A DNA stretch of 46,313 nt from a bacterium (GTDB taxonomy: Bacteria; Zixibacteria; MSB-5A5; WJJR01), in NCBI GenBank assembly GCA_021813505.1, contig JAKAKI010000059.1, positions 1 through 46,313 of the forward strand, in the 5' to 3' direction. Positions 1 through 46,313 of this stretch are shown piece after piece. The notes beneath the pieces were generated by a model, which was given only the letters and a program-made list of their open reading frames with translations, was not told the origin of the DNA and ran no database searches. The translations under genes and the position numbers were made by a program. Each line of letters begins with the position of its first letter. Position 1 is the stretch's first letter.

Positions 1-765
1 TGCGTTGAAACCGATATCAGGGTAATCCGCCCAGTTGACATCAGCGGGATCGGCGTCGATGCGGTAGTATGTCCAACTACCCGTCGGATTGCTGGTTGCG
101 CTGACAGCCAGGAGCACTGAAGACGCGGCGCTCTGACGGTTGGCGTCGCAGATGGCCATCCACCGCTCAGCGCCCTGATCGTACACCAAGCGGGGATCGA
201 AGTAGCCGCTCCCGCCGGCCGGAGACCAGAAGCTCGCCAGCGTCACCGTGCTCACGAGCGCGCCCGGTCGATTCTGAATGCGCACCTGGCTGTTCAGCAT
301 CGTCATCACGTAGCTCTTGCTGACTGCCCCATGAGTGTCGGGTGGAATGACCGTACTGTTGTCAGGCAACGCCAGGAAGCTGTTCTTCAGCGGTGGGAGC
401 AATACCCTCGGGCTGTACGCTGGTGTCGCCACATGGTCCGGCTGTGGAGATAGCCCTGCGGTGAAGCCAATGTCCCGTCCAGCGGGTTCTTCCATAAACG
501 GGATTGCCTGAGAAGAGGCCCCTTGCATGGCCGACTTGGCTTGATCAATCGCGACCAATTCGTCCCACGTCAGTTGAGCGGTGGGCGGAATGAATATCCG
601 CTCCCCCCTGGCCACATCGGTTGGCGCCGGACTCTGAGTTGCGAGCACAACGGCCGCGCTCGAGAAGACGGCAAGTGTCAGACAAGCGAGCCATACCGGC
701 AGGGTCGTCCGGAAACCTCGATGTGGACGTAACTGCGGCAAGCGAAACTCGTTGGCGACGGTCAT
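1..765 (-). CDS. Secreted protein, C-terminus cut off by window edge
   Basis: The frame is open for 255 codons from an ATG at 765 to the window edge. The start follows GGAGGAAAGCTC, a strong ribosome binding site. Residues 1-43 have a basic start followed by a hydrophobic stretch (LPVWLACLTLAVFSSAAVVLA), so the product is probably exported. The later part reads PPDTHGAVS (about 141-149) and then DPRLVYDQGAERWMAIC, a layout common in large secreted bacterial proteins of unknown function that appear to form beta-propeller-like folds. Neighbouring genes on the same strand also encode exported proteins. A near-consensus promoter lies 229 bases upstream. No enzyme motif is visible in the part present. 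That it is a real exported protein is well supported; its function is unknown. Confidence 0.8.
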   Translation of the reverse strand, partial: MTVANEFRLPQLRPHRGFRTTLPVWLACLTLAVFSSAAVVLATQSPAPTDVARGERIFIPPTAQLTWDELVAIDQAKSAMQGASSQAIPFMEEPAGRDIGFTAGLSPQPDHVATPAYSPRVLLPPLKNSFLALPDNSTVIPPDTHGAVSKSYVMTMLNSQVRIQNRPGALVSTVTLASFWSPAGGSGYFDPRLVYDQGAERWMAICDANRQSAASSVLLAVSATSNPTGSWTYYRIDADPADVNWADYPDIGFNA

Positions 766-1113
766 GAGCTTTCCTCCGTTGGCGCGAATACTGCTGGGCT
801 TCTATGTGGTCAGAGCTCTGGGATGGCTTCACTTTGACACGCGTGCGGGCGGCGGTATTCCGGACTTGTCATTGATCGCGCCGTTGCCTTGGAGCCACGG
901 CGATGTCGATTTTGGGACCTCGCGCTCAACCGAGCGAACGAACTGGGCAGTACTTGGTGAATGCCTGGTTGGTCAGGCGATCTCTACTCTTCAATGATAC
1001 CGTACAAAAACGGAATTGTCAATCCCACTGGGTGTCCTCGACGTCGGTCGCCTCGCCAAACGGAAACGGGGCGCCGGCCGCGCCCCGAATTCGATCCGTT
1101 GAATCCAACGATG
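766..1113. other. Intergenic region with a long leader
   Basis: These 348 bases separate the 3' end of the dockerin protein gene at 1114 from the start of the secreted protein gene at 765. The only clear signal is the minus-strand promoter at 994-1022; everything between it and 765 would be an untranslated leader of about 220 nucleotides. I recognise no known riboswitch in it and no convincing coding frame. Confidence 0.5.
994..1022 (-). promoter_or_regulatory. Sigma-70-type promoter for the secreted gene at 765
   Basis: Read on the minus strand there is a perfect -35 box TTGACA (1022-1017), a 17-base spacer and a -10 box TATCAT (999-994, five of six consensus bases). The spacer contains the short inverted repeat CCGT...ACGG. 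Transcription would start near 987 and run towards 765. This is the best consensus promoter seen in the window. Confidence 0.65.
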
Positions 1114-1860
1114 CTACAAGCAGTGGGTCGGGTAGGGAGAGCAATCGCAGGGCTCACAGAGGGGAGGCCCTCCACTGAAGACAAAGTCGATCAGCCGAAG
1201 AATGTCAAAGACATCAGGAATGGCATCACAATTGACGTCCCCCCGATGCATATGAGGACAGCCGGCATCAATCAGCGGCGGGGTACCATTGCTAAACGTA
1301 TAGTCGATCAGAGACACGATGTCGTTTACATCGAAGATGTTGTCGCCGACCACGTCACCGTGGTGTTGACAGCAGCAGGGACTATCGAGTGCGCCGGGAT
1401 CGGACAGATGGGCAATGTCCTGATTAGCGGCATCCCGGAGAATCGAACGGACCAGCGTGACCGGACTGGCGCCAAGCTGATCGGTGAGGGTGATCACCAG
1501 TCCGCAGAGGGCACCCGGACCGCTGAGGGCGCCAATCAGGATCCCCGCGTCAATGGTGACGGAATCCGGGTAGTGGTTCTCGTACCGGAGAAACACATTG
1601 GTATCCAGCGCTGGTGCGGCAAGAACCGTGTCGAGCCGTCCCACCGTCTGGTCGAACTGCACATTGAGACTCGCCCCCTCGACTCCGGCCAGCGATGCGT
1701 CAAGCATGATCCAGAGCGTATCCGTGATGTTGCAGTGTCGTGCGAACGATGGCGGATCGACGAAAACCCGCTGCGCCATGGCTGACTCCGTCAGGAGCAG
1801 GCCCGTGGTGAGGAGTGTGGCAAGCGCCACAGTACCGATTCTTGTTGTGTGATGGGACAT
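1114..1860 (-). CDS. Secreted cohesin-like/dockerin-type protein
   Basis: A 248-residue protein. The ATG at 1860 follows CGGAGGTCGTATC. Residues 1-29 form a signal peptide ending in AMAQ. Residues about 30-155 are a beta-rich domain with cohesin-like spacing (LNVQFDQTVGRLDTVLAAP). Residues about 165-240 hold two dockerin-type calcium-binding repeats (GDVVGDNIFDVNDIVSLID and GDVNCDAIPDVFDILRLID), each followed by F.S.G, and joined by a short linker with paired cysteines. It lies 27 bases downstream of the related gene at 1888-2622, so the two are probably cotranscribed. In Zixibacteria-like genomes such proteins are abundant and there is no evidence for cellulosomes. The cell-surface role is inferred; the binding partner is unknown. 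Confidence 0.85.
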   Translation of the reverse strand: MSHHTTRIGTVALATLLTTGLLLTESAMAQRVFVDPPSFARHCNITDTLWIMLDASLAGVEGASLNVQFDQTVGRLDTVLAAPALDTNVFLRYENHYPDSVTIDAGILIGALSGPGALCGLVITLTDQLGASPVTLVRSILRDAANQDIAHLSDPGALDSPCCCQHHGDVVGDNIFDVNDIVSLIDYTFSNGTPPLIDAGCPHMHRGDVNCDAIPDVFDILRLIDFVFSGGPPLCEPCDCSPYPTHCL

Positions 1861-1887
1861 GATACGACCTCCGGAACCTCGAGTTTA

Positions 1888-2622
1888 TCATCCGCCAGAG
1901 TTGCACGGGTCGATGGGCAGGGAACCCCCGCTAAATGCCGTTCCAATGATGTAAATTACGTCGAACACGTCGACCGCCAGGTCATTGTTGACATCGCAGC
2001 GCGCAGTCGGGCATCCCAGATCCTGGATGTCCTGACCGCCGCTGAAGGCAACATCGATGACGCTGATCACATCGAAGACGTCGATGCCGCCATCGTTGTT
2101 GAAATCTCCCTGGGATGGACAACTGCAACAACCGGGGGCGACAATCATGCCATCCACCGCGCCGACCGTGACCGGCTGCCCGATTGTGTCCTGAAAATAG
2201 ACGTAGACGAACTGCAATGGGGTGCTGCATGGGAACGCACCCGTGGCAAATCGCATCGTTGCCAGAACCCCGGGGCCGTTCGCGTACTTGGGCGGGAGAA
2301 CGCAATCGAAGATGTCCCAGACGCCCAGCGTGTCCTTTGCCGTCCACCCGAAAGAGCTTCCTGTATTCTTCAGCAGGGGTCCTTCGGTCACGCTGATCAC
2401 ATTGACATCAGGACGCAGGAAGCTGACCTGGACATTGAAACATCCCAGGGCGCGCACGCCGGTGTCGACGACGATATTGACGTCGAATGTGTCGTACGGT
2501 GCGGCGGATTGGCTGGGCGGGCTGAAGGAGACCTGACCTGCCTCGGTGTTGCCGGACGGGATCACCCAATATGCGGTGACTGCAAGAAGGATACCAAGAT
2601 ACGGGTTACGGCGCACTCTCAT
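1888..2622 (-). CDS. Secreted cohesin-like/dockerin-type protein
   Basis: A 244-residue protein starting at an ATG with only a weak upstream AGGG. An N-terminal signal peptide (LGILLAVTAYWVI, cleavage near NTEAG) leads into a beta-rich, cohesin-like domain at about 30-160 (FDVNIVVDTGVRALGCFNVQVS). The C-terminus has two dockerin-type repeats (GDFNNDGGIDVFDVISVID and CDVNNDLAVDVFDVIYIIG) and ends in DPCNSGG. The repeat pair resembles that of the 558-residue protein at 13136-14812 more closely than that of its immediate neighbour. First gene of a probable two-gene unit with 1114-1860. The first repeat keeps all the calcium-ligand asparagine/aspartate positions; in the second, the initial G of the GD pair is replaced by C. 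Confidence 0.85.
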   Translation of the reverse strand: MRVRRNPYLGILLAVTAYWVIPSGNTEAGQVSFSPPSQSAAPYDTFDVNIVVDTGVRALGCFNVQVSFLRPDVNVISVTEGPLLKNTGSSFGWTAKDTLGVWDIFDCVLPPKYANGPGVLATMRFATGAFPCSTPLQFVYVYFQDTIGQPVTVGAVDGMIVAPGCCSCPSQGDFNNDGGIDVFDVISVIDVAFSGGQDIQDLGCPTARCDVNNDLAVDVFDVIYIIGTAFSGGSLPIDPCNSGG

Positions 2623-2677
2623 CTGTTGTCACATCCCTGCTAAACCAAGACCAGGACCTTCCAATCCGGCGGGGAGT

Positions 2678-2706
2678 CGGGAGCCCCCCTCTTCGGGAGG
2701 CTCCCG
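2678..2706 (-). terminator. Strong hairpin after the 1785-residue gene
   Basis: GGGAGCCCCCC (2679-2689) pairs with GGGAGGCTCCC (2695-2705) around a TCTTC loop, with one mismatch and an extra C-G pair outside. It lies 17 bases beyond the stop codon at 2723. There is no T-run on either strand, so it may be a transcript-end stabiliser or a mobile palindrome rather than a classical terminator. It shares 12 identical bases (GAGGCTCCCGCC) with the hairpin at 26527-26545. Confidence 0.45.
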
Positions 2707-2722
2707 CCCGCCGAACGACCAT

Positions 2723-5700
2723 TTACTTCACGATCATCATCTTCTTGGTCGCCGTGTAGTCACCCGCGATCATCCGATAGAAGTATACTCCGGATGGCAC
2801 TTCATCTCCATCAGTCCCACGGCCGTCCCAGGTAATGGAATGCCTGCCGGGTTCCTGAATGCCGTCGAGAAGTTTGGTAACCAACTGTCCGGAGATGTTA
2901 TATACCGCGAGCGAAACGTTCGTGCGCTCACGCAACTGGTAAACGATCTGGGTCCCCGCGTTAAACGGGTTGGGGTAATTCTGGTCGAGGGCGTACGATG
3001 CCGGGAGCGCCGAATTCGATGAGAGCAGGGCGCCTCGGTGCGTGACCTCGAGCCGATTATTACCGCCATCACGGAAGTCCACTTCGTTGAAGTCCAATGA
3101 CGTCCCTCCTGCCGCAAGGAGTTTGAATGTCATCGTAGCGATTTCACCAGACCCGCCGATCGCGGTTTCACCACCGAGCAGGGCGAGGCTGACGTCGATC
3201 ATCTGTTCCGTCTCGCGGGCGTCAAAGAACACGTGCGTCGGTGACTGCCGCAATTCGGCGCTCATGGCTGTACCGACATACTCGAGTTGCTTCGCATCGT
3301 AGGGGAGTGTGAACCGCACGGCCTTGGCATTGTTCTGGCTGTTCGCCATCATAACCTTGACCGTGAAGCTTTCCCCGACAGCCGGAGCCACATCCGGGAT
3401 CACCAGAGAGAGGCCGGACAGTCCGGTTGCCAGTGATTGATCCGCGGGTGTACTGGCGAAGATCGGTGCGAACTTGAGCAGTGGACTGACCGCGTCGAAG
3501 TTGATGGCAAAGATCACCAGATCTTCGAAATTAACCACATTGTCAGTGGTCGGGATGCCCTTGGGGCTCATGTTGAATGTCGGACCGAAGTCGACTTCGT
3601 TGTTGTATCCCGCCTGGCCATGTGACTTGCCATAGGTTGGCGCGAAGACAAAGAGATCCTGTGAATACACAGAACCGTCGTACGGTGATTTGACATCGCC
3701 CAGCCAGTACGAGGTCGACCGCGCTGAGTTTGACGGCGCGGACACGTTGCCGGCAGCGTCAACGGTGAAGGCGCGGTAATGATAGACGTCGCGTGTCGCA
3801 TTGGACAAATCATCGATGTCGATCAGCGTTGCGGCTGTTCCCGCGTAGACGCGGTCGAACGACGTGGTGTCCGACGGATACGCGCCCTCAGGATTGTCAT
3901 CGTCGTACTCGGGATACCCATGGCCACCGGCATACCAATCCGAACGCATCACAACCACGTGATCAAAATCACTGGCCGCATTCGTCCAGTTCAGGTGCAC
4001 TTTGTTGTGCCCTGGTGTCGCGGTTAGATTGGTCGGCGGCAGCGGCGGCGTCACATCCTTCGTGAAGCACCAGGTGAAGGAGCACGAGTCGGCGTTCCCG
4101 CGGCCGTTGTCGTCTTTCGCTTTGAAACGAAGGCAGTGCGCGCCTTCCAAAAGCCCGGCCCACCCCGGGATCGTCCAGGCCGCATTGCTGTAGCTCGTTC
4201 CGGCCAATCCGGTGGCGATTGCCTGCCAGCCGCCGGACAAACAGCCGTCGTACTGGTAGTATACTGCATCAAGACCACAATCGTCTGCCGCGCTGATGTT
4301 CAGCACCGGAGCGACATTGTAGATACCACCCGGCGCGGGAGAATTGACCGTGAACGACGGGTCCCCGCAGTCGGCGACCACGGACACTGGGTAGGCCAGC
4401 GAGGCGATGATCGGGTTGTTGTTTCCATCGCGCAGCGTTCCCGTGGTCATCGTGATCTGGGCGCCACTGCACAGGCTGACGCTGCCATTCAAGGCGACCG
4501 TAAACAGAGTCGCTGGACCATTCTGAGCGCCGGTGAGGACACCCAGATCCACCGTCAGGATGTCGTTGCCCACGGTGTTGTCGACCAGAGAGGTGAAGAC
4601 CGAGAAGTTGGGGGACGCCGATGTCACTCCAGAAAGGACAAGTGACGCCGGGTATTCGATGATGATGTGGGCGCCCTCCAGGTCGAAGACGGCCTCGCCG
4701 ATCCCCACGTCAAATGTGAAGTCCCCGCTGCAGTGGTAGACGATTGAGTTCGGTGTCATGTCGAGACCGCAATCCACGTTCGGGCTCGCGTCGATGTTGC
4801 CGCCACTTCCGCCAACAAGGTAGGTGCCAACCCCGGACCAGTCACTCCAGCAGTTCTGGCTGTAAGCGTTGCCCGACTTGTTGTCCGTGGCGTTGACAGT
4901 GTTCGCGAACGAATTCAGCGTTGCCGAGATCGTAGCGCCAACGTTGGCGCCGCCTCCGTAGGTCAGACCGACGCCATTACTGATGCCCAATCCGTTTTGA
5001 ACGATGTTGTTGTTTAGCAGCGTCGTCGAGTTCGTCTTGCCGGCCTCGGCAACGAGGTAAACGCCCTCGGTGAAATTCTTGAACGTGTTGTTTTCAAAAT
5101 TCACCGCGACATTGCCCGATGCGTAACCCCAGATGTCAGTCGTCACGTAGACACCGGCGCTGTTCGGTTTATCCATGCCGTCGGCGATGTTATTGGTGAA
5201 CTGCGGCGTGACGGAAGCATACGACCCCGCGCAGGTGAGGGCGTAGTCGACATTCGTAATCGTATTGAGATTGATCACCGGGGCAACATAGGGCGCAAAC
5301 ACGAAGATCCCGTAGCCGTTAGCGGGACTGTTCGAGATGCTGTTGTTTTCAATCAGGTCGGCCACACTGCCCGCCGCGTTGCCGGCGTTATCCGTGTGAA
5401 TGCCGCTGCCCGAGGCGGTGACGATGTTGTTTGTGAAAGTGCAACCAGTCGACCAGTTTGAGGCGATTGCATCGTTGCAGTTCGATACGGTATTGTGGTC
5501 AAACACGCCGGAGCCGTTGAAGTTGAACATGCCGATCGAGGCGTATTCACCCTGCACGTTGTCGACATTGTTGTGATGGAAATTGAACGTTCCACCCGAC
5601 GAGGCATAGATTCCACGCAGGTAGATGTTCTTGATTGTGCAGTTATCGACGGTCAAATTGTTGTACAGGCCAAGCGTGTGGTTGGTAATGATGCCGTTGC

Positions 5701-8080
5701 GGGCGTCTACGTCCACTCCTCCGGCAAGCACGCCGCTTGTCAAAGCAGTGTTGTTCCCGTCGAACGTGAAGCCGCTGATCGAGACGTTGCTCGCTTGCAC
5801 GAGCACCATATTGCTTGCGCCCGCCGGCAATGAACCACTGGCGCCGGGCATTGGTGCGGACAGCAACGGATAGACGAAGCAGGTGCCGGCGCCCGCGCCC
5901 AGCAATGTCATGGCCTTCCCCACGACCAGATTGTCCGTGTAGGTACCGGCGGCGACATTCACTGTTCCCGTCGTCAGCACGCCGCTGATACCGGCCGATA
6001 TGGTCTGAACCGGAGCGAGTGCGCTGCCGAATCCGCCCGGCAAGGCCGAGTCGTCCACATATGAAATCGCCCGGCCCTTGTCTGCCGGCGTGAATTGAGC
6101 ATCCACGTATGCGTTGTTGTTCGCGTTGGACAGTGCCATCAGGTCTGGATACCAGACAGGACCGTTGGCACCGAGTGTGGCGAGCAACGCAATCTCGGCT
6201 CCCTGGTTCGGCGGTAATGGCCAGTTGTTGTTGGTGAAGGTCAGGTTGGCGCCCTCATTCACCCAGCCACGTGTGCCGGAAACCGCGTTGTTTGAAATGA
6301 CACCGGTCGTCGGACCACTGAAATAACCCGGCTGACGGAGGTGATGAATCGTGTTGTTGTCGATCAAGAGACCGGTCAGGCCACCGGTTGAGATCATCGC
6401 GCGGCTGACGATGCCGTTGACGCTCCATGGCGTGCCCGGATCCGGCCCGTAAATCAGGTTGTTCAAAATGGACGCGTTGCTCGCGCCGATGTAGATGAGA
6501 TTGTGTACTCCCGTGACATCGGTCTTTTGAAGCTCGATATCACGCAGAGTCACTCCCGACGCCGATATGTTGAACGCATAGCCGACAGATTGTGCCACTT
6601 GCACGATGGTCGAGCCTGCGCCTGCCCCGTCAATTGTCAGATTCGTCTTGTTGAGGTTGACGGTACTCGACAAGATGTATGTCCCCGGGAGCACCATGAC
6701 AGTCGAACCAGACACGGCATCGACACCGGCTTGGATCGTCCCGAACGCGTCGTACCCAAAGACATAGTCCGTTCCATTGGCCGCATTGTAGACGTCGACA
6801 TCGGCCTGGCTGGCAAAGCCGTCATCGACGATGACGTACGAGGGTGCCTGACCCAAGGCCAGGGCCGAGGCGCACTCGCCGCCGATTTCGGGATAATGTG
6901 TATTGTCGGAGTACTTCCACCCGCCGCTCGGATCCTGAGTCGCTCCGAGCCAATAGGCCATGTGATTGATCTTGCCTTGATAGAGCGGGAGGTTCACTGC
7001 CGCGAGGGCCGGCGCGGCGTACGCGGTTGACTGCCAATCCTCGTCAGTGGCGTTGGCGCCGTAGCTGCCGCTGATCGCACCATTGGAGAACTGGCTGGAC
7101 ACGAGTCTCGCCGCGAGGCCGGGAACCTCAGCCATGTGGGTATTGGATGAGGTGAACGCTTGGATTAGACCAGAGACTCCCAGAGTGTACCACCAGTAGT
7201 TCACATTCGACCACGTGGGATCCCATCCGGCATCGGCTACGACATCGAACAACCCTGGATTGCTGTTGAAGGAATCCTGCCAGAGCACCTCGGCCATATC
7301 ATCAGCAGCCGTGGCATAACTGTACGGGTCCGAGGGATAGCGGGACGCCAGCATGGCGGCTGCCTGCACGTAAGTGCCGATATCCCACCCGATGATCCCA
7401 TTGGGATAGCTCGCACCGCGCACATTGCGGATATACTTCGCCAGCGAATCCGCGGAGCCGTACAAGGCGATCCGGGCATCAAACTTTGCTTTGGCGGAAT
7501 CCTTATATGCCGTGCCGGAGACGCCGGGAAGATCGTTGTAACGCATCAAGAAGATCAAATCGGACGCCGAACGGATTCCCGCGTCGGCAACCATCTTGTT
7601 GGCGGCATCGGTCAGCGCCGTAAAGTAGGTTGGGTTACCGGAGGCCAGGTACCCGTGGTACAGGCCCAGGGCCGTGACGCCGTAGATATTCTTGGGACTC
7701 GCGGCGGTCGTGTGGAAGAACGGCGCGGGGGGGGAGGTGACAACCCAGTCCCATCCGCCATCGTCAGGATCATTCGGCGATTCCAGCGCTCCGGATCCAT
7801 TACCGGCATTGTCTTCGGTGACATCCGCCTGCATCCGATTCAGGTATCCGGATGCGGCCGCCAGCGCCCCACTGATGCTGACCGGGTCGCCCGGCGCCAT
7901 CGCGGAGGCGGCACCGGCAATCATCGGGCCGCGTTGCGCATTCACCTTGCTGAGCCCCTGAACCGTTTTGCCCTGTTCCTCCCAAGGTGCCGCCACCTCG
8001 GCTTGCACCGTGAGGGCACCCAGCAGCGCCATGATTGAGACAATGGCGGCAGTTCTGACAACCACTCTGAAGATTCTCAT
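2723..8080 (-). CDS. Giant modular surface protein: toroid, beta-helix, cohesin-like, dockerin-like, sorting tail
   Basis: A 1785-residue protein; the ATG at 8080 follows GGGAGGAACAGGA. Modules in order: signal peptide (1-27, ending VQA); an alpha-helical region about 65-410 with terpenoid-cyclase/toroid-like repeats (TQDPSGGWKYSDN); a right-handed beta-helix about 425-1100 made of asparagine-rich turns (TIDGAGAGSTIV, NNTI, NNIV), of the kind seen in pectate-lyase-like folds; a cohesin-like domain (about 1110-1235); an Ig-like segment with four cysteines; an FnIII-like domain (PPTNLTATPGHNKVHLNW); a dockerin-like stretch (DVKSPYDGSVYSQDLFVFA ... VVNFEDLVIFAINF); a second cohesin-like domain; and from residue 1696 a sorting domain (ALDQNYPNPFN ... 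PSGVYFYRMIAG ... KKMMIVK). It is probably exported and anchored at the outer surface. Catalytic residues for a polysaccharide lyase or hydrolase cannot be assigned from sequence alone. No frameshift is seen over 5.3 kb. Confidence 0.88.
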   Translation of the reverse strand: MRIFRVVVRTAAIVSIMALLGALTVQAEVAAPWEEQGKTVQGLSKVNAQRGPMIAGAASAMAPGDPVSISGALAAASGYLNRMQADVTEDNAGNGSGALESPNDPDDGGWDWVVTSPPAPFFHTTAASPKNIYGVTALGLYHGYLASGNPTYFTALTDAANKMVADAGIRSASDLIFLMRYNDLPGVSGTAYKDSAKAKFDARIALYGSADSLAKYIRNVRGASYPNGIIGWDIGTYVQAAAMLASRYPSDPYSYATAADDMAEVLWQDSFNSNPGLFDVVADAGWDPTWSNVNYWWYTLGVSGLIQAFTSSNTHMAEVPGLAARLVSSQFSNGAISGSYGANATDEDWQSTAYAAPALAAVNLPLYQGKINHMAYWLGATQDPSGGWKYSDNTHYPEIGGECASALALGQAPSYVIVDDGFASQADVDVYNAANGTDYVFGYDAFGTIQAGVDAVSGSTVMVLPGTYILSSTVNLNKTNLTIDGAGAGSTIVQVAQSVGYAFNISASGVTLRDIELQKTDVTGVHNLIYIGASNASILNNLIYGPDPGTPWSVNGIVSRAMISTGGLTGLLIDNNTIHHLRQPGYFSGPTTGVISNNAVSGTRGWVNEGANLTFTNNNWPLPPNQGAEIALLATLGANGPVWYPDLMALSNANNNAYVDAQFTPADKGRAISYVDDSALPGGFGSALAPVQTISAGISGVLTTGTVNVAAGTYTDNLVVGKAMTLLGAGAGTCFVYPLLSAPMPGASGSLPAGASNMVLVQASNVSISGFTFDGNNTALTSGVLAGGVDVDARNGIITNHTLGLYNNLTVDNCTIKNIYLRGIYASSGGTFNFHHNNVDNVQGEYASIGMFNFNGSGVFDHNTVSNCNDAIASNWSTGCTFTNNIVTASGSGIHTDNAGNAAGSVADLIENNSISNSPANGYGIFVFAPYVAPVINLNTITNVDYALTCAGSYASVTPQFTNNIADGMDKPNSAGVYVTTDIWGYASGNVAVNFENNTFKNFTEGVYLVAEAGKTNSTTLLNNNIVQNGLGISNGVGLTYGGGANVGATISATLNSFANTVNATDNKSGNAYSQNCWSDWSGVGTYLVGGSGGNIDASPNVDCGLDMTPNSIVYHCSGDFTFDVGIGEAVFDLEGAHIIIEYPASLVLSGVTSASPNFSVFTSLVDNTVGNDILTVDLGVLTGAQNGPATLFTVALNGSVSLCSGAQITMTTGTLRDGNNNPIIASLAYPVSVVADCGDPSFTVNSPAPGGIYNVAPVLNISAADDCGLDAVYYQYDGCLSGGWQAIATGLAGTSYSNAAWTIPGWAGLLEGAHCLRFKAKDDNGRGNADSCSFTWCFTKDVTPPLPPTNLTATPGHNKVHLNWTNAASDFDHVVVMRSDWYAGGHGYPEYDDDNPEGAYPSDTTSFDRVYAGTAATLIDIDDLSNATRDVYHYRAFTVDAAGNVSAPSNSARSTSYWLGDVKSPYDGSVYSQDLFVFAPTYGKSHGQAGYNNEVDFGPTFNMSPKGIPTTDNVVNFEDLVIFAINFDAVSPLLKFAPIFASTPADQSLATGLSGLSLVIPDVAPAVGESFTVKVMMANSQNNAKAVRFTLPYDAKQLEYVGTAMSAELRQSPTHVFFDARETEQMIDVSLALLGGETAIGGSGEIATMTFKLLAAGGTSLDFNEVDFRDGGNNRLEVTHRGALLSSNSALPASYALDQNYPNPFNAGTQIVYQLRERTNVSLAVYNISGQLVTKLLDGIQEPGRHSITWDGRGTDGDEVPSGVYFYRMIAGDYTATKKMMIVK

Positions 8081-8873
8081 TCCTGTTCCTCCCTCTCCAA
8101 TACTTCTCAGGTTGTGGGCGACGCCGCAGGTACGAGACGCCGCCGACTGAAGTGACTACTGCCGTAACAATCGTGCAGACAACGGCTGACTACACCGTAG
8201 TTGAGTCCGGTGAGCCTCCTTCCTGTCCATTCACTTTGGTTGGCAGCATCGCGCAGCAGTCTCGGACGTGAGTGACATCGACGGCAGCACCTTGGGCGGC
8301 GCGGAGGATCGAAAGGCTCCAAACGCCGTCGATTCGGGATTGAATTCTCTTCGTACGACTCTAACGCGTAGGGCAAACAGTACTGGGGGAACAAGATCCT
8401 GTAAGTTGCAAGATCACTTCGTCATCAGCGGCATTTCGCCGACCGGCCACCTTTCGTTCACTTGCCTTGCACACAACACCGATCACGCCAGATCAAGCGC
8501 GTGGTTGCCTATCGATGTACAGCAGGAAGCTTGCTCGGTGAGCCCGTACGTAGTAAGGAATTGGACTCAGCTTCCGCACCACTTTCCGCAATCAGAATCA
8601 CATTGTCAAGCAGATTCTGGATCGCGATGGCACTTTCCACGATCAACCACAGGGACTCCCGTTGTGCGGGAAAGTCCGGGCGGGTAGGGCGGAGGGTCAG
8701 TGTTCAGTTTCTCTACATTGAGTGAAGACGTTCGTTGTGGTGGAACCGGTGCGTCAGTGTCACGGTGCCTATCGTGCTGGCTGGGCCGGTGGCACTGCAG
8801 GCAGGTTAGAACAGAACTGATCTTAGGTTGAGGCAAGCGTTCTTGAGGTCCGGCTGTGAGGCCCTCAGTCAGC
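8081..8873. other. Long intergenic region, no gene recognised
   Basis: These 793 bases lie between the end of the HDOD gene and the start of the giant surface protein gene; both genes are on the minus strand. Short open frames on both strands have no recognisable protein pattern. A TTGACA on the minus strand at 8608-8603 has no good -10 box at the right distance, and a short inverted repeat ACTAC-ACC-GTAGT lies near 8190-8210. The control region of the giant gene must be here, but I cannot place it. Confidence 0.4.
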
Positions 8874-9809
8874 TCAGTGAACATGATGCTCAGAAACGTA
8901 GATCGGCGCATCGGACTGGCCGAAAACCTGAAGTTCATCGCCGACACGATAACTCACCTTCTCAATAATCCTGTCCAACTGCCCGGTGGTGAAGCCAAAG
9001 TATGTCGCCGTAGGGCCACTCGTCAGTGCGCTCTCCTGGTCGGTTGGCAGCGTTCCATCCAGGCGTTTGGCAATAGCGTTAGCGAGGTTGACCGCATGGG
9101 CGAGGAGCCTTGTGGCCTGGTCGGTCTTGGCTGTGTCGGTATCAGAGTAGCGCCCCACACGATCCGGCTCATGGTGGAATCGGATCGCGCCGATCGGCCC
9201 GGGTTCAAACGCCCATCGCTCCAGGATCATCGCACCCAAATCGGCATGAGTGAAACCCATGCTCGTCATCTCGACATCGAGTGGGGCTTCGCCTGTCTCA
9301 AGGGTTCGCTTGAAGATGGGTTTGTAGACCGCCGGGAATCGCTGCAGCAGAAGCAGTTTGGCAATGTCGTGCAACAGGCCGCTCAGGAATGCCTCCTCGG
9401 CAAGTGGCGATCCCGCTTCGTGAGCTATGACTCTGGCAGCAACGCCAACGGCAAGGCAGTGTCTCCATAACCGGTCCTCAAGGCCATCAGAATCCCCATC
9501 GCGAAACAGCGCTTGTACCGAGGCCGTCATCGCGACCGATCTCGTGGCGGTTATCCCGAGCTTCAAGACAGCGCCGGGTATGGATGTAACCGCCTCCGGA
9601 CCGGCATAGTATGCGGAGTTGGCCATCTTGATCAACTTTCCGGACAGTCCAGGATCCGCGGATACAGCGCGCGCGAGTTCCCTCAAGCTGATTGCAGGAT
9701 TGGCCGTCAATCGGATGACGGACCGCGCCACTGTGCTAAGCGGGAGCGGCTGCTCATCGAGAGATTTCGTGGCAAGTTCGAGCATGGTCCTCGGCCTTAT
9801 ACTCTGCAC
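8874..9809 (-). CDS. HDOD-domain signalling protein
   Basis: A 311-residue single-domain protein. Residues about 12-215 match the HDOD family: LPLSTVARSVIRLTANPAIS, then DPGLSGKLIKMANSAYY, IPGAVLKLGI, and SGLLHDIAKLLLL, where the HD pair of the related phosphohydrolases is kept as HD. HDOD proteins in bacteria act in signal transduction and cyclic-di-GMP-linked behaviour, usually without proven hydrolase activity. The remaining 90 residues are less conserved and include HHEPDRVG. The start is uncertain: GTG at 9809 gives the full length but has no good ribosome site; ATG at 9785 is preceded by GAGGACC. It stands alone, with a long gap on each side. The gene is secure, its pathway is not. Confidence 0.85.
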   Translation of the reverse strand: MQSIRPRTMLELATKSLDEQPLPLSTVARSVIRLTANPAISLRELARAVSADPGLSGKLIKMANSAYYAGPEAVTSIPGAVLKLGITATRSVAMTASVQALFRDGDSDGLEDRLWRHCLAVGVAARVIAHEAGSPLAEEAFLSGLLHDIAKLLLLQRFPAVYKPIFKRTLETGEAPLDVEMTSMGFTHADLGAMILERWAFEPGPIGAIRFHHEPDRVGRYSDTDTAKTDQATRLLAHAVNLANAIAKRLDGTLPTDQESALTSGPTATYFGFTTGQLDRIIEKVSYRVGDELQVFGQSDAPIYVSEHHVH

Positions 9810-9835
9810 TGCCAGTGAATTCCCTGGGGGAAGGG

Positions 9836-9864
9836 ATAATCACTATTTCTATCGGCAGAATCAA
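9836..9864 (-). promoter_or_regulatory. Possible promoter of the HDOD gene
   Basis: On the minus strand TTGATT (9864-9859) and GATTAT (9841-9836) are 17 bases apart, each four of six against the sigma-70 consensus, inside an AT-rich patch (about 9830-9905) that stands out from GC-rich surroundings. The start codon follows 27 bases downstream. Confidence 0.35.
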
Positions 9865-10095
9865 TTAGAGCAATAGTCTACCAAAATGTGATCTGTTTGT
9901 TATGACGCGGATACCGGTAGGTGAGGCCAGCATTCTACCGATGGCAGATGCGACGATAGGCCGTGCTGACTCGGCACGGCCATAGAGGAGTCGCCAGGGG
10001 CGTGATCAGGATTGCTCTGCAATTTCGGATCGCATTCATACGTCCTCGATGTGCCGTCTACCGCGGCCAAATCCCACCGCATAGGCGGCCATTCA

Positions 10096-11214
10096 TTATG
10101 GCTCCAGACTGTTCCACCGCCACATGCGCCACGCGCCGCCGGAGTATTTCCACGCAATCGAGATAGCCTGCTCGGAAACAGTGCCGCCCTCGATCGTGCT
10201 CAGACCGAGTCGGAATACAGATTCCACGTCGCCCCCTTTCGAGCTGACTTTGATGTCCCGTGCCATGATGCTTGCCTGGGCACCCCGTCCCCGCAGACTG
10301 TCGAGACCATCGGACAACATCTGCTGGAATTGCGTGCGAGTCATCAGGCCATTGCTTTGAAAATCCTCCGTGAGGACATTGCCGCAAAATTGGAGATCGC
10401 CCGCCTCCCATGCACTCACGAATCGATCAATGACATCACGAATCGCCAGCTCTGTTGCCGGTGAAACGCTCGCGGTGGCGGAGTTCGACGACGTTCCCGG
10501 AGAACTGAACATCGGCGCCAGCGGATGCGCCTCTGATTGGGCAATGATCGCCGATAGGGTATCGCGCCGTCGCCGGCTCTCCTCCGGTGAGCGACTACGG
10601 CCCTCAAGCTGATCCACGATGCCGGCGCTGAGAAGCGCCGGCCATTGCGGGACCGGCCGGCCCACTCGGACCGTTACCCGATTGGATTCAATAGTCAGTG
10701 TCGGTTCCGTGGATGAGTAGCGGGCAAACAATTGATACGAACCCGATGCGGGGAAGAGGTACTCCAGGTTGGTACGGGCTTTCTCATCGGCGAACACGCC
10801 ATAGAGAAAGGTCTCATGCACAATGCTCTTGCCGGGCGCCAGTGGTTTCGCCTTCAGGTCGAAGTCGCGGACTTCCCAACGGCGCGTATGGAGCCGGCGA
10901 GTGGATCCCGCCGGACCAACCGCGAATACGCCCACCAGTTCGCTGGCGGGGTCCACGGATTGCATCAGCTCGATCGGGTGGGCTGTGTTGTTGGTCAATT
11001 CCAAACGGATATACAGCGGAGCGCCGAGTGCAATCGAGGTCCCGACCATTCCCGAATCGGCAGAACGGCCGGTGCGGAAACTGGTAATCGGCGTACTCAA
11101 GATCGACAATTCCAGCTTCTGCGCGTTCGCCGCCTCTGAGGCCATCTGCGCGATCAGCGTGGCACATGCGATCGCCGTCCACCGCAGCACTCGCCTGTTT
11201 CCTTGTGACTGCAT
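10096..11214 (-). CDS. Exported protein with C-terminal NTF2/SnoaL-like domain
   Basis: From the ATG at 11214 the protein has 372 residues and opens with a typical signal peptide (MQSQGNRRVLRWTAIACATL ... ANAQ). GAGGAA lies six bases upstream. A start ten codons earlier (11244, after GAGGGCAAACG) is also possible; the frame stays open to 11508 but that extension is not protein-like. Residues about 30-180 look like a beta-sandwich (LYIRLELTNNTAHPIELM; FLYGVF; SYQLFARYSS). Residues about 255-372 resemble the NTF2/SnoaL-like fold (AIRDVIDRFVSAWEAGDLQF, then a strand pattern ending WRMWRWN). This fold is used by enzymes and ligand binders alike, so no reaction is proposed. It is transcribed towards the HDOD gene, with a 286-base gap. 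Confidence 0.72.
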   Translation of the reverse strand: MQSQGNRRVLRWTAIACATLIAQMASEAANAQKLELSILSTPITSFRTGRSADSGMVGTSIALGAPLYIRLELTNNTAHPIELMQSVDPASELVGVFAVGPAGSTRRLHTRRWEVRDFDLKAKPLAPGKSIVHETFLYGVFADEKARTNLEYLFPASGSYQLFARYSSTEPTLTIESNRVTVRVGRPVPQWPALLSAGIVDQLEGRSRSPEESRRRRDTLSAIIAQSEAHPLAPMFSSPGTSSNSATASVSPATELAIRDVIDRFVSAWEAGDLQFCGNVLTEDFQSNGLMTRTQFQQMLSDGLDSLRGRGAQASIMARDIKVSSKGGDVESVFRLGLSTIEGGTVSEQAISIAWKYSGGAWRMWRWNSLEP

Positions 11215-11587
11215 CGATTGTTCCTCACATTCAAAGCGTTTCATCGTTTGCCCTCGCATCATGTTATGCGCCCGACGGCCGTTCGTCACCAGTTCTATGG
11301 TCCAGGCACTCTGGCCGTTCATCAATATGTCACCAGAAGAGACGAATGCGAACAGACAACGCCAATGTGATTGGGGGACAATGTTTTGCGTGGATCGAGT
11401 ATGTCCGAAGGGGTTTGCGCCGGGACTCGGATGGAGTGCGTTGAGTGATAGATGCCCACCCGTCGAATAGCCAAGCGCCACCGCAGTACTCTCTATGCGC
11501 TCCCGCATTCACGAACGGCGTTGCGAGGCGGTCGGGACTGTTGTAATGTGCTGCGAACTTCCAATCGGAAAGTGTGAGGGCATCCCA
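11215..11587. other. Divergent intergenic region
   Basis: This 373-base stretch separates the exported NTF2-like protein (minus) from yajQ (plus) and must hold both promoters. The minus-strand frame of the former stays open through most of it but has an unlikely composition and no export-signal logic. No convincing -35/-10 pair was found. Confidence 0.35.
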
Positions 11588-12085
11588 ATGGCGCAAACCT
11601 ACTCATTTGATATCGTATCCAAGATCGATCTGGAGGAAGTGCTCAACGCGATCAACCAGGCAACGCGCGAGATGAGCCAGCGATTCGACTTCAAGGACAG
11701 CAAGAGCTCAATCACCCTCAATCGCAAGGAACGCGAGATCGTTATCGTCGCCGACGATGACATGAAGCGCCGCAGCCTGCTGGAGATGTTGCATACACGG
11801 CTGGCCAAGCGCGGTGTCTCGGTTAAGGGTCTCGAATATGGCACCATCGAGCAGACGTTCTCCGGCACGCTGACGCAAAAGATCAAAGTTCAATCCGGCT
11901 TGTCGACCGACCAGTGCAAGGAGATCACCAAGATCATCAAGACCCTGCAGTTAAACGTTAAGACCACGATCCAGGATGCCCAGGTGCGTGTGGCCGGTCC
12001 CAAAAAGGACGATTTGCAGGCGGTCATGGCGGCCCTGCGCGATAAGGATCTCCCATTCCACCTCGGATTCGACAATTACCGGTAG
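11588..12085 (+). CDS. yajQ: YajQ family nucleotide-binding protein
   Basis: A 165-residue protein, the usual length for the family. The ATG at 11588 is preceded by GAGGGCATCCCA. Family hallmarks run through the whole chain: YSFDIVSKID at the start, EVLNAINQATREM, SQRFDFKDSKSSI, the middle KGLEYG, GLSTDQCKEITKIIK, KTTIQDAQVRVAGPKKDDLQ, and the end LPFHLGFDNYR. YajQ proteins have two ferredoxin-like domains and bind nucleotides or RNA; in Xanthomonas a homologue is a cyclic-di-GMP effector. It is monocistronic here, with a 162-base gap before the next gene. An HDOD protein, another family linked to cyclic-di-GMP, lies 1.8 kb away, but on the opposite strand. Confidence 0.95.
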   Translation: MAQTYSFDIVSKIDLEEVLNAINQATREMSQRFDFKDSKSSITLNRKEREIVIVADDDMKRRSLLEMLHTRLAKRGVSVKGLEYGTIEQTFSGTLTQKIKVQSGLSTDQCKEITKIIKTLQLNVKTTIQDAQVRVAGPKKDDLQAVMAALRDKDLPFHLGFDNYR

Positions 12086-12247
12086 CACGACGAATCAGGG
12101 CCGAGCAAGAGCCTCGGGGTACCCCAGGTCACCCGCGAAAAGCCATTGCCTCTCGATAGGCCTGGGCTTAGGTTCCCATGCAGTTCGTCTGCTGGTTCAA
12201 TTGAGGTTAAAGCATTTTAGGAGGGTGAGACACCCAGGGAGGTTCTC

Positions 12248-12808
12248 ATGACTGGCTTGCTCGACTTGTGGTTGCCGATCTTGCTGTCCGCAGTCTTCGT
12301 ATTCATCGTCAGCTCCATACTTCACATGGCCACGCCATGGCACAAGGGAGATTTCGCCAAGATGCCCATGGAGGGGAAGTTGAGGGATGCGGTGCGACCG
12401 CTCGCGATACCACCGGGGGACTACATGGTCCCGTGCCCCGGGAGCATGCAAGAAATGAAATCTCCGGAATTCGCTGAGAAGTTGAAGTCCGGCCCGAACA
12501 TGATACTCACCGTATTGCCGAACGGGCCGACGGGGATGGGGCAGTCGCTGGTTCTCTGGTTTCTCTACTCGGTCGTTATGGGTATCTTCGCGGCGTACAT
12601 CGCGGGGCGGGCATTGCCAATGGGCGCCGAATACCTGCAGGTCTTCCGGTTTACCGGTGCGACAGCATTCATTGGATATTCGGCGGCTCTCTGGCAGATG
12701 TCGATCTGGTATCACCGGTCCTGTGTGACGACGATCAAGTTGACGGTGGATGGTTTGATTTTTGGCCTGGTCACTGCGGGTGTGTTTGGGTGGCTTTGGC
12801 CGCGCTGA
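12248..12808 (+). CDS. Conserved membrane protein, function unknown
   Basis: A 186-residue protein whose ATG follows AGGGAGGTTCTC. It has one N-terminal membrane segment (residues 6-27, [18 protein letters not shown]), a soluble loop of about 70 residues with the pattern [12 protein letters not shown] and a proline-rich [12 protein letters not shown], then three membrane segments (about 100-120, 135-152 and 165-184). The motif [15 protein letters not shown] directly after the first helix is the most distinctive part; similar proteins of about this length occur as hypothetical membrane proteins in several phyla. No catalytic or transport signature is visible. It is followed by a good hairpin terminator, so it is probably transcribed alone. 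Confidence 0.82.
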
Positions 12809-12839
12809 TACCAACCCAGTACTGAGATGCCAGTGGATG

Positions 12840-12864
12840 AGGGGCAGCGCCAGATACTGCCCCT
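12840..12864 (+). terminator. Hairpin terminator after the membrane protein
   Basis: AGGGGCAG (12840-12847) and CTGCCCCT (12857-12864) form a perfect 8-bp stem with a 9-base loop, 32 bases after the stop codon. The tail TCACTCGATTT is only modestly T-rich. Confidence 0.55.
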
Positions 12865-13135
12865 TCACTCGATTTCTGCAAGCTCTCACGCCTGTTCGAC
12901 CGGCTGACAGTCGGAGTTTACGACCTCGGCGATACGCTGATCGACCGATTCGAAGTACAGAAGTGACGCGCGGGTCCAAGTTCATGCAGGGGGAAGCGGC
13001 AACAAAGAATCTGGCGCATTGCGCACATTTCCCAGTGCCCAGATCGAGGGCGTCTTTTGCGTCCGAACTGGGACTATCAACACGAAGGGGCGCCGGTTGG
13101 CGCCGCTTGTGGTCAAACGGTATTTCACCAGTGAA
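12865..13135. other. Convergent intergenic region
   Basis: This lies between a plus-strand and a minus-strand gene end. Apart from the perfect GGCGCC-GGTT-GGCGCC hairpin near 13091-13106, a possible transcript end for the dockerin gene at 13136, nothing was recognised. Confidence 0.35.
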
Positions 13136-14812
13136 CTACCCTGCGCAGGGATCGACTGGATTCGGTCCGCCGCTGAACGCCGTTGCAATCAGGTAGATCA
13201 CATCGAACACATCTGTTGCGCCATCGTTGTTCGCATCACCGCGCGTCTTGGGGCAGCCCGCATCCTGTGGATCAGTTTCACCGCTGAATGCAATACCGAT
13301 GACACCGATCACGTCGAAAACATCAATCACGGCATCACCATTGATGTCTCCCTGATTCGGGCAAGCACATCCACTCACGACCGTAATGCGAATGGTTGCA
13401 GTGTTCGAGTTCGCCGACCCGTCGTTGGCCTGGTAGCGAATGGAATCCGCTCCCTGGTAGCTCAGTGCCGGCGTGTAGACGAATGCGCCACTGGCGGCAT
13501 CAAATGAAGAGACGCTTCCATGAAACGGCCCGCTGGTGTGGGTAATCGTCCAGGCAACGTTGTCAACATCTGTCACCGGCATGGCGCCGAATGTGTGCGC
13601 AAGATTCACCGTGGTCGAGGCGCTGACATCCGCGGCGACCGGAGCGTCATTGGCCGCGGTCACTGTCAGGACAACGGTCCCAGGGGATGAATTGGCTGTC
13701 CCATCATTAACCCCAAATGTGAGTGTATCGGGTCCATTGTAGTTGGGATTGGGCGTGTAGTTGAACGCCCCGGTGCTGGAGTTGAAGCCACTGGTGTTGC
13801 CGTGGAACGGACCGGTCAGGATCGCATAGCCCAGCGTGCCGCCGTCGGGGTCGTACGCCTGAAGTTGCGCGCCCACCGGAGTGTCCTCCGGCGTGCTCAC
13901 CGATGTGTCCCGCGCGATGGGAAGCGCGTTCACGTTGATCGTCACGGCTCCCGTATCGGCCAGTGTGCCGTCGGATGCGATGAAGTCCACGACGAAAGTC
14001 CCAAATTGCCCTCCGGCCGGATTGAATAGGAAATCCCCGGTGCCGTTGGCGTGAGGCGTAAAACTGGAATTCGCAGGAAGATTGACGGTCGACATCGCTG
14101 GGAAAGTCCCGTTGCAGTCCGTGGCGGAGACCAGCAGGTTCAGGGAGGCGCCTTCATTGATATTCTGAGTGGCAATGCCCGTCAGGACAGGCGAGGTGGG
14201 ATTGGGTATGCCGAGCAAGCCGGTCGCCCCATCATTGCGGGTGGGACTGTTGGCGGCAACCGTGAAATCCGTCGAATTGTTTTTTGTAAGGAGCGAGAAG
14301 GTCAAACGGGTGAGTGACTGAAATCCGTCACAGGGCAACGGGGGTGCCGGCGATCCATAGCCGGTCATATTGCCGGTGTAGTTGCCGTAGGCGACTCCGT
14401 CGATGACACCATTGATATCATCATCGAATTCGATCCGACCGTTGTGCAACGGGACAGAGCCGTTGGGAATAATGAAGTCGGGGGCGAATCCCAGTGCCGT
14501 CGCCGCGCCCGATGTCGCCAGAAGAATCGTCTCGTTGTTGTCGAGTGCTGGAAATGTGGCAGTAAAATCTTTCACGAGCGTGAGGACGGTGCCGTCCGCG
14601 TTACGCGCGTTGACCCGCGCGAACTGCAACTGCGTCTGGAACGCGGAGAGCGCCTTCAATTCAATGAACTGCACTGTCCCGTCCGCGTTGCTGAAGACCT
14701 CGCTGACCTGGATGATGTGGAACGTCTCCGGGTCTGCCCACACAGTCCCCGCCGTCGCGCCGAGTACGACCGCAAGCAGTACTGTTGATGAAACCAGTTT
14801 CAGGTAACGCAT
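13136..14812 (-). CDS. Secreted protein: lamin-tail-like domain, Ig repeats, paired dockerin repeats
   Basis: A 558-residue protein from the ATG at 14812, which follows CCAGGAGGATCTTTACA; the open frame continues upstream to 15079 but has no signal logic. Residues 1-28 form a signal peptide. Residues about 30-200 resemble a lamin-tail-like domain (FHIIQVSEVFSNADGTVQFIELKAL). Then three Ig/cadherin-like repeats of about 90 residues follow, with the characteristic sequences IARDTSVSTPEDTPV, GAFNYTPNPNYNGPDTLTF and GAFVYTPALSYQGADSIRY. The last 70 residues hold two dockerin-type repeats (GDINGDAVIDVFDVIGVIG; GDANNDGATDVFDVIYLIA) nearly identical in plan to those of the protein at 1888-2622. It is likely a cell-surface or shed adhesive protein; ligands are unknown. 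Confidence 0.87.
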   Translation of the reverse strand: MRYLKLVSSTVLLAVVLGATAGTVWADPETFHIIQVSEVFSNADGTVQFIELKALSAFQTQLQFARVNARNADGTVLTLVKDFTATFPALDNNETILLATSGAATALGFAPDFIIPNGSVPLHNGRIEFDDDINGVIDGVAYGNYTGNMTGYGSPAPPLPCDGFQSLTRLTFSLLTKNNSTDFTVAANSPTRNDGATGLLGIPNPTSPVLTGIATQNINEGASLNLLVSATDCNGTFPAMSTVNLPANSSFTPHANGTGDFLFNPAGGQFGTFVVDFIASDGTLADTGAVTINVNALPIARDTSVSTPEDTPVGAQLQAYDPDGGTLGYAILTGPFHGNTSGFNSSTGAFNYTPNPNYNGPDTLTFGVNDGTANSSPGTVVLTVTAANDAPVAADVSASTTVNLAHTFGAMPVTDVDNVAWTITHTSGPFHGSVSSFDAASGAFVYTPALSYQGADSIRYQANDGSANSNTATIRITVVSGCACPNQGDINGDAVIDVFDVIGVIGIAFSGETDPQDAGCPKTRGDANNDGATDVFDVIYLIATAFSGGPNPVDPCAG

Positions 14813-15326
14813 TGTAAAGATCCTCCTGGCCGCCGGCTGGGCGGGTCTATGGTGTGACTGTGGCGCTGACCATTCCGTGAGCGCCGGGATTCCCATTCCG
14901 AATTCTGGACAGACAATCACTTCCCCCATACGGCCATGGACCGGATCTGAATTCACCGGCTGATGCGGGACTATTCCCGCCATCACTGCCGCTGGGCCGG
15001 TACGGTAACTCATCTGGCAATAGCGCCTTGCGCGCGTCTGTGACACGACGGATGGGCCGCCGCCGGACAATGCGATCATGACGGACAGCCCCGATTAAGG
15101 AGGAAAACACTCCTCTTTACCCTAGTACCTGCCTCGGATTGAGAATTGTTCCCGAAAAAGATGCCGGTCGTGGAACAAAGGATTCGGGTCAAGGCACCAG
15201 ATGGCTGGAACTGGACGGGTTCGGAGACGTCGGTGGGCGACGGGAAGGCAAATTGGGGCGAAAAGACTCCTCATTTCCGGAACTTGGCCACTCCACCAGG
15301 GGTTTTGACATGTCAAAGGAGGCTTC
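14813..15326. other. Divergent intergenic region
   Basis: A 514-base region between the dockerin protein (minus) and the cupredoxin lipoprotein (plus). It contains AGGAGGAAAACACTCCT near 15099-15115, a short interrupted palindrome, and the 14-bp perfect palindrome at 15304-15317. No protein-like frame was seen. Confidence 0.4.
15304..15317. promoter_or_regulatory. Perfect 14-bp palindrome abutting a ribosome binding site
   Basis: TTTGACATGTCAAA is an exact inverted repeat. Its right end overlaps the AAAGGAGG ribosome site of the cupredoxin lipoprotein gene. Position and symmetry would suit a dimeric repressor site or a small RNA hairpin that controls translation; neither is shown. The contained TTGACA has no -10 box before the start codon. 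Confidence 0.4.
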
Positions 15327-16019
15327 ATGAGAGGTATTCTAAAGAACCATTATGGCTTGATGTTTGGCGCGATCAGCATACTGGCAATCACAGTCCTCAC
15401 CTTCAGCCAGGGATGCTCCAATTCGAAATCACCGACCGGGTCCAGCGGAAGCCAGGCGTTTACGCCGAAAGCGGTGCAGATCACGGTGGGTGACACCGTG
15501 AAATGGGTTGGGGTTTCCGGTTCACACACCGTGACTTCCGGTACCGGGGCTTCCGATCCCACGGTCGGGCAGTTGTTCGACCAGGTGCTTGGGGCCGGGC
15601 AGACCTTTTCGCACGTGTTCAGTGCCGCCGGGGTGGTTTCGTATTTCTGCCGTCCGCACGAAGCGATGGGAATGAAGGGCACGGTTACAATCTCTGCCGC
15701 CTCCGCTCCCAAGATTGTGCAGGTTGCGACCTCAGGGGCGTCCTTCAGTCCGGCAAATGTCTCCATTAATGTAGGCGATGCCGTGAAGTGGACCTCCTCC
15801 GGCTCCCACACAGTCACCTCCGGAACCGGAGCTGCAGATCCGAACGTGGGAGCGTTATTCGACGAAGGGCTGTCCGTGGGCCAGACCTTCCAATTCACCT
15901 TCACAGTGCCGGGTGTCTATCACTACTTCTGCCGTCCACATGAGTCCTCGGGCATGAAGGGGACGGTCACCGTGACCGCGGTCAAACCGAAGACCGTGGT
16001 GGTTAACGCGACATCGTGA
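15327..16019 (+). CDS. Lipoprotein-like double cupredoxin
   Basis: A 230-residue protein; the ATG follows AAAGGAGGCTTC. The N-terminus is hydrophobic (GAISILAITVLTFSQGC) with Cys30 as a plausible but imperfect lipidation site. Two plastocyanin-like domains follow, about 42-124 and 130-217. Each has a full type 1 copper ligand set: His67, Cys108, His111, Met116 in the first and His161, Cys202, His205, Met210 in the second, within the repeated patterns SHTVTSGTGA and YFCRPHE..GMKGTVT. Such proteins carry electrons outside the cytoplasm or store copper. The domains are closely alike, suggesting internal duplication. No oxidase or copper-export gene is adjacent, so the redox partner is unknown. 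Confidence 0.88.
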   Translation: MRGILKNHYGLMFGAISILAITVLTFSQGCSNSKSPTGSSGSQAFTPKAVQITVGDTVKWVGVSGSHTVTSGTGASDPTVGQLFDQVLGAGQTFSHVFSAAGVVSYFCRPHEAMGMKGTVTISAASAPKIVQVATSGASFSPANVSINVGDAVKWTSSGSHTVTSGTGAADPNVGALFDEGLSVGQTFQFTFTVPGVYHYFCRPHESSGMKGTVTVTAVKPKTVVVNATS

Positions 16020-16053
16020 GTTCGGTGATCTGCCGGATGCGGATCGAGTATAG

Positions 16054-16077
16054 AGGGACGCGTGCCACCGCGTCCCT
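16054..16077 (+). terminator. Hairpin between convergent genes
   Basis: AGGGACGCG (16054-16062) and CGCGTCCCT (16069-16077) form a perfect 9-bp stem with a TGCCAC loop, followed by TGCTCTTT. It lies 35 bases after the cupredoxin stop and 45 bases from the converging gene end at 16122, so it could serve either strand. Confidence 0.65.
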
Positions 16078-16121
16078 TGCTCTTTGGGTGTGTTGTATGA
16101 CTGTCCGGGCTGACGATTCAA

Positions 16122-16487
16122 TCAGTCCACAACAGTAACCAAATCGAACCGCAGGTCGACGACGACAGTTTCCACCGGGAGACCGGCCGCCTCGCAGCGC
16201 TTCAGGATGGTGCTCATGGGAATCCAGGGGGCAAGCCGGATCTCCTCGAATGGGTACGTACCCTCTATCGTGATCAATTCTGCCGTCTGCAAAGCGTGTA
16301 GCAAAGACTGCATACTGTCCACTTCCAGTCCGCAGGCTTCATGGAGTTCCGGCATCGTGGCGACGCCGGGATCCTTGGAGAGCAGCGGGCCATGGCTGGC
16401 CTGGCGTGCGATCAGGCAAAGCAGCCTGCGGGAGGCCACGGGAAGCGATTCGACGCGCTGACGGAATCGCCGGATTGAATCACCCAT
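16122..16487 (-). CDS. Small helix-turn-helix-like protein downstream of boxB
   Basis: A 121-residue protein from an ATG at 16487; a TTG at 16496 would overlap the boxB stop codon by two bases (TTGA). Neither has a clear ribosome site, and translational coupling to boxB is likely. I do not recognise the family. Residues about 5-75 are helical and read like a winged-helix domain (PVASRRLLCLIARQ, MPELHEACGLEVDSMQSLLHALQTAELITIEG): a helix, a recognition-like pair of helices and a hydrophobic wing. The remaining 45 residues are a short mixed tail with EEIRLAPWIPMSTILKRCEAAGLP. The position as last gene of boxC-boxB suggests a regulator of, or accessory factor for, benzoyl-CoA oxidation. DNA binding is inference. 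Confidence 0.7.
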   Translation of the reverse strand: MGDSIRRFRQRVESLPVASRRLLCLIARQASHGPLLSKDPGVATMPELHEACGLEVDSMQSLLHALQTAELITIEGTYPFEEIRLAPWIPMSTILKRCEAAGLPVETVVVDLRFDLVTVVD

Positions 16488-16492
16488 CGGAT

Positions 16493-17914
16493 TCAATCGA
16501 AGCGAACGTACTCGAATTCAATTGGCTGATTGTTGATGCCCCGGACGGGCGGTGCAATCCAGTTGGCGAATTGGCCGGGCGCGATCACACGCCCCATCAG
16601 CGATTCGATGAAGGCGTGATCGGCATCGCTCGGCAGCCACTCGGCTTTCCGGCGGATCCACTCGCTTTCGCTCATGACCCCACCGCTGGGCGATACGTGT
16701 CGTCCCGCGAAACTCCCGATGCGGCGATTGAATCCCGCGTGTGGCAGGGTGAGCCGGAATGGGAGCTCCAGCTTGGCTGGGATACGGTTCCATCGGTCCA
16801 GCCCCGCCTGCACTTCCACGATGTAATCGTCACGCAAGCGGGCGTTGAGCGCTGTCAGCGCGGGCACACTCTTCTCGACGATCTGGGTCCCTTGGACCTC
16901 GTGGACGGGATACGCATCGGAGATGAGTTTGTGGTCGTCCGTTCGTTTGGTCTCTTCGAATCGCCCCTTGAGACCGGTGGTGTAGTAGTTCGCGGCGTTG
17001 GACGACACCTCGGAGCCATAAAGATCGAGCGTCACACTGTAATGGAAATTGACGAACTTCTGGATCGTTTCAAGGTCAATCACGCCGTGCGCGCGTACCT
17101 GGGCCGGGTCGCTGATGCCGTGCTCGCGCATCACTTCGCAGGTTCTCTGGATGGTGCGCGCGACGCCCGATTCACCGACGAACATGTGATGGGCTTCCTC
17201 GGTCAGCATGAAGCGGCAGGTGCGCGACAGGGGGTCGAATGCTGATTCGGCAAGTGAGGCCAATTGGAATTTGCCATCCCGGTCGGTAAAGAAGGCGAAC
17301 ATGAAGAATGCCAGCCAGTGCCTCGTCTGCTCATTGAATGCGGTGAGGATGCGCGGATTGTTGGGATCCCCGGAACGGCGCGCCAGCAGCGCCTCGGCCT
17401 CTTCACGTCCATCGCGGCCGAAATAACGGTGCAGCAAATACACCATCGCCCAGAGATGGCGGCCCTCTTCGACATTCACTTGAAAGAGATTTCGCATGTC
17501 GTACAACGAGGGCGCCGTGGCGCTCAAGAGCCGCTGTTGTTCCACGGATGCCGGTTCGGTATCGCCCTGAGTGACAATGATGCGCCGGAGCGTCGACCGG
17601 TACTCGCCGGGAACCTCCTGCCAGGTGGGCTCGCCCTTGTGATCACCGAACGAGACCGCGCGGTCTTCGTCGCGGGGCGCGAGAAAAATGCCCCAGCGAT
17701 AGTCCGGCATTCGGACATAGCCGAAATTGGCCCAGCCGTCTTTCTCCACGCTGATCGCGGTGCGCAGGTAGACTTGCAGTGCGGCGGTGTCCTGCGGACC
17801 CGTGTCGCCCCACCACTGGAGAAACTCTGGCTGCCAGCGTTCGAGGGCGCGCTGAAGTGTCTTGTCATTGCCGAGATCAACGTTATTGGGAATCGTCTGC
17901 GAGTAGTCGATCAT
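16493..17914 (-). CDS. boxB: Benzoyl-CoA 2,3-epoxidase oxygenase subunit BoxB
   Basis: A 473-residue protein of the length typical for BoxB. BoxB is a diiron enzyme that, with electrons from BoxA, adds one oxygen atom to benzoyl-CoA to give 2,3-epoxybenzoyl-CoA in the cytoplasm. The ligands known from the Azoarcus enzyme fall at the same residue numbers as far as I recall them: Glu120, Glu150 and His153 (VNVEEGRHLW), Asp211 (FFTDRDGKF), Glu240 and His243 (LTEEAHHMFVG). The C-terminus (INNQPIEFEYVRFD) is also family-like. It starts 21 bases after boxC on the same strand and shares an overlap zone with the next small gene, so the three form an operon. The flavin/iron-sulfur reductase BoxA is not in the window. 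Confidence 0.95.
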   Translation of the reverse strand: MIDYSQTIPNNVDLGNDKTLQRALERWQPEFLQWWGDTGPQDTAALQVYLRTAISVEKDGWANFGYVRMPDYRWGIFLAPRDEDRAVSFGDHKGEPTWQEVPGEYRSTLRRIIVTQGDTEPASVEQQRLLSATAPSLYDMRNLFQVNVEEGRHLWAMVYLLHRYFGRDGREEAEALLARRSGDPNNPRILTAFNEQTRHWLAFFMFAFFTDRDGKFQLASLAESAFDPLSRTCRFMLTEEAHHMFVGESGVARTIQRTCEVMREHGISDPAQVRAHGVIDLETIQKFVNFHYSVTLDLYGSEVSSNAANYYTTGLKGRFEETKRTDDHKLISDAYPVHEVQGTQIVEKSVPALTALNARLRDDYIVEVQAGLDRWNRIPAKLELPFRLTLPHAGFNRRIGSFAGRHVSPSGGVMSESEWIRRKAEWLPSDADHAFIESLMGRVIAPGQFANWIAPPVRGINNQPIEFEYVRFD

Positions 17915-17935
17915 GAGGACGTCGCTTTCCTGAGT

Positions 17936-19576
17936 TCAGACCCGCTGATTGTCAAACTTGGCGCGGGTGCCGGTACCATACACTGTTAGCGCTCCCGTCG
18001 GGCCAACGGCATTGGGCCGAATGAAGATCCAGTTCTGCCAGGCGGAGAGGCGCGCGAAGATGCGCGATTCCATCGTCTCATGGCCGCCGAACCGCAAATT
18101 CGCTTCGAGGCCCGTCAGCGCGTCGGGAGACAGCGATGTGCGGCCCTCGATGGCCTGCCGCAGTTCATCGGCCCAATCCAAATCGTCGGGAGCAAATGTC
18201 ACGAGGCCGAGATCTGATGCAACCCGTGCCGTAAGTGGAATCCCAATCTTGCTGCGCAAGAGCTGCAGGGATTCTGAGGATTGATAAAACCGCGCTTCCA
18301 GGCGGCTGAGGCGGTTCACCATGGGCATGGCGCCAAAGTTGGCTTCGGACAATGTCAATGTAGGACCGCCGTCACCCACCGGCACATCGAGCATGTATAC
18401 ACGATCGGACGCGAGTGCCAATTCGAGAAGTGATCCGGCGAAACAGGAACCTGGTTCGACGATCGTGTACATCGAACGTGACGAGACGTCAAGGCGGGCA
18501 AACGTGCGCCGCATCATGCCGAGCACTTCGCGCACGAACCAGTGGTCGCGATGTTTCAGAACCAGATTGTCGATGGCCACGACGGTATCGGGGTTGCCGC
18601 TCGTTTTCCAGAGCCACAGGCCCAGATCGAGTTCGTTGGTTCGCAAACTCAGGATCGCGTCATCCAGTTCACGGCTCATTTGCAGCGGCCACCAGTTGGC
18701 GCCGGCCGCGATGATCTGCTCAAGAGTTGATTCTGTCACCTGCGCCGGGGGGCGTATGGTAAAAGTGGCGACCCGGGCGGAGCGGTCGATGCGCACGTCG
18801 ACGTATTGGTAGTGGCAGCCGTCAGCGTCGATGATTCGTTGCAGGGGCGTCAGTGCGATGCCCGCGGCTTGGACCGACCGTCCATGCGCTGCCAACTCTG
18901 TGGCCCGTTTCCGGATCGATTCATTGAACTGCTGCGGTTTCACGATTTCGTCGACCAGTTTCCAATCCTTGGCGCGCTGGCCCTGTATGCCATCCGGAAC
19001 CGTGCAGAAGAAATCAGCATGATCCCGGCGGACTTTGCGTTTGTCAGTCAACCGGGTTAAACCGCCGGTGCCGGGCAAGACGCCAAGGAGGGGGACCTCA
19101 GGCAGGCTGACCGCGGAAGATCGGTCATCCACCAGGACGATCTCATCGCAGGCCAGCGCCAGTTCATAGCCGCCGCCCGCGGTGCTGCCGTTGCAGGCGG
19201 CGATGGATTTCAGGCCCGAGTGTTCACTGGAGTCCTCGATCCCATTGCGTGTCTCATTGGTAAACTTGCAGAAGTTCACTTTCCACGCATGGGTGGACAG
19301 GCCGAGCATGTAGATATTGGCGCCCGAACAAAACACCCGATTCTTGGCGGAAGCGAGGACCACACAGCCGACCTCGGGGTGCTCGAACCGGATGCGCTGC
19401 AAGGCATCCTGCAATTCAATATCAACACCGAGATCGTAGGAATTCAGTTTCAACTTGTATCCTGGCTGGATGCCGCCCTCCTCCTGAACGTCCATGGCCA
19501 GGGTGGCCACCGGGCCGTCATAGGAGACGCGCCAGTGTTTGTAGCGCGATGGATCGGTTTGGTAGTCGACAGTCAC
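17936..19576 (-). CDS. boxC: 2,3-Epoxybenzoyl-CoA dihydrolase BoxC
   Basis: A 546-residue member of the crotonase superfamily, with the double-length BoxC architecture. BoxC opens the ring of 2,3-epoxybenzoyl-CoA by adding two waters, releasing formate and 3,4-dehydroadipyl-CoA semialdehyde. Residues about 70-190 carry the oxyanion-hole region (VVLASAKNRVFCSGANIYML; AACNGSTAGGGYELALACDE; EVPLLGVLPGTGG). The C-terminal half has a second degenerate crotonase-like part (SCFAGSLLELALASDRVYML) and ends with AWQNWIFIRPNAVGPTGAL, characteristic of BoxC. It starts at GTG with no ribosome site; a promoter match placed so that transcription begins at the GTG suggests a leaderless message. First gene of boxC-boxB-HTH. 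Confidence 0.95.
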   Translation of the reverse strand: MTVDYQTDPSRYKHWRVSYDGPVATLAMDVQEEGGIQPGYKLKLNSYDLGVDIELQDALQRIRFEHPEVGCVVLASAKNRVFCSGANIYMLGLSTHAWKVNFCKFTNETRNGIEDSSEHSGLKSIAACNGSTAGGGYELALACDEIVLVDDRSSAVSLPEVPLLGVLPGTGGLTRLTDKRKVRRDHADFFCTVPDGIQGQRAKDWKLVDEIVKPQQFNESIRKRATELAAHGRSVQAAGIALTPLQRIIDADGCHYQYVDVRIDRSARVATFTIRPPAQVTESTLEQIIAAGANWWPLQMSRELDDAILSLRTNELDLGLWLWKTSGNPDTVVAIDNLVLKHRDHWFVREVLGMMRRTFARLDVSSRSMYTIVEPGSCFAGSLLELALASDRVYMLDVPVGDGGPTLTLSEANFGAMPMVNRLSRLEARFYQSSESLQLLRSKIGIPLTARVASDLGLVTFAPDDLDWADELRQAIEGRTSLSPDALTGLEANLRFGGHETMESRIFARLSAWQNWIFIRPNAVGPTGALTVYGTGTRAKFDNQRV

Positions 19577-19582
19577 GGCGAT

Positions 19583-19611
19583 AGAGTAGTTTTTTGGTCG
19601 CCTTTAGTCAA
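19583..19611 (-). promoter_or_regulatory. Possible leaderless promoter of boxC
   Basis: On the minus strand TTGACT (19611-19606, five of six) and TACTCT (19588-19583, with the most conserved first, second and last positions) are exactly 17 bases apart. Only ATCGCC separates the -10 box from the GTG start, so transcription would start at the start codon. This agrees with the lack of a Shine-Dalgarno sequence before boxC. Confidence 0.45.
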
Positions 19612-19671
19612 GTTCCGGTTTCATGTTTGCCGTTTCCGTTGCATTATACTCCCGGCGGGAGGAATTGCAAA

Positions 19672-21222
19672 ATGGAAGCAATCGTTCTGAAAAGCTTCGT
19701 GGGCGGCAAATGGGTGGCTGGGTCGGACCGGGGAACGGCACTGGGCAATCCTTCGGACGGCGCAACTGTCGCGTGGTCCAGCTCGAAGGGGGTCAATCTG
19801 GCCGCGGCGCTGGACTATTCGCGGCGTGTCGGTGGCCCCAATCTGCGGAAGATGACGTACGCGTCGCGTGCGGCGCTTCTGGGGCGGATTGCCGAAACGC
19901 TGGCCGCGCACCGTGAGCGGTGGAGTGAAATCTCACGGATCAACTCGGGGTGTACGAAGTCGGATGCCGCGCTCGACGTGGATGGGTCGATTGGGACGTT
20001 GAAATACTTTGCACGGCTTGGGGCCAGGCTGGGGGAGACATCGCTACTGGCCGACGATCAGCCGGCGCAACTCACCCGCGCACAGAATTTCCAGGGCTGC
20101 CACGTGGGGGTTCCGCTCCATGGTGTGGCGATTCTCATCAATGCGTTCAATTTCCCGGCATGGGGTCTTTGGGAGAAGGCCGCTATCAGTCTCATGGCGG
20201 GAGTGCCGGTATTCGCCAAGCCGGCGACGGCGACCGCCTGGCTGGCGCAGGAGATGGTCGAATCGCTGATCTCCGCAAACGTACTACCCGAAGGCAGCTT
20301 GTCCGTATTGTGCGGTTCTCCGGGAGACCTTCTTGAACATGTCTGTTTTGGCGACGTGGTGTCATTCACCGGGTCGGCGTCAACTGGTGCGATGGTACGC
20401 TGGCATGATCGGGTCCGTGCCCAGGGGATTCGCGTGAATGTCGAGGCGGACAGCTTGAATTCTGCGATCCTGGGACCGGACGGGGCACCGGGGACGCCGG
20501 CATTCCAGTTCTTTGTGCGCGAGGTCGTTCGGGAGATGACGATCAAAGCGGGTCAGAAGTGCACCGCGATTCGCCGAATTCTGGCGCCGGCCGATCGCGT
20601 GGGCGCCGTGACCGAAGCCATTGCGGCGGAATTGGCCAAAGTCGTGGTGGGCGATCCCGCCAATCCTGAGGTGACGATGGGCCCAGTCGTCAACGAATCT
20701 CAACGAGCGGGTGTGGAAGCGGGGATAACCACACTGTCAGGCGAGGCCGAGATCGTCTTCAATCCGAAGGCGCCCTCAGGTGGAGCGTTTGTCTCACCTA
20801 CGTTGCTGAAACTGCGTCCGGAATCTGAAGGCCGAGTGGTGAATGAAGTCGAAGTGTTCGGCCCGGTAAGCACCGTGATACCGTATCGAAACAGTGAAGA
20901 GGCATTCGAGATCGCGCGGCGCGGCGGCGGGTCGTTGGCGGCGTCGGTGTATAGCGCTGACCCGGACTATCTGGCCGGCGCGGCCGCGGCACTCGGTTCC
21001 AGCACGGGAAGAGTCTTGCTGGTTGATCCGACAATCGGGGATTTGCATCCGGGGCACGGCGTCGTGCTTCCGTCGCTCACACACGGCGGACCCGGACGGG
21101 CTGGTGGAGGCGAAGAGCTGGGTGGGCTCAACGGATTGTGGTTCTATCATCAAAAAGTCGCTTTACAGGGATCCGATACCACGCTCAAACAAGTGCTCAC
21201 TCGTGCCGGGAATCCGCGCTAG
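19672..21222 (+). CDS. boxD: 3,4-Dehydroadipyl-CoA semialdehyde dehydrogenase BoxD
   Basis: A 516-residue aldehyde dehydrogenase. The ATG at 19672 follows GGGAGGAATTGCAAA. BoxD oxidises 3,4-dehydroadipyl-CoA semialdehyde, the BoxC product, to the acid using NADP+. Visible features: the N-terminal SFVGGKWVAG; the CHVGVPLHGVAILINAFNFP substrate/cofactor region; the nucleotide-binding FTGSASTG; the general base in VEADSLNSAIL; and the catalytic cysteine in GQKCTAIRRILAP. These patterns are shared with the ring-cleavage aldehyde dehydrogenases of the BoxD/PaaZ group rather than with common acetaldehyde enzymes. It is divergent from boxC with a 95-base shared control region, which fits coordinate regulation. 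Confidence 0.93.
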   Translation: MEAIVLKSFVGGKWVAGSDRGTALGNPSDGATVAWSSSKGVNLAAALDYSRRVGGPNLRKMTYASRAALLGRIAETLAAHRERWSEISRINSGCTKSDAALDVDGSIGTLKYFARLGARLGETSLLADDQPAQLTRAQNFQGCHVGVPLHGVAILINAFNFPAWGLWEKAAISLMAGVPVFAKPATATAWLAQEMVESLISANVLPEGSLSVLCGSPGDLLEHVCFGDVVSFTGSASTGAMVRWHDRVRAQGIRVNVEADSLNSAILGPDGAPGTPAFQFFVREVVREMTIKAGQKCTAIRRILAPADRVGAVTEAIAAELAKVVVGDPANPEVTMGPVVNESQRAGVEAGITTLSGEAEIVFNPKAPSGGAFVSPTLLKLRPESEGRVVNEVEVFGPVSTVIPYRNSEEAFEIARRGGGSLAASVYSADPDYLAGAAAALGSSTGRVLLVDPTIGDLHPGHGVVLPSLTHGGPGRAGGGEELGGLNGLWFYHQKVALQGSDTTLKQVLTRAGNPR

Positions 21223-21240
21223 GGCGGGCCTCACCGCCCT
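21221..21240 (+). terminator. Hairpin at the boxD stop codon
   Basis: AGGGCGG (21221-21227) and CCGCCCT (21234-21240) form a perfect 7-bp stem with a GCCTCA loop, starting on the last two bases of the TAG stop. There is no T-run, so it may end or merely stabilise the transcript. Confidence 0.4.
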
Positions 21241-21311
21241 CGGGACCGTAGAACATCACCCATACAGTCAAATCCCCGGTGAATTCCTCGAAGCGATGCA
21301 CCCCCTCGCGG

Positions 21312-21680
21312 CTAACGGTGGTGCGGAACAACCTGCACACGGCGGACCGACCTCACAGGAATCGGACCGTGCAGAGCGACAAAGGCAACAGCAACCGCGT
21401 ACACGACCAGGTCCCAGCGATACTCGGCTTGCACCGTATGGAGGGCAAACGCAGCCAGCAGTGTAACGACCAATCCGATGGCGCCGGCACGCTGCGTGCG
21501 CGGGATGAGGAAGAGTGCGGCGGAAATCGCCTCGACTCCTGCCAGAACAAAGACGTGATGACTGTCGGGGGTGGAGCCGCTGGCCCAGTGGAGGACGGTG
21601 TTCAGGCTGAGAATCAGAAGCAACGCGCCCAAACTCCACCACAGCAAGGCGAATGCGCGAACGGTGGCGATGGATGGCAA
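21312..21680 (-). CDS. Small DoxX-like membrane protein
   Basis: A 122-residue protein with four hydrophobic segments (about 8-28, 43-60, 66-84 and 90-108). The sequence GVEAISAALFLIPRTQRAGA and the following ALHTVQAEYRWDLVVYAVAVAFV have the rhythm of DoxX-like four-helix membrane proteins. Members are linked in other bacteria to redox stress or respiratory functions, but nothing specific can be assigned here. It is transcribed towards boxD and is separated from the divergent glycosyltransferase gene by a 250-base region rich in hairpins. Start chosen at MPSIATV; the upstream ribosome site is weak. Confidence 0.72.
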   Translation of the reverse strand: MPSIATVRAFALLWWSLGALLLILSLNTVLHWASGSTPDSHHVFVLAGVEAISAALFLIPRTQRAGAIGLVVTLLAAFALHTVQAEYRWDLVVYAVAVAFVALHGPIPVRSVRRVQVVPHHR

Positions 21681-21734
21681 TTGGGCCTCCCAGATCTCCG
21701 GTTAGGATGTGACACATCGATCCATGATTTCGAC

Positions 21735-21803
21735 CGTGGCCCATGCGAGGGCCACGCAGATTGCTGAATCTTTTTACCCGAATTCGCCGATGCGGTTCGC
21801 ATC
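21735..21803. other. Run of three hairpins between divergent genes
   Basis: Three perfect inverted repeats follow each other: CGTGGCCC/GGGCCACG (21735-21756), AGATT/AATCT with a TTTT tail (21758-21774), and GATGCG/CGCATC (21789-21803). On the plus strand the second looks like a small intrinsic terminator. The block is upstream of the glycosyltransferase-deacetylase gene and could be a leader with an early stop site or a small RNA. Confidence 0.4.
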
Positions 21804-21933
21804 CATCTGAGCACCACAGGCGATACACGCCAGAAATGCCGCCAAGATATCGCTGGCCCACCTCTTCCCCGATCAATTGATTCGGTTCACGGCCCTGCCA
21901 CCCGGCAGGCGAGTTGTGCGGACGGCAAAGACG

Positions 21934-23736
21934 ATGAACATTCTGATGCTCCTCTCCCAGCACGCGCTCACCGGCGCCGAAGTTTATGCGGTGACAGTGG
22001 CTGAGGAGTTGATTCGGCGCGGGCACCGGGTGTGGATTGTTTCCGACACGCTGACGGCAGCGACCAGAGCCACCTTCGTTCAAGCGCCCGTTCGCCGCAA
22101 GAGTTTGTTCGCTCGTGCTCGTCTGATTTTGTGGCTGCGCCGATTCGTGAAGCAGAATCGGATTCAAGTCATTCACAGTCATTCGCGGGCCTCGGCATGG
22201 GTTGGCCAGTTGGCGGCCCGATTGTGCCGGATTCCCCACGTGGTGACCGTACATGGTAGGCAGCATCTTCACATTTCGCGCCGCTTCATTCCCGCCATGG
22301 GTGATGCGACCATTGCGGTGTGCGAAGTGCTCAAGACACATCTTGAGAGTGATCTGCAAGTCGATTCGAACCGCGTGGAATTGATCAGGAATCCGGTTCA
22401 TATCGAGGCGGGCCCCGTATCGACAGTTTCAAATCCTGCCCACCCCACGATTTCACTCATCGGACGGCTGGATGGGCCGAAGGGCGATGTCGCGTTCAAT
22501 CTATTGAAGCGGATCATACAGGACGCTTCTATCAAGGCCGAAATCAACGTAATCGGAGGCACAACCATACCCGATCGCTTCCAGCAATTCGCCGACCGCG
22601 TGCGTTTCATAGGCCAGGTGCCTGGAATTGCCGAGTGGGTGCTGAAATCCGATGTCGTCATCGGTGCCGGACGCGTCGCGGTCGAAGCAATTCTATTGGG
22701 CCGCCCGGTTGTTGCTGTGGGTGAAGGATGCGCGTTGGGGCTGTTAACTTACGGGAATCTGGCCGAAGCCCTGGCGACCAATTTTGGCGATGTCAGCGAG
22801 GGTCCACGCTTCGAGTGGAATCAGATCGTAGCGGATATCGAGGCGGGACTAACTGAGCGGCGCGTTGAAGAGCAGGTGGCGAATGAGGTTCGGCGGGAGT
22901 ATGACCGGGAGCGAATCGTCGGTCGTCTTGAGCAACTCTACCAGCACGTGCTGGTGATGAAGCGCCGGTATGAGATCCCGGTACTCTGTTATCATCGTGT
23001 GATTGCCGACAGTGACACGCGGCGCGGGCATGGCATCTGGGTGACCGCATCGCAGTTCGATGCGCACTTGTCGTATCTGAAACGCGCGGGATTCCACCCG
23101 ATCACGTTTGCCCAGCTCAACTCCGTCAACCGTCTGGATCAGAGGGAGCGATATATCATCCTGACCTTTGATGATGGGTATGCCGACAACTACGAAATCG
23201 CGTTGCCACTGCTGCGAAAACACGGCTTTATGGCGGTGATATTCCCAGTGCTCGGACACAAGGATAATGCCTGGGATACAGCTCGGGACTCCGGTCAGCC
23301 ACGGCTTCCGCTATTGAATAGAGAGCAGATTCAAGAAATGGCAGCTTTGGGAATCGAGTTCGGCTCGCACGCGATGACCCATCGTCCACTGCCATCGCTG
23401 ACGGCCGCCGAAATCGTGGACGAGATGGCACAATCAAGGGCAGAGCTGAAACGAATTATCGGACAAGAGGTGGACGTCATCGCCTATCCCTACGGTGAGT
23501 ACAACGATAAGGTGAAACAGGCAGCAGCCCAATCCGGATTCAAGTACGGCGTCACAACCGATCACGGGCCGATCGCAATCTCGGACGACTTTTTCGCCAT
23601 CCGGCGCATCATTGTCTTCCCCAACACAACGACCTACCGTCTGGCCAGAAAAGTGCGGGGTGATTACGCCTTCCGGCAGACCGCCAGAGAATCGGCGTTC
23701 TCTCGGCGCGCGACGCCGGAGCGGAACTCCAAATGA
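21934..23736 (+). CDS. Glycosyltransferase fused to polysaccharide deacetylase
   Basis: A 600-residue protein from ATG at 21934 (MNILMLLSQHALTGAEVYAV). Residues 1 to about 340 are a GT-B-fold, family 4-type glycosyltransferase: the N-terminal glycine-rich start, VIHSHSRASAWVGQLAARL, PHVVTVHGRQ, ISLIGRLDGPKG, and a donor-site region GAGRVAVEAILLGRPVVAVG, in which alanine replaces the first of the usual two glutamates (E..x..E motif). Residues about 348-580 are a NodB-type carbohydrate esterase: VLCYHRV, the metal/base motif TFDDGYADN (about 410-418), GSHAMTHRPLP with the two metal histidines, and AYPYGEYND. Each half is complete, so one chain may build and then deacetylate a surface glycan. 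No membrane segment or signal peptide is visible, which places it in the cytoplasm. The frame could begin at TTG 21877. Confidence 0.88.
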   Translation: MNILMLLSQHALTGAEVYAVTVAEELIRRGHRVWIVSDTLTAATRATFVQAPVRRKSLFARARLILWLRRFVKQNRIQVIHSHSRASAWVGQLAARLCRIPHVVTVHGRQHLHISRRFIPAMGDATIAVCEVLKTHLESDLQVDSNRVELIRNPVHIEAGPVSTVSNPAHPTISLIGRLDGPKGDVAFNLLKRIIQDASIKAEINVIGGTTIPDRFQQFADRVRFIGQVPGIAEWVLKSDVVIGAGRVAVEAILLGRPVVAVGEGCALGLLTYGNLAEALATNFGDVSEGPRFEWNQIVADIEAGLTERRVEEQVANEVRREYDRERIVGRLEQLYQHVLVMKRRYEIPVLCYHRVIADSDTRRGHGIWVTASQFDAHLSYLKRAGFHPITFAQLNSVNRLDQRERYIILTFDDGYADNYEIALPLLRKHGFMAVIFPVLGHKDNAWDTARDSGQPRLPLLNREQIQEMAALGIEFGSHAMTHRPLPSLTAAEIVDEMAQSRAELKRIIGQEVDVIAYPYGEYNDKVKQAAAQSGFKYGVTTDHGPIAISDDFFAIRRIIVFPNTTTYRLARKVRGDYAFRQTARESAFSRRATPERNSK

Positions 23737-23748
23737 GCAGGGCGCAAG

Positions 23749-23892
23749 TCCCACTTTCACGGTAGCGCTGCCGGTTGCGAAGGGTGTGGACTCCTTGAGG
23801 AAGTCGCGAGCCCACTTGATGCAGTTCTCATCCTCGGCGGAGGTTTCCCAGCGGTCGTGCACATTGAGAAACTTGAGCGCTATGGGCGACAA
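23749..23892 (-). pseudogene. Remnant of a FAD-linked oxidoreductase (BBE-type C-terminus)
   Basis: About 45 codons on the minus strand read ALKFLNVHDRWETSAEDENC followed by IKWARDFLKESTPFATG. This matches the berberine-bridge-like C-terminal part of FAD-binding oxidases, where NVHTRWE, a D/E-rich link, AW.R.F and PFATG are conserved and the next residues should be G.YVNF. Here a stop codon lies directly upstream (23893-23895), the YVNF part is replaced by unrelated sequence, and the FAD-binding domain is absent. The piece runs into the 3' end of the glycosyltransferase gene on the other strand. It is interpreted as a decayed fragment, not an active gene. Confidence 0.5.
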
Positions 23893-24296
23893 TCACCAAT
23901 CGGGAGACACCGCTGCCGGCGTCCATGACCATTGGCGATGACCCGGACACGGTCCGGACTCTTGCGTCTGGGTATTCCATCATTGCCGATGCCGGTGATG
24001 ATGGCGATGAGATTCCCCGCCGGTTCGCACTCATGCAGAATTTCCCCAACCCCTTCAATCCAACCACGACGATTGGCTTCTCCGTCCCGTTCGAGCAGCA
24101 CATCACCATCGCTATTCTGAATTTGCTTGGACAACGGGTCACGACGCTCGTGTACGGCGTGCGGTCTGGCGGGGTCTCCTGGGCCGAGTGGGATGGCCGT
24201 GATTTCAATGGAAAGAACGCCCCGTCGGGGCTCTACCTTTATCGATTTCGCGCCGGGGCGTTCTCGCTGACGAGGAAATTGGTGCTATCAGGGTAG
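23877..24296 (+). pseudogene. Orphan sorting-domain tail of a secreted protein
   Basis: The frame is open from 23877, after a TGA at 23874. The first Met is at 23925 and the last 85 residues form a complete C-terminal sorting domain: RFALMQNFPNPFNPTTTIGF, LNLLGQRVTTLVYG, WDGRDFNGKNAPSGLYLYRF and RKLVLSG. There is no signal peptide or functional domain. The upstream DDPDTVRTLASGYSI segment looks like the end of a larger protein. The tail begins exactly where the FAD-oxidase remnant ends on the other strand, so both are best read as leftovers from a rearrangement. An independent small protein from 23925 (123 residues) is the alternative. Confidence 0.6.
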
Positions 24297-24310
24297 ACGA
24301 CCGGGTGCCG

Positions 24311-24565
24311 TCACTCCTGTTCCTTGACGACCACGATCGTGCACTTGGTCACCAGCGCCGCCATGGCGCCGAGGGCCGCCAGCACCGGGAGGAGGAGTGC
24401 TCCTACGGTAGCAACCGTGACCGGGATTTCCAGCAGTTGATCACCCTTTTCATTCTTGATGATGATCCGCCGGACATTGGCCTCGTGGACCAGTTTCCGC
24501 ACCGTCTCCACGACTTGCTGGCCGGAGACTTTGATTTCTTCTTCGAAGACCTTCGGATCCGCCAT
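24311..24565 (-). CDS. DUF4342 family protein
   Basis: An 84-residue protein. The ATG at 24565 follows GGGAGGAGTAGAA. The sequence EEIKVSGQQVVETVRKLVHE, then ANVRRIIIKNEKGDQLLEIPVTV and a hydrophobic segment (about 50-75, VGALLLPVLAALGAMAALV) are characteristic of the DUF4342 family, which occurs in many bacteria as a small soluble-plus-membrane-segment protein of unknown role. It is transcribed alone, convergent with the sorting-tail remnant; the gap is only 14 bases. Confidence 0.85.
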   Translation of the reverse strand: MADPKVFEEEIKVSGQQVVETVRKLVHEANVRRIIIKNEKGDQLLEIPVTVATVGALLLPVLAALGAMAALVTKCTIVVVKEQE

Positions 24566-24694
24566 TTCTACTCCTCCCGAAATACACAACCTCGCATTCT
24601 GATCTACTGGTACGCAATTGGCACTTGGTTGTTCCGCCAGGCTCGCCCGGCGTGCCTGACTCGCAGGGCATGTGAGATTTGGCAGTCACTCTAT

Positions 24695-25249
24695 TCATTG
24701 AGAGGAGTGAAGCTCATTGTGCTCTTCCGCCAGCAGGCTAAAGATCAGATCATCGAATAGGACGCCGTTCAGTTCGTGATGCTGCCGGAGGCGGCCATCA
24801 AGCTGGAAGCCGCATCGATTCAGAAGCGCGATCGACGCCGCGTTGAACTCCGCCGTCTGGGCGTAGACCTTATTGAGCTTCTTCTCATTGAACAGGTGTT
24901 TGAGAAGCAGCCCAAGTGCTTCGGCGGCAAACCCATGGCCACGTTCGTCCGGGTCCAGGATGTACCCGATCTCGGCGGAGCGATTGCGCACATTCAGGTC
25001 AAAATACCGGATCCGGCCAAGAAGCCGGTCATCGGCAATCCGGCGAATCGCGTAGTCGCGGCCGGTATCCTCCTGCTTCCGCTCCCGGAACTTCTGGAGC
25101 GCTTCCGCGTCGGTCTTCAATGCCAACGGCCGGCAGGTTTGGGTCTCCGGGGCCGAGGCCAAAAACCACTTCCTGATCACCAGGAAATCAGCCTCGGTGA
25201 TTTCATCCAAGCGCACGCGGTCCGGTATGGAGGGGTCGATGTCACGCAT
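24695..25249 (-). CDS. GNAT family N-acetyltransferase
   Basis: A 184-residue protein from ATG at 25249 (MRDIDPSIPDRVRLDEITEADF); the ribosome site is weak and the open frame continues upstream without protein-like content. It matches the RimJ/RimL-like branch of GNAT enzymes: LDEITEADFLVIRKWF, AIRRIADDRLLGRIRYFDLN, the strand AEIGYILDPDERGHGFAAEA with the acetyl-CoA pyrophosphate loop (RGHGFA in place of Q/RxxGxG/A), then YAQTAEFNAASIALLNRCGFQ. These enzymes acetylate protein N-termini or small amines using acetyl-CoA; the substrate cannot be told. Its start is 224 bases from gnd, which is on the plus strand. Confidence 0.87.
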   Translation of the reverse strand: MRDIDPSIPDRVRLDEITEADFLVIRKWFLASAPETQTCRPLALKTDAEALQKFRERKQEDTGRDYAIRRIADDRLLGRIRYFDLNVRNRSAEIGYILDPDERGHGFAAEALGLLLKHLFNEKKLNKVYAQTAEFNAASIALLNRCGFQLDGRLRQHHELNGVLFDDLIFSLLAEEHNELHSSQ

Positions 25250-25473
25250 AGGCTGGCAGGGAACGATACCATCATGCCAGGCCCGTTTCAAGCGACGGCG
25301 GTCGGTTAACACGGGTCGTACGCGAAATTGCTGGCTCTGTAGGCAACCATCCCTGATTCTGCCGATACAAGAGGAGTGGACGTTGGCCGGGTTCCAGGTT
25401 TGGCCATGGCCGCTCCAAACTTTGGGTTGTTGGAGTGGGTGGTTACCGTCCAATGGGAAAAAGGGAGATGACA

Positions 25474-26457
25474 ATGCAGATCGGAATGGTCGGACTGGGC
25501 CGCATGGGCGGCAATATGGTGCGCCGGTTGATGAAGGGCGGCCACACCTGTGTGGTTCACACGCGCAATGCCGCCACGGTCGCGGAATTCGCCAAGGAGG
25601 GCGCGGTTGGCGCCGCCTCGGTTGAGGAACTCATCGGAAAACTCAAGCCACCCCGAGTGGCCTGGGTCATGGTTCCGGCGGGCGACCCCACCGAGCAGAT
25701 GGTGATGAAGCTGGCAGGGTTGATGCGGCCGGGAGACATCATCATCGACGGCGGGAATTCGAACTTCAAGGACGATGTCCGGCGGGCTCAGGCACTGCAG
25801 CCGAAGGGACTCCGATACCTCGACGTCGGCACCAGCGGCGGTATCTGGGGATTGGAGCGTGGGTACTGCCTGATGATCGGCGGCGACAAGGATGCCGTGC
25901 GACACCTCGAGCCAATCTTCCGCACTCTTGCGCCTGGCCGGGGAACGATCGGGCGGACGCCCGGACGAGAATCACATCCCGGAACTGCAGAGGATGGATT
26001 CCTCCACTGCGGGCCGGTGGGAGCCGGACATTTCGTGAAGATGGTCCACAATGGGATTGAGTACGGAATGATGCACGCGCTCGCGGAGGGATTCGATGTT
26101 CTCCGCAACGCCGGAACCACGGCGCGGCCACCGGAACAGCGTTACGATCTGCCGCTGGCCGACATCTCGGAGTTGTGGCGGCGGGGAAGTGTTCTGAGTT
26201 CGTGGCTGCTCGATTTGACCGCGAGTGCCTTGATCGAAGACCCGGCGCTTGGAAAGTTCACGGGCGCCGTTGAGGACTCCGGCGAAGGACGCTGGACGGT
26301 GATGACGGCAATCGAGGAAGCAGTCCCGGCGGATGTCATCTCAGCGGCGTTGTACGCGCGTTTCCGCTCGCGCCAGGAACACACCTTCGCGGAGAAAGTT
26401 CTGAGTGCGATGCGGTACAAGTTCGGCGGTCACGTGGAGCCAAAGGCGGGAGCGTAA
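25474..26457 (+). CDS. gnd: 6-Phosphogluconate dehydrogenase, short decarboxylating type
   Basis: A 327-residue protein; ATG at 25474 follows GGGAGATGACA. It oxidises and decarboxylates 6-phosphogluconate to ribulose 5-phosphate. The Rossmann motif [13 protein letters not shown] opens the protein, followed by [10 protein letters not shown], the substrate site [34 protein letters not shown] with the catalytic lysine, and the C-terminal helical domain with [16 protein letters not shown]. The length is that of the short (about 300-330 residue) homologues, which often prefer NAD, not the 470-residue form. It heads gnd-pgl-zwf, all on the plus strand, so the oxidative pentose phosphate steps 1-3 are clustered in reverse order of action. 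Confidence 0.95.
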
Positions 26458-26526
26458 CAGAGCGTGTGCGGGATTGGTGTCAGATTGAACAGGTCTGGAT
26501 TGACAGTGAGAGGTTCCTGAGAGGGC

Positions 26527-26580
26527 GAGGCTCCCGCCGAGCCTCTTTGCCGCGCAGCATCGAGGCTCGGTAGAAGCCTC
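26527..26580. repeat. Two tandem palindromes between gnd and pgl
   Basis: GAGGCT/AGCCTC occurs twice: 26527-26545 (7-base loop CCCGCCG) and 26562-26580 (7-base loop CGGTAGA). Either could form a hairpin in the gnd-pgl message. The first also shares GAGGCTCCCGCC with the hairpin at 2678-2706. This suggests a small dispersed palindrome family, and here it might separate expression of gnd from pgl. Confidence 0.6.
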
Positions 26581-26617
26581 CCCCTCCCACGCCTCCCTCT
26601 CGTTCGATGAGGATTCG

Positions 26618-27406
26618 ATGGTTATGTCGGCCACAGGGTCAATCGTTCGCGAATTTGCCGACCTGGATGCGTTGAGTTCGGCGGCGGCGGACGAGTTTCG
26701 CCTTATCGCCATCGCGTCGGTCACCGCGCGCGACTGTTGTCGTATCGTGCTGCCTGGTGGAAATACGCCACGTCGGCTCTTCGAAATGCTGGCCACTCCG
26801 ACTTACCGGAACTCTGTGCCTTGGGATCGGCTCGAATTCTACTGGGGTGATGAGCGCATGCTGCCTCCCGACGATCCAGAATCGAATTTCCGGATGGCAA
26901 ACGAGACACTCCTCGCAAAAGTTCCACTGCACCCATCGGCTGTTCATCGTGTGCACACCGAAGGCGGATCGCCTGAGAAAGTCGCCCGTGCATACGCGAT
27001 GGAATTATCTCAATCGCTCGCCACACCCATGGGGAATCAGCCTCCGGTCTTTGACCTGATCCTTTTGGGCATAGGAGGTGACGGGCATACGGCATCGTTA
27101 TTCCCGTATTCCCCGGCTCTCGGAGATGTTGGGCGTTGGGTCGTACCAAGCCGCGCACCCAAGCCGCCATACGAACGGATCACGCTGACAGCAGACGTCA
27201 TCAATGCCGCGCGGGAAGTCATTTTCCTGGTGTCCGGGGCTGACAAGGCGGAGGTTCTGGCGCAAGTTCTCGAAGGACCGGCAGACTCGAAATGTCTGCC
27301 CGCACAGCTCATTGCACCTTCGCACGGCCGGTTGTGTTGGTTTGTGGATTCGGCGGCCGCGACGAAACTCACACACGCTGGACAGCAGGGGAGGTTTCGC
27401 GTATGA
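26618..27406 (+). CDS. pgl: 6-Phosphogluconolactonase
   Basis: A 262-residue protein of the SOL/DevB type that hydrolyses 6-phosphogluconolactone to 6-phosphogluconate. The ATG follows GAGGATTCG. Landmarks: LPGGNTPRRLFEMLAT, the phosphate site region FYWGDERMLPPDDPESNFRMA, the conserved DLILLGIGGDGHTASLFP, and KPPYERITLT. The stop codon TGA overlaps an ATG at 27403, tying it to zwf. It follows gnd by 160 bases, within which the tandem palindromes occur. Confidence 0.95.
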   Translation: MVMSATGSIVREFADLDALSSAAADEFRLIAIASVTARDCCRIVLPGGNTPRRLFEMLATPTYRNSVPWDRLEFYWGDERMLPPDDPESNFRMANETLLAKVPLHPSAVHRVHTEGGSPEKVARAYAMELSQSLATPMGNQPPVFDLILLGIGGDGHTASLFPYSPALGDVGRWVVPSRAPKPPYERITLTADVINAAREVIFLVSGADKAEVLAQVLEGPADSKCLPAQLIAPSHGRLCWFVDSAAATKLTHAGQQGRFRV

Positions 27407-29028
27407 TCACTGAGTCGACCAGGTTCCAGACGGTCACGACAAGTGAGCGTGTCGTTAAATACCGCATTCCCGAGGATGAGGACATGACACAGGATGGCAT
27501 CACCAGTCAGGTCGCGACCAGCGAAATCCCCGGCGGGCCGATTCTGGCCGAGCCGACCGCCGATCCCTGCGTGCTGGTGATTTTCGGAATCACCGGCGAT
27601 CTGGCGAAGCGCAAGCTGATCCCGGCCCTCTACAATCTGATGGTCGGCGGCTCCCTGCCCCAGCGATTCGCGGTCGTGGGTGTCGGGCGGACCGAGATGA
27701 GCACGGCACAATTGCGTGAGCGGCTTGGCGAACAGACCGGCAAGTTCTCACCTCAGCCACTCGATTCGGCGATCTGGAACAAGTTCGCGGCGAATCTCGA
27801 GTATGTCTGCGGGAGTTTCGACGATCCAGCCACATACGCGGAATTGCGCGCGCGGCTCTCGCAGGTTGATGCCACCGTCGGGACCGCCGGGAACAGGATC
27901 TACTACCTGTCGACGCCGGCGGCCACATTTCCGGTTATACTCGAGAATCTCCATGCGAACGAGCTGCTCCCCCGCGGACATCGGCACCAGACTCAACCCT
28001 GGGCGCAGGTCATCATTGAAAAGCCATTTGGCCGTGATCTCGAATCCGCCCGCGAGTTGAATCGCCTGGTCCGGCGGTACATTGCTGAGGATCAGACCTA
28101 CCGCATCGATCATTATCTTGGCAAGGAGACAGTCCAGAATATTCTGGTCTTCCGCTTCGGGAATTCCATCTTCGAGCCATTCTGGAATCGCAAGTATATC
28201 GACTATGTCGAGATCACAGCGGCCGAGACGATCGGTCTGCAGGGGCGCGGCCGGTTCTACGACCAGACCGGGGTCATCCGCGACGTGGTGCAGAATCATT
28301 TGCTCCAGGTACTGGCCCTGTGCGCCGTGGAGCCGCCAGTGTCGTTTACTGCCAATGATATTCGCGACCAGAAGGTCCAGGTGTTGAAGTCTCTGCGGCC
28401 AATCACCAGTACGGAGATTGCCGATCAGGTCGTCACGGGTCAATACCGCGGATACCGTGATGAACCCGGCGTCGCCAAGGATTCCCGCACGCCGACGTAT
28501 GTTGCCATGAAAGTGCTAATCGACAACTGGCGCTGGCAGGGCGTGCCGTTTTATCTCAGAGCCGGGAAGAATCTCGGCGGTCGATGCACCGAGGTGGCCA
28601 TTCACTTCCAGCCGATTCCGCTCAGCCTCTTCCCGCAGGGGAACACCTGCCAGATTCTGGAACGGAATATCCTGACGTTGCGGATCCAGCCGGAGGAAGG
28701 CATTTCGCTGCGCTTTGTGGCCAAAGTGCCCGGCGAGCACTTGTCGGTGGGCAACGTATCGATGAACATGAATTACTCGTCTGCCTTTGGTAAGCCACTC
28801 TCCGAGGCGTATGAGCGGCTGCTCCTGGATTGTATGCGTGGCGATGCCACACTCTTCGAACGCCGCGATGGCGTCGAGCAGGCCTGGCAATTCGTCACTC
28901 CGATGCTGGAAGCGCTGGAGGGAGATACGACGTCACCGGTCAACTACTATGACCCCGGAACTGCCGGACCTGCGGAGGCCGACAAACTGCTGGCGCGCGA
29001 CGGACGCCACTGGAATCCGTTATCCTAG
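27403..29028 (+). CDS. zwf: Glucose-6-phosphate 1-dehydrogenase
   Basis: From the ATG at 27403 (preceded by GGGGAGG and overlapping the pgl stop in ATGA) the protein has 541 residues; an ATG at 27484 would give 514. Zwf oxidises glucose 6-phosphate to the lactone with NADP+ and is the entry step of the pathway. The nucleotide site GITGDLAKRKL is at about 62-72 and the catalytic RIDHYLGKE at about 234-242, followed by RFGNSIFEPFWNRKYIDYVE and RGRFYDQTGVIRDVVQNH. The extra N-terminal 60 residues before the GxxGDLA motif are longer than in most homologues (commonly about 10-20) and low in conserved pattern, so the later ATG is a fair alternative. Confidence 0.95.
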   Translation: MITESTRFQTVTTSERVVKYRIPEDEDMTQDGITSQVATSEIPGGPILAEPTADPCVLVIFGITGDLAKRKLIPALYNLMVGGSLPQRFAVVGVGRTEMSTAQLRERLGEQTGKFSPQPLDSAIWNKFAANLEYVCGSFDDPATYAELRARLSQVDATVGTAGNRIYYLSTPAATFPVILENLHANELLPRGHRHQTQPWAQVIIEKPFGRDLESARELNRLVRRYIAEDQTYRIDHYLGKETVQNILVFRFGNSIFEPFWNRKYIDYVEITAAETIGLQGRGRFYDQTGVIRDVVQNHLLQVLALCAVEPPVSFTANDIRDQKVQVLKSLRPITSTEIADQVVTGQYRGYRDEPGVAKDSRTPTYVAMKVLIDNWRWQGVPFYLRAGKNLGGRCTEVAIHFQPIPLSLFPQGNTCQILERNILTLRIQPEEGISLRFVAKVPGEHLSVGNVSMNMNYSSAFGKPLSEAYERLLLDCMRGDATLFERRDGVEQAWQFVTPMLEALEGDTTSPVNYYDPGTAGPAEADKLLARDGRHWNPLS

Positions 29029-29056
29029 CGGAATAGGCCGACTGACGGGAACCGGC

Positions 29057-29407
29057 TTACGTGCGTTCGAAGTGCGGCAAGTCGTCGGGAATCGGAATCG
29101 AGATCTCCACAACCCCGGCGAACTTTCCATTCTGATACCACGGCATCTGGTGAATCATCTTCCGCTGGCCATCCTTGCGGATTGTGTAGTGATTCGGCTG
29201 CCGTGTCTCGTACAACTGCGCTGTCTTAAAACGTGATTCCCCTGGGTGGCATTCAAGAACGTCTTTGCCGATGAGTGCTGCGCCGCCGTCAGCGGCGAAG
29301 GTCGCAACCGACCGCTGGTTCATTTCACGGATGATCCCGCCGGCATCCGTGACGGTGATTGCGGCCGGGAATTCGCTGACCCAACTGAAGTCCGTGTATT
29401 CAGGCAT
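29057..29407 (-). CDS. Stand-alone PAS domain protein
   Basis: A 116-residue protein; the start ATG at 29407 follows AGGAAGTGAATTCAC. The whole chain is one PAS fold: FPAAITVTDAGGIIREMNQ, LIGKDVLECHP, then PNHYTIRKDGQRKMIHQMPW and the closing strand FAGVVEISIPI. Such single-domain proteins act as sensors or as partners for other regulators. No cofactor-binding cysteine or histidine pattern is clear. It converges with zwf, with a 28-base gap. The name of a regulatory partner is not apparent; the next minus-strand gene upstream encodes an exported peptidase and is probably unrelated. Confidence 0.85.
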   Translation of the reverse strand: MPEYTDFSWVSEFPAAITVTDAGGIIREMNQRSVATFAADGGAALIGKDVLECHPGESRFKTAQLYETRQPNHYTIRKDGQRKMIHQMPWYQNGKFAGVVEISIPIPDDLPHFERT

Positions 29408-29506
29408 GTGAATTCACTTCCTTTTCCTGCCTTGTGGTTCGGCAAAAGCGCAGCGGCCGGCCCCCGAAGGGACCAGCCGCCGGTTCCGAGTTTTCCCCTC
29501 TCAGAA

Positions 29507-31426
29507 TTAATCTATGCTTCGCCCGCCAAGATACTTGGCGAGGAATTTCTCTGATTTCGCATAGAAGTCAAGCCGGTTTTCGGGTCGCGCGAATCCGTGG
29601 CCTTCGTCCGGATAAACAACATACTCGACATACTGCTCATTGCCTTTGAGCGCGGCCACGATCTGCTCGGACTCCGCCTGCTTGACGCGGGGGTCATTGG
29701 CGCCCTGCCCGATCAGCATCGGGATCTTGATCTTGCTGGCGGAGAACAGGGGAGAGCGCTCCTTCAACATCACAGAGTCCGCGGCGGGATCGCCAACGCG
29801 CGTGTGGAATACCTTGAGAAGCGGCTCCCAGTACGGTGGCACGGACGCGATCAGGGTCATGATGTTGGATGGCCCCACAATGTCCACGCCGCAGGCGTAC
29901 AGGTCGGGCGTGAAGGCGGCGCCGGCCAGGGTCGCGTACCCGCCGTATGACCCGCCGTAGATGGCGACTTTCTTGGGATCGGCATACCCTTTGGCGACCG
30001 CCCACTTGACGGCGTCGGTCAGGTCATCTTGCATCTTGCGGCCCCACTCCTTATCACCGGCGTGGAGGAACTTCTTGCCGAATCCGGTGGAGCCGCGGAA
30101 GTTTACTTGCAAAACCGCGTATCCCCGATTGGCCATCCACTGTACTTCCGGATTGAAGCCCCACACGTCACGAGCCCACGGGCCGCCGTGAACGTTGAGA
30201 ATCATCGGAAGGTTTTTCGCCTCGACACCCGCTGGAAGAGTCAGGTAACAGGGCAGGGTCAGGTTGTCGCGGCTCGTGATCTCCACGAACTTCATCGGCG
30301 ACAGCGTGAACTGCTCGAGTTTGGGCTGAACCGAGAAGAGCGGCGTTCCCTTCTTCGTGTCTCGATTGTAAGCAAAGTACTGCGTCGGCTTCGCATCAGA
30401 TACGGCAGTCACCAGCCAGTTCTTGTCGGCGAGGTCGCGGCTGACGATGGAATATTCACCGGGGGCGAAGCTCGCGATTGCCTGCATGTCCCCTTCAATG
30501 GCCGGATCGATCACTTTCCAGCGTTCGCGATCATAATTGAACAGGACGGCTTCCACCTGGTGTTTGGTGGGATGAAGCATTACATCGCTGATGTCCACTT
30601 TGGGATCCGACGCGATGGTCTTTTCCTCGGCGGTCTTAAGATCGATGACTTTCAAACAGGTCACATCCGATCCACGGGAATCGCCGACATACATTCCCTT
30701 GCCATCCGGCGTATAGCCGAACGGCTGGCCCTCGTCTTCGGGACCCCAATGGATGAGCGTCTTGAACGAATCGGCCGCAGTCTCGCGGTACAGCAGATCG
30801 AACCCGCCGTCCGGCGCTGCGGCGTACGCGCCGCGGACGTTGTAATCGAAGTCCGGAACCCAGCCGACGATGTTGCCGTTGTTCTCTCCGACCAGTTTCG
30901 GATCGCCGGTGGTCAGATCGAGACGGTACAGATCCATGGCGCGGGGGTCGCGCTTGTTCATCTGCACGAGGATTTCATTGGGAAGTCCGGGCTCCACGGC
31001 GACGATCTGCGCCTGGATGTTCTCGAACGGTGTGAGATCCTTCACGCCGCCCTTGTCGAGGTCGACGGCGTAAACATGCCAATTCTCATTGCCTCCCTGA
31101 TCCTGGAGATAGAGAATGTGCTTGTTGTCCATGGCCCAGGAGTGGATCCGAATGCCGCGGAGTTTGTCGTCGGTGACGACCTTGTCATCATTCTTCCCAA
31201 TCGTCTTAACCCAGACGTTGAGTACGCCGTCTTTTGGGGCGAGGTAAGACATCCGGAGTCCGTCAGGAGAAATTCTTCCCTGCGCCCGTTCGGGATTGCC
31301 AAACAGCAAGTCACGGGGAATCAAGGTTGGCGCCGCCGCAAAGCTGTTTGCCGCCCAGCCCATCGCTATTCCCACTGCCAACATTACCACCCCCCGTTTC
31401 GTTCGAGTCAGTCCGGTCTTGCTCAC
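29507..31426 (-). CDS. Secreted S9 prolyl-oligopeptidase-family peptidase
   Basis: From a GTG at 31426, preceded by GGGAGGAGTAGA, the protein has 639 residues; the open frame extends upstream to 31555 without a signal. The N-terminus (VSKTGLTRTKRGVVMLAVGI ... NSFAA) is a signal peptide. Residues about 40-380 form a WD-like beta-propeller (GRISPDGLRMSYLAPKDG; FGYTPDGKGMYVGDSRGSD), the gate of S9 enzymes. The last 260 residues are an alpha/beta-hydrolase with triad Ser493 (YGGSYGGYA), Asp578 (GANDPRVK) and His610 (DEGHGFARP). Activity is probably dipeptidyl or acylaminoacyl peptidase on oligopeptides outside the cytoplasm. A second S9 gene is at 35413, without signal peptide. Confidence 0.93.
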   Translation of the reverse strand: MSKTGLTRTKRGVVMLAVGIAMGWAANSFAAAPTLIPRDLLFGNPERAQGRISPDGLRMSYLAPKDGVLNVWVKTIGKNDDKVVTDDKLRGIRIHSWAMDNKHILYLQDQGGNENWHVYAVDLDKGGVKDLTPFENIQAQIVAVEPGLPNEILVQMNKRDPRAMDLYRLDLTTGDPKLVGENNGNIVGWVPDFDYNVRGAYAAAPDGGFDLLYRETAADSFKTLIHWGPEDEGQPFGYTPDGKGMYVGDSRGSDVTCLKVIDLKTAEEKTIASDPKVDISDVMLHPTKHQVEAVLFNYDRERWKVIDPAIEGDMQAIASFAPGEYSIVSRDLADKNWLVTAVSDAKPTQYFAYNRDTKKGTPLFSVQPKLEQFTLSPMKFVEITSRDNLTLPCYLTLPAGVEAKNLPMILNVHGGPWARDVWGFNPEVQWMANRGYAVLQVNFRGSTGFGKKFLHAGDKEWGRKMQDDLTDAVKWAVAKGYADPKKVAIYGGSYGGYATLAGAAFTPDLYACGVDIVGPSNIMTLIASVPPYWEPLLKVFHTRVGDPAADSVMLKERSPLFSASKIKIPMLIGQGANDPRVKQAESEQIVAALKGNEQYVEYVVYPDEGHGFARPENRLDFYAKSEKFLAKYLGGRSID

Positions 31427-31644
31427 TCTACTCCTCCCATCTTTGAAGAACACCACGCCCCTCTCATCACAGGTTTGACGAAAGTCCGGCGATATGGTTG
31501 CGCCATACCGCAACGCACCCGCCAACGCGATGCGCGCGAGTGATCGCGCGCCCAATGGTATAGGCGTGGCACGGGCGGGACAAGATCAATTGTCGGGCGG
31601 CAAAGAATTTGCCAACCGATGAACCGTGCTCAGCCGCTTCGCGC

Positions 31645-31682
31645 AAAAAACGAGACGGGCCACGTGCGAAGAAACGTGGCCC
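31645..31682 (-). terminator. Rho-independent terminator of the subtilase gene
   Basis: On the minus strand GGGCCACGT and ACGTGGCCC (31682-31674 and 31665-31657) pair perfectly around an 8-base loop, and a run of six T (31650-31645) follows after GTCTCG. It is 34 bases past the stop at 31717, and is the most canonical terminator in the window. Confidence 0.85.
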
Positions 31683-31716
31683 GAACGATTCGCAGACTGC
31701 CGAAACGACAGGTGAT

Positions 31717-34700
31717 CTATCTTTTCAGTACAATCGTAAACGTGTGCGAGAATCCGCCATCCCCCTCGACACGGCAGAAGTAAACTCCCTCAGCGGCGGT
31801 CTTGCCGTGGCTCTTTCCATCCCATTGAATCTGGGCACCCGGCGCGAATCTCCCCAAGTCCTGCACCTTTTGGCCGGTCAGGTCATAGATGACGACGTTC
31901 ACATTGATGCTCTGGCCAATCGTCATCGTGGCCGATTCTTTGTCGGGATTGAACGGGTTGGGGGAAACTCCCATCTCCAGCCGGGGATTGACGGTCAATG
32001 TCGCCGGAATGTGGAAGGATCCCTTGACCGGATCCGTGGTGGAGATCTCCACGCTGTCGACATACGTGCCCACGGCTTTGCCGGTGATGGAGGGAATCAC
32101 GGACACTGAGAGCGAGGTGCCGCTCGATATCGAGCCCGAGGACGGCGTCACGGATGCCCATTCGGGGTGATGAGTGACGTTGATGTCGACGGAAACGTCG
32201 GTTCCATTCGTGATCGCCAAGTCTGATGCGACAGGATTGGAGCCGCCGACGGTGCCGGTGAATGATAGCGATGTTGGAAACACTGTCAGAGCGGCGCCGC
32301 CATAGAGCCGCCGCGCACGGGCGGCTGAAGTCAGGAGCCCGCTCCGGGTCGTATCGCCGATAATCGCGAAGGCGATACTAATTGATTCGCCCATCGGGAT
32401 TGACAATGGACCGGTCGCGATCAGATGGGAGCCATCGCCGGCATTTTGCGGGCCATTCAAATCGGTCCCTCCCGACATGGCCAGCCACTTCTCGGAATTG
32501 GAGAACCCGTCGTAAACCTCCGGATTGTTGTCGAAGTAGCGGTACGCGGTTGTTCGAGGTGCCGTGAGCGCCACTACTCCGCGGAAGCGTTTGCTGTCAC
32601 GTTCATTCATCCACCCCACGCCGGAGGTCGGATCGTATCCGCCGCTGTCGCTGTGGGCCTGCATGGTGTCGGTGGGAGACCAGGGAAAGTCCCAATCGAA
32701 ATACAAACCGGCGCGCAGTCCGCTGATCGGCGCGCCGGAACGATTGTGGATGGTGTACTCGAGAATCAGGTTGTTGGCATCCTCCGGGGTACTGTCGACA
32801 AACGACTTTTGCTCAATCAACAGACCGAGCGGATGTTCGGCGAGGGCGTCGGTAAAGCTGGCATGAGCTTCTTCGGTGTGCTGGGGGCTGGGCCTCTGAA
32901 CGTACATCCGTCCGCCCGGATCGGTCTGAAAATCATCGTCGGGGAATCCCATGGCATTGCGAGCATTGTCCGAGATATGGTTCGGATCGGTGCCAACGAG
33001 GAATGCACCCTCGAAAATACTCTGCATGGGATCGTCACCGAACAGATACCCCTGCCCGCCGGCGCGTGGGGCCAGCGCCGTCGCTTCAAGCCCGAACGTG
33101 CCACGCGACGAGACCGTCATCCGGAAGTTGCCGGCCGAGTGAGTGTACAATTCTTCGGTCTGTGCGGGTCCAACCTGGATCGCGCCACGCACGGTCTTGG
33201 AATATCCGCCGCTTCCGGCGATTTGGAACCGAACAGGGAGCCGCTCGCCGGGGATTGTGCCGGCCGCGACTGAGAATTCGAATCGATTAGCGTAGTTCCC
33301 CGAAGTGTCACCGATGACGCCGAAATCTCCGAAAGATGCGCTGGCGCTGGTGACCGTCAGGCGCGGGTCTTCGGCAACCAGCGTCACGGTGACGTTGGAT
33401 ACCGCCGGTCCCTGGGATCGAAGCACGATGACCATCGAAGACGTGTCGCCGGGTGCCGGGAGATTGTACAAATCGCGCTTGATATGAAGCGATGGTTGCG
33501 TATTCGCGGGCATCAGCCGCATTGCTCCCATGATGTCAAGCAAGCCATGACCCCAGTCATTATCCGGGCCAGGTGGCAATGGACCCAGGTAGCGCGCTCC
33601 GTGAAGCAACGCCCATTTGATGGTGTCAACAGTGGCGTTCGGATTGTACTCGCGCAGCAGCGCCACCGCTCCCGAGACATGCGGAACTGAGAACGATGTC
33701 CCCCGGGTCTGGTTTGTAAATCCCCCAAAGAGATCGCCGGGAGCACGCGGATTGGTGGTTCGGATGAGAAACCCGGGTGCCACGATCTCCGGCTTAATCG
33801 TCAGCGTGTCGCAGGTTGATGGGCCACGCGAGGACAGTGCATCGATTGTGATCGGCTGGCCGTCAAAGGCCGCGTTCACCATCCCCACTGAAAAGGCGTT
33901 GGTCTCGCTGGTGATTCGATTCGCGGGATTGCGGATTGATGCGACATGTGGCCCTTCGTTGCCGGCGGCAAATAACATCACAGCACCGGCGGCCTCGACA
34001 TTGTCGATCGCATTCCAGAAGGCATCGGTACAGGACGCGGTGGAGTCATAGCCGCCTCGGGCATCCAATAAGGGCAGGCCCCAGGAGTTATTGACAACGT
34101 CGGGGACATCTTCCTCGGTGTTCGGATCCCCGTCGGGATCGGCTGACCACTGTATGGCCTCAATGATGCTGGTGCCCACGATGTCAATGGCTGCCGCGGA
34201 GATCCATTGCGCGTCAAAACAGACACCCAGAGTGTCCATCGAAATGATAGAATCCTTCGCAATCATGATTCCCATCACGTTTGTTCCGTGTGTCGGAATG
34301 CTCCCGGGAAACGTCCTGGGAACCGTATCGGCTGTCTGCGGATTAAACCAGCTTTCCTTGACTGAATAGCCATTGTGCCCGCGCCACTTGGGGGATAATA
34401 GAAAGTGCCGCCCGTCGACTCCGGCGTCGATGCTGGCAACCAAACGCCCGGCACCCGTGTACCCCAGTTTCCACGATGAATCTGCTTTGATGGCACGAAG
34501 TCCGGGCTGGGCAGCGCCGGTCACTTCTGCCGGGGCAGCTCCAATTGGGACGGGAACCGGTTCAACCCAGCTCACCGCCGGCATGGCGATGATCTCTTCG
34601 ACGTCGGCGCGGTTGGCCATTTCGGAGATGGCGGTGGGTGTCAGGCTCGCCGTGATGATGTTGTCGATCCAGAAGTTTCGGACATCCGAGACGCGCCCGG

Positions 34701-35016
34701 CATAGTCGGGGGATTCAAGGGCGCTGAGGATCAGAGACTGGGAGGCATCCGCCGCGGCTCGCAACGATTTGACTGCTTCACGGTGTTGGTCCGCGCGCGT
34801 CGCGTACTGGGCGGCCAACTGGCGTTTCAGGCCCGAGCCGAGGATCGTTCCCTTGGGCCGGATAATGACCTGCACCAACTCATCCGGGCCGGATGCCAGA
34901 AGCCGTTTCTCCAACGATCTCTCGATCTTGCCGGCTCGCGCCTCCTGACCAGCCGGGAAAACCGTGGCCGTGACCAATCCAACCAACAAGAGCCAGAATA
35001 CGGAAGTCCTTTTCAT
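31717..35016 (-). CDS. Secreted subtilisin-like protease with sorting tail
   Basis: A 1099-residue S8 peptidase. The ATG at 35016 follows GGAGAACAAATC. Signal peptide 1-28; an inhibitor-like propeptide to about 150; the catalytic domain about 165-485 with Asp197 (ASIDAGVD), His243 (PTHGTNVMGI), Asn353 (FAAGNEGP) and Ser441 (GTSFSVPHVSGA). About 490-1000 are beta-sandwich regions and an accessory domain (SPTDTMQAHSDSGGYDPTSG). The last 90 residues are a sorting domain (LEMGVSPNPFNPDKES; VVIYDLTGQKVQDLG; WDGKSHGKTAAEGVYFCRV). The product should be exported by a type IX-like route and attached or released. No frameshift; the domain order is standard for surface subtilases of this lineage. Terminator at 31645-31682. 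Confidence 0.93.
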   Translation of the reverse strand: MKRTSVFWLLLVGLVTATVFPAGQEARAGKIERSLEKRLLASGPDELVQVIIRPKGTILGSGLKRQLAAQYATRADQHREAVKSLRAAADASQSLILSALESPDYAGRVSDVRNFWIDNIITASLTPTAISEMANRADVEEIIAMPAVSWVEPVPVPIGAAPAEVTGAAQPGLRAIKADSSWKLGYTGAGRLVASIDAGVDGRHFLLSPKWRGHNGYSVKESWFNPQTADTVPRTFPGSIPTHGTNVMGIMIAKDSIISMDTLGVCFDAQWISAAAIDIVGTSIIEAIQWSADPDGDPNTEEDVPDVVNNSWGLPLLDARGGYDSTASCTDAFWNAIDNVEAAGAVMLFAAGNEGPHVASIRNPANRITSETNAFSVGMVNAAFDGQPITIDALSSRGPSTCDTLTIKPEIVAPGFLIRTTNPRAPGDLFGGFTNQTRGTSFSVPHVSGAVALLREYNPNATVDTIKWALLHGARYLGPLPPGPDNDWGHGLLDIMGAMRLMPANTQPSLHIKRDLYNLPAPGDTSSMVIVLRSQGPAVSNVTVTLVAEDPRLTVTSASASFGDFGVIGDTSGNYANRFEFSVAAGTIPGERLPVRFQIAGSGGYSKTVRGAIQVGPAQTEELYTHSAGNFRMTVSSRGTFGLEATALAPRAGGQGYLFGDDPMQSIFEGAFLVGTDPNHISDNARNAMGFPDDDFQTDPGGRMYVQRPSPQHTEEAHASFTDALAEHPLGLLIEQKSFVDSTPEDANNLILEYTIHNRSGAPISGLRAGLYFDWDFPWSPTDTMQAHSDSGGYDPTSGVGWMNERDSKRFRGVVALTAPRTTAYRYFDNNPEVYDGFSNSEKWLAMSGGTDLNGPQNAGDGSHLIATGPLSIPMGESISIAFAIIGDTTRSGLLTSAARARRLYGGAALTVFPTSLSFTGTVGGSNPVASDLAITNGTDVSVDINVTHHPEWASVTPSSGSISSGTSLSVSVIPSITGKAVGTYVDSVEISTTDPVKGSFHIPATLTVNPRLEMGVSPNPFNPDKESATMTIGQSINVNVVIYDLTGQKVQDLGRFAPGAQIQWDGKSHGKTAAEGVYFCRVEGDGGFSHTFTIVLKR

Positions 35017-35412
35017 GATTTGTTCTCCATCTCCTCATTCCCGCCTGGAATCGAAACGGGAGTCACAAGAATGATTGGCCAGTTCAATGCCCTCATTTGA
35101 TTTTCGGCATAGGGGCCCCGCTAAACTATGGCAATTGGGCGGGCAGGTCAGCCCCAAAATAGGGGAAAGAGGCCGGAATACAGGGATTTCCTCTCAGGGG
35201 GGCTGGCCCTTGTCGGATCGGTTCCTGGTGATCCCGCGGGCCAATGTTACCCACCGATTCGTGCATCATGTCAGATCGAGATTTCCATGGGGTTGGCGGA
35301 CGGAATCATCTATCATGTTGAACCGCGATTGAGGACGGAGCGTTCCCATGCAAATTGGGCACCCAGGAGCAGGGTGAACGCGAACGACATGGAGAAAACG
35401 CCAGGAGCACTA
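35017..35412. other. Divergent promoter region of two protease genes
   Basis: These 396 bases lie between the subtilase (minus) and the S9 peptidase (plus). I found only weak promoter-like pairs and a GGGGCCCC palindrome near 35114-35121. A plus-strand frame runs open into the S9 gene from 35128 but lacks a ribosome site and typical peptide features, so it was not used as the start. Confidence 0.4.
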
Positions 35413-37467
35413 ATGAAGATTCAAACACGATCCACAAAGCGCCGGTTGATCGGCATCGACGATATCACCCGAATCAAGTTTGTTCGCCCCCCCGCGCTTT
35501 CAAATGACGAATCCTCCATCTGCTTTGCCGTCGAAATGGTGGCGGACGACCGAAAGAAGTATAACTCTCACTTGTGGCGCTGCGGAATCGATGGCACGGA
35601 TTTGCGCCAGCTGACCTTTGGTGACCGCAACGATTCCGCGCCGGTATTCTCTCCCGATGGCCGCTGGATTGCATTCACGTCCAAGCGAGGCGGCCATCCC
35701 GGCATTCATTTGCTTCCGACAGATGGCGGAGAATCGCGTCCGTTGGTGGAAAAGGATGGGAGCTTCGCCTCGATGGTATTCACACCGGATTCGCGGTCCA
35801 TCGTTTGCGCCTTCCGGGCCAATGATCCCGCACCGGATTCCGAACGTGATGGAAAGGCGACCGGCGACGGAGATGCGTCAGAGAAGAAACCCAAACACGG
35901 CGCTCCGGTGCAGAGGCACATCGATCGGCTTCTCTATCGGTTTGATGGCGAAGGATACCTGCCCAAGGACGGTTATCACATCTGGGTATTTGATGTCGCG
36001 TCGGGCGAAGGCCGGCAATTAACGCGGGGACGCTTCAACGAATACAACCCGGCAGTTTCCCCCGATGGCAGGCTGGTGGCATTCGTCTCCAACCGGCAGC
36101 CAGACCCAGACCGTGATTCGTCTCTGCAGGACTTGTTCATCGTGCGAACCGCAGGTGGCGAGATCCGGCGCATTCCGACACCTTCCGGACCGGTGGAATC
36201 CCCGTCGTTTTCTCCCGATGGCCGCCTGATCACTTACCTCGGCCATGCTGATCCGAACAGTGCTTGGGGGAGCAGTCCCATGCATGTTTGGTCTGTTGGT
36301 GTCAATGGCCGGCCCGCTGCGCGTGACCTGACACCGTCGTACGATCGCGAGACCGCCGATGTGACCATCTCGGATGCGGGGGAAGGGCACGGCTCGATTC
36401 CCCCTCAGTGGTCCCTGGACAGCAAGACGATAACCGTGCTCATTTCCGATACAGGTGCAACGTGTCTGGCACGATTCTCAGCGCGTGGCGGATCGCCTCA
36501 GCCGCTGTTCCACACAAAATCCCATGTTCAGGCCGCATCGTTTGGGAGACTGGGACGCCGAGCGGCGCTACTCGTGGGCGATTCTACCCACCCCGCGGAG
36601 ATTGCGATTCTGGATCTCAGCCGGCGTTCGGCTCCGGTGAGAATCACCAAGCTCAACGACGCGTGGCTTAAGGAAGTGTCGGTCAGCAAGCCCTCGGAGG
36701 TTTGGTTCACATCGACGGGGAAGACGCGAGTGCAAGGCTGGGTGTTGAAACCGCCAAACTTCCGCCCCGGTAAGCGCTACCCCGGAATTGTCGAGATTCA
36801 CGGCGGCCCACGGGCGCAATACGGATACTCCTTCTTCCACGAGATGCAGCTTCTCGCGGCCCGTGGTTACGTGGTCTTCTACTGCAATCCCAGAGGTTCA
36901 CAGGGCCGCGGCCGGAAGTTCACGACCGCCATCACCAATGCCTGGGGAACGGTTGACTACGAGGATGTCATGGCGGGAGCCGACTGGTTCTTTGCACAAC
37001 CGTATGTCGATTCCCGGCGAGTGGGTGTGACCGGCGGATCATACGGCGGATACATGACCAACTGGATTGTCGGCCACACGAACCGGTTCAAGGCCGCGGT
37101 GACCCAGCGTTCGGTCGTGGAGTTGAAGTCCTTTTACGGAACGTCCGACATCGGCTGGGAATGGCATCGTGAATTCGGTGGAACGCCATGGCAGAATCCA
37201 GAGGGTTACGAGCGTATGTCGCCGCTCACGTATGCTAAGAATGTGAAGACTCCGCTGTTGATTCTTCACAATGAACACGACTTCCGCTGTCTGATCGAGC
37301 AGGCCGAACAGTGGTACACAACGCTCAAGATGATGGGCAAGCGAGTGGAGCTGGTTCGTTTTCCAGAGGAACCGCATGGGCTCTCCCGGCACGGACGGCC
37401 GGATCGCCGGATGGCCCGATTGGAACATATACTCCGATGGTTTGACAAGTATCTCTCGGGACCTTGA
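35413..37467 (+). CDS. S9-family peptidase, acylaminoacyl-type, apparently cytoplasmic
   Basis: A 684-residue protein; the ATG at 35413 is preceded by AGGAGCACTA. No signal peptide follows (MKIQTRSTKRRLIGIDDITR), in contrast to the related gene at 29507. Residues about 20-420 make a seven-bladed propeller with DPP-like repeats (APVFSPDGRWIAFTSKRGG; NPAVSPDGRLVAFVSNRQ; SPSFSPDGRLITYLG). The C-terminal hydrolase has Ser543 (GGSYGGYMTNW), Asp623 (NEHDFRC) and His655 (EPHGLSRHG). The motif GGPRAQYGYSFFHEMQLLAARGY (about 472-494) is typical of the acylpeptide hydrolase branch. It probably trims peptides released by the secreted proteases. Confidence 0.93.
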   Translation: MKIQTRSTKRRLIGIDDITRIKFVRPPALSNDESSICFAVEMVADDRKKYNSHLWRCGIDGTDLRQLTFGDRNDSAPVFSPDGRWIAFTSKRGGHPGIHLLPTDGGESRPLVEKDGSFASMVFTPDSRSIVCAFRANDPAPDSERDGKATGDGDASEKKPKHGAPVQRHIDRLLYRFDGEGYLPKDGYHIWVFDVASGEGRQLTRGRFNEYNPAVSPDGRLVAFVSNRQPDPDRDSSLQDLFIVRTAGGEIRRIPTPSGPVESPSFSPDGRLITYLGHADPNSAWGSSPMHVWSVGVNGRPAARDLTPSYDRETADVTISDAGEGHGSIPPQWSLDSKTITVLISDTGATCLARFSARGGSPQPLFHTKSHVQAASFGRLGRRAALLVGDSTHPAEIAILDLSRRSAPVRITKLNDAWLKEVSVSKPSEVWFTSTGKTRVQGWVLKPPNFRPGKRYPGIVEIHGGPRAQYGYSFFHEMQLLAARGYVVFYCNPRGSQGRGRKFTTAITNAWGTVDYEDVMAGADWFFAQPYVDSRRVGVTGGSYGGYMTNWIVGHTNRFKAAVTQRSVVELKSFYGTSDIGWEWHREFGGTPWQNPEGYERMSPLTYAKNVKTPLLILHNEHDFRCLIEQAEQWYTTLKMMGKRVELVRFPEEPHGLSRHGRPDRRMARLEHILRWFDKYLSGP

Positions 37468-37601
37468 TTCCGGGTTCCGGGAGCAGTGCAACCATCCTGT
37501 ATTTCCTGCGTAGAAGTGTCTTGGAGGTCTGGCAGAAGTCTGCCCGACAAAGTCACTGATCCGATACACCCCGCCACGGGGAAAACTTATGGGAGGGTCT
37601 C

Positions 37602-38081
37602 ATGAAGTTTGCTCGGCGTTTTGTATTTGAAGCAGCAGTTCTTTCTGCAGCACTGATGTTGGTTTCTTGTTCGACTCAGGGTCCGACCGCGCCAACGCAG
37701 AACCACCAGACGTTGGACCGTTCCGTCGCACCAATAGGTGAAACGCCATGCGATGTGAAGCTGGGCGCACCGGCCAGCCAGATCATGAGCAACGGCGTTC
37801 CATTCGAGGTGTCATGTGAAGACATGGGCACCGCTTCGATGACAATCAGGCGTTCCTTCACCAATCGGTTTGGTTGCCCGGTCTGGGTCGAGGGCCTGGT
37901 GACGTGTGGTGGCACCGGCAATAGCTACGATTTCGAGATGTTCATTCGTCGGGCGGGCTCAAGCTGTGAGGTCGATGGCGGGTTTATCCTGATCAGCGGC
38001 GGGCAATTGGGTCACGAGAGAATGCTGCGGCTGCCGGTCAGCACTCGCCTGAGCTCTGTTACTCGAAACGTCGCGAACTAG
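37602..38081 (+). CDS. Small predicted lipoprotein
   Basis: A 159-residue protein; the ATG follows GGGAGGGTCTC. The N-terminus MKFARRFVFEAAVLSAALML ends at VSC with Cys23 as lipidation site (lipobox LVSC), so it is likely membrane-anchored. The mature part is beta-rich with cysteines spread as four or more probable disulfides (ETPCDVK, VSCEDMG, FGCPVWV, VTCGGTG, SSCEVDG). I do not recognise the family. Upstream is the S9 peptidase (134 bases) and downstream a hairpin, then the amino-acid importer; its link to either is unclear. Confidence 0.78.
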   Translation: MKFARRFVFEAAVLSAALMLVSCSTQGPTAPTQNHQTLDRSVAPIGETPCDVKLGAPASQIMSNGVPFEVSCEDMGTASMTIRRSFTNRFGCPVWVEGLVTCGGTGNSYDFEMFIRRAGSSCEVDGGFILISGGQLGHERMLRLPVSTRLSSVTRNVAN

Positions 38082-38132
38082 TGATCGCCGGCACTTACGA
38101 ATTCTGAGCGAGACCGAACAAACAGTATCCCC

Positions 38133-38178
38133 AGGAGCAGCCGGGTGGCAGGATTCGCCCCCCGGCTGTTCTCTTTCG
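38133..38178 (+). terminator. Hairpin after the small lipoprotein
   Basis: GAGCAGCCGGG (38135-38145) pairs with CCCGGCTGTTC (38161-38171), one G-T pair, 15-base loop, followed by TCTTTCG. It lies 50 bases after the stop codon and before the livK gene, separating the two transcripts. Confidence 0.5.
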
Positions 38179-38298
38179 TCCAATTGACTCACTCGAAGCG
38201 GTTCTGCCATAGCCACTTGAAGTCCAAATACCAATTGCTTTTCCCAGATCACGACAGTACCATTGCCCCAATGTTGGCGGCATAAACCGGGAGGGAAC

Positions 38299-39447
38299 GT
38301 GATCCGTCAGATGGTTAAGTTGAATTGGCTAAGAGGGTTGGCGCTACTCGCGTTCGCTCTGCTCGGAGTGGCGGCGTGCTCGCAGAATGAGAATGTCATC
38401 CGCATTGGCGTATTCAATTCACTCACCGGTGGAACAGCCACTTTTGGAATCTCCTCGACCAACGGCATCAAGATGGCGGCGGAAGAGTGGAACGCCAAGG
38501 GCGGTCTGTTGGGCAAGCAGATACAGTTGATTGTTGAGGACGATCAGAGCAAGCCGGAAGAGGCGGCGATGGTTGTGACCAAGCTGGTCAACCAGAATCG
38601 CGTCGCGGCGATTTTGGGCGAGGTTGCCTCCTCGCGGACATTGGCCGGTGCGCCCATCGCGCAAAAGGCCGGTATTCCTCTCATAACGCCGGCATCAACC
38701 AATCCCAAGGTGACCAAAGTCGGCAGCTACATCTTCCGGGTCTGCTACACCGATTCGTTTCAGGGTGCTGTGTGCGCCCGCTTCGCGGTCCAAAAACTCG
38801 GCCTGAAGCGTCTGGCGATCCTGACCGACGTGAAAAACGATTACAGCATCGGGCTCGCTGATTACTTCAAACGTGATGCGGTCCTGTTGGGTGGCGAGAT
38901 CGTGAGTGAGGAATCGTATTCGGAAGGTGACACCGACTTTCGCGCCCAGCTCACGTCGATCAAGGGAGCCAACCCGGAAGTGATTTTCGTCCCGGGCTAC
39001 TACACAGAAGCCGGGTTGATTGCCAAGCAGGTTGCCGAGCAGAACATGAATGTCAAGCTGATCGGCGGCGATGGGTGGGATTCGCCGCGCACCGTTGAAA
39101 TCGGCGGTGCCGCCGTCGAGGGCGCGTTCTTCTGCAACCATTATTCGGCCGAGGATACCAGCCAGATGGTCCGGACATTCGTCGCGAATCACGTTAAGAA
39201 GTATGGCTACGTGCCGGATGCCATGGCCCCCTTGTCTTACGATGCGGCGGAATTGCTCTTCGACGCAATCCAGAGAGCCGGATCGATTGATGGGGCGAAG
39301 ATTCGGGATGCGATCGCCCAGACGAAGGACTTCCCGGGAGTCTGCGGCAACATCACCATCGACGCCGAGCGCAACGCCCGAAAGGCCGCCGTCATGTTGC
39401 AGATCAATCAGGGCAAACTCAAAGTCTACGACGTTATCCAACCCTAA
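38299..39447 (+). CDS. livK: Branched-chain amino acid-type ABC substrate-binding lipoprotein
   Basis: A 382-residue protein starting at GTG 38299 after GGGAGGGAAC; an ATG at 38311 is an alternative. The signal MIRQMVKLNWLRGLALLAFA with Cys27 (GVAACS) makes it a lipoprotein. The mature part is a type I periplasmic-binding fold: RIGVFNSLTGGTATFG, GIKMAAEEWNAKGG, AILGEVASSRTLAGAP, PLITPASTNPKVT, FVPGYYTEAGLIAKQ and DAAELLFDAIQRAG. Family members bind branched-chain amino acids, but also amides or aromatic compounds, so the ligand is only inferred. First gene of livK-H-M-G-F on the plus strand. Confidence 0.92.
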   Translation: MIRQMVKLNWLRGLALLAFALLGVAACSQNENVIRIGVFNSLTGGTATFGISSTNGIKMAAEEWNAKGGLLGKQIQLIVEDDQSKPEEAAMVVTKLVNQNRVAAILGEVASSRTLAGAPIAQKAGIPLITPASTNPKVTKVGSYIFRVCYTDSFQGAVCARFAVQKLGLKRLAILTDVKNDYSIGLADYFKRDAVLLGGEIVSEESYSEGDTDFRAQLTSIKGANPEVIFVPGYYTEAGLIAKQVAEQNMNVKLIGGDGWDSPRTVEIGGAAVEGAFFCNHYSAEDTSQMVRTFVANHVKKYGYVPDAMAPLSYDAAELLFDAIQRAGSIDGAKIRDAIAQTKDFPGVCGNITIDAERNARKAAVMLQINQGKLKVYDVIQP

Positions 39448-39465
39448 CGGGCGGCGGACCCCGTC

Positions 39466-40374
39466 TTGTCGCAGTTCGTTCAGCAACTGGTCAATGGTCT
39501 GTCCCTGGGGGCGATCTATGCTTTGATCGCCCTGGGGTACACCATGGTCTATGGGATCCTGCGCCTGATCAATTTCGCGCATGGTGACGTGTACATGGTG
39601 GGGGCGTTTGTCGGGTACTACCTCGGACGCATACTTAATGCCGGAGCCGCATCGTCGTCGCCGTCGGTGCTCAATTTCTTTCTCGTGCTCGGTGGCAGCA
39701 TGGGCGCCTGCGCGCTCCTGGGCTGGGTGCTCGAGCGCAGTGCGTATCGCCCTCTGCGAAAAGCGCCCCGGCTCAATGCCCTGATCACGGCGATTGGGAT
39801 CTCGCTGCTTCTCGAAAACCTGGGCCAGTTGATCTTTGGCGCCGACCCCAAGGATTTTCCCACTCTGGTTGAGCGCACCTCTCTCTCCGTCGGTATCGTG
39901 ACCTTTTCCAACATTCAACTGATCGTGATTGTGACTGCCATCGTGCTCATGCTCGGGCTGCAGTACATCGTCCATCGCACCAAGATGGGCACGGCGATGC
40001 GCGCCGTATCGTTCTCCCACGACGCCTCCGGGCTGATGGGCATCAATATCCATCGCGTCATCTCGTTCACCTTTGTACTTGGTTCCGCACTCGCGGCCGC
40101 TGCCGGGATCCTGGTGGGGCTTTACAATCCCAAGATTGACCCGTTGATGGGAATCATGCCCGGCCTGAAAGCGTTCGTGGCGGCTGTGCTCGGCGGGATC
40201 GGCAACATCCCCGGGGCCATCGTGGGCGGTTTGATCATGGGCGTCGCGGAGACTCTCACGATCGGATATCTCTCATCCACGTACCGCGATGCGATAACAT
40301 TTGTGATTCTTGTCGCGGTTCTGCTTTTCCGCCCGACGGGGCTTTTCGGCACAACGGCCCGGGCGAAGGTCTGA
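39466..40374 (+). CDS. livH: Branched-chain amino acid-type ABC permease LivH
   Basis: A 302-residue inner-membrane protein with about eight hydrophobic segments. The opening SQFVQQLVNGLSLGAIYALI and ALGYTMVYGILRLINFAHGD are family signatures, as are GLMGINIHRVISFTFVLGSA and GIGNIPGAIVGGLIMG near the C-terminus. The only start in register with the family N-terminus is a TTG at 39466, 18 bases after the livK stop, behind GGCGGACC; the start codon is therefore unusual and may lower expression relative to the binding protein. Confidence 0.92.
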   Translation: MSQFVQQLVNGLSLGAIYALIALGYTMVYGILRLINFAHGDVYMVGAFVGYYLGRILNAGAASSSPSVLNFFLVLGGSMGACALLGWVLERSAYRPLRKAPRLNALITAIGISLLLENLGQLIFGADPKDFPTLVERTSLSVGIVTFSNIQLIVIVTAIVLMLGLQYIVHRTKMGTAMRAVSFSHDASGLMGINIHRVISFTFVLGSALAAAAGILVGLYNPKIDPLMGIMPGLKAFVAAVLGGIGNIPGAIVGGLIMGVAETLTIGYLSSTYRDAITFVILVAVLLFRPTGLFGTTARAKV

Positions 40375-40377
40375 TCG

Positions 40378-41373
40378 ATGAAACAGCGCGGCGCAACCAG
40401 AACTCTACTAGTGGCTGCGTTGTACCTTGCCGTGCTTCTGGTGTTGGGAAACACGCTGATTCCCTTCATCGGGCCTTACTACACGCAGGTTCTGATCTTC
40501 ATCGGCATCAACATCATCCTGGCCGTCAGTTTGAATTTGATTTTGGGATTCGCCGGGCAGTTCTCCATCGGCCACGCCGGATTCATGGCCTTAGGCGGCT
40601 ACACATCGGCGGCGCTGTCATTCTATGTTCTCGCTCCGCTGCTGGCGGGGTTTGGGACGGGCGGTTTGATCAGCGCGATCAGCGAACCAGCGGCGCTGGC
40701 GGTCTCGCTTTTGGTGGGCGGACTTGCGGCGGCGCTCGCCGGGCTGCTAGTGGGCATCCCCACCCTGCGACTCCGCGGCGACTATCTGGCGATCGCCACA
40801 TTGGGAATGGGGGAGATCATCCGCGTCGTCATCCTCAACACCGATTTTGTCGGGGGCGCGCGCGGGTTCACCGATATTCCCCGCTGGACAACTTTTACGT
40901 GGGTCTTCCTCCTGGCGGGACTTTGCATTCTGGTTGTGCGCAATCTGATCGCCTCGACCATGGGCCGGGCCCTGATCGCGGTGCGCGAGGACGAAGACGC
41001 CGCTGCCGCAATGGGGATCAATACCACACGGCACAAGGTCTTTGCCTTCGTGCTTGGTGCGTTCTTCGCGGGCGTGGCGGGTGGATTGCAGGCGCATTAC
41101 CTGCAGTACCTTCACACGAATTCATTCACCTTCCTGCGTTCGATTGAGATCGTCGTGTTTGTGGTACTGGGCGGCGGCGGGAGCATCACCGGGAGTGTGA
41201 TCGCGGCCACGGTGCTGACGATCCTGCCGGAGGCGCTTCGCGGCGCCGAATCGTGGCGGATGGTCATCTACTCGGCGCTGCTGGTGGTCATGATGCTGAC
41301 GCGTCCGCAGGGATTGATGGGCGGACGGGAATTTCAGTGGAGCTGGCTGTTGCCAGGCATGAAGAAGAAATGA
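40378..41373 (+). CDS. livM: Branched-chain amino acid-type ABC permease LivM
   Basis: A 331-residue membrane protein starting three bases after livH, with an AAGG eight bases before the ATG. Nine to ten hydrophobic segments, with the signatures SLNLILGFAGQFSIGHAGFM, GGYTSA, LRLRGDYLAIATLG, EDEDAAAAMGINTTRHKVFA and GGGGSITGSVIAA. It pairs with LivH to form the translocation pore. Its stop codon overlaps the start of livG (ATGA), so the two are translationally coupled. Confidence 0.93.
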   Translation: MKQRGATRTLLVAALYLAVLLVLGNTLIPFIGPYYTQVLIFIGINIILAVSLNLILGFAGQFSIGHAGFMALGGYTSAALSFYVLAPLLAGFGTGGLISAISEPAALAVSLLVGGLAAALAGLLVGIPTLRLRGDYLAIATLGMGEIIRVVILNTDFVGGARGFTDIPRWTTFTWVFLLAGLCILVVRNLIASTMGRALIAVREDEDAAAAMGINTTRHKVFAFVLGAFFAGVAGGLQAHYLQYLHTNSFTFLRSIEIVVFVVLGGGGSITGSVIAATVLTILPEALRGAESWRMVIYSALLVVMMLTRPQGLMGGREFQWSWLLPGMKKK

Positions 41374-42155
41374 ACGATTCGCTGGCCATACTTGAATTCC
41401 GCAATGCCTGTCTCGCGTTTGGCGGCCTGCGCGCCATTCAGAATGTCTCGCTGCATGTTGGCCGCGGAGAACTTGTCGGGCTCATCGGCCCCAATGGCGC
41501 CGGCAAGACGACGCTGTTCAACATGGCCACCGGCGTTTACACCCCAGACAGCGGTGAGATTCTTTTCGAGGGAAACGGCATCGGCAGCCTGGCGCCGCAT
41601 CAAATCAACCGGCTGGGGATTGCGCGCACGTTCCAGAATATCCGCCTCTGGGGCCAGATGACCGTGCTGGACAATATCCGTGCGGCGATGCACCAGCGCG
41701 TCAGCACAGCCCTCTGGCAGGTAGTGGCCTCGGGGTCGGCTCACGCCGTCGACGAGGAGCGGCTGCTGGAGGAGGCGCGGGAGTTTCTGGCGTATCTGGA
41801 TCTGACCCGCTTCGAACAGGAGTACGCCAAGAACCTGCCCTACGGTGAACAGCGCCGTCTGGAGATCGCGCGGGCGCTGGCGACACATCCCAAGCTCATC
41901 CTGCTGGATGAACCGGCCGCCGGGATGAACACGGGGGAAAAGGTCAAGCTCATGGACTTGATCCGCCGCCTCCAGTCCGAACGGCATCTGACGGTATTGT
42001 TGATTGAGCATGACATGAAAGTCGTAATGGGTGTTTGCGAACGGGTGGCGGTTCTGGATCACGGGGAGAAGATCGCCGAAGGCCGGCCCGAAGAAATTCA
42101 ACGCGATCCCCAGGTCATCGAGGCGTATCTGGGTGAGGCCCCGGCCACCGCGTAG
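41370..42155 (+). CDS. livG: Branched-chain amino acid-type ABC ATPase LivG
   Basis: A 261-residue ATPase. The start overlaps the livM stop. Walker A is GPNGAGKTT (residues 40-48), the family-specific signature is LPYGEQRRLEIARAL, which replaces the classic LSGGQ, and Walker B is LILLDEPAAGMN, followed by the switch region IEHDMKVVMGVC. It forms the heterodimeric motor with LivF on the cytoplasmic side. Confidence 0.94.
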   Translation: MNDSLAILEFRNACLAFGGLRAIQNVSLHVGRGELVGLIGPNGAGKTTLFNMATGVYTPDSGEILFEGNGIGSLAPHQINRLGIARTFQNIRLWGQMTVLDNIRAAMHQRVSTALWQVVASGSAHAVDEERLLEEAREFLAYLDLTRFEQEYAKNLPYGEQRRLEIARALATHPKLILLDEPAAGMNTGEKVKLMDLIRRLQSERHLTVLLIEHDMKVVMGVCERVAVLDHGEKIAEGRPEEIQRDPQVIEAYLGEAPATA

Positions 42156-42172
42156 AGCGCGAACGAAATCCA

Positions 42173-42916
42173 ATGAGCACACTGCTCCAAATCGATGACC
42201 TCCATGTTTCCTACGGCGCCATTCGCGCGCTGCGGGGTATTTCATTTAAAGTGGACAAGGGTGCGGTCGTGACGTTGATCGGTGCCAACGGCGCCGGGAA
42301 GTCAACTTTGCTGCGCACGATCTCGGGACTTCTGCGTCCCAAACAGGGCCAGATCCTGTACTGGGCCGATGGTAACGGCGGCAGCGAGCAACCGTGCCGG
42401 CTCTCCGATCTTCAGGCTCATGATGTCGTCCGCAAAGGTGTCGCCCAGGTCCCCGAGGGCCGGATCATCTTCGCCAATCTGTCGGTCAAAGAGAATCTGC
42501 AGATGGGCGCGTTCACGCGCAACGATAAGGCCGGCATCGCCCAGGACATGGACTACGTGATGAGTTTGTTCCCCCGGTTGGCCGAGCGGATCAAGCAAAA
42601 TGCCGGAACTCTCTCCGGCGGCGAGCAGCAGATGCTGGCCATCGGGCGCGCCCTCATGAGCCGTCCCCGGCTCTTGCTCCTCGATGAGCCTTCATTGGGA
42701 CTCTCGCCGGTTCTGGTTCAGACGGTCTTCGCCACGATCAGACAAATCAACGGCAACGGTACCACGATCCTTCTGGTCGAACAGAACGCTCACATGGCGC
42801 TGACGACGGCGCAAACCGGATTCGTCCTCGAGACCGGGACCATTGCCCTCTCCGGTCCCTGCTCCGAACTCCTCCACTCCGACGACGTGCGCCGAACGTA
42901 CCTCGGCGAGAATTAA
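42173..42916 (+). CDS. livF: Branched-chain amino acid-type ABC ATPase LivF
   Basis: A 247-residue ATPase that begins 17 bases after livG. Walker A is GANGAGKST (37-45), the Q-loop region reads QVPEGRIIFANLSVKENL, the signature is LSGGEQQMLAIGRAL, and Walker B is LLLLDEPSLGLSP. An insert of about 10 residues (WADGNGGSEQP) after the Walker A domain is slightly unusual. Last gene of the importer operon; a short hairpin follows at 42938. Confidence 0.94.
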   Translation: MSTLLQIDDLHVSYGAIRALRGISFKVDKGAVVTLIGANGAGKSTLLRTISGLLRPKQGQILYWADGNGGSEQPCRLSDLQAHDVVRKGVAQVPEGRIIFANLSVKENLQMGAFTRNDKAGIAQDMDYVMSLFPRLAERIKQNAGTLSGGEQQMLAIGRALMSRPRLLLLDEPSLGLSPVLVQTVFATIRQINGNGTTILLVEQNAHMALTTAQTGFVLETGTIALSGPCSELLHSDDVRRTYLGEN

Positions 42917-42937
42917 GCCCGACCCTGGCGCAAGTCG

Positions 42938-42952
42938 GTGGGCGGAGCCCAC
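42938..42952. repeat. Short palindrome after the importer operon
   Basis: GTGGGC-GGA-GCCCAC is a perfect hairpin 21 bases after livF. The same arms recur with a different loop at 44161-44175. It could end the liv transcript although no T-run follows. Confidence 0.5.
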
Positions 42953-43031
42953 TCCAGATGAAGGTTGGCCACTGCCCACCTTTCATGATGAAGTCAGTGG
43001 CGCGTGTCGCGGACAACTCCTATGTTCCCCC

Positions 43032-43949
43032 ATGCACTCCGGCCGTCGCGATACATTGATCGGTGCCCTCTTCGTCCTGGCGGCGATTACCACCTGGGGA
43101 GCGTATTTTCCGTACGCCAAGCTGATTCTCCAGAAACTTGCTCCGACTGACTTCCTGATTCTTCGACTCGGGATCGGGGCCATTGTGCTGGCGTTGCTGA
43201 ACCTGCGAGTGCGACAGTCATTCCATATTGAGAAACGCGACCTGGTCATTGTGCTCGGCGCCGGGGTTATCGGAATCATTATTCATCAGATAATTCAACT
43301 CAATGGACTCCGGTTTACCTCCGCCACGAACACGGGCTGGATTCTCACATTGATTCCGCCGGTGACCGGCCTGTTGGGCTGGTTCTTCCTCAAAGAGCAC
43401 GTGCGCGGGCAGCAGATTCTGGGTTTGGTGGTCGCGATGCTCGGGGTTGTGTTCTTCGTCTCGAAGGGACACCCGGAGCGCCTTTCATTGGGGAACAACC
43501 TGGGTGATGCGTTGGCGTTGTTGAGCGTGTTCACATGGTCGATTTGCACGATCATGACCAAGGCGCGGCTGGGCCGCTACGATCCCCTGATCGTCTCGAT
43601 CATTCACATGTTCCTGGGTTTCCTCTTCTTCGCGTTGATTGGCGGTTGGGGCATCAGCAATCGCACTATAGTTCTCAATCTTCACGATTGGATCGTGATC
43701 ATCGCCATCGGCGTCATTCCTTCGGGCCTCGCCTACTACTGGTGGAACGCCGGCCTGAAGCGGTTGAGTGCGATGAACACGAGCATGTTTCTATTTATCG
43801 AAGCGATTGTCGCGTCGGCGACCGGTGCAGCACTGCTTGGCGAATCATTCACGCTGCCGATGATCGGCTACGCCGTGATTATTGTCGGTGGAGTCTATGT
43901 GAGTCAGGGGCAATTCGGACGGCGCAAGGTGCGCGGCGCGCCGACTTGA
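43032..43949 (+). CDS. EamA/DMT family permease
   Basis: A 305-residue inner-membrane protein with about ten helices in two EamA repeats. The first has ALFVLAAITTWGAYFPYAK, LRLGIGAIVLALL and GLRFTSATNTGWIL; the second has LGDALALLSVFTWSICTIM, GVIPSGLAYYWWNAGLKRL and LFIEAIVASATGAALLGE. DMT permeases export amino acids or other small metabolites; the substrate is unknown. The ATG at 43032 has a weak ribosome site. It lies 115 bases after livF on the same strand, but with a hairpin between, so cotranscription is uncertain. Confidence 0.9.
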   Translation: MHSGRRDTLIGALFVLAAITTWGAYFPYAKLILQKLAPTDFLILRLGIGAIVLALLNLRVRQSFHIEKRDLVIVLGAGVIGIIIHQIIQLNGLRFTSATNTGWILTLIPPVTGLLGWFFLKEHVRGQQILGLVVAMLGVVFFVSKGHPERLSLGNNLGDALALLSVFTWSICTIMTKARLGRYDPLIVSIIHMFLGFLFFALIGGWGISNRTIVLNLHDWIVIIAIGVIPSGLAYYWWNAGLKRLSAMNTSMFLFIEAIVASATGAALLGESFTLPMIGYAVIIVGGVYVSQGQFGRRKVRGAPT

Positions 43950-44000
43950 GGTTCCTGTCAAGTTGCTGAAGAAGCTGCGACGGTGGCCCAAGAGCCCCGT

Positions 44001-44080
44001 TGTCATGCTGAGCGGAGCGAAGCATCTGCTGTGCATTCATAGGAAGAGAAAGCAGGTCCTTCGCTCCGCTCAGGACGACA
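44001..44080. repeat. 30-bp imperfect inverted repeat
   Basis: TGTCATGCTGAGCGGAGCGA... (arm 44001-44030) matches the reverse complement of 44051-44080 at 26 of 30 positions, with a 20-base centre. Elements with a core of CTGAGCGGAGCGAAG are widespread in bacterial intergenic regions; no transposase is present. It lies between convergent genes and may work as a bidirectional transcript end. Confidence 0.75.
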
Positions 44081-44160
44081 TTTCCGGCTGACGCACAATC
44101 TGCGGGGTTTTTCACTAACCTGCAAGGGAACGAGAAGTCCGACTCGCCGAGAACAACGGT

Positions 44161-44175
44161 GTGGGCAAAGCCCAC
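44161..44175. repeat. Short palindrome next to the EIIA-CBS gene end
   Basis: GTGGGC-AAA-GCCCAC, with the same arms as 42938-42952, ends two bases before the stop codon of the EIIA-CBS gene at 44177. A role as transcript end for that minus-strand gene is possible. Confidence 0.5.
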
Positions 44176-44176
44176 T

Positions 44177-45082
44177 CTACCCGCGAATGACCTTGCTCAC
44201 GATATCGCGGCGCAGAATCAAACCGATCAACTTGCCGTCTTCCACGACCGGCACGCGGCGGATGTTGCGGAAGAGCATCTGGGCGGCGACCTCGACGATG
44301 GGGGTGTCTTCGGTCGTCAGGAAAAGCCGCGTGGTCATGATGTCCTTCGCTCTGATCTCTTCCTCGCGTTTCAGCAGATCGTCGAACGGTTCCACATCGG
44401 CGGTCGTGACGCCGGTTTCGACCATCGACTGGTAGTGCGGCAATGCCGCCTTTATCAGGTGGCGCTCGGAGATCATCCCAATCGGCCGTCCGTCGGCATC
44501 GACTACGGGCATCCCGGAAACCTTGTGGCGGTACAGTTTGTTGGCCACGTCTTTGAGCGTGTCCTCCGGTGAGACGGTCACGACGTCGCGATGCATGATA
44601 TCGCGCACCGTCAGGTGCGTGCGAATGGTCAGGCCGGTGTCCCAGATCACACGGATCAATTCATCGGGTGTCCGGGCAGAGAGAATCCTCGGCAGGTTGG
44701 TTTCGTCGCGTGCCACCGCTGCGAATGCCGACAGCGTCTGCAGGTAGAGTTGCGCGATGTTCCGCGGTGTCAGCATCAGGCAGATCACATGCAACGGACG
44801 TCCATCGGGCGTGGGCGATTTGATCCCCCGTTTCGAGACGCCGAGGGCGATGTGCATTTCGCCGACCAGATCGGTGCGCGCATGCGGGAATGCGAAGCAG
44901 CGGCCGAAAGAGGTGTTTTCGATTTCCTCGCGTTCCGCGATGGAACTGAGAATTCCCGCGCGGTCCATCCCGGGGAACTTCATGAGGACGCGATCCATCA
45001 ACTCACCGATGGCGCCGGTCTTGGACTCGGAGTGCAAATCGGCGGAGACGAGCAGTGGATCGAGCAGTGCAGCCAGTCTCAT
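44177..45082 (-). CDS. PTS EIIA-like domain fused to two CBS domains
   Basis: A 301-residue protein. The start at 45082 follows AAGGACACCAATGCC. Residues 1-145 resemble the fructose/mannitol-type EIIA domain: GRCFAFPHAR carries the candidate phospho-accepting His67, and LYLQTLSAFAAVARD follows. Residues about 155-300 are two CBS motifs: VRDIMHRDVVTVSPEDTLKD, GMPVVDADGRPIGMISERHL, then AKDIMTTRLFLTTEDTP and RVPVVEDGKLIGLILRRDI. CBS pairs bind adenosine nucleotides. No PTS permease or HPr gene is nearby, so a regulatory role that joins phospho-signalling with energy sensing is likely; this fusion is known in several bacterial groups. It follows the DUF502 gene by 54 bases on the same strand. 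Confidence 0.88.
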   Translation of the reverse strand: MRLAALLDPLLVSADLHSESKTGAIGELMDRVLMKFPGMDRAGILSSIAEREEIENTSFGRCFAFPHARTDLVGEMHIALGVSKRGIKSPTPDGRPLHVICLMLTPRNIAQLYLQTLSAFAAVARDETNLPRILSARTPDELIRVIWDTGLTIRTHLTVRDIMHRDVVTVSPEDTLKDVANKLYRHKVSGMPVVDADGRPIGMISERHLIKAALPHYQSMVETGVTTADVEPFDDLLKREEEIRAKDIMTTRLFLTTEDTPIVEVAAQMLFRNIRRVPVVEDGKLIGLILRRDIVSKVIRG

Positions 45083-45136
45083 GGCATTGGTGTCCTTACC
45101 TGATTATATCGGCAGTTGCGCAAATCCGGCATGCGA

Positions 45137-45835
45137 TCAAGCGTCTCCTGCTGTCGGCACTGGCGGGCCTTTGCGGGGCGCGCGGTGCATCACGGGCGGT
45201 GTTGTGATGCCGCCGGACACCAGCAACTTGATGGCATCCTCGTTGGAGATTTCCAACTCGTGAACCTCATCGGCCGGAAGGAAGACCACAAATCCGGTGA
45301 TCGGCGTCGGTGTCGAAGGGACGAACACGGCAATCAACTCGCCTTCCGACGGGCCATTGGCCGGCGTTCCGGCTGTTGTTTGTACGCGCGTTCGCGCCGC
45401 CGCAAAACCCATCACCCAGGAGCCGCGCCTCGGATACTCGATCATCACGGCGCGTTCGAAGACTTTCCGCTGCGGCATCGCGACCGCTTCCACGAGCTGC
45501 TTGGCCGCCGAGTAGACCGCCCGCACCAGCGGAGTGCGGATGAACAGCAGCTCGCTGAAGCCGAAGAGCCGCGAGCCGATGACATTGCGCACCAGAATCC
45601 CGACCAGGAAGATCAGCAGGATCGTCGCCACAAGCCCCATGCCGGGGATGTTCTTGCCCACAAGGCGCTGCAAGATCGGCGACAGTATTCCATCCACCTG
45701 CAAGAACAGGAAGTTGAGCACGACCACGGTGATGATCACCGGGACCGTGATGACAATTCCGGAGATGAAAGTCCGCCGCAGAGTGTTGTAGATCCGCCGT
45801 CCCACTGAGGGATTCGTTGGCATGCTGCTGTCCAT
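45137..45835 (-). CDS. DUF502 family membrane protein
   Basis: A 232-residue protein from ATG at 45835 (MDSSMPTNPSVGRRIYNTLR); the ATG at 45823 is equally plausible. DUF502 features: RRTFISGIVITVPVIITVVV, a second helix LVATILLIFLVGILVRNVIG, a loop with PLVRAVYSAAKQLVEAV, then YPRRGSWVMGFAAAR and VFVPSTPTPITGFVVFLPAD. The family has two membrane helices and a soluble domain of unknown role; plant homologues are ribosome-associated or plastidial. It is first of a two-gene unit with the EIIA-CBS gene. A tentative promoter lies 34 bases upstream. Confidence 0.88.
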   Translation of the reverse strand: MDSSMPTNPSVGRRIYNTLRRTFISGIVITVPVIITVVVLNFLFLQVDGILSPILQRLVGKNIPGMGLVATILLIFLVGILVRNVIGSRLFGFSELLFIRTPLVRAVYSAAKQLVEAVAMPQRKVFERAVMIEYPRRGSWVMGFAAARTRVQTTAGTPANGPSEGELIAVFVPSTPTPITGFVVFLPADEVHELEISNEDAIKLLVSGGITTPPVMHRAPRKGPPVPTAGDA

Positions 45836-45869
45836 GGGTTGCTGCCGTGCCGAACACGGCTTGGATGGA

Positions 45870-45898
45870 ACGCTAACCGACTTCGGCGATGGTGTCAA
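45870..45898 (-). promoter_or_regulatory. Possible promoter of the DUF502 gene
   Basis: Minus-strand TTGACA (45898-45893) is a perfect -35 box; the -10 at 17 bases is TAGCGT (45875-45870), three of six with the conserved first, second and last bases. The ATG follows 35 bases downstream. Confidence 0.45.
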
Positions 45899-45954
45899 GG
45901 GGCGTCGTCTGCGCCCGTTGACAGAAGATGTGGCGCGGCCTCCCTCGACCGCGT

Positions 45955-46037
45955 GCCCAGGCAGGGCCTGGGCGTCCTTTGGCAGGCTTGCGCATCGAGA
46001 TTCGACGCTTCGCGTCGAACGCGGGCGAGGCGCCCGC
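45955..46037. repeat. Three adjacent tight hairpins
   Basis: GCCCAGGC/GCCTGGGC (45955-45973), TTCGACGC/GCGTCGAA (46001-46019) and GCGGGCG/CGCCCGC (46021-46037) are perfect stems of 7-8 bp with loops of only three bases. They lead directly into the tandem repeats that follow. No coding frame crosses the block convincingly. Confidence 0.7.
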
Positions 46038-46065
46038 GCCACATGAGGGTGTGTCCGCGCGTGGC

Positions 46066-46313
46066 TGCGCCCTCACCCCGACCCTCTCCCAGAGGGAGAG
46101 GGGGCAGCCTGCCGTGAAGCACCGGTGATGTGCGAATGGCGGAGTTCTCTCCCGTAACCCAAAGGGAGAGGGGGCAGCCTGCCGTGAAGCGCAGATGATG
46201 CGCGAATGGCGGAGTTCTCTCCCGTAACCCAAAGGGAGAGGGGGCAGCCTGCCGTGAAGCACCGGTGATGTGCGAATGGCGGAGTTCTCTCCCGTAACCC
46301 AGAGGGAGAGGGG
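46066..46313. repeat. 70-bp tandem repeat array with a palindrome in each unit
   Basis: Three full copies (46101-46170, 46171-46240, 46241-46310) follow a partial copy and run into the window edge. Copies 1 and 3 differ at one base; copy 2 differs from copy 1 at about four. Each holds CTCTCCC...GGGAGAG, a 7-bp stem with a 10-base loop; the partial unit has CTCTCCC-AGA-GGGAGAG. With no variable spacers it is not a CRISPR array. The number of copies beyond the window is unknown. Confidence 0.85.

Follow-up and report, generated by a model that had tools for sequence, protein, structure and literature searches.

The closest described system is WahA of Aeromonas, a single protein that combines a glycosyltransferase with a carbohydrate esterase and that is described, in the parts of the report drawn on here, as adding GlcNAc and subsequently deacetylating it to GlcN (PMC5372535). 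The same excerpts add that wahA is conserved in species of Vibrio as well (PMC5372535). In Klebsiella the same two reactions serve the LPS outer core, but they are encoded by two separate genes: WabH and WabN are both described as required for core GlcN, and WabN as an LPS-GlcNAc deacetylase working together with WabH (PMC8552709). Similarly, for Acinetobacter baumannii it is described that loss of either the predicted deacetylase 2901 or the predicted transferase 2900, again encoded by separate genes, removes the branching GlcN from LOS (PMC10936431). The Klebsiella and Acinetobacter pairs show that core GlcN can come from a transferase and deacetylase pair. A literature search on lipopolysaccharide glycosyltransferases of Zixibacteria returned nothing. 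We describe here a gene from this lineage that encodes a glycosyltransferase and a deacetylase in one chain, an architecture that already has a characterised precedent in WahA.

The gene lies on a 46,313-nucleotide contig (JAKAKI010000059.1, here termed the window, to which all positions refer unless stated otherwise) of a 3.9 Mb assembly in 95 contigs. One intact frame on the forward strand, from the ATG at 21934 to the stop codon at 23734-23736, encodes a protein of 600 residues that open reading frame, Pfam and NCBIfam analyses identify as a bifunctional GT4-type glycosyltransferase and CE4-type polysaccharide deacetylase (21934-23736 including the stop). A longer start at the TTG at 21877 is possible, and a scan of the window for a strict ribosome-binding pattern gave a single hit, located elsewhere than this gene. 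The transferase half (residues 1-340, 21934-22953) contains the GT4 N-terminal domain PF13439 at residues 14-158 (E 6e-23, above its cut-off) and a weak match to the second Rossmann-type domain PF13692 at residues 171-265 (E 2e-5, below the curated cut-off). It is also weakly similar (23%, E 4e-8) to Acinetobacter genes annotated as LpsB. The deacetylase half (residues 341-600, 22954-23733) matches PF01522 at residues 402-538 (E 6e-29), so that the single chain with a family 4-type transferase and a NodB-type deacetylase, as claimed in the initial annotation, is confirmed. In NCBIfam this half is nearest to PgaB and IcaB, far under their cut-offs, and we therefore assign it to neither. Structure prediction yielded a usable model for the deacetylase half, and residues 340-578 superimpose on PplD (6dq3_A) with a Z score of 26.6 over 217 aligned residues at 2.5 Å. 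Structures of PplD, BC0361, BA0330, PgaB and IcaB are matched with Z scores of 22-27, and Salmonella ArnD is among the structural matches as well. Matches to UDP-GlcNAc 2-epimerase structures (rmsd about 15 Å) were set aside. For the transferase half the model is poor (pLDDT below 50 over most of residues 1-340), and we draw no conclusion from it about the structure of the donor site. PgaB, IcaB and PplD have the same CE4 fold and catalytic residues, but they are not fused to a GT4 domain. These three are exported or surface enzymes. The fusion protein is basic (pI about 9.5), and its hydropathy profile (maximal 19-residue value 1.63) gives no good sign of a signal peptide or a membrane-spanning segment, in line with its earlier description as cytoplasmic-looking.

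A sequencing error joining two adjacent genes had been named as a possible refutation, and the survey of other genomes speaks against it. Among 58 genomes searched, the host's own included, full-length fused relatives are present in G001 (same genus, 88%) and in G029 (same class, other family, about 41-42%). An 88% relative is contained in a groundwater record of Ca. Zixiibacteriota. When 132 genomes from the phylum were searched with a profile (E <= 1e-40), seven gave matches: full-length in G000, G001 and G029, partial in two genomes from the genus of G029 (the transferase side in G056, a short deacetylase piece in G040) and restricted to the deacetylase in G023 and G015. The fused family is thus rare in the phylum. 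A further fused protein, about 42% identical over the full length and with the same domain order and the motifs GAGR and NFGD, is encoded in Fusobacterium vincentii (NZ_CP084075.1, 1637059-1638876), where it is unannotated in the record. This record is the one among 438 matching plasmid records that covers 80% of the query, and it holds the whole length; it is filed as a plasmid, and with 2.1 Mb and one annotated feature it is probably a chromosome. Of 13 matching phage records none covers 80% of the query, and in viral contigs eight loci match the deacetylase half only, with no relatives of the transferase half. Our literature search on the Fusobacterium protein found no functional study, and an excerpt of one study on Fusobacterium LPS genes describes separate polysaccharide deacetylase and glycosyltransferase genes that are not recognisably this fusion. 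The four full-length proteins, the one from the window included, align through the junction between the halves (residues 325-346, 22906-22971). Comparison with the same-genus gene, using our own Nei-Gojobori script on these two genes, gave dN/dS values of 0.144 (transferase half) and 0.146 (deacetylase half), indicating that both halves are maintained under similar selective constraint. Because the fusion appears again in other assemblies, also from another phylum, and its halves are equally constrained, a sequencing or assembly join of two genes is ruled out.

The four-protein alignment also bears on catalysis. In the deacetylase half the CE4 motif 1 TFDD (residues 411-414, 23164-23175), the motif 2 HxxxH (H479 and H483, 23368-23382) and the motif AYPYG (residues 517-521, 23482-23496) are invariant, including D413, D414, H479, H483 and the YPYG stretch 518-521 in all four proteins. 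An inactive deacetylase was rejected, because the Asp-Asp and His-x3-His metal-binding and catalytic residues are all conserved. The second refutation named at the outset, that one half lacks its catalytic residues, is thereby averted for the deacetylase. The claim that each half carries its landmark motifs stands for this half and needs qualification for the transferase, where E-x7-E has lost its first Glu in 4/4 proteins and keeps the second in 3/4.

We propose with moderate confidence that the protein is a two-step cytoplasmic enzyme that places GlcN on a lipid-linked oligosaccharide, for which the LPS core is the likeliest candidate. The sugar donor, its acceptor, which step comes first, where the protein resides and that it is active at all are inferred. 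The protein would reside in the cytoplasm, probably associated with the membrane surface. Its GT4 half would transfer GlcNAc from UDP-GlcNAc to an acceptor glycolipid, and its CE4 half, with a metal bound by Asp/His/His, would then remove the acetyl group to leave a positively charged GlcN. Both steps would precede flipping of the glycolipid, and the fusion would couple them such that little acetylated intermediate is left. Deacetylation directly after sugar addition, which the initial annotation had derived from the cytoplasmic fusion, is the best reading and gains a precedent in the description of WahA (PMC5372535). The accompanying notion that NodB-type enzymes are rare inside the cell was overstated, given that rhizobial NodB itself is cytosolic, that WabN and WahA are core-assembly enzymes and that ArnD is among the structural matches. 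As far as the published description of WahA allows comparison, both proteins hold a glycosyltransferase and a carbohydrate esterase in one chain. Genes of the lipid A/Kdo pathway are likewise encoded by the host. Frames for LpxC-FabZ, LpxA, LpxB, WaaA and an LpxK-like protein cluster on contig C6, apart from the fusion gene; LpxC and WaaA were assigned by family search, and the names FabZ, LpxA, LpxB and LpxK were read from translations only. Of 29 related genomes, 27 have LpxC, and the host genome has six matches to the heptosyltransferase family PF01075. The host therefore probably provides an acceptor on which an LPS-core enzyme could act. Within the C6 cluster, LpxC and a FabZ-like part are joined in a single frame (L039:4569-5966).

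A clear difference to WahA is the genomic context, because WahA belongs to the LPS core (wa) cluster, whereas the fusion gene here lies beside box and pentose-phosphate genes. Upstream are boxB, boxC and boxD-like genes of benzoyl-CoA breakdown, and downstream are genes for phosphogluconate dehydrogenase, a 6-phosphogluconolactonase-like protein and glucose-6-phosphate dehydrogenase. The initial annotation had suggested looking nearby for lipid-linked sugar or deacetylated-glycan genes; none was found beside the gene, which is not part of an LPS or glycan cluster, and the lipid A/Kdo genes are on another contig. The relative in G029 (L004) adjoins Rieske and cytochrome b-type genes, and that of Fusobacterium sits among transport and other genes, both as read from translations. 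Thus, no neighbourhood points to a pathway. Since the gene lies outside an LPS cluster, its donor site is altered and WahA is known to us by description only, we liken the protein to WahA in its way of working and classify it only as a GT4-CE4 fusion. The boxB, boxC and boxD-like genes (16493-21222; the last for a 3,4-dehydroadipyl-CoA semialdehyde dehydrogenase) all score above NCBIfam cut-offs, and these matches point to aerobic breakdown of benzoyl-CoA by the box pathway in a genome of the Ca. Zixiibacteriota type. On the reverse strand, a 1785-residue protein (2723-8080) with a match to a C-terminal T9SS type A sorting domain suggests that the host may have type IX secretion, and a 647-residue protein (13136-15079) carries tandem-95 repeats (NF012211).

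The absence of a polysaccharide cluster beside the gene, and beside those relatives for which neighbouring genes were inspected, also weighs against the rival that survives best, namely that the same two steps act not on the LPS core but on an undecaprenyl-linked precursor of O-antigen or capsule, or on another glycolipid precursor. We regard this as unlikely, although such pathways generally also use GT4 and CE4 enzymes and two other fusions speak in its favour. A 'trifunctional glycosyltransferase/class I SAM-dependent methyltransferase/polysaccharide deacetylase' of Sulfitobacter, found in public annotation, sits among polysaccharide, ABC-transporter and sulfotransferase genes. Moreover, two genomes of the same order, G007 and G008, encode a fusion in the opposite order (L040:1025-3268, forward strand; L041:764-3007, reverse strand) that in each case adjoins another GT4 gene, which it follows. 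This protein of 747 residues, with domains assigned by Pfam on the G007 sequence, starts with the deacetylase and has a canonical E-x7-E type motif. The opposite-order and three-part fusions indicate that joins of glycosyltransferase and deacetylase probably arose more than once. Stand-alone relatives of the deacetylase are not simple split versions, since none of 11 stretches around them (nine from other genomes and one each from G000 and G001, some ending at contig ends) contained a GT4-like frame at E <= 1e-4 when queried with the present transferase half and two other GT4 sequences. Five of the 11 stand-alone deacetylases have a hydrophobic stretch before the motif (17-residue mean above 2, our own threshold), so that some look anchored and some not.

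Returning to the favoured enzyme that adds GlcN to the LPS core, its donor site calls for closer consideration. The GAGR motif (residues 244-247, 22663-22674) lies at the place of E-x7-E, which we take to be the donor-site motif of GT4 enzymes. The alteration of this motif noted initially is borne out: in all four fused proteins the first Glu is missing, with I243 at its place here and GAGR or GSGR following, while it is present in two canonical GT4 proteins from the host's order. A second alignment, against these two canonical proteins, places the first-Glu position in a deletion. The second Glu, E251 (22684-22686), is kept in three of the four fused proteins and replaced by Ser in L004, where E-x7-E is fully lost. 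With the first Glu missing in all and the second in one, transferase activity is not certain. All four fused proteins share R178, K183 and the GxGR and NFGD stretches, and an unfused transferase on an Alicyclobacillus (Bacillota) plasmid has, in corresponding positions, GTGR followed by the second Glu, and FGDH. Judging by this one unfused example, the motif change either predates the fusion or arose independently of it, and the missing first Glu with GxGR looks like a trait of a GT4 subfamily. A more far-reaching and doubtful proposal is that GxGR...NFGD marks a GT4 subfamily that lacks the full E-x7-E pair and works with a different donor or with altered chemistry at the donor site. Its fusion to a deacetylase would then be a previously unstudied GlcN-adding enzyme, common to Ca. 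Zixiibacteriota and Fusobacteriota, by which a glycolipid receives a cationic sugar away from the established LPS-core loci. The altered motif could also mean that the transferase half is dead, or is not a UDP-GlcNAc transferase, and only brings the deacetylase to its glycolipid. We consider this improbable, because R178, K183, GxGR and NFGD are invariant, GTGR and FGDH occur in the Alicyclobacillus protein, and the transferase half is constrained at the dN/dS given above. We give equally little credence to the deacetylase acting first, converting UDP-GlcNAc to UDP-GlcN for subsequent addition by the transferase half: this order is proposed by the authors for Acinetobacter 2901/2900 in the available part of their report (PMC10936431), but the closest structural relatives here are named polysaccharide or peptidoglycan deacetylases rather than nucleotide-sugar enzymes, and WahA (PMC5372535) and WabN (PMC8552709) are described, in the excerpts at hand, as acting on LPS-bound GlcNAc.

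The fused proteins offer a compact system for asking whether the first donor-site Glu is required in GT4 enzymes. A WahA-like strategy, in which GlcNAc is added and deacetylated at once, would be present in Fusobacterium as well as in an uncultured phylum. In Fusobacterium, the GlcN that the fusion puts into LPS may determine surface charge.
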